From contig JAPYWJ010000014.1 of assembly GCA_028276405.1 (NCBI GenBank), positions 1-32,814 on the forward strand: 32,814 bases of DNA, given 5' to 3'. This stretch comes from Hydrogenobacter sp. Its GTDB lineage: Bacteria > Aquificota > Aquificia > Aquificales > Aquificaceae. Below are positions 1 through 32,814 of the stretch, in pieces. The position numbers and the translations under genes were made by a program. Position 1 is the stretch's first letter. Each line of letters begins with the position of its first letter. Under the pieces are notes generated by a model. The model did no database searches and was not told where the DNA came from. It worked only from the letters and a program-made list of their open reading frames with translations.

Positions 1-1
1 C

Positions 2-118
2 AAGCACAGAATAAAGAGGTTCTACAAGAGGTTTCCTTGGAATGCTAAGTATGAAACCGTCTATAGATGGTTAGCCTCCTTTATTGTCATTTATACGATC
101 ATGAACCTGAAAAGTTGA
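2..118 (+). mobile_element. C-terminal fragment of a probable transposase (cut by window edge)
   Basis: An open frame enters from the left edge and ends at TGA (116-118), giving 38 residues. The peptide is basic and aromatic (it contains KRFYKRFPWNAKYETVYRW and then a hydrophobic stretch), which resembles the C-terminal tail of DDE-type insertion-sequence transposases. Only the tail is visible, so the IS family, completeness and terminal inverted repeat cannot be judged. The stop codon lies inside the -35 box of the next gene's promoter, so the element edge and that promoter are physically merged. It could instead be the end of an unrelated basic protein. Confidence 0.4.
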
Positions 119-142
119 CATCCTCAACATAAGGCTTATAAT
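115..142 (+). promoter_or_regulatory. Sigma-70-type promoter for the SCO1-like gene
   Basis: A perfect TTGACA (115-120) and a perfect TATAAT (137-142) are separated by 16 bases. Only seven bases lie between the -10 box and the ATG at 150, so transcription should start at or within a base or two of the start codon. No Shine-Dalgarno is present, which fits a leaderless mRNA. The -35 box contains the stop codon of the transposase-like fragment. Confidence 0.8.
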
Positions 143-149
143 TAGTGTT

Positions 150-740
150 ATGAGGAAGTTAGCGTTATTTATAACATTAACAGTTCTAACAGTTTTTAGC
201 TTTTCTTGTTATAAAAAGCACGAGTTTTATGGTTTTGTTTACGATCAGCCTGCTTATGACTTTAAGCTGATGGATCAAAACGGAAAGGAAGTCAGGCTTT
301 CTGACTACACAAAACAGGGTAAAATAGTAGTCCTGTTTTTTGGCTACACTCACTGCCCAGATGTGTGTCCTACCGCCCTTAACACTATGGCAAGTATGAT
401 GAAAAAGTTAAAGGAGGGAGAAAGACAGAAGGTTCAAGTACTCTTTATAAGTGTTGACCCAGAGAGGGACACACCAAGCGTGCTTAAAAACTATGTTCCC
501 TTTTTCTACCCTACCTTTATAGGACTAACAGGCAGTCCTCAGGACATAGAAAAAGTAGCAAAAGAGTACAAGGTTTATTACAAAAAGGTAAAAGGAGAGT
601 CAGCTGCTGGATACTTGGTAGACCACACAGCCACCATATATGTTATCACACCTGATATGAAGATAAAGCTCCTTTATACACCCGCAAAACAAGACCCAGA
701 AAAGATGGCAAAGGATATAGAATACTTACTCAAAACTTGA
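150..740 (+). CDS. SCO1/SenC/PrrC-family copper chaperone or thioredoxin-like protein
   Basis: This 196-residue protein matches the SCO1/SenC family, which delivers copper to the CuA site of cytochrome c oxidase or acts as a thiol oxidoreductase outside the membrane. An N-terminal hydrophobic segment (about residues 3-19) ends at Cys20 and could be a membrane anchor or a poor lipoprotein signal. The copper-binding CPDVC motif is at Cys69/Cys73, and the conserved distal His is His159 in VDHTATIYVI. SVDPERDTP is also typical. The ATG at 150 is the only sensible start and sits just after a consensus promoter. The stop overlaps the rsmG start (TGATG), so the two are probably co-transcribed. Confidence 0.93.
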   Translation: MRKLALFITLTVLTVFSFSCYKKHEFYGFVYDQPAYDFKLMDQNGKEVRLSDYTKQGKIVVLFFGYTHCPDVCPTALNTMASMMKKLKEGERQKVQVLFISVDPERDTPSVLKNYVPFFYPTFIGLTGSPQDIEKVAKEYKVYYKKVKGESAAGYLVDHTATIYVITPDMKIKLLYTPAKQDPEKMAKDIEYLLKT

Positions 741-1327
741 TGGAAGAAATATTCAGAAGAAACGGATTTGAACTATCTTCTGACCAGATAAAACTTTTTG
801 AGATATACCTGCAAGAACTCAAAAGATGGAACAGGGTGCACAAACTCACATCTATAGAGGACCGTGAAAAGATAATCATAAGGCATTTTGTTGATTCCCT
901 TACATTAAGCTTGTGTTTTCAACAGAAGGGCATATATGTTATAGGCAAAAGCGTATGTGATGTTGGCTCTGGTGCTGGCTTCCCCGGCGTTCCTTTAAAG
1001 ATATATTACAAAGATGGGATAAAGCTAACTCTTGTAGAGTCAACAGCAAAAAAGTGCGCTTTTCTTGAATACATAAGGGTAAGGCTAAGTCTTGACTATA
1101 CCGTGGTGTGCAAAAGGGCAGAGCAGATGCCAGAAAACTCTTTTGATGTAGTAGTGTCTAGAGCTTTGGGTAAATTGGAGGAGGTAGTTCCTATGCTTTG
1201 GAGGTTATCCCGTCAGTTCATTTTTATAATGAAAGGGAAAGAGCTTCCTAAAGGATATGATTACTGCAAGATAAACACGCACCATATTAAAAACAATTAC
1301 ATCCTTTTCCTTCCGAAAACCACATAA
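740..1327 (+). CDS. rsmG: 16S rRNA (guanine527-N7)-methyltransferase RsmG
   Basis: RsmG (GidB) methylates N7 of G527 in 16S rRNA using S-adenosylmethionine. The 195-residue protein has the family signatures: RHFVDSL near residues 48-54 and the SAM-binding motif DVGSGAGFPG at 74-83. I take the ATG at 740, which overlaps the upstream TGA by one base, over the in-frame TTG at 737. There is no Shine-Dalgarno, so translation is probably coupled to the SCO1-like gene. The last 31 bases overlap the 3' end of the convergent trmI. Length is close to the family norm (about 200), so the overlap does not look like a truncation. Confidence 0.93.
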   Translation: MEEIFRRNGFELSSDQIKLFEIYLQELKRWNRVHKLTSIEDREKIIIRHFVDSLTLSLCFQQKGIYVIGKSVCDVGSGAGFPGVPLKIYYKDGIKLTLVESTAKKCAFLEYIRVRLSLDYTVVCKRAEQMPENSFDVVVSRALGKLEEVVPMLWRLSRQFIFIMKGKELPKGYDYCKINTHHIKNNYILFLPKTT

Positions 1328-2037
1328 GCAGTGTGGGCTATCATCTGGTCATAGGGTCTTAGTCTTTCTGGGTTTGTCTTGTAATGTCTGAGTAGTATCT
1401 CAAAAACTTGAAGGTCAGCAAAAAAAGCTTGCATATGGGACAAAAGCTTGCTCACCTGGTTTGTTGTAGGAAGAACAAAAGCACAAACTTTGCCTCCTTT
1501 AAGCACCTTCCATACCTTTTCTAAGTATTCCCAAGGTTCTTTTACATCTACAAAACAAGCATCAAAAGAGTTCTCTTCCACAAACGCAGATAGGAAGTTT
1601 TCGTTAAAAGCCTTCACATTATAACACAAACCAAACCTTTCCCAGTTTTTCAAAGCGTTGTTATAGAAATTTGTATCTGCTTCGTAAGTCCAAACCTCTT
1701 TAGCTAAAAAGGACAAAACAGCACTCATAGCACCGCTCCCGGTACCAAACTCAAGAACTCTGTCCGTAGGTTTTATACCCAATTTAAAGGCTATATAAAA
1801 AGCATCTTTTGGATAAACTATCTGTGTTTTTCTCTCAAAACCTAAAAGTATAATGTCTTCAAGGGTGGGACTAAATACGAAAAACTCACCTATTTTCTGA
1901 CCTTCATCCTTACCTACTATGTCCTGAAAGTGGATAGTATGTCCCCTTATATTTAGACTCATACCCTTTACTAATTTTCTGAGATACTTTCTGTCCTTGT
2001 GAACTATAAGCACATAATCTCCTTCTTTAAAGCTCAT
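1297..2037 (-). CDS. trmI: tRNA (adenine58-N1)-methyltransferase TrmI
   Basis: This 246-residue protein is a TrmI/Gcd14-type enzyme that makes m1A58 in the tRNA T-loop, a modification linked to thermostability in thermophiles. A small N-terminal beta domain (about residues 1-60) precedes the Rossmann methyltransferase fold. SAM motif I is VLEFGTGSGAMS (94-105), the acidic catalytic-type motif is Asp164 in DVKEPWEYL, and RLRP (225-228) and HTAYVVF (from 235) complete the family pattern. The start overlaps the stop of the upstream exported-protein gene (ATGA, 2034-2037), so these two form an operon. The 3' end overlaps rsmG. Confidence 0.93.
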   Translation of the reverse strand: MSFKEGDYVLIVHKDRKYLRKLVKGMSLNIRGHTIHFQDIVGKDEGQKIGEFFVFSPTLEDIILLGFERKTQIVYPKDAFYIAFKLGIKPTDRVLEFGTGSGAMSAVLSFLAKEVWTYEADTNFYNNALKNWERFGLCYNVKAFNENFLSAFVEENSFDACFVDVKEPWEYLEKVWKVLKGGKVCAFVLPTTNQVSKLLSHMQAFFADLQVFEILLRHYKTNPERLRPYDQMIAHTAYVVFGRKRM

Positions 2038-2504
2038 CTTAGTTCCAGTATAGCCCTTCCCAGAAGATAAGATGCTTGGGAGTATTTTAAAGCATACTCG
2101 TAATCTTTAACCCGTGCGTTTTCTTTAGCAACTTGATAAAAAAGCAATTGGTAAGAGTATAGGTTTGTGTACTTATCCTTGTACTTTCTTGTAGCGTTGA
2201 GCGTAAGAAGAGCATTTCTTAGTCTTTTCTGAACAACCACATCAAGGAGTTTTTTATTTTTGGGAATCTGAAAATCATCACCTTTTATGGCTTCAAGAGC
2301 AGACAGTATTTTGTCCGCTGAGTGCTGGAATTTCTTATCATTAGAAGAGCATGCATCTTTTATAAGCCTGTCCGCTTCTTTCATAAGTTCTTCGTATATA
2401 GCCGACTTTTCAAGGTTTGTGTATCTCTGCATCAGCGATGAGCAGTCTTGTGCGTAAGCAAGAAGATAAAGAACCAATAACGCAAAAAATCCTATTATGT
2501 GCAT
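2034..2504 (-). CDS. Small exported helical protein of unknown function
   Basis: I do not recognise this 156-residue protein. It begins with a clear signal peptide (hydrophobic residues 3-15, likely cleavage after AYA at about residue 18), so it should act outside the cytoplasm. The mature part is charged and mostly helical, with no obvious membrane segment. Two cysteines (about 21 and 52) could form a disulfide. The C-terminal half (YEYALKYSQASYLLGRAI) is reminiscent of a TPR-like helix pair, which is inference only. It overlaps trmI by four bases and is divergent from queC across 42 bases. A TATAAT (minus strand, 2521 to 2516) lies 11 bases before the start. Confidence 0.75.
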   Translation of the reverse strand: MHIIGFFALLVLYLLAYAQDCSSLMQRYTNLEKSAIYEELMKEADRLIKDACSSNDKKFQHSADKILSALEAIKGDDFQIPKNKKLLDVVVQKRLRNALLTLNATRKYKDKYTNLYSYQLLFYQVAKENARVKDYEYALKYSQASYLLGRAILELR

Positions 2505-2529
2505 TAGCTAAACTCATTATAAGCTAAAA

Positions 2530-2546
2530 GGTATTATCATAATACC
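2530..2546. promoter_or_regulatory. Perfect 8-bp inverted repeat abutting the queC start codon
   Basis: GGTATTAT-C-ATAATACC is a perfect dyad with a one-base centre, ending at the base before the queC ATG (2547). It covers the region where a queC -10 box should lie and the -35 position of the divergent exported-protein gene, whose own -10 (TATAAT) is at 2516-2521 on the minus strand. The odd spacing and AT-rich core resemble Fur/PerR/Zur-type boxes in general form, but no regulator can be named from sequence alone. Confidence 0.45.
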
Positions 2547-3197
2547 ATGAGCAAAGGGAAGGTTATAGTCCTCCTTTCTGGGGGCATGGATAGTGCTGTT
2601 CTCTTGTGGCTTTCAAAGAAGGAGTTTGAAAAAGTTTATGCCATATCCTTTGACTACGGACAGAGGCATAAAGTGGAGCTAAAGTATGCTAAAGAGCTTG
2701 CCAAGTTAGCTCAAGTTGAAAAACACATCATCACCCAAATACCCCATTACAGTGAAATAAAGATCTCAGCACTGCTAAATGAGGATGTGTCCGTACCAAA
2801 GGGTGAATACCCACAAGAAGAACCACCTATAACCACCGTACCTATGAGAAACCTCACTTTCCTTTCCATAGCGGGTGCTTTTGCAGACGCGTTGGAAATA
2901 GACCACATAGGTATAGGAGTTCATGCTCTTGATAGTCCGTATCCTGACTGTAGGCCTGAGTTTATAACTTCTGCAGAGGCTGCCATAAACGCTGGTTCTG
3001 TGCTGGTAGCAAAAACTAAAAAGAGGATTCACATTTATGCACCTTTTCTTGGCATGTCCAAGAGAGATATAGCAGTCTTAGGTAAGGCTTTGGGTGTACC
3101 CTTTGAAAAGACATACTCGTGTTATTTAGGCACAGAACCTCCCTGTGGAGAATGCCCCACCTGCTTGCAAAGAAAATCTGCGCTACTTTCAATATAA
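2547..3197 (+). CDS. queC: 7-cyano-7-deazaguanine synthase QueC
   Basis: QueC converts 7-carboxy-7-deazaguanine, ATP and ammonia to preQ0, the precursor of queuosine in tRNA. The 216-residue protein carries the PP-loop ATP-binding motif SGGMDS (11-16), the family motif FDYGQRH (35-41) and VPMRN (98-102), and four zinc-binding cysteines near the C-terminus (Cys192, Cys200, Cys203, Cys206 in the CxxxxxxxCxxCxxC pattern). Length is typical. The ATG directly follows a perfect palindrome, with no Shine-Dalgarno. No other queuosine gene lies nearby. Confidence 0.96.
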   Translation: MSKGKVIVLLSGGMDSAVLLWLSKKEFEKVYAISFDYGQRHKVELKYAKELAKLAQVEKHIITQIPHYSEIKISALLNEDVSVPKGEYPQEEPPITTVPMRNLTFLSIAGAFADALEIDHIGIGVHALDSPYPDCRPEFITSAEAAINAGSVLVAKTKKRIHIYAPFLGMSKRDIAVLGKALGVPFEKTYSCYLGTEPPCGECPTCLQRKSALLSI

Positions 3198-3198
3198 T
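3193..3198 (+). promoter_or_regulatory. -10-like TATAAT seven bases before the DUF77 gene
   Basis: A TATAAT at 3193-3198 overlaps the queC stop (TAA, 3195-3197) and ends seven bases before the ATG at 3206, the same spacing as in the SCO1-like promoter. No good -35 hexamer lies 16-18 bases upstream. It may therefore be a weak internal promoter or a chance match in AT-rich DNA. Confidence 0.3.
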
Positions 3199-3205
3199 AT
3201 TAAAC

Positions 3206-3526
3206 ATGAGCCTAATAGTCTTTGTTAGTATGACCCCTTTAGGGAAGGGTGAGAGTGTAAGTGAGTATGTAGCACGCGTTGTTGACATAGTAGATAGATC
3301 AGGACTTGCCTATGTCCTTACACCCATGGGTACAATAATAGAAGGAGAAGACTGGGATGAAGTTATGAGTGTACTTAAAAAGGGTTTTGAAGCTCTAAAA
3401 GAAGACTCCAATAGGATAAGCATAATCATGAAAATAGACTACAGAAAGGGCAGGTCAAAGGGTTTGATAAGTAAGGTGAAGTCTGTAGAGGAAAAAGTAG
3501 GAAGAGAGATAAAGAAGGCTTTATGA
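3206..3526 (+). CDS. MTH1187/DUF77-family thiamine-binding-type protein
   Basis: This 106-residue protein matches the small cytosolic MTH1187/YqgV family (DUF77), a ferredoxin-like fold some members of which bind thiamine or its precursors. Recognisable parts are the start SLIVFVSMTPLGKGESVS, the central LTPMGTIIEGE and the C-terminal helix. The frame stays open upstream to 3119 within queC, but the family N-terminus begins at the ATG at 3206, eight bases after queC. There is no Shine-Dalgarno. The stop is one base before the next ATG, so it probably shares a transcript with the Lon-like gene. A link to thiamine here is only family inference. Confidence 0.85.
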   Translation: MSLIVFVSMTPLGKGESVSEYVARVVDIVDRSGLAYVLTPMGTIIEGEDWDEVMSVLKKGFEALKEDSNRISIIMKIDYRKGRSKGLISKVKSVEEKVGREIKKAL

Positions 3527-3527
3527 T

Positions 3528-5861
3528 ATGGCGCTTAGAAAGGTGCTTGCAGATGAACTTTTATTCCCCTTTTATTACGAAAAAGGAACTGACCAAGTAG
3601 TTTCCGCTGAACTGTTCCCCGGTCAAGATAGGGTAGAAAGGGCCTTTGACCTTGCACTGAGTACCTCCTACGAAGGCTACAATGTTTTTGTATCCGGACC
3701 GGAAAGTGTAGGTAGAACCCTTTACACACTCGGAAAACTCAGATACGCTGCTCAAGGTAAGCCTCCACCAGAAGATATATGTTATGTGAACAATTTTGAA
3801 GACCCCCTTAGACCTCTTTACCTTCTTTTGCCTGCAGGATACGGGAAGAAGCTTGCTCAAGACATAGACAGAGCCATAGATACACTAAAAGAGGAGTTAC
3901 CGAAAGCCTTTGAGAGTAAAGAATACGAAGAAGAAGTAGCAAGAATAAATAAAACTGCTGATGCACAGAGAGAAAAAATACTTCAAGAGCTGACTCAGTC
4001 TGCAGAAAAGCACAACTTAGGAGTTGTATTTACACCCGCGGGCATAAAACTACTCCCCTTGGTAGGAAAGAGGTTAATTGGGGAGGAAGAACTTCTTGAG
4101 AATGAGAAGCTTCAAGAAGCTTATGAAAAGAATCTTTCAGCCTTTGAGGAGCAATTCAGGGAGTTTATGAGAGAGTTAAGGGAACTTGATCACAGTGTAG
4201 CAGACCAAGTGCTTGAACTCAGAAGAAGGGTAGCGTACTATGTTGTGGAAAAGGTTTTTTCAAGGTTTGAGGGAAGATACAAGAACTTTAACGATGCACG
4301 CAACTTTATAGAAAAACTCAAAGAGGAGATAGTCAAAAATACAGACCTTTTCATGTTTTGGCATACATCTAAAGGAAACCTTGCGGTAATGAGATCCTTA
4401 GAAAGAGCTTTTAACGCTTTCAGGATAAATGTCTTAGTAGATAACTCAGAGCTGAAGGGGATTCCCGTTATTCACGAGGAAGTGCCCACCTTACAGAATC
4501 TTTTCGGCAGGATATCTTACACTGTGGAAATGGGTGTCTTGCAAGCAGACCATATGAGCATAAGCCCAGGAAGTCTCCACAGGGCAAGAGGGGGATACTT
4601 AGTTCTTAAAGCCATGGACCTTCTGAAGAATCCTTACCTTTGGAATGCCTTTAAGAAAGTCCTTATGCACAAAAAGATACACATGGCAGGAGGTATAATG
4701 GAAGACAGTATTCTTCCTTATGTGGGTATATCACCAGAGCCTGTTCCTGCGGACATAAAGGTCTTTTTAATAGGAGATCCTTTACTTTACCAAATACTTT
4801 CCCTATACGATCCCGAGTTTGGCAGGCTCTTCAAAGTAAAAGCGGAGTTTGATCCGGTCATAGAGCTCACTGAGGAATTTATAGAAAATTTTCCCAAGAT
4901 GATAAAGAAGATCATCACTGATGAGGGTATAAAGGACATAAGCGCTGATGGGCTTTTGGAGCTTTTGAAGTATGCCATCACTCTTTCTGGTAGTAGGAAA
5001 AAGGTTAGCTTGCTTATGGGCTATATAGTAGATGCCATAAGGGAGGCGGATGTCATATCAAAAAACAGCAAAAACATATCAGCAGAGCATATAAAGAAAG
5101 CTATAAAAGAGAAAATATACAGGTCAAACCTTATTGAAGAGAAGATAAGAAAAGCCATAGAAGAAGGTAAATTTTTAGTGGAGGTTAAAGGTAAAAAGGT
5201 AGGTCAGGTAAATGGCCTTAGCGTTTACGAGCTGGGAGATATAAGCTTTGGTAAACCCAGTAGGATAAGCGCATCAGTTTTTATAGGTGAAAAAGGTGTT
5301 ATAAACATAGAAAGGGAAGTAGAACTCAGTGGTCCCATCCACTCAAAGGGTGTACTTATTCTAACAGGATACATGGGAAACAAATACGGCAAGGACTTAC
5401 CCATACACCTATCGTGCAATATCACCTTTGAACAGTCTTACGAGGAGGTAGAGGGTGACAGTGCTTCCGTAGCGGAACTTATAGCTATACTATCTGCTCT
5501 TTCTGGTGTGCCAGTAAGACAGGATATAGCCATTACCGGCTCTTTAGATCAGTATGGCAACATACAGCCTGTAGGTGGAATAAAGGAGAAAGTGGAAGGT
5601 TTTTACAAGGTGTGTAAGGTTATGGGGCTTACCGGTGAGCAAGGGGTTGTTTTACCCTCAAGAAATTATGACAATCTGGTCCTTGATGATGAAGTTTTAA
5701 AAGATCTAAAAGATGGAAAATTTAATCTCTACACTGCAGAAACGGTAGATGATGTTATACAGATCCTTTTTGGAATGTCTGCGGAGCGTTTCCATAAGCT
5801 TGTCATTAAAAAACTTTACGAGTTTCACAAAAAGACAACAAAACCTAAAGAAAAGGGGTGA
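3528..5861 (+). CDS. Lon-related (S16) protease with an AAA_32-type ATPase region
   Basis: This 777-residue protein has the layout of the Lon-related family with an N-terminal AAA_32-type region and a C-terminal S16 protease domain, distinct from classical Lon (no N-terminal LAN domain). The protease dyad is visible: Ser645 in GDSASVAE and Lys688 in GGIKEK, spaced 43 residues as in Lon. The Walker A position reads GPESVGRT (57-64), with Arg in place of the usual Lys. The Walker B-like strand GGYLVLKAMDLL has Lys361 where Asp is expected. A long charged helical region lies at about 105-260. It should degrade or process cytosolic proteins. It sits between the DUF77 gene and fabD, four bases before fabD. 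Confidence 0.88.
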   Translation: MALRKVLADELLFPFYYEKGTDQVVSAELFPGQDRVERAFDLALSTSYEGYNVFVSGPESVGRTLYTLGKLRYAAQGKPPPEDICYVNNFEDPLRPLYLLLPAGYGKKLAQDIDRAIDTLKEELPKAFESKEYEEEVARINKTADAQREKILQELTQSAEKHNLGVVFTPAGIKLLPLVGKRLIGEEELLENEKLQEAYEKNLSAFEEQFREFMRELRELDHSVADQVLELRRRVAYYVVEKVFSRFEGRYKNFNDARNFIEKLKEEIVKNTDLFMFWHTSKGNLAVMRSLERAFNAFRINVLVDNSELKGIPVIHEEVPTLQNLFGRISYTVEMGVLQADHMSISPGSLHRARGGYLVLKAMDLLKNPYLWNAFKKVLMHKKIHMAGGIMEDSILPYVGISPEPVPADIKVFLIGDPLLYQILSLYDPEFGRLFKVKAEFDPVIELTEEFIENFPKMIKKIITDEGIKDISADGLLELLKYAITLSGSRKKVSLLMGYIVDAIREADVISKNSKNISAEHIKKAIKEKIYRSNLIEEKIRKAIEEGKFLVEVKGKKVGQVNGLSVYELGDISFGKPSRISASVFIGEKGVINIEREVELSGPIHSKGVLILTGYMGNKYGKDLPIHLSCNITFEQSYEEVEGDSASVAELIAILSALSGVPVRQDIAITGSLDQYGNIQPVGGIKEKVEGFYKVCKVMGLTGEQGVVLPSRNYDNLVLDDEVLKDLKDGKFNLYTAETVDDVIQILFGMSAERFHKLVIKKLYEFHKKTTKPKEKG

Positions 5862-5864
5862 AGC

Positions 5865-6797
5865 ATGGGTAAAGTAGCTTACATATTCCCTGGACAAGGC
5901 TCTCAGTATGTGGGAATGGGATACGACTTCTACAAAGAGTTTTCCCAAGCGGCTGATGTATTCCATAGCGCAGAAACTGCGCTTAGATACAACCTAACAG
6001 ATGTGATCTTTAAAGGTCCGGAAGAAGAGCTTAACAAAACCATAAACACACAGCCTGCCATACTTACTACAAGTCTTGCTATTTTTGCAGTGCTAAAAGC
6101 TAAGGGACTTCCGGAACCCAGTTTTGTAGCAGGACACTCTCTTGGTGAATATACAGCTCTAAGTGTAGCGGGAGGTGTAGAGCTTTTTGAAGCAGTAAGG
6201 CTTGCACACCTCAGGGGTAAGTACATGCAAGAAGCGTTCCCAGAAGGAAAGGGAGCTATGGTAGCTGTCCTAAAACTCCCGCCGGAAAAGGTAGAGGAAG
6301 CCTGTAGACTTGCCAGCGACCAAGGAGTAGTAGAACCTGCCAACTATAACTCACCCGAACAGACAGTCATATCGGGGGAAAAAGGTGCAGTAGAAAAGGC
6401 AAGCCAGATAATAAAGGATATGGGAGGTAAAGTAGTGCCTTTAAAGGTTTCTGTACCTTCCCACTGCTCTCTTATGAAGCCTGCAGCGGACGCTTTTAGG
6501 TTAAAGCTCGCTCAGACACCCATAAAGAACATAAAAATACCCTTAGTGCAAAACTACACCGCTTTAGCACACACCATGGCTCATGAAATACGAGAAAACC
6601 TTTACAGGCAGATATTTTCACCGGTAAAGTGGTATCAAAGCGTCCAGCGCATGGTTCAAGAAGGTGTAGATACCTTTGTGGAGATAGGTCCCAAAAATGT
6701 CCTTTCAAAACTCGTACAACAAACCGTTCCTCATGTGAGAGTACTAAGTGTGGAGAGGGTGGAAGATGTGGATAAAGTTTTAAGTGCTTTGAGTTAA
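5865..6797 (+). CDS. fabD: Malonyl-CoA:ACP transacylase FabD
   Basis: FabD moves the malonyl group from malonyl-CoA to acyl carrier protein to feed fatty-acid elongation. The 310-residue protein has GQGSQ (10-14), the nucleophile Ser92 in GHSLGEY, Arg117, and His200 in VPSHCSLM, matching the known catalytic set. A clear Shine-Dalgarno (GGGGTGA) precedes the ATG. Other fab genes are not in this window. The stop lies eight bases from the 3' end of a convergent DUF429 gene, with no visible terminator between them. Confidence 0.96.
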   Translation: MGKVAYIFPGQGSQYVGMGYDFYKEFSQAADVFHSAETALRYNLTDVIFKGPEEELNKTINTQPAILTTSLAIFAVLKAKGLPEPSFVAGHSLGEYTALSVAGGVELFEAVRLAHLRGKYMQEAFPEGKGAMVAVLKLPPEKVEEACRLASDQGVVEPANYNSPEQTVISGEKGAVEKASQIIKDMGGKVVPLKVSVPSHCSLMKPAADAFRLKLAQTPIKNIKIPLVQNYTALAHTMAHEIRENLYRQIFSPVKWYQSVQRMVQEGVDTFVEIGPKNVLSKLVQQTVPHVRVLSVERVEDVDKVLSALS

Positions 6798-6805
6798 AAC
6801 CCTGC

Positions 6806-7360
6806 TCAAATTACTATAACACCGTCCTTCCCATCAAATATCATAGCTTTACAAGACAAATAGCGCATTCCTGAAAGAAGACAAGCCAACGCATCAAGCT
6901 CATCTTGGTAATAATCTCTATCTTCCAAGGTAAAACCAATGGATTTATAGAAATTTTTTATAGCTTCTTTATCTTTCCTTTTTACACCAAAAATATCGTA
7001 CAAACCGCCCGGAAAAGTCTCAAAAACTTTTATCCCCTTAGCTTCTAAAATACCCTTAATCTTCAGTGCTCTTGCGGTTAACATTCTCATAGGTCCAAGA
7101 GTAACTGGGAAAAATCTTATACCATACATACGCAGTTTTATATCACATTCCCTAAAGTGTGGTCCTCTATCCTCTATGGTTCTTCTACCTTCTGGGAGAC
7201 TTAGTGGTGCATCTATCATAACAAGGTCAAAGTTTTGAGATAGCTTTAAAATGTGCTCATCTTCGTAAATGATACCCACTTTGAGCTTATCTTTTTCCAA
7301 GTATGCAAAGCCCGTTTTTCTTTTGGAACTTCCCGCTAAATCCAATCCCAAAACTTTCAT
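6806..7360 (-). CDS. DUF429-family predicted RNase H-like protein
   Basis: This 184-residue protein resembles the DUF429 family, predicted to adopt an RNase H-like fold with unknown biological role. The first strand VLGLDLAGSSKRKTGFA places an Asp at position 6 or so, as in RNase H-like active sites. A second acidic strand MIDAPLSLP and a C-terminal YYQDELDALACLLSG supply the other acidic residues. I start it at the ATG at 7358-7360. The frame extends upstream to 7396, but those extra residues do not match the family. It is divergent from the CcsA-like gene with only 19 bases between the two starts. Confidence 0.75.
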   Translation of the reverse strand: MKVLGLDLAGSSKRKTGFAYLEKDKLKVGIIYEDEHILKLSQNFDLVMIDAPLSLPEGRRTIEDRGPHFRECDIKLRMYGIRFFPVTLGPMRMLTARALKIKGILEAKGIKVFETFPGGLYDIFGVKRKDKEAIKNFYKSIGFTLEDRDYYQDELDALACLLSGMRYLSCKAMIFDGKDGVIVI

Positions 7361-7379
7361 ATATCTTAAACTATATAAG

Positions 7380-8136
7380 ATGCTGGTAATTAGCATAGGT
7401 TTCTACCTTTTGTCTTTTTTTGTGGCACTGCTTTTTTCTTACCGAGGTAAACTGCCAAACAGAGCTGTTTTTTTTTTCTATAATTCTTGCGCTTTTGTCT
7501 TACTTTGCCTATGTGTTTCACATGGGTTTCAAATTAGGTAGCTTTCCCTTTGCTAACATCTATGGGTTTATAGGGCTACTGGGAAATACCATGATACTTG
7601 CTCTTATGGTCTTTTCTTTAAAAAATCCCCAACTGCTCAGATTTTCCGCAGTATTTTCCTTTTTTGGGTTCTTGTCTGACCTGCTCGCACTACCTTCAGA
7701 ACCATCTCCCTACAGGAATCCTCTTTACTCTTTGCACATGCTTTCCGCTCTATTTGCTTATGCATGTGCCTTTTTTGGAGGTTTAGCGAGTTTCTTCAGA
7801 CTTTTGCTAGAGAAAAAACTAAAGCACAAAGACTTGCCAGCTTTTTCCTTACCCATAAACCTTCTTAGGTTTTCAGAAAGGCTTATGATAAACCTGTCCT
7901 TTGTCTTTTTTACTCTTACGCTCATCTTTGGAAGTTTCTGGACAAGGATACACTTTGGCAAACATTGGATAAACGACCCAAAACTACTCTTTACTTTGCT
8001 TTTGTGGATATACTATGCTTTTGTGGTTCACATGAACCTGGTGAAAGGCTTAAGACCCAGACAGCTTTCCGCTTTTATAATTTTAGGGAGTTTCCTCTCT
8101 CTCCTTAATTTACTGTTTGTTAGACATGAAGTTTGA
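7380..8136 (+). CDS. CcsA/ResC-like cytochrome c assembly protein, frame broken at a T10 tract
   Basis: The gene encodes a hydrophobic protein of the CcsA/ResC (HemX-like) cytochrome c assembly family. The C-terminal part has the tryptophan-rich/WDPK-like region FGSFWTRIHFGKHWINDPK, a His at HMLSALFAYA and a His at FVVHMN, matching the haem-handling layout. The natural N-terminus (MLVISIGFYLLSFF) starts at the ATG at 7380 in one frame, while the rest, from SIILALLSYFAYVFH onward to 8136, is in another. The switch falls at ten T residues (7468-7477): nine T would join the frames exactly. The downstream frame's own starts (7420, or the ATG near 7522) give poor N-termini. It may be restored by slippage, be a sequencing error, or be inactive. 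The 3' end overlaps aroK by 11 bases. Confidence 0.75.
7468..7477 (+). repeat. Homopolymer of ten T residues at the frame switch
   Basis: Ten consecutive T residues lie in the coding strand of the CcsA-like gene, exactly where the reading frame changes between its N-terminal and main parts. Runs of this length are known sites of RNA polymerase slippage and replication slippage, and also common sequencing-error sites. Confidence 0.85.
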
Positions 8137-8635
8137 GAGGATATTCCTCATAGGTTTTATGTGTAGTGGTAAAACCACCGTAGGTAGGATTCTGGCAGAA
8201 AAACTCCAGTGGCGTTTTTTTGACACAGACGAGGAGGTGCACAAAGAGGAAGGCATGAGTATAGAAGAGATCTTTGACAAGAAAGGCGAAGAATACTTTA
8301 GAGATGTGGAGTTAAAAGTTCTCAAAAGGTTATCATTAGAAAAAGAGGTGGTGATAAGCACGGGTGGAGGTCTTGGTGCTAACCAACAAGCTTTACGGAT
8401 CATGAAAGAAAGAGGCTTAGTGGTATGGCTTGATGTAAGTTTTGATAACTTTATACAAAGGTGTGCAGGAGATAACAACAGACCTATGCTGAGGAAAAGT
8501 CCAGAGGAGCTTAAAGCTTTATATGAACAAAGAAGACAAAAGTATTTACAGGCTCATATTCAGATGAGCGCACAGACAGAACCTCAAAAGATAGCAGAGA
8601 AGGTCATTCAATTAGTTCAAGACGGGAAAATATAA
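8126..8635 (+). CDS. aroK: Shikimate kinase
   Basis: Shikimate kinase phosphorylates shikimate at the 3-hydroxyl with ATP, the fifth step of the chorismate pathway. The 169-residue protein has Walker A GFMCSGKTT (10-18), the substrate-binding Asp35 in DTDEEV, Arg59 in YFRDVE, STGGG (78-82), and the lid-region Arg in NNRPML. I use the ATG at 8126. An in-frame TTG at 8117 is possible but less likely. It overlaps the CcsA-like gene by 11 bases and its last 32 bases overlap ndk, which converges from the other side. No Shine-Dalgarno is visible, so it is probably coupled to the upstream gene. Confidence 0.95.
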   Translation: MKFERIFLIGFMCSGKTTVGRILAEKLQWRFFDTDEEVHKEEGMSIEEIFDKKGEEYFRDVELKVLKRLSLEKEVVISTGGGLGANQQALRIMKERGLVVWLDVSFDNFIQRCAGDNNRPMLRKSPEELKALYEQRRQKYLQAHIQMSAQTEPQKIAEKVIQLVQDGKI

Positions 8636-9029
8636 AAGGTATCTCATAATCTGCAGACTCTTTTGAATCCGAAGCGTGAATAGCGTTTTTACCTTTGTCT
8701 GTACCAAAGAGTGCCCTTATGGAGGAAGGTGCAACCTGTCTTGCCTCTTGGCTATCCGTAGGTCCTATAATGTCTCTAACCCTCTTTATAGCATTATCAC
8801 CTTCAAGAACGCAGGCAACAACAGGTCCTGAAATCATAAACTCAACAAGCTCCCTGTAAAAGGGTCTATCCTTATGCACTAGGTAAAATTTCTCTGCTTG
8901 CTCCCTGCTAAACCTAAAAAGCTTCATAGCCAGTATGTTAAAGCCTTCTTCTATAAATCTGTCTATTATTTTCCCCGTTGCTCCTTTTTGGAAGGCATCG
9001 GGCTTTATGATTATGAGCGTCCTTTCCAT
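8604..9029 (-). CDS. ndk: Nucleoside diphosphate kinase
   Basis: Ndk balances nucleoside triphosphate pools by transferring the gamma-phosphate through a phospho-histidine. The 141-residue protein has the start TLIIIKPDAFQKG, the catalytic His118 in NAIHASDS, and GPTDSQEAR (89-97), all family hallmarks. The C-terminal tail overlaps aroK. The ATG at 9029 is six bases after a TATAAT box, with TTGAGA 16 bases further upstream and no Shine-Dalgarno, so the message is predicted to be leaderless. Confidence 0.97.
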   Translation of the reverse strand: MERTLIIIKPDAFQKGATGKIIDRFIEEGFNILAMKLFRFSREQAEKFYLVHKDRPFYRELVEFMISGPVVACVLEGDNAIKRVRDIIGPTDSQEARQVAPSSIRALFGTDKGKNAIHASDSKESADYEIPFIFSRLELIE

Positions 9030-9035
9030 ACTACC

Positions 9036-9063
9036 ATTATAAGAACTTGTCAGGTCTTCTCAA
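9036..9063 (-). promoter_or_regulatory. Promoter of ndk
   Basis: On the minus strand TTGAGA (9063 to 9058), a 16-base spacer and TATAAT (9041 to 9036) precede the ndk ATG (9029) by six bases. This repeats the 16-base spacing and short -10-to-start distance of the SCO1-like promoter. Confidence 0.7.
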
Positions 9064-9080
9064 TATGATATAAATCATAT
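9063..9080. promoter_or_regulatory. FNR/CRP-family-like operator between ndk and the Tat-exported gene
   Basis: ATATGAT-ATAA-ATCATAT is a perfect 7-base dyad with a four-base centre. Its core TGAT-N4-ATCA matches the inner eight positions of the FNR consensus TTGAT-N4-ATCAA. The centre (9071.5) lies about 42 bases upstream of the predicted ndk transcription start, close to a class II activator position, and about 45 bases upstream of a predicted start for the divergent gene. An alternative dyad (GATATAAAT and ATTTATATC, 9067-9093) overlaps it. Confidence 0.4.
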
Positions 9081-9104
9081 AATCATTTATATCTTTCCTT
9101 GGGT

Positions 9105-9110
9105 TATAAT
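9105..9110 (+). promoter_or_regulatory. -10-like TATAAT at the start of the Tat-exported protein gene
   Basis: TATAAT at 9105-9110 overlaps the first two bases of the ATG at 9109. If this is the -10 box, transcription would begin near 9117 and the GTG at 9121 would be the start. No good -35 is present, which would fit activator dependence on the nearby dyad. A second TATAAT occurs at 9078-9083. Confidence 0.35.
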
Positions 9111-10221
9111 GGTTGCTAAGGTGAAAAGAAGAGAGTTTATAAAACTTATCTTGGGAGCGTTAGCAGGCAGTTGGCTAAACTGTGGGGGTGGTGGGAACTC
9201 TGGGGTTTCATCGTTGGCACCCGCACCTTATACGCCTGCACCATCTACGCCTATAGCACCCAAAACTATAAAATTCGGGTTGGGGATGGACCCAGAAAGA
9301 ATGGTTGACGCCTACGACCCAGATGGTAAAAGAGTACTGGATGCCATAAAACCTAACATACTCTGCATGTGGATAAACGGTGCCAGAGATTATCAAGGGA
9401 GGATATACTCTCCAAGCATGCAATATGTAAGGGAATGGGCAAGCAAAGGCAGGTTTCAAGAGTGGTCGGGTATGGGATATGAGCTTATGGTGATCACATG
9501 GGAAAATTACGATGGACAAAACCCTGCTCTGGGACCTGCTACTTATGGAGATTATCACATCTCCTCACAGTTTCTTGAAGACCTAAGAGAGCTCCTTAGC
9601 TATCTTGTGCTTCAGTTTAAAAACAAGATTTACTTTGCTTTGGCTACAGAACAGTCCACCTACAGCGCTTGTAGATATGACAGAACATGCCAAGATCCTT
9701 ATGCCTACTCTGATAGGATAAACTCTACAACACAAGAATACTTTGGACCTCTGAGAGATAATCTACAGAGAGCGGTTGGGTTAATAAGAGCTCAGATGCC
9801 CTCCGCGGATGTAGGCATATGCTTTGGAGGTTGGCTTGTAGAATTTGACGAAGGCATAAACTTTATAAAGTACTTTGAACCAGTCATTACAAGTAGCAGC
9901 GCCATATTCTTCCAGAGCATGATGGGGATAAAAGCAAGCGAGAATAGTGGCTATGGAAATCCAGAAAGGATACTGAAAAACTGTCAGTTTTTCTCTGCGT
10001 ATGGAAAACCCATACATCTGGCTCACTACATGCCAAGCAGCAAAAGGGCAGATGTGGTAGCGGAAGATATGGATCGCATGTCTAAACCAGACTATTTGAG
10101 ACAACTTGTGCAGTATCTTTCCAGCTTTTCTTTTATGGATTATGGACTTCTAAAAGATAACGCCTATGGCTGTTTAGATGCTACCGTTAGGTTCCGACAA
10201 TCTCTTAGAGCCATCCTTTAA
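9109..10221 (+). CDS. Uncharacterised exported protein with a Tat-type signal
   Basis: I do not recognise this protein. With the ATG at 9109 it has 370 residues. A GTG at 9121 (366 residues) fits the promoter better. The N-terminus has a twin-arginine-like motif (KRREFIK) and a hydrophobic stretch ending in a Cys followed by glycines (NCGGGG), so it may be a Tat-exported lipoprotein, although the residues before the Cys are not a canonical lipobox. A Pro/Ala/Thr-rich linker (about residues 34-53) precedes a globular domain of about 315 residues rich in Tyr and Trp. Strand-like pieces such as IYFALATEQS and KPIHLAHYMPS suggest a TIM-barrel, perhaps glycosidase-like, fold. That is inference only. 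It is divergent from ndk and precedes hom. Confidence 0.8.
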   Translation: MVAKVKRREFIKLILGALAGSWLNCGGGGNSGVSSLAPAPYTPAPSTPIAPKTIKFGLGMDPERMVDAYDPDGKRVLDAIKPNILCMWINGARDYQGRIYSPSMQYVREWASKGRFQEWSGMGYELMVITWENYDGQNPALGPATYGDYHISSQFLEDLRELLSYLVLQFKNKIYFALATEQSTYSACRYDRTCQDPYAYSDRINSTTQEYFGPLRDNLQRAVGLIRAQMPSADVGICFGGWLVEFDEGINFIKYFEPVITSSSAIFFQSMMGIKASENSGYGNPERILKNCQFFSAYGKPIHLAHYMPSSKRADVVAEDMDRMSKPDYLRQLVQYLSSFSFMDYGLLKDNAYGCLDATVRFRQSLRAIL

Positions 10222-10241
10222 CCCATCTCAAAAACTTAAGT

Positions 10242-10247
10242 TATAAT
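10242..10247 (+). promoter_or_regulatory. -10 box for hom
   Basis: TATAAT at 10242-10247 ends six bases before the GTG start at 10254, again predicting a leaderless mRNA. The -35 is unclear (TTTAAC at 10217-10222 with a 19-base spacer is a weak option). Confidence 0.5.
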
Positions 10248-10253
10248 AAATGT

Positions 10254-11558
10254 GTGAAGGTAAAAGTAGGCATAGTAGGTTGCGGAGTAGTAGGAACGGG
10301 GACGGTAAAACTGTTGTTAGAAAACTCTCACATAATACAGAAAAAGACAGGTGTAGAGCTTGTGCTGACAAAAGTGGCAGACAAGGATTGGGAAAGAAAG
10401 AGGGAGATAGAAGTACCTGCTTACCTAAGGACGCACGATTACAGGGAGGTTATAAAAGAGAGTGATATAGTCGTTGAACTTGTAGGTGGCAAGGATTTTG
10501 CTAAAAACCTTATACTTGAAGCTCTTGAAGAAAACAAACATGTAATTACTGCTAACAAACGCTTGCTTGCGGAAGACGGTCTTGAGGTCTTCAGAAAAGC
10601 CAGGGAAAGGGGTGTGCACATAGGTTTTGAGGCATCTGTAGGCGGCGGTATCCCCATAGTTAAAGCCCTAAAGGAAGGTCTTGTAGGCAACAGGATAATA
10701 GCCATATATGGTATTCTTAACGGAACTACTAACTATATACTCACAAAAATGCTTGAAGAAAGTATGGACTTTTCGCACGCTCTTGCACTTGCTCAAAAAC
10801 AGGGTTATGCAGAAGCAGACCCCTCTCTTGACATAGATGGTTGGGATTCTGCCCACAAGATATGCATACTTTCCATGATTGCCTTCGGTAGGTATGTACC
10901 CTTTGAGGAGGTTTATGTAGAAGGTATAAGAGACCTTGATCTGCTTGACTTGGAGCTTGGGAAAGAGCTTGGGTACACTCTAAAACTTCTTGCTATATCA
11001 AAAAGAAGAGACACAAGTATGGAAGTTAGGGTTCATCCTACTTTTATAAGGTCGGAGGATGCTCTTGCTAAGGTTTCCGATGTTTATAACGCCATAATGG
11101 TAGAGGGTGATTTTGTAGGCAAGACCATGTTTTACGGTAAGGGTGCTGGTGGTCAGCCTACCGCTTCTGCGGTAGTTTCTGATATAGTGGACATAGCTAA
11201 AAAACTCCTCTTTTGTACAAAAGATAAGGATGAATTCCAATGGGAAGACTCATCTTTATATTTGAGCAGGGACTTTTACAGTAGGTATTACATGAGGTTT
11301 GATGTGCCTGATAGACCGGGCGTATTGGCAAGTGTTTCCAGGGTTTTGGCAGATTATAACATAAGCATAGCCAGTGTTCTTCAAAAAGAGAAGGTTTGCA
11401 AGATGGCAGGTAGGGAAGGTGAACCTGTAGTCCCTCTTGTTATACTAACGCACAAAGCTTACGAAAGCAGTATGCAAAAAGCTATAAAGGAGATAAAAAA
11501 CCTCCCCGTCATAATGGGAGAGCCTGTAGTCATACGCGTTGAAGAAGAAGCTTACTAA
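10254..11558 (+). CDS. hom: Homoserine dehydrogenase
   Basis: Homoserine dehydrogenase reduces aspartate semialdehyde to homoserine, the branch to threonine and methionine. The 434-residue protein has the NAD(P)-binding motif GIVGCGVVGTG (6-16), TANKRLLA, the substrate-region motifs EASVGGGIPI and GILNGTTNYIL, and a C-terminal ACT domain beginning near MRFDVPDRPGVLASVS, which usually gives feedback inhibition by threonine. The start is GTG at 10254, followed directly by the family N-terminus KVKVGIVG. A TATAAT lies six bases upstream and no Shine-Dalgarno is present. The stop codon overlaps that of the convergent PsiE-like gene. Confidence 0.96.
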   Translation: MKVKVGIVGCGVVGTGTVKLLLENSHIIQKKTGVELVLTKVADKDWERKREIEVPAYLRTHDYREVIKESDIVVELVGGKDFAKNLILEALEENKHVITANKRLLAEDGLEVFRKARERGVHIGFEASVGGGIPIVKALKEGLVGNRIIAIYGILNGTTNYILTKMLEESMDFSHALALAQKQGYAEADPSLDIDGWDSAHKICILSMIAFGRYVPFEEVYVEGIRDLDLLDLELGKELGYTLKLLAISKRRDTSMEVRVHPTFIRSEDALAKVSDVYNAIMVEGDFVGKTMFYGKGAGGQPTASAVVSDIVDIAKKLLFCTKDKDEFQWEDSSLYLSRDFYSRYYMRFDVPDRPGVLASVSRVLADYNISIASVLQKEKVCKMAGREGEPVVPLVILTHKAYESSMQKAIKEIKNLPVIMGEPVVIRVEEEAY

Positions 11559-11968
11559 GCCTTTGCCACTCTGTAAAAAAGGCTTATAAACCTAGCAACT
11601 ATTAGGAAAGCTATACCAAAAGACCAAAAAAACACATCGCTACCAGACATCTTACCTTCAAAAAGGTGAAGCATAAATTCCCTTATGATAAAAGCTATAA
11701 GCACCTCTAAGAGAATCTCTACCCTTACCCTTTCGTATTCAAAAAACTCTATAAAAGCTCTTATAAGTTCAAACACAATTATAAGAGAAAGTACATTGGA
11801 AACAAGCTCCTTAAAGCCAAGCCTAACCGTTGCTTCAGAAGCGGTTAAACCTATTTCCAATACGGTTCTGTAAATACCTATAAACAAGCCTATAATAAGC
11901 ACAACTATAGTTATGTTGAAAGCCAAAATCATGAAACCTTTGTATATTTTTGATACAAACTCTTGCAT
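11555..11968 (-). CDS. PsiE-like membrane protein
   Basis: This 137-residue protein has four hydrophobic segments (about residues 12-33, 56-73, 82-101 and 112-131) and resembles the PsiE (phosphate-starvation-inducible E) family of small inner-membrane proteins, whose function is not established. ELIRAFIEFFEYERVRVEILLEVLIAFIIREFM is the most family-like region, with charged residues between membrane segments. It starts one base after the ccl stop, so it appears to be the last gene of the long minus-strand run. Its stop overlaps the stop of hom. No intrinsic terminator is evident. Confidence 0.8.
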   Translation of the reverse strand: MQEFVSKIYKGFMILAFNITIVVLIIGLFIGIYRTVLEIGLTASEATVRLGFKELVSNVLSLIIVFELIRAFIEFFEYERVRVEILLEVLIAFIIREFMLHLFEGKMSGSDVFFWSFGIAFLIVARFISLFYRVAKA

Positions 11969-11969
11969 C

Positions 11970-12746
11970 CTAAATCTTTTTTATCTCAGGTGGTAGATCC
12001 CTTGGAGGCAGTCCCGTGTATTCCACATCTTTCTCCTCGTCAAGCCTTTTAGAGAAGGGTTTTTCTGTGGTTAGCTCTTCGTAAACATGCGCTACAAGCC
12101 CCGGAACTCTACCTATGATGAAGAAGCCTTTCCCCAGCCTCCAGTCAAAACCCATTTCTGACGCAACCGCAGCTATGGCTCCATCTACATTAAGGACAAG
12201 CCTTTTGCCTTTCTGTTTTGCTATCTCTTCTTCTACCGCCTGGGCAAATTCACAGTGCTTTCCGTAAAATTCCAAAGCCTTGGCAATGTCCATAAGCCTT
12301 TTGGTTCTTGGGTCAAAGTCCTTATAGTACCTGTGTCCGTACCCCGGTATGGGTTTTTTTACGGAAAAATATTCTTTAACTATGTCCTCTACACCTTTCC
12401 CGCTTGCTACACCCTCCCGCATAAACTTCATGGCATCCTCCAAGGCACCACCGTGAGCAGAACCAAAAGCTAATATACCTGCCGCCACTCCCACATTCAA
12501 AGAATTACCACCAGATGCGACAGCTCTTGCAGCTATAGCGGAAGGTGGGGCTATGCCGTGGTCTATCACGGAAACCAGCATGGCTTCCATCATTCTACTC
12601 TCCCTTTCTGTTGGAAGCTCACCTTTTAGTATGAGATAAACAGCTTGCGCAAAAGAAAGATTACCTACCAGATCAAGAAGCCTGTAACCTCTTATATAAG
12701 TCTCGTGTCCCAAATGCTGAGTTATAGCTGTTCTCCACATACCCAT
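11970..12746 (-). CDS. ccl: Citryl-CoA lyase (Ccl) of the reductive TCA cycle
   Basis: Ccl splits citryl-CoA into acetyl-CoA and oxaloacetate, and with citryl-CoA synthetase it replaces ATP-citrate lyase in Hydrogenobacter-type reductive TCA cycles. The 258-residue chain matches the C-terminal catalytic part of citrate synthase and lacks its N-terminal region, as in known Ccl. The three catalytic positions are present: His98 in SAHGGALE, His138 in PGYGHRYYKDFDPR and Asp188 in NVDGAIAAV. The start is supported by a strong AGGAGGAG ahead of the ATG and overlaps the upstream stop (TAATG). Its place at the end of a ribosomal-protein run suggests growth-linked expression. A short citrate synthase is the alternative, but less likely. 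Confidence 0.88.
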   Translation of the reverse strand: MGMWRTAITQHLGHETYIRGYRLLDLVGNLSFAQAVYLILKGELPTERESRMMEAMLVSVIDHGIAPPSAIAARAVASGGNSLNVGVAAGILAFGSAHGGALEDAMKFMREGVASGKGVEDIVKEYFSVKKPIPGYGHRYYKDFDPRTKRLMDIAKALEFYGKHCEFAQAVEEEIAKQKGKRLVLNVDGAIAAVASEMGFDWRLGKGFFIIGRVPGLVAHVYEELTTEKPFSKRLDEEKDVEYTGLPPRDLPPEIKKI

Positions 12747-14080
12747 TAAGCTCCTCCTTTTATTAATTCTTCGTTTACCTTTATTTTACTCTTCCTCATA
12801 AGATGCTCTATAAGATAATTTACCATGGTGTCTGACTTCATGTTCAAGATGTCCTGTGTCAGCTTCTTTGCTTCATCTTCCTTCATGTTTTTTTTCTTTC
12901 TCTCTGTTATTAAGAAAACACCATAACCTTGTGCCAACTCATAAGGACCAAATACCTTCTCTTTTGACAGCAAAAAGGGAACTACTTGTTCCTGCTTTAT
13001 CTTTGCTATGCTCATGATCTGGTTTGCGGGTGTGTCGTTAAAAGCTATGTACTTGATGCTAACCTCTTTACCTTCTGAAAGAAGCTTATATAATTCTTGC
13101 GCCTTTTTTTGTAATGCTGACAACTTCTTCCGCTCTATTAGTGTAGACCTAATCTGGTCTTTTACCTCATCAAAGCTTTTCACACCCGGAGGTTCAATTT
13201 TGTAAAGATATATTAGTACATACTCATCTCCTACCTTAGAAACAGAAATGCGGTCTTTTTCACTTAACCTGGAAACCTCAGAGCTTATAACTTCAGGTAG
13301 TTTACTTTCATCAGTAGGAAGCACATACTCAGTGTAGCCTTGAGGCATCTTACCTTCCTTTATAGACTTGTAAAGCTCTTCTACTTTCCCCTTGTCCTTT
13401 TCTTTCCAAACTCTTATTAGCTTGGTTTCTGGTTTTCTAAAAAGCTCTTTGTTTTTCTCGTAAAAGCTTAACATCTCCTCCTGCGTAGGGTTGTAAGAGA
13501 TCTCCACATTAGCAGGTGTGAGTATGTAAAGTCTACCGGATAGCAAGGTAGACTGAACTGCCAAATTGACCTCTTTTTCCCCTTCCGAAAGGTAAACGCC
13601 GTTGGAAACTAACGCAAGTAACTTTTGTATTGTTAACATCTTTCTTATATAATCTTCATACTCCTCTGGAACAAGTCCAAGCCTTGAAAGGAGTTCTTTA
13701 TACTTAGAAGCACTAAAACTTCCCCCTTCTTGGAAGGTTGGGTCGCTTTTTATGACGCTGATAACCTCCTTATCCGAAGCAGAGTAACCTAAGGACCTAG
13801 CTTTTTGATAGAGAAGTTCTTGTGTGATAAGGTTATCAATCACTTGCTTTTTTATGATCTCCTCAAGCTCTTTATTCTGTATGTTGGAAAACCTTAAAAG
13901 TTCTCTTCTATATTCTCTTAAAGTTATACAGCTACCGTTTACCTCTGCTACACACTTTTTACCTACAGAAGTGATGTCCCTGATGCTTCCTGTAAGAAAA
14001 AGCCAAAGAAAGAAAGCTCCGGACGATAATGTAACTATTAGGGCAAATAAGGTCTTATGTTTTTGTATTAAAAAGTACAT
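12746..14080 (-). CDS. PpiD/SurA-like membrane-anchored periplasmic chaperone
   Basis: This 444-residue protein has one N-terminal membrane segment (about residues 11-30), then a periplasmic part that opens with a SurA_N-type helical domain (VAEVNGSCITLREYRREL onward, ELLYQKARSLGYSASDKEV). The middle (about 195-320) occupies the place of a parvulin peptidyl-prolyl isomerase domain but is poorly conserved. KVGDEYVLIYLYKIEPPGVKSFDEVK is its most parvulin-like piece. A second such segment near 365-400 (GPYELAQGYGVFLITERKK) follows, then a helical C-terminus. It probably assists folding of exported proteins and may lack isomerase activity. It starts four bases after rpsQ and overlaps ccl by one base. 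Confidence 0.82.
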   Translation of the reverse strand: MYFLIQKHKTLFALIVTLSSGAFFLWLFLTGSIRDITSVGKKCVAEVNGSCITLREYRRELLRFSNIQNKELEEIIKKQVIDNLITQELLYQKARSLGYSASDKEVISVIKSDPTFQEGGSFSASKYKELLSRLGLVPEEYEDYIRKMLTIQKLLALVSNGVYLSEGEKEVNLAVQSTLLSGRLYILTPANVEISYNPTQEEMLSFYEKNKELFRKPETKLIRVWKEKDKGKVEELYKSIKEGKMPQGYTEYVLPTDESKLPEVISSEVSRLSEKDRISVSKVGDEYVLIYLYKIEPPGVKSFDEVKDQIRSTLIERKKLSALQKKAQELYKLLSEGKEVSIKYIAFNDTPANQIMSIAKIKQEQVVPFLLSKEKVFGPYELAQGYGVFLITERKKKNMKEDEAKKLTQDILNMKSDTMVNYLIEHLMRKSKIKVNEELIKGGA

Positions 14081-14084
14081 AATC

Positions 14085-14351
14085 TTAGCTTAGGTTTTCC
14101 TCGGGCGACCTGGCTCTTTGAAGTATCTTTACAACTACCCATCTTTTTGTCTTGGAGAGAGGTCTTGTCTCCCGTATAAGCACCACATCACCCATCTTAC
14201 ACTCGTTATTAGGATCATGCGCGTGGTATTTTTTGCTCTTTATTATGTGCTTCTTGTATAGGGGATGGGGTACTTTTCTGTCTACTTTAACTACCACCGT
14301 TTTTTGCATCTTGTCGCTCACAACCACACCTACAAACTCTTTTCTACTCAT
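14085..14351 (-). CDS. rpsQ: 30S ribosomal protein S17
   Basis: S17 binds 16S rRNA early in 30S assembly. The 88-residue protein shows the family core: [27 protein letters not shown], the Y/HDP loop ([13 protein letters not shown]) and the motif [11 protein letters not shown]. Its ATG overlaps the rpmC stop by one base (TGATG) and is preceded by GAGAGGTG. It is the last ribosomal gene in this run. The usual next genes rplN, rplX and rplE are absent and a PpiD-like gene follows four bases later. Confidence 0.97.
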
Positions 14352-14551
14352 CAGCTTTCACCTCTCAACTCCTTTTCTCTTATTATGGTAAGCACTCTGG
14401 CTAACTCTCTTTTTGTGTTTCTTATAGACATTATGTTGGGCAAACCTTCCACCTTTTTCTTAAACCTGAGTCTTAAAAGTTCTCTCCTTAGCTCTTCTTC
14501 TTTCTTCCTAAGGTCTTGCAGGCTCAACTTTTTGAGTTCTTGTGCCTTCAT
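14351..14551 (-). CDS. rpmC: 50S ribosomal protein L29
   Basis: L29 is a small helical hairpin protein near the polypeptide exit tunnel. The 66-residue chain has the typical opening [33 protein letters not shown] and the closing [22 protein letters not shown] lies ahead of the ATG, and the gene overlaps rplP by four bases (ATGA) and rpsQ by one. This is the normal S10-operon order. Confidence 0.96.
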
Positions 14552-14973
14552 ACGGTTATACCTCCAGCTTTTACGAGCCTTACCTTTATGGGGAGCTTGG
14601 CAGAAACTAACTTATAAGCTTCTTCAGCTACACTTTGGGGTACTCCGGCGAACTCAAAGAGTATCCTTCCGGGCTTTACTACCGCTACAAATCCTTCTGG
14701 ATCACCCTTTCCACCACCCATTCTTACCTCGTTGGGCTTTCTGGTATAAGGCTTATCCGGAAATACATTTATCCACACTTTAGCTCCCTTTCTTAGAGCA
14801 CGCACAAGGGCTATTCTGGCAGCTTCTATCTGCCTCTGAGTCAACCAATGGGATTCTAAAGCCTGTATACCATACTCACCAAAAGCAAGTTTGTTTCCTC
14901 TAAAAGCTTTACCCTTTAGCGTTCCCCTCTGAGATTTCCTAAATTTAGTCTTTTTTGGTGCCAAGAAAGACAT
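14548..14973 (-). CDS. rplP: 50S ribosomal protein L16
   Basis: L16 helps shape the A-site region of the 50S subunit. The 141-residue protein begins [17 protein letters not shown] and contains [26 protein letters not shown]-like [13 protein letters not shown], the arginine-rich [12 protein letters not shown] and the [14 protein letters not shown] region. GGAGGT precedes the ATG. It starts three bases after rpsC and overlaps rpmC by four. Confidence 0.97.
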
Positions 14974-14976
14974 CTT

Positions 14977-15672
14977 TTATACCTCCTTTTCCGCTTTCTT
15001 AAGGTCTTCCTCTATTTTCTTTATAATCTCTTCTTTACCGCCTTTTAGTATATCGCCTTTGTATATCCAAACCTTTACGCCCAAAACGCCATATTTGGTC
15101 TGAGCAACCGCAAAACCGTAATCTATATCCGCTCTGAGGGTTTGCAGAGGCATTCTTCCTACCAGAAACCATTCAGTTCTTGCAAGTTCTGCGCCACCTA
15201 TCCTACCCTTTACTTGGACTTTCACGCCTTTCGCACCTGCTTTGAAAGCGTTGTCTATGGCTCTTTTCATGGCTCTTCTGTGAGATACGCGTCTCTCTAT
15301 CTGAAGTGCTATTTCCTCTGCCACGAGCTGAGCATCAAGCTCTGGCGCTCTTACCTCGTCAACGGTTATGGTAATATCTTTCCCAACAGCTATACTTTCT
15401 ATATCTTTCTTTAGCTGTTCCACTTCCGCTCCCTTCCTTCCTATTATAATACCTGGTCTTGCAGCAAATACCCTGACTTTTACCTTTTCTGCAGCTCTTT
15501 CTATAACCACCTTAGAGATGCCCGCAGAAGCGTATCTTTTCTTTATGTATTCCTTTATCTTTATATCTTCGTGGAGAAGCTTTGTGTAGTCCCTTTTGCC
15601 GGCAAACCACCTGGAGTTCCACTCTTTTATCACACCTATCCTGAAACCTATGGGATGTGTCTTCTGACCCAT
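14977..15672 (-). CDS. rpsC: 30S ribosomal protein S3
   Basis: S3 lines the mRNA entry channel of the 30S subunit. The 231-residue protein starts [22 protein letters not shown], carries a KH-domain motif ([17 protein letters not shown]) and the C-terminal domain with [20 protein letters not shown] and [22 protein letters not shown] split across it. A strong AGGAGGAG precedes the ATG, which directly follows the rplV stop. The lysine-rich tail is typical. Confidence 0.97.
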
Positions 15673-16014
15673 TTACTTCTCCTCCTTTTTCTCTTCCAAC
15701 ACTATGGTTATGTGAGATGTCCTTTTTCTGAGCATGGTTGCTCTTCCATGTGCTCTTGGCATCCACTTTTTATACATGGGACCCTCATCCGCTACTGCTT
15801 TCTTTATGTAAACATTTTCTATATCAAGCCCGTGCTGTTCTGCATTAGCTAACGCACTTTTAAGCACACCTTCAACGATCCTTGCACTTTTCTTTGGTAT
15901 CACCTTTAGCTGATAAAGAGCGTTTCCGGCGTTTTGCCCCTGTATTACTCTTAAAACCTGCCTCACCTTTGTTGGTGAGATCTTTGCGTACCTTAAAACC
16001 GCTCTGACTTCCAT
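15673..16014 (-). CDS. rplV: 50S ribosomal protein L22
   Basis: L22 lines the exit tunnel with a long beta hairpin. The 113-residue protein begins at the ATG at 16014 (MEVRAVLRYAKISPTKVRQV). The frame stays open upstream to 16098 within rpsS, but that segment is not L22-like. The hairpin region MYKKWMPRAHGRATMLRKRTSHITI is intact. An AAGGAAC-type ribosome site precedes the start. The stop abuts the rpsC ATG without a spacer. Confidence 0.96.
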   Translation of the reverse strand: MEVRAVLRYAKISPTKVRQVLRVIQGQNAGNALYQLKVIPKKSARIVEGVLKSALANAEQHGLDIENVYIKKAVADEGPMYKKWMPRAHGRATMLRKRTSHITIVLEEKKEEK

Positions 16015-16024
16015 GTTCCTTACC

Positions 16025-16480
16025 TCACTTCTTTTTGGCCACTTTTGCAGATTTTTCTGGGTGGCCCTTAAAAGTCCTTGTAGGTGCAAACTCTCCAAGC
16101 TTATGACCCACCATATCGGAAGTTATGTAAACAGGTACAAAGGTTTTCCCGTTATGCACCGCTATGGTGTGTCCCACAAACTCTGGAATTATGGTGGTGT
16201 CTCTGCTGTATGTCTTGATTACCTTTCTGTCTCCGGTCTGGTTCATAATCCTTACCCTCTTCCACAGCTTTGGGTCTACCCAAGCCTTTTTGTTGACTAG
16301 AGCTCTGTACTCTTCCCACACTTTCTTGTACTTTTCAAGAGCTTTTTGGAACAAGCTTTCTGTGTGCTGCACTTTTCTCACTTTTTTGTATATCCTTTGG
16401 GTCTTCTTATAGAGTTTGAGGAAAACATCTGGATTTTCTATTAGCCTGGTTCTTTTATTCCAAGTCCCCCTGAAACTCAT
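16025..16480 (-). CDS. rpsS: 30S ribosomal protein S19 with a basic N-terminal extension
   Basis: S19 sits in the 30S head and contacts S13 and 16S rRNA. The canonical domain covers about residues 59-151: [14 protein letters not shown] corresponds to the usual KKGPFVDxxLLKKV, followed by [25 protein letters not shown] (in two pieces), [21 protein letters not shown]. Ahead of it lie about 58 extra residues, rich in Lys, Arg and aromatic residues and probably helical ([19 protein letters not shown]). The start at 16480 is fixed by a strong GGAGGAG with correct spacing and a four-base overlap with rplB, so the extension is real. The family norm is about 92 residues. The frame continues to 16573 but inside rplB and without family support. 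Confidence 0.93.
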
Positions 16481-17343
16481 TGCTGGACTCCTCCTTTCCT
16501 TCTGGAGAGTATAAACTTGTCTGAGTACTTTTTGCCTCTCCTGGTTTTGTATCCTTTTGTCTTCCAACCCCAAGGAGACTCTGGGTGCTTACCCTTGGTT
16601 TTTCCTTCACCACCACCGTGAGGATGGTCTACGGGGTTCATGGCGGTACCTCTCGTGTGAGGTCTCCAGCCAAGCCACCTGTAGCGCCCAGCTTTTCCAT
16701 ACTTTATAAGCTCATGTTCTGCAAGACCTACTCTGCCGATAGTTGCCATGCATCTTTGGTGCACTAACCTAATCTCTCCCGAAGGTAGCCTAAGCTGTAC
16801 ATAGTCATTTACTTTACCGAGCACTTGAGCGGACATACCAGCAGACCTTGCTAATTGACCTCCTTTTCCCGGATGGAGTTCCACATTGTGTACTATGGTA
16901 CCTACGGGTATGTACTTGAGAGGCATAGCGTTACCTGTCTTTATCTCTGGAAGCTCTTTACCTTGCTCTGCATCTTGGTAAGATATGGACATTACAGTAC
17001 TGCCAACTTCAAGCCCATCTGGCCAAAGTATGTACCTTTTCTCACCATCCAAGTAGTGAAGCAGAGCTATTCTTGCAGACCTATAAGGGTCGTACTCTAT
17101 GGCAACCACTTTTGCAGGCACTAAACTTTTGTCTCTCTTGAAATCTATTAGCCTGTACCTTTTTTTGTGCCCTCCTCCTCTTGAGCGTGAGGTTATCTTC
17201 CCTTGCTGACGGGATCTTCCTTTTGCTCTGTGCCAATGAACTAAAAGAGCCTTTTCTGGCTCTTTTTTTGTTATCTCTTCAAAGTCGTAAAGGATAGCGT
17301 GCCTCTGACCGTTAGTGACCGGCTTTAACTTTCTTACACCCAT
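16477..17343 (-). CDS. rplB: 50S ribosomal protein L2
   Basis: L2 is a core 23S rRNA binding protein close to the peptidyl transferase centre. The 288-residue chain begins [15 protein letters not shown] and holds the N-terminal OB-like domain ([15 protein letters not shown]), the SH3-like domain ([11 protein letters not shown]) and the conserved His-containing loop [13 protein letters not shown]. The C-terminus ([19 protein letters not shown]) is typical. A TGAGGT lies ahead of the ATG, nine bases after rplW. The end overlaps rpsS by four bases and contains the rpsS ribosome-binding site. Confidence 0.97.
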
Positions 17344-17352
17344 AGGTTTACC

Positions 17353-17649
17353 TCACAAATTTAATAAGTCTATCTCCTTATCAGGAGGAATGGTAATTAT
17401 AGCTTTTTTGTAAGAGCGCGTGTATCCATATCTTCTGAACTTGCCTAACACTCTCTTCTTTTTAGGCTTTACTATTATGGTGTTTACCTTCAACACAGGT
17501 ACTTTAAATAGCTGTTCTACTGCATATTTTATTTCGTGCTTGGTTGCATCAAGAGCAACCTCAAAAGTGTATTTTTTGTGGTCTTCTATAAGTCTGTTGC
17601 TCTTTTCTGTTATTATTGGCCTTATTATTACCTCTTCGGGCTTTCTCAT
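17353..17649 (-). CDS. rplW: 50S ribosomal protein L23
   Basis: L23 lies at the exit-tunnel mouth, where it docks trigger factor and SRP. The 98-residue protein begins at the ATG at 17649 ([17 protein letters not shown]). The frame stays open upstream to 17712 within rplD, but the added residues are not family-like. [20 protein letters not shown] and [15 protein letters not shown] are characteristic. GAGAGG precedes the start, which overlaps the rplD stop by four bases. Confidence 0.96.
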
Positions 17650-18245
17650 GCTGATAACCTCTCGTATATTTTCTCTATGGCTTTTTTGTGAAGGGCAAGC
17701 ACATCTGCCCAAAGTATATCATAAACATTCAGACCTTCCACAGGAAGCACCTTTACCGTCTGAAGATTCCTAAAGGATTTCATCACCACCTGATCCTTTT
17801 CTGGAAGAACTATAAGAACCTTCATGTCTCTTATTCCCATGTTTTTTAGAAACTCAAGAGCTTTCTTTGTTTTAGGTACATCTCCCATATGAACGCTGTC
17901 AAATATAAGCAGTCTACCTTCTTGTGCCTTTGAGGATAGTGCCATCCTCAGCCCCAACTTCCTGACTTTCTTAGGTAAACTGTAATAATAATCTGTAGGT
18001 TTGGGACCATGAGCTATACCACCACCTACAAATATGTTAGCCCCTCTATCTCCGTGCCTTGCGTTACCCGTACCTTTTTGTGGTAAAAGCTTTCTTCCGC
18101 TGTATGAAACTTCACCTCTGGTTTTTGTGCTGTGGGTTCCCTGTCTTCTTGATGAGAGTTGCCACTTTACCACTTCCCAAAGTATGTGCCTGTTTACCTC
18201 AACATTAAAAATGTCATCTCTTAATTCCATATCTCCCACTTTCAT
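17646..18245 (-). CDS. rplD: 50S ribosomal protein L4
   Basis: L4 reaches into the exit tunnel and, in gamma-proteobacteria, represses the S10 operon through a leader. The 199-residue protein shows [19 protein letters not shown], the tunnel loop [21 protein letters not shown] in two pieces, and the C-terminal alpha/beta domain. AAGGAG precedes the ATG, and the gene overlaps rplC and rplW by four bases each. There is no spacer between tuf and rpsJ long enough for an E. coli-type S10 leader, so L4 feedback of that kind is unlikely here. Confidence 0.96.
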
Positions 18246-18949
18246 GCTTGTGCTCCTTTTACAAGATTTTCCGTTATGTGTTTGAGTCTGTTAAGTTTAA
18301 GCCTCTGGGACTTTCTGTAGGATACGCTACTCTTCTCTATGATCACAAGACCGCCTGTAGGACCAGGCACTGAACCTTTCACTAAAAGAAGATTTTTCTC
18401 TGGTATTACATCAACCACAAAAAGTGACTGTACCCTTACTTTCTGAGCGCCGTAGTGTCCTGCCATCCTTTTACCTTTCCATATCCTTCCGGGGTCTGAC
18501 CTGTTTCCTATAGAACCTACTGCCCTGTGATACCTATGACCGTGGGACGCTGGAAAACCACCAAAATCCCATCTTTTCATGGTTCCAGTAAAGCCTCTTC
18601 CTTTACTAATACCTATTACATCTACCAATTCACCAGGGGTAAAAACATCTGCAACGCTAATTTCCTGCCCTATCTTATAGCCTTCTATTGTATCCACTTG
18701 GAACTCTTTGAGTACCCTTAGGAGCTTCACACCAGCCTTCTGCAGATGACCTATCTGCGGTTTTGTAAGATGTTTTTCTTTTGCAGAAAAGGTACCCAGT
18801 TGAAGAGCTGAATATCCTTCCCTTTCTGGAGTTCTTATGGCTACTACTACATGAGGTGGCACTTCTATCACAGTAACAGGCAATGCGGTTCCGTCTTTGA
18901 GAAAGACCCTCGTCATACCTAACTTTTTTCCCGTCAAACCTATAGCCAT
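18242..18949 (-). CDS. rplC: 50S ribosomal protein L3
   Basis: L3 organises the peptidyl transferase centre together with 23S rRNA. The 235-residue protein begins [20 protein letters not shown] and contains [52 protein letters not shown] and [18 protein letters not shown] lies ahead of the ATG. It starts two bases after rpsJ and overlaps rplD by four. Confidence 0.97.
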
Positions 18950-18951
18950 GT

Positions 18952-19263
18952 TTAGCTCCTCATTTTTAGTTCTACATCTACGCCAGCAGGTAAGCTTATA
19001 CTCATAAGAGATTCTACCGTTTGAGGAGTTATCCTCGTTATATCTATTATCCTTCTGTGTTCCCTTATCTCAAAGTGTTCTCTTGATTGGTCAAATTTAT
19101 GCGGAGAGCGAAGCACTATCCACTTTTTTTTCAATGTGGGAAGGGGTATGGGACCTTTGGCTATACCACCTGTCCTTTTAACCGTGTCTATGATCTGCTT
19201 CACAGACTGATCGAGAAGCCTGTAATCATAAGACCTTAGCTTTATTCGTATTAGCTCCTCCAT
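18952..19263 (-). CDS. rpsJ: 30S ribosomal protein S10
   Basis: S10 is a 30S head protein and the transcription antitermination partner of NusB. The 103-residue protein begins at the ATG at 19263 ([20 protein letters not shown]). The frame extends five codons further, but GAGAGGTGG is positioned for the 19263 start. [29 protein letters not shown] spans the RNA-binding loop, and the end is the usual [10 protein letters not shown]. It lies 11 bases after tuf, with no room for a regulatory leader. Confidence 0.97.
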
Positions 19264-19274
19264 CTTTCCACCTC

Positions 19275-20492
19275 TCAATCGATGATTTGGGTAACCACAC
19301 CAGCGCCTACAGTCCTGCCTCCTTCCCTTATGGCAAACCTAAGCCCCTCTTCCATCGCTATGGGTTGTATTAGCTCCACCTCAAGCTCCACATTGTCCCC
19401 TGGCATCACCATCTCTTGTCCCTCTGGCAACTTCACCACTGTCCCCGTCACATCCGCCGTCCTAAAGTAAAACTGTGGCCTGTAGTTCACAAAAAAGGGT
19501 GTGTGCCTACCACCTTCCTCTTTGCTAAGTACATACACCTGTGCCCTAAAGCGTTTGTGTGGTTTGACTGTACCAGGCTTTGCTAACACTTGCCCCCTCT
19601 CTACATCGTCTTTCCCTACTCCCCTAAGCAGTACCCCCACATTGTCCCCAGGTAATGCCTCGTCCAGTATCTTCCTAAACATCTCTATGGATGTTGCTAC
19701 TGTCTTTAGTGGCTCTTCCCTTAATCCTACTATCTCTACTTCTTCCCCAGGTTTTAATACACCCCTCTCTACTCTGCCTGTTACCACTGTCCCACGCCCT
19801 GATATGGTAAATACATCCTCTATGGGCATCAGAAAAGGTTTGTCCGCTTCCCTTACCGGTGTGGGTATGTACTGATCCATGGCATTGAGTAGCTCTACTA
19901 TGGAATTGCACCACTTGTCCGGTTTCCCTCCGTCAAGTTCTTGCAGAGCTCCTAAGGCTGAACCCCTTATGACTGGCACCTCATCACCAGGAAACTCATA
20001 CTTGGAAAGTAGTTCCCTTACTTCAAGCTCCACAAGGTCTAAAAGTTCTGGGTCATCTACCATGTCACACTTGTTCATGAAGACCACTATGTAAGGCACA
20101 TTTACCTGTCTTGCAAGAAGCACATGTTCTCTCGTTTGGGGCATGGGTCCGTCTGCAGCGGAAACCACCAAAATAGCACCGTCCATCTGTGCTGCACCCG
20201 TTATCATGTTTTTGATGTAGTCGGCGTGTCCTGGGCAGTCCACATGAGCGTAGTGTCTTTTGGGTGTTTCGTACTCTACATGTGTGATGTTTATAGTTAT
20301 ACCTCTTTCTTTTTCTTCTGGTGCTTTGTCTATCTCTTCGTATCTTGTGCATCTTGCTTTGCCTCCTGGCATAACGCCAGCACCAAGCACACAGGTTATG
20401 GCAGATGTCAAGGTGGATTTACCGTGGTCTACATGTCCTATTGTTCCCACATTGACATGCTCCTTCTCTCTTATAAACTTCTCCTTCGCCAT
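19275..20492 (-). CDS. tuf: Elongation factor Tu
   Basis: EF-Tu carries aminoacyl-tRNA to the ribosome. The 405-residue protein has the G-domain motifs GHVDHGKS (19-26 region), [18 protein letters not shown] and the G5 SAL (RGSALGAL), then beta-barrel domains 2 and 3. It ends [14 protein letters not shown]. The length, slightly above the usual 394-400, is similar to Aquifex EF-Tu as I recall it. GGAGGT precedes the ATG, 21 bases after fusA, in the normal str order. Confidence 0.98.
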
Positions 20493-20513
20493 TGTATTAC
20501 CTCCGCATATTCG

Positions 20514-22601
20514 TTAAGTTTTAGCTCCTGCCATGCGTTCCCCTATGATCTGTTCCGCTATGCTTTGGGGAACCTCATCGTAATGAGAAAATTTCATTAT
20601 AAAGGTTCCTCTTCCCTGTGTCAAGCTCCTTAGAGTGGTGGCATAACCAAACATCTCTGCTAAAGGCACTAAAGCTTTGACTACTGTTATCACACCTTTG
20701 TTTTCCATTCCCATTATCTTTCCTCTTCTAGAATTGAGGTCTCCTATGACATCTCCCAAATAATCCTCTGGTGTCTCTACCTCCACCTCCATTATGGGCT
20801 CAAGGAGTACAGGAGTTGCCTTCTTTACCGCTTCTTTAAAGGCTATAGAACCGGCTATCTTGAAAGCCATCTCAGAGGAGTCTACCTCGTGGTATGATCC
20901 ATCAAAAAGTCTAACTTTAACATCCACGACGGGATAACCTGCCAGTACACCACTCTGTGTGGCTTCCCTAATACCTTGTTCCACAGCGGGGATGAACTCT
21001 TTTGGTATTACACCTCCAACTATAGCATTTTCAAATACAAAACCCTGACCCCTTTCTAGGGGCTCTATTTCTATCACCACATGTCCGTACTGTCCTCTTC
21101 CACCTGTCTGTCTTATAAATTTACCTTCCGCTTGGGCATGTCTTTTAATAGTTTCTTTGTAGGCTACTTGAGGTTTACCCACATTCACCTCTATACCATA
21201 CTCTCTTTTCATTCTGTCTACCATGATCTCAAGGTGAAGTTCTCCCATACCGTGTATTAGGGTTTGACCCGTCTCTGGGTCAGCGCTTGCCTTAAAGGTA
21301 GGGTCTTCTTTCATGTACTTGTTGAGCACTTGTGATAACTTCTCTTGGTCTTTTTTAGTCTTTGGTTCTATTGCCATAGAAATGACAGGCTCAGGAAACT
21401 CAAGTTTTTCAAGAAGTATGGGAGATTTTTCGTCGCACAGAGTGTCTCCCGTTGTAGCATCAAGTCCTACTGCAGCAACTATTTCGCCTGCCGCCGCTTC
21501 TTGCACATCCTCCCTGGAGTTAGCGTGCATTAGAAGCAATCTTCCTATCCTTTCTTTTTTATCTTTTGTAGCATTGTAAACATAAGAGCCCGCAGATACT
21601 TTCCCAGAAAAGACCCTAAAGTAAGTGAGCTGTCCTGCATACGGATCGCTCATCACTTTAAACACATAAGCACAGAAAGGCTCTTCGTCAAAAGGCTTTC
21701 TCTCTTCTTCTTCTGAAGTTTTGGGGTTTATCCCTTTTACAGGTGGCACATCAAGAGGAGAAGGAAGATAATCTATTACCGCATCCAAAAGAGGCTGAAC
21801 ACCCTTGTTTTTAAAAGCAGAACCGCAAAGCACAGGTACTAACTTTCTGTTTATAGTAGCGCCCCTTAAAACTCTTTTGAGATCCTCAACAGACACCTCC
21901 TCTCCATCTAAGTACCTCATCATAAGCTCATCGTCGTTTTCCACTATGGCTTCTACCATTCTAGCTCTCCACTCTTGAGCCTTTTCTAAGTATTCGGGAG
22001 GGATATCAACTACTTCATACTTTGCTCCAAGAGTTTCCTCGAGCCATATGATGGCTTTCATGTTCATAAGGTCTATAACACCCTTAAACTGGTCTTCTGC
22101 ACCTACAGGTATTTGAACCGCAACAGGTTTTATACTGAGCTTTTTCTCTATCTCATTAAAGACTCTATAAAAGTCTGCACCCAACCTGTCCAATTTGTTT
22201 ATGAAGGCGATCCTTGGAACTCCAAACCTGTCTGCCCACCTCCAATTGGCTTCTGACTGAGGCTGTACACCTTCCACTGCGGAGAAGATGAATATGATGC
22301 CGTCCAAGACCTTCATGGACCTTACTACTTCAACAGAAAAGTCCACGTGCCCTGGTGTGTCTATGATGTTTATTTGGTGATCCTTCCAGTAGCATGCGGT
22401 GGTTGCCGCTGTTATGGTGATGCCCCTCTCTTTTTCTTGAGGCATCCAGTCCATAGTAGCAGCACCTTCGTGCACTTCTCCTATCTTGTAAGTTTTTCCT
22501 GTGTAATAGAGTATCCTTTCTGTGGTTGTTGTCTTTCCCGCATCTATGTGAGCCACTATCCCTATGTTCCTGAGTCTTTCTATGGGTACTGTCCTAGGCA
22601 T
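20514..22601 (-). CDS. fusA: Elongation factor G
   Basis: EF-G drives translocation of tRNA and mRNA. The 695-residue protein shows G1 [17 protein letters not shown]3 DTPGHVDF, G4 NKLD and GSAFKNKG, followed by domains II-V with [12 protein letters not shown] in domain IV. The C-terminus [18 protein letters not shown] is typical of translocation-active EF-G. A strong GGAGGA precedes the ATG, 13 bases after rpsG. Confidence 0.98.
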
Positions 22602-22614
22602 TTTTTATCCTCCT

Positions 22615-23097
22615 TTACCATCTAAAGTGAGCAAAAACCTTATTAGCTTCTGCCATCTTGTGCGTATCTTCCTTCTTCTTTATGGCACCACCTTTCCCCT
22701 CAAGTACATCTAACATTTCGGCCTTTAGTCTTTCCACCATGGTATAGCTACCTCTGTGTCTTGCTCTGTTCCTTGCCGCTTCTACAAGCCACTTTAGAGC
22801 TAAGCTTATCTGCCTTCTTGGTGGGACTTCTACCGGTACCTGATAGGTGGCACCACCTACTCTTCTGGGTCTTACCTCATACTCTGGTTTTAACTCATCT
22901 ACCACTTTATGGAGAAGTTCAACAGGTGTCATTTTGGCTTCTTTTGATGCCTCTTCTAATGCTTTATAAACTATGTATTCCGCAACGCCCTTTTTACCAT
23001 CCTTCATAACCTTGTTTATAAGCTTTGCAACGAGCACATCTCCGTAAACTGGGTCTGGTGGTGTTTCTCTGGAAGGAACTGGTCCTTTTCTAGGCAT
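22615..23097 (-). CDS. rpsG: 30S ribosomal protein S7
   Basis: S7 nucleates assembly of the 30S head. The 160-residue protein contains [22 protein letters not shown] (two adjoining parts), [18 protein letters not shown] and [12 protein letters not shown], and ends in the basic FAHFRW. AGGAGGT precedes the ATG, which overlaps the rpsL stop (TAATG). The one-base junction leaves no rpsL-rpsG intercistronic S7-binding site like that of E. coli. Confidence 0.97.
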
Positions 23098-23489
23098 TAC
23101 TTTTTACCTCCTGCCTGTTGTTTAGGTCTTTTGGCACCGTATTTGGACCTTGACTGCTTCCTGTTGGCAACGCCGGCAGTATCAAGTGCGCCTCTTATCA
23201 CTTTGTACCTCACGCCGGGAAGGTCCTTAACCCTACCACCCCTTACCAGTACTATGGAGTGTTCTTGAAGGTTATGACCTTCTCCCGGTATGTATGCGGT
23301 CACTTCTATACCGTTGGAAAGCCTCACCCTTGTTACTTTTCTAAGAGCAGAGTTGGGTTTTTTGGGTGTCACCGTATAAACCCTGACGCAGACTCCCCTC
23401 TTTTGGGGATTCCCCTGCAGAGCAGGTGATTTACTCTTTTTCTTCTTTTTCTCTCTGCCTTGCCTTACAAGCTGGCTTATGGTAGGCAT
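23097..23489 (-). CDS. rpsL: 30S ribosomal protein S12
   Basis: S12 monitors decoding in the A site. The 130-residue protein starts at the ATG at 23489 ([19 protein letters not shown]) with AGGAGG upstream. An in-frame GTG one codon earlier is less likely. [16 protein letters not shown] and [16 protein letters not shown] retain the lysines and sequence of streptomycin-sensitive S12. The basic C-terminal tail is slightly long. It begins 28 bases after rpoC, with no visible terminator or promoter between. Confidence 0.97.
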
Positions 23490-23517
23490 CACATCCTCCT
23501 TTCAAAGCAGTCTATTA

Positions 23518-26500
23518 TTATAACACATCTTTGAGAGCTTTTGCCTTTGCTTCTTCTATAACTTTTACTTGGGCATACTTTTCTGAACCTGTGCCGGCAG
23601 GTATTAGGTTCCCTATGATCACATTCTCTTTTATACCTCTGAGGTCATCAACTTTACCTTCGCAGGATGCGTCAGTGAGCACCTTAGGTGTCTCTTGGAA
23701 GGATGCGGCGGATATCCAGCTTCTTGCAGTAAGCGCAGCCTTAGATATACCTACTAAAATGGGTTCCACTTTTGGCAGTTTGCCTCCTTCTTCTTTTATC
23801 CTTTGAACTTCCTGCTCTAAGTCCTCTATATCCACCTCCTCGTTGACCAAAAACCTGCTATCTCCGGGGTCTACTACTCTCCTTTTTCTCAGCATCTGTC
23901 TTATGATGATTTCAAAGTGCTTGTCGTTTATGTCAACACCCTGAAGCCTATAAACCATCTGCACCTCTTTGAGTAGGAACTTTTGGAGCTCATCCATACC
24001 TTTTATCCTGAGGATCTCCTCAGGGACTGGTGTGCCATCCGTTAGCGGATCTCCAGCACTAACTGTATCTCCGTTTTTAACCAGCAGGTGCTTACCCTTA
24101 GGCACAAAGTACTCTCTTTGCAAACCCATCTCTCTGTTGTACACAACAAGCTTGTAGCCTCTTCCCTTTATCCTTACTTGTCCCTCTATCTCTGCTTTTA
24201 TGCTGTCCGTTATGTTGCTCCCTTTCTGTATATACTGACCGTGGCTTACAAGTATGTACTCATCCTTCCTTATGTCGTACTTTCTTGTTTCACCCGTTCT
24301 GGAATTGTAAAGGATCACCTCGTCTGCATCCTCATAGATCCTAACAGTACCGTCTATTTCGCTGAGTATGGCAGGATTTTTAGGCTTCCTTGCTTCAAAA
24401 AGCTCTTCCACTCTGGGGAGACCTCCTACTATGTCCCTTACCTTTGCCATCTCTTTGGGTATCCTTGCCAGCACATCTCCCGGCTGAACCTCGTAGTCCT
24501 TTACCACATAGTATTTGTGCTGTATCTCTGTACCTTCAGATTCACTGCAAGTAGGACATACGAGCCACTCTACCTTTATGTTTTCTGGGGGAATGTTGAG
24601 TATGGAGTTTACGGGAAGGTCATAAGCAAGCTCTCTACCGTCTTGTGCGGCCACTACTATTCTTGGAGTGTGTAGCATGGCATCCTTAGGTCTTGTAAAG
24701 GAAACTATTGTGGATGTTTTGCCAGAAAGGGGATCTCTTTCTTCCTTTACGGTAACATCAAGCACTATGTCCTTGAACTCTACCTTCCCACCTTCTTCCG
24801 CTATGATGTAAGTGTTGAAGGGGTCCCACTCTGCTATGGTGGTACCTTCCTTTACTTGGGTACCCTCTTCCACTAAAATGACAGCACCGTAGGGTACTGC
24901 ATGTCTTTCTATGGGTCTTGAGTCTTTATCAAGTATGGCTATACCTGCATCCTTGGATATGTTGATGTATTTACCTTCCCTGTTCTTTATGAGTTTTATG
25001 TTGTAATATTTTACCTTTCCGCTTTTTTCGCATACAAGAACATTCTGGACCTTTTCTGCAACTGCCGCACCACCTATATGGAAAGTCCTCATGGTAAGCT
25101 GTGTTCCAGGTTCTCCTATAGACTGGGCTGCGATTATACCTACAGCTTCTCCTACATCAACGAGCTTTCTTTGTGAAAGGTCCCATCCATAACACATGGC
25201 GCATATACCAAACTTAGTTTCGCATGTGAGGGGTGATCTGACTTTGACCTTTTCTATGCCTGCATGCACGATCTTTTCTGCAAGACTTTCGTCTACTATC
25301 TGGTTACGTTTGGCTATAGTCTCACCTGTGTATGGGTCTATTAGGTCCTCTGCCAAAGTTCTGCCGATGATTCTGTCTTTTAGAGGTACCTTTTCTTCAC
25401 CACCTTCTACTATGGCAGTCATGTCTATGCCTCTATGAGTACCACAATCTTCTTCTGTTATCATAATGTCCTGAGCCACATCTACAAGCCTTCTGGTTAG
25501 ATAACCTGCAAAGGCGGTTTTGAGCGCGGTATCCGCAAGACCTTTCCTCGCACCATAAGTGGATATGAAGTATTCAAGAACGGAAAGCCCTTCCCTAAAG
25601 TTGGATATGATGGGTGTTTCTATAAACTCTCCCGTGTGCTTTGCCATAAGTCCTCTCATAGCTGCAAGCTGTCTTATTTGATCCCTGTTTCCCCTTGCTC
25701 CAGAGTTTGCCATCATGTATATGGGGTTAAAGGTACCCGGGTAGACCTTCCCTTCTTCCTGCCTTTGTGTTCTTTCTATCTCTTCAAACATGGACTTGGA
25801 AACCTTGTCAGTGATCTCAGACCACAGGTCTATTATTCTGTTGTAGCGCTCTTTGTTGGTAAGCAAGCCTTTCATATACTGATCTATTATCTCGTCAGCT
25901 TGTTCAAAGGCAGACTTAAGTATGTCCTTCTTTACATTGGGTATTTGCAGGTCTTCTACGCTTATGGATATCCCTGCTTTGGTTGCCATACTAAAACCCA
26001 GTTCTTTTAGGTCATCAAGAAAGCTCGCCGTTCTTTCTATACCGTACTTATTGTATATGTTGGTGATAAGTTTAGAAACCTTTTTCTTATCTAAGGGCTC
26101 ATTCACAAAAGGATGTCCCTCTGGCAGTATTTTGTTAAGCAGAACTCTCCCGGGAGTTGTCTCTACAATCTTACCATCTTCAAGCCTCAGCTTTATCTTA
26201 GCATGAAGGTCCACTTTCTGGTTTTCAAGAGCCAATATTACATCTTCTTTGCTCAGAAAGAGCTTTCCTTCTCCTTTTACTCCCGGAACTTCTTGAGTGA
26301 TGTAATACACACCTAAGATAATGTCTTGCGATGGCATAGTGATGGGTTTTCCATGAGCTGGGGAGATAATGTTTTGGGTTGAGAGCATGAGAATGTATGC
26401 CTCTAACTGTGCAGTTATACCCAAAGGTACATGAACCGCCATCTGGTCCCCGTCAAAGTCTGCGTTAAAAGGTGGACATACCAAGGGGTGTAGCTGTATG

Positions 26501-28218
26501 GCTTTACCGTCTATGAGAACAGGCTCAAAAGCTTGTATGGACATTCTGTGAAGAGTAGGAGCACGGTTGAGCAGTACAGGATGCTGTTTTACTACTTCCT
26601 CAAGGCATTCCCACACTTCTGGTGTCTTTTGCTCTACGAGTTTCTTGGCATTCTTTATGGAAGTTGCGTATCCCTTCTCTTCAAGCCTTCTGTATACGAA
26701 AGGTTTAAAAAGCTCAAGAGCCATTATTCTGGGAAGTCCGCACTGGTGCATTTTAAGTTCTGGACCCACAACTATCACAGACCTTCCTGAGTAATCTACT
26801 CTTTTTCCAAGAAGGTTTTGCCTGAAGCGCCCTTGTTTACCTTTCAGATAGTCAGAAAGGGACTTTAGTGCCCGTCCGTTTTGGGTTATCACCCTTCCGC
26901 GCTTGCCGTTGTCTATAAGAGCGCTCACCACTTCTTGCAACATCCTCTTTTCGTTTCTTATGATGATCTCTGGTGCGTCAAGCTCTATGAGTCTTTTTAG
27001 TCTGTTGTTCCTGTTTATGATCCTCCTGTAAAGGTCGTTAAGGTCTGAAGTGGCAAACCTTCCTCCATCAAGAGCCACAAGGGGTCTTAGCTCTGGAGGA
27101 AGTACTGGCAGAACTTCAAGGATCATCCACTCGGGTCTGTTGCCACTCTTTATAAAGTCTTCTACTAGTTTGAGAATCCTTATGGCTTTTCTCACTTTTG
27201 CTTCAGATACTTCCTTAAGAACAGCGTTCCTTATGTCTTCCTTTATCTTTTCAAACACTGGAAGGTCTTTCTTTTTCTCCTTTAATCTCTCGTAATACTC
27301 ACGCAGAGCTTCTCTACCTGTCAGACAGTCTTCTCCGCAATCTTCAGCAAACAGCTCTCCTGTCCTCACATTAAGGTAATACTCTTCATTTAGAATGCCC
27401 AATATGGCTTGTTCCAAGGTCATACTGTCGGGGTGCCTTATGTCTACACTTAGCAATCTAAAATCTTCTGCGATGATTTTTACCATTTTGTGGTAGAGCT
27501 TTTTGTACTTTTCCTCTAAGTGCTTTCCAAGGTCCTCAAAGCCAAAGCTGTAAGGCTTTACCTCCTCTCTGAGCTTTTTGGCATAAGTAGAAAGGTCAAG
27601 ACTTGCCAGTACCTTCTTTATGATTTCTGCACCCATACCACCTTCGTATCTGTGTTCCAAGCTTGTTGCATACTCACTCATGTATTTGTCTTCATCGACC
27701 ACATAAAGCTTTACGAACTTGGTGTTTCCCATATCATCCTTAATGGGTATGGTGTCTTCCATCTCCTCAAATCTCTTTTCTTCCTCTTCGCTCATGGGAT
27801 ACTCTATAACCAAATAGGACTCAAAGTAGACAACTCTTTCTGCATCCCTCGTGGAGAGGTTAAGCAAGGTGGCTATTTTGGAAGGAGAGCTTTTAAGAAA
27901 CCATATGTGAGCAACAGGTGCAGCAAGTTCTATGTGTCCAAACCTCTTTCTTCTGACATAAGACCTTGTAACTTCAACCCCGCACCTATCACATATAGTA
28001 CCTTCAAATCTTTTACCTCTATACTTTCCACATAGGCACTCGTAGTCCTTTATGGGACCGAATATCTTGGCACAGAAAAGCCCATCCTTTTCTGGTTTGT
28101 GAGTTCTGTAATTTATAGTTTCTGGTTTTTTTACCTCCCCGTAGCTCCAGCTTTTTATCTCTTCTGGTGACGCTAACATAAGCTTTATTTTTTCAAAGGG
28201 AAGAAGTCCCTTTCTCAT
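23518..28218 (-). CDS. rpoC: DNA-directed RNA polymerase beta' subunit
   Basis: This 1566-residue protein is the beta' subunit. The N-terminal zinc finger is Cys61, Cys63, Cys76 and Cys79 (CLC...CDRC). The catalytic magnesium motif [11 protein letters not shown] carries Asp587, Asp589 and Asp591. The second zinc site uses the cysteines of DCGTHRG and [11 protein letters not shown]. The trigger-loop region ([21 protein letters not shown]) is interrupted by a SI3-like insertion of roughly 205 residues (about 1052-1258) before [18 protein letters not shown]. That insertion contains Cys1221 and Cys1224 (CPTC) and His1234. The ATG overlaps the rpoB stop by four bases. Confidence 0.98.
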
Positions 28219-31200
28219 TTTTCTTCCTCCTCTACTTCAATCTGATCACAGGGCTTTGATTCCCCGTTTTCACACTTGACATTCAAACCTAAAGCTTTTA
28301 GCTCCCTTACAAGCACCCTGAAAGACTCGGGTATACCGGGCGTGTAGGTGTATTTGCCTTTCACTATGGATTCGTAAACCTTTGTCCTTCCTTCTATGTC
28401 GTCAGATTTGACTGTGAGCATCTCCTGAAGTGTGTAAGCTGCACCGTGCGCTTCCAAAGCCCAAACTTCCATCTCTCCAAGCCTTTGACCTCCAAACTGT
28501 GCCCTTCCACCCAAGGGTTGCTGAGTGACCAAAGAATAAGGACCGGTGCTTCTTGCGTGTATTTTGTCATCTACCATGTGTATGAGCTTGAGCATGTGCA
28601 TGTACCCTACAGTCACTCTAGTGTCAAAGGGTTCTCCTGTCCTTCCGTCGTAAAGCACAGTTCTTCCATCTTCTGGAAGTCCTGCAAGCTTTAAAAGTTC
28701 TTTTATGTGCTCTTCGTTTGCACCCTCAAACACAGGTGTTGCCACAGGTATGCCCTTCTCTGCATAACCCTTTACCACATCCATAAACTCATGATCGTTA
28801 AGGCTGTTTAGGAATTCTTCTATGTACTTGGCATTCTCACCGCTTGGAGTATCTCCCACAGAGTATATTTTCTTTATAAACTCCACTATTTCCTTCCTGT
28901 CTGCCATTTCGGATATGAGTTCTTCCAACTTTTTACCCAGTTCTTTCAAAGCCCATCCCAAGTGGGTCTCAAGTATCTGACCTACATTCATACGGGATGG
29001 CACACCCAGGGGGTTTAGCACTATGTCTACTGGTGTTCCGTCCGGAAGGAAGGGCATGTCCTCTACGGGAAGCACTATAGATATGACACCCTTGTTTCCA
29101 TGTCTCCCTGCCATCTTATCGCCTACCCTTATCTTCCTCTTCTGAGCTATATAAACCTTCACAAGCGCTATTACACCTGCGGGAAGCTCACTTCTTTTGC
29201 CTATGGATTCTTCCTTCTCCTTGTAGATCCTTTCAAGAAGTTCTACTTGCGCTTTTGTTCTTTCTCTCACCTGATTTATCTTTTCGCAAAGCTCTTTGTC
29301 ATCAAATAGATTTTCTGGCCTTGCTACTATATAGTTGAGAAGCGTCTCAAAAGTCTTTTCGTCCACCTTTGTGCCCGCCTTGTATGTCTTTTTCTTAATG
29401 GTGATATCTTTGTTCGTTTCCTTTCCCAAAACTAAACTTTTTATAACGCTGTTCCTACCCTCTACAAGGAGCTTTTTCTTCTTTTCAAGGTCGTTGCGTA
29501 AGTTTTCCTTTTCCTGTCTTTCTACATGTTCCGCAAGGTAATTGCGCCTTTCTCCTACCCTTCTTGCAAAAACCTGCACATCTACCACCACACCTTCCAC
29601 ACCAGGAGGACACCTCAAAGATGTGTCTTTGACATCTCTTGACTTTTCTCCAAAGATAGCCTGAAGAAGCTTTTCTTCGGGTGTTAGTTGCTGTTCCCCC
29701 TTGGGAGTAACCTTACCTACCAGTATGTCCCCAGGTTTCACATAAGTGCCAATTCTTACTATACCAAACTCGTCAAGGTGAGCCAATGCCCTTTCAGGCA
29801 CGCCAGGTATGGACCTTGTTATCTCTTCATAACCTATTTTTGTCTCTCTGGCTTCTACCTCAAGCTCCTCTATGTGTATAGAAGTGAACACATCTTCCTT
29901 TACTAACCTCTCGGAGATAACTATAGCGTCCTCAAAGTTATACCCCCTCCAAGGCATAAAAGCAACCAGCACATCTTTACCTAAAGCAAGCTCACCCCGT
30001 TCGGTAGACTGTCCGTCTGCCAATACCTCGCCTTTACTCACCCTTTGACCTTTAAAGACTAAGGGTCTTTCGTTTATGCAAGTATTTTGGTTGGTTCTGC
30101 TCATCTTTTTGAGCTCGTATATGTCTATGCCCATGTCTGTAGGATCCTTTGGGTCTATCTCCTCTGGGTTTACCCTTACTATGATCCTTTTGCTGTCCAC
30201 TTCTTCTACTACACCACCTCTTTTGGCAAGAACAACCGCACTGCTATCGTATGCCACTTTCTTTTCCATACCTGTGCCCACAAGGGGTGAAGAGGTAAAC
30301 ACAAGAGGAACAGCTTGTCTCTGCATGTTAGAACCCATAAGAGCCCTGTTGGCATCGTCATGTTCAAGGAAAGGAATGAGCGAAGCGGATACAGAAACCA
30401 CCTGTCTTGAAGAGACATCCATGTAATGGACCTGCTGAGGTTTAACTATCTGTATGTCGTTTTTGTATCTTGCAAACACTCTATCTGTCTTTATCCTACC
30501 TTCTTGGTCAGTAGGTGTGTGCTGAGCTATTACATAGTTTTCCTCTTCGTAGGCTGCCAAATACTCTATCTCGTTGGTGACCTTGCCATCTACCACTTTC
30601 CTGTATGGGGTTATGATAAAGCCAAACTCGTTTACCTGAGCATAAACGGTCAGAGAAGTGACAAGTCCTATGTTTTGACCTTCTGGGGTTTCTATGGGGC
30701 ATATCCTACCATAGTGGGAAGGATGCACATCTCTTATCTCAAACTTGGCACTTTCTCTGGTAAGACCACCAGGTCCCAAAGCTGAGAGCCTTCTTTTGTG
30801 CGTAAGGGCGGAAAGGGGGTTTGTATTGTCAAGGTATTGGGAAAGCATACCACCTTTTAGAAACTCGTATACGGTGCTGGTAAGATAGCGGGGGTTTAAA
30901 AGGTCTTGTGGTTTGAGATTGGGGTCTTCTGGATTAACCACCGTGCATCTGTCCCTGAAGAACTTCTCCATGCGCGCTAAACCTATGCGTGCTTGATTTT
31001 CAAGAAGCTCACCTATAGCTCTGACCCTTCTGTTGCCAAGATACGCAATGTCATCCTTCTTTTCCCTACCAAAACGCAGGTCTATGAGGTACTTGACTGT
31101 ATTTATAATATCTACAGGAAGCAAAAAGCGTGCATGGTCTTCTGTGTAGTCTTTTACTTTCACTTGGTCTCTCTTCTTGAATATACCCTTCAAAAGGTCC

Positions 31201-32624
31201 TCTGTTAAAAGCTGTCCTTCTTGGTATTCTTCAAAGCTCTCTGCAAGAGCCAAAGGAGGAAAACTTGAAAGCTTTTCCAAGTCTGCAGGTTTTAGCACTT
31301 TGGGTGGTTTATGAACTTTGGCATTTATCTTAACCCTTCCCACTCTGGAAAGGTCATACCTAGTTATGTCCTCAAAATAAAGGGAGAAGTGAGACCTTGC
31401 CCTACTCACCAAGTGTTCCAGCTCCATCACCATAGGCTCTACCGCACGGAGCTTTTTGTATATATCAACAAGCGCTATGTCCCTAAAGGTGAACCTTGCC
31501 GGTATCACAATGGAGCTTCTTCTGTCAGGCTCGCGCGGAGATGTCTCCGCCACAAGGGTTTCTATGAGAATCTTACCATAGGGGCTTTTTACCGCACTCT
31601 CTTTTGGCACCACTGTTAACAGCTCAACTTTTATCCTTTCATCTTTGAGCAATCTTTCTAAATCTTCTACATCCTCTATGTATCTCTCTTCCAAAAATTC
31701 TTCTTCCTTCCCTTTTCCTTCAAGCTTTCCTTTGTATCTTAAAACCGCAAAAAGATAACTCTGGGAGAGGTCTTGAGATGCGTATTCTTCCCCAGTTTGT
31801 TTGTCAAAGAGTCTCCCACCTTCAGCAAAAAAAGCTCTTGTCTCTGGGTAAAAGTGTTTGAGAATATGGTAAGCGGTCTCAAGCCCTAAGGCTCTGAACA
31901 TAAAAGAACCACTTATTTTCTTCTTATCTACCCTTGCGGTAAGCATATCTGTTGTGCTGGAAAGCTCGAACTCAACTCTTGGTCCCTTATCTGGTATTAT
32001 GCTTGCCCTGTATATGATCCTCACTATGGTGGTTTCTTTCTGTCTTTCTTCCTTCTCTTCAAAGAAGACACCGGGAGACCTTATGAGCTGGCTTACTACT
32101 ATCCTCTCACTTCCGTTGACCACAAAGGACCCTACCTCTGTCATCATAGGAATTTCGCCAAAATAGACTTTTTTAGGATCCTGCGCTCTCTCTCCCTTTT
32201 TGGTCTTCACTTTGAGCCTGACCAAAACCCTGATGGGGACTGCGTAAGTAAAACCTTTAGTTTTGCACTCCTCAACCGTATACTTTTCTTTGTATGTTAG
32301 CATAGTGCCACACTTGGGACAGGGCACACCGTACCCACCCAGAAAGCTCTGATCGTTGTAAGCTTTATAACCGCATTTATTGCATTCCCACTCACCCACC
32401 TCATACCCCAAGTACTCAACAGTGATCTTATCATCGGGATCCTTAAAAGGGAAAGAAGTTCTGAATACATACTCAAGACCTATAGGCTTGCGCTCTTTTG
32501 GTGCTTTCCTAAACTGTAGAAAATTCTCAAAAGATTCCTTGGGTAGAAAAAGCAAGTAAGGAGGGTCAAGTATTTCGGACCTTTTTCCAAAAAACTTCCT
32601 GGGTAAAGCTACATTCTTTCTCAT
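28215..32624 (-). CDS. rpoB: DNA-directed RNA polymerase beta subunit
   Basis: This 1469-residue protein is the beta subunit. Near the N-terminus, after [12 protein letters not shown], a short insertion carries Cys81, Cys84, Cys102 and Cys105 (CNKC and CPKC), a zinc-ribbon pattern absent from E. coli RpoB. The rifampicin region ([19 protein letters not shown]) is of the sensitive type, followed by [26 protein letters not shown] in two parts. A lysine-rich helical insertion lies at about 965-1070, before the [12 protein letters not shown] motif of the catalytic centre. The C-terminal anchor [19 protein letters not shown] is intact. A promoter and terminator precede it (32660-32723). The ribosome site is modest (GAGGG). 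Confidence 0.98.
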
Positions 32625-32659
32625 GCTATAACCCTCTTTTTATGCTTTGGAAACTTATT

Positions 32660-32688
32660 AATATAAAATAAGTTGCCTGAAAAGTCAA
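32660..32688 (-). promoter_or_regulatory. Promoter of rpoBC and the downstream run
   Basis: On the minus strand TTGACT (32688 to 32683), a 17-base spacer and TATATT (32665 to 32660) predict a start near 32653, about 29 bases before the rpoB ATG. The -35 begins directly after the U-tract of the terminator that follows rplL, so terminator and promoter are end to end. Confidence 0.65.
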
Positions 32689-32723
32689 GAAAAAAAGAAA
32701 CCCCCCGCTTTGCGCAGGAGGGT
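32689..32723 (-). terminator. Intrinsic terminator or attenuator after rplL
   Basis: On the minus strand the RNA can fold CCUCC pairing with GGGGG (one G-U), a two-base bulge, and CGC-AAA-GCG at the top, followed by UUUCUUUUUUUC. This is a GC-rich hairpin with a U-tract, about 35-70 bases after the rplL stop. It may stop fully or attenuate transcription into rpoB, as the rplL-rpoB attenuator does in E. coli. Confidence 0.75.
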
Positions 32724-32757
32724 GAGACCCCTTGAATTTCCATACTTAGCTTGAGGC

Positions 32758-32814
32758 TTACTTTATCTCTACTTGTGCACCAGCTTCTTCCAGCTTCTTC
32801 TTTATGTTTTCTGC
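32758..32814 (-). CDS. rplL: 50S ribosomal protein L7/L12, C-terminal end only
   Basis: Eighteen residues and a stop are visible at the window edge: AENIKKKLEEAGAQVEIK. They match the end of L7/L12 (usual ending KKxLEEAGAxVELK), the stalk protein that recruits translation GTPases. The rest lies beyond the window. It belongs upstream of rpoB in the normal rplJ-rplL-rpoB-rpoC order. Confidence 0.9.
   Translation of the reverse strand, partial: AENIKKKLEEAGAQVEIK

Follow-up and report, generated by a model that had tools for sequence, protein, structure and literature searches.

A CcsA-like gene of Hydrogenobacter split at a ten-T run: probably an error of sequencing or assembly, or a mutation of very recent date, and not a regulatory switch

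A CcsA-like gene of Hydrogenobacter sp. is divided between two reading frames at a run of ten T (T10). Since the run is not conserved and other genes of the same genome break at similar runs, the likeliest cause of this split is an error of sequencing or assembly, or else a mutation that arose very recently, and not a regulatory switch. The reading preferred here, with a probability of about 0.55, is that the extra T is a homopolymer error in the draft assembly and would be absent from the organism. The window, that is, the whole stretch of DNA analysed (32,814 nt), is part of a draft assembly of 55 contigs and 1.36 Mb (G000), which was compared with four Hydrogenobacter congeners (G001-G004), G002 being its nearest relative. 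The portion read was 1.338 of 1.365 Mb for G000 and 0.98 of 1.74 Mb for G004. The coordinates of the features discussed are collected in Table 1.

Table 1. Features of the window (plain positions) and of other contigs of G000 (contig and position)
Feature	Position	Strand	Remarks
N-terminal reading frame, CcsA-like gene	7380-7541	+	ATG start, 53 aa, stop at 7539-7541
T10 homopolymer, frame junction	7468-7477	+	nine (or twelve) T would restore the frame
Second reading frame (+1), PF01578 Cytochrom_C_asm	7420-8136	+	orthologous residues from codon 7477-7479
aroK (shikimate kinase)	8126-8635	+	11-nt overlap with the CcsA-like stop; overlap common to all four congeners
DUF429 gene, divergent, upstream of the CcsA-like gene	6806-7360	-	start taken at MKVLG
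370-aa ORF	9109-10221	+	lipoprotein-like N-terminus, without a Pfam match
pabB (chorismate-binding), split at A10	G000:C49:49850-49859 (L044)		halves match one Pfam domain
ArsP-type permease (PF03773), split at A9-G-A7	G000:C13:6279-6295 (L038)		halves match one Pfam domain
Cytochrome oxidase subunit III, split at A7	G000:C2:26433-26439		comparison with 0.98 Mb of G004
HyfE-like gene, two opposite shifts about 140 nt apart	G000:C35:7915-7920 (A6) and about 8052-8058 (T7)		tract scan
A9 of LplA-DUF116 gene	G000:C35:5102-5110 (L043)	-	also L081, L084, L103 and L104

The T10 run is preceded by ...CAGAGCTG and followed by CTATAATT. The first 29 codons of the ATG-7380 frame are orthologous to those of the relatives, and the remaining 219 codons downstream of the run are read in the +1 frame. 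When nine T are read, a protein of 251 aa is obtained that matches intact orthologues over its whole length. Both the meeting of two frames of a CcsA-like gene at this tract and the continuous product given by nine T had been proposed in the initial annotation, and both were confirmed, the former together with the match to PF01578. No other run of T or A in the window reaches nine, and T10 is one of three A/T 10-mers in the 1.34 Mb read. Chance alone would put runs of nine T into the window (mean 2.7 in shuffles); what goes beyond chance is the junction, since the 29 upstream and 219 downstream codons align to two parts of one continuous protein in four congeners.

A homologue of the gene was found in 59 of the 61 related genomes searched; wherever the match is complete the gene has no interruption, and it is broken in G000 alone. 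The nearest orthologue, that of G002, shows 93% identity over 251 aa. The relatives share the N-terminus (MLVIS...) of the ATG-7380 frame and begin at the same methionine; a start downstream of the tract, an arrangement considered in the initial annotation, is therefore excluded as the ancestral state. At the positions of the nine T, G002 reads T-C-T7 and G001, G003 and G004 have mixed codons, so that no such tract is present in the congeners and it is private to G000. A C/T difference left the run uninterrupted in the G000 lineage, and one further T breaks the frame. The dN/dS ratio (Nei-Gojobori, window against G002) is 0.057 over the 219 codons after the tract and 0.175 over the 29 codons before it, the value for the neighbouring aroK being 0.134. 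Comparison with G002 revealed no second lesion in the CcsA-like gene besides T10. Old decay is therefore unlikely, as had been argued at the outset; what is left is a break that is recent, rescued or not real.

The protein matches PF01578 with 81 bits (gathering cut-off 29.9; E=1.3e-22) and shows a weak profile match to the solved CcsA and CcmC chains. It resembles CcsA/ResC, the System II cytochrome c synthase subunit (TIGR03144 'CcsB', PF01578), in its family and its conserved histidines, of which four (H119, H195, H217 and H249; alignment A2) are invariant in 16 orthologues. Unlike CcsA/ResC, it lacks the W-x-WD motif, G-x-HW-x-x-D-x-K-L standing at the place of the WWD heme-handling motif, and with 62.5 bits it lies far under the TIGR03144 equivalog cut-off of 187.6. 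The gene is a second, divergent CcsA/HemX-like membrane protein gene of Aquificaceae, and a heme-related role of its product is probable. The canonical CcsA of G000 is encoded separately on C21 and is intact (306 aa, GGYWSWDPKE, TIGR03144 score 251.1 bits), and the canonical ResB, also intact and of full length (550 aa), lies elsewhere. Because of these two genes, loss of the CcsA-like gene need not stop cytochrome c maturation, and the earlier suggestion that maturation is what would be switched was not supported.

As aroK overlaps the end of the CcsA-like gene, early termination of the latter might also lower aroK translation. The upstream neighbour of the CcsA-like gene varies (window 6806-7396; loci L004-L007): the divergent DUF429 gene is found in G000 and G002, and a different membrane-protein gene takes its place in G001, G003 and G004; aroK downstream is constant. 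Further along the window lies the 370-aa ORF listed in Table 1.

Frame breaks in the rest of the genome were sought by a census of G000 against G004, which took in some 670 G000 genes, about half of them all. In its final form, non-overlapping ORFs were kept and leftover candidates were judged by eye. A first census and a stop-codon scan were set aside, as antisense ORFs and stop-to-stop extensions 5' of true starts dominated their output. The census is blind to short N-terminal pieces, and the CcsA-like split itself is absent from it. The frame breaks accepted by eye all lie at A/T runs of seven or more, and no convincing nonsense mutation was found among the approximately 670 genes compared with G004. 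The G004 control, a genome of finished size, gave two candidate splits in 686 genes, neither at long runs.

As would be expected of an assembly error, G000 contains further homopolymer-associated breaks, in the genes for pabB, the ArsP-type permease, oxidase subunit III and a HyfE-like protein. The pabB orthologues are intact single ORFs of 330-363 aa in all six relatives checked, and those of the permease are intact single ORFs of 284-320 aa. The lesion of the permease gene may not be the A9 itself; only 1 nt separates it from an A7, and across the two runs the net change is +1. Orthologues of oxidase subunit III are intact in four genomes, and a second copy of this gene was not found in G000. 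The oxidase III gene of G001 and the second copy of G003 also appear incomplete or split. The HyfE-like case is the weakest of the four, as its matches in the genomes compared reach only 45-48% identity. The shifts required at the runs are minus one for the CcsA-like gene and the HyfE T7, plus one for oxidase III and the HyfE A6, and plus one or minus two for pabB.

With respect to run length, six 9-mers and three 10-mers of A or T are present in G000, nine runs in all, of which six are coding. Three of these six are split, namely the CcsA-like T10, the pabB A10 and the permease A9 with its adjoining A7, and three are in frame. Both coding 10-mers and one of four coding 9-mers are thus broken, and no break was recognised among 94 coding 8-mers. 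In G001-G004, the coding tracts of at least nine that were inspected, which for G002 and G003 are a part of the tracts present, are all in frame (11/11). Next to 120 A/T 8-mers, G000 has just these nine longer runs, and extrapolation from the shorter runs predicts roughly 30; this drop is consistent with a slippage cost or selection against such runs.

According to the preferred reading, the real gene would encode an ordinary, selected and intact CcsA/HemX-like protein of 251 aa. Its codons would happen to read T9 in the G000 lineage, the C that interrupts the run in G002 being T here, and the deposited sequence would have one T too many, from a homopolymer-length error in the draft assembly. 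Such an error is favoured because the indels sit at A/T runs only, go in both directions and extend down to runs of 6-7, and because the breaks strike useful genes (pabB and the only subunit III gene found) without nonsense mutations. The uninterrupted orthologues, the selection on both sides of the tract and the in-frame long tracts of the congeners also speak for it, as does the increase of breaks with run length in G000. Against it, real replication slippage would likewise break longer runs more often, the breaks are few, and the remainder of the window's genes appear intact. Illumina reads usually give a T10 its right length, so that an assembly made from them would also count against an error. 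A sequencing error was one of the options listed in the initial annotation; the breaks in four other genes favour it, or else a genome-wide tolerance of slippage, over a gene-specific cause. A real and very recent expansion from T9 to T10, in the organism or in part of its population, is a tentative alternative, in which RNA polymerase slippage would give some nine-U transcripts and hence the full 251-aa protein. T10 is above the run length from which slippage is known in bacteria, purifying selection is intact on both sides of the junction, the deficit of long A/T runs in G000 is consistent with a slippage cost, and natural slippage climbs steeply with length, as do the breaks from 8-mers to 10-mers. 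Two features of Blochmannia-type rescue, an A/T run of at least nine at the junction and purifying selection on both sides, are present in the CcsA-like gene. This alternative is weakened by the breaks at runs of 6-7, where rescue is unexpected, and by the tract being found in no relative.

The privacy of the tract also removes comparative support for phase variation or programmed slippage; phase variation and polymerase slippage had been suggested before tract lengths in relatives were compared. Adaptive ON/OFF switching of the CcsA-like protein between T9 and T10 would suit a gene that encodes a membrane protein and, like contingency loci, has a long homopolymer close to its 5' end, but the absence of the tract from the congeners, the genome-wide avoidance of long coding runs in G000 and a product whose family does not point to a surface antigen make it highly improbable. 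That the gene is a young pseudogene, just lost and without rescue, is very unlikely. The paralogue might be dispensable, given the canonical CcsA and ResB, but a homologue is kept in nearly all the genomes searched; with a dN/dS near 0.06 downstream and a single lesion, it could be a pseudogene only if very recent. The least probable of the readings is a product made through frameshifting on the ribosome or from an internal start at TTG 7420. The downstream frame is indeed open from 7420, but a Shine-Dalgarno-like sequence is not apparent before it, and the codons from there to the tract do not match the relatives in that frame; a ribosome would need to shift by +1 (or -2), not by the common -1, and the downstream RNA fold is unexceptional (z -1.2), no stimulatory structure having been found.

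Slippage at A/T runs has been described from several bacteria. Selection against such runs is evident at nine in many bacterial genomes, and an A9 slippage site was described in dnaX of Thermus thermophilus (PMC1088944). Blochmannia tolerates frameshifts in A/T runs, and rescue by RNA polymerase slippage was proposed (PMC3017870). In Citrobacter rodentium, the A11 of tssM gives about 20% frameshifting, and slippage was shown (PMC4256274). A literature search found no paper on slippage in Hydrogenobacter. G000 is similar to Buchnera and Blochmannia (PMC3017870), in that single indels lie in long A/T runs of genes that are otherwise intact and selected, with several genes per genome. It differs from them in being a free-living thermophile with 41% GC and in including runs of 6-7 nt. 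The G000 T10 has in common with the tssM A11 and dnaX A9 that a run of 9-11 nt (A in those two cases) would give a product that is out of frame or alternative; those sites were shown experimentally, whereas T10 is private to one assembly. It is unlikely, though conceivable, that this Hydrogenobacter, a free-living thermophile, has real frameshifts in A/T runs of 9-10 in several conserved genes and expresses these genes via slippage of RNA polymerase, which has been described mainly for endosymbionts of insects.

If the breaks were real, slippage-tolerated frameshifts would be extended to a free-living deep-branching thermophile. If they are errors, several frame breaks of G000 at A/T runs would be annotated as pseudogenes, and folate synthesis, respiration and heme handling would be the pathways so misread, which is a caution.

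A different run was noticed on C35 of G000, an A9 that all five Hydrogenobacter genomes have in a gene whose product of about 730 aa contains LplA, DUF116 and CO_dh-epsilon domains. The run is uninterrupted and lies at E-K-K-R. In the five genomes read, the slipped +1 and -1 frames stop within 4-7 codons, so that the LplA part alone would remain. A search with a degenerate codon pattern, in which G was allowed at every A-or-G position, recovered the site in 14 genomes of five Aquificaceae genera. Exactly nine A are present in 14/14, even where the flanking codons have changed (GAT AAA AAA AAA CTT; GAA AAA AAA CTC), and in G000 genes AAA accounts for only about 54%, and GAA for only about 58%, of the codon pair to which each belongs. 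From its conservation, this A9, which shares the anatomy of the Thermus dnaX site, looks like a candidate for programmed slippage of the dnaX type during transcription, and it is a far better slippage candidate than the T10 of the CcsA-like gene.
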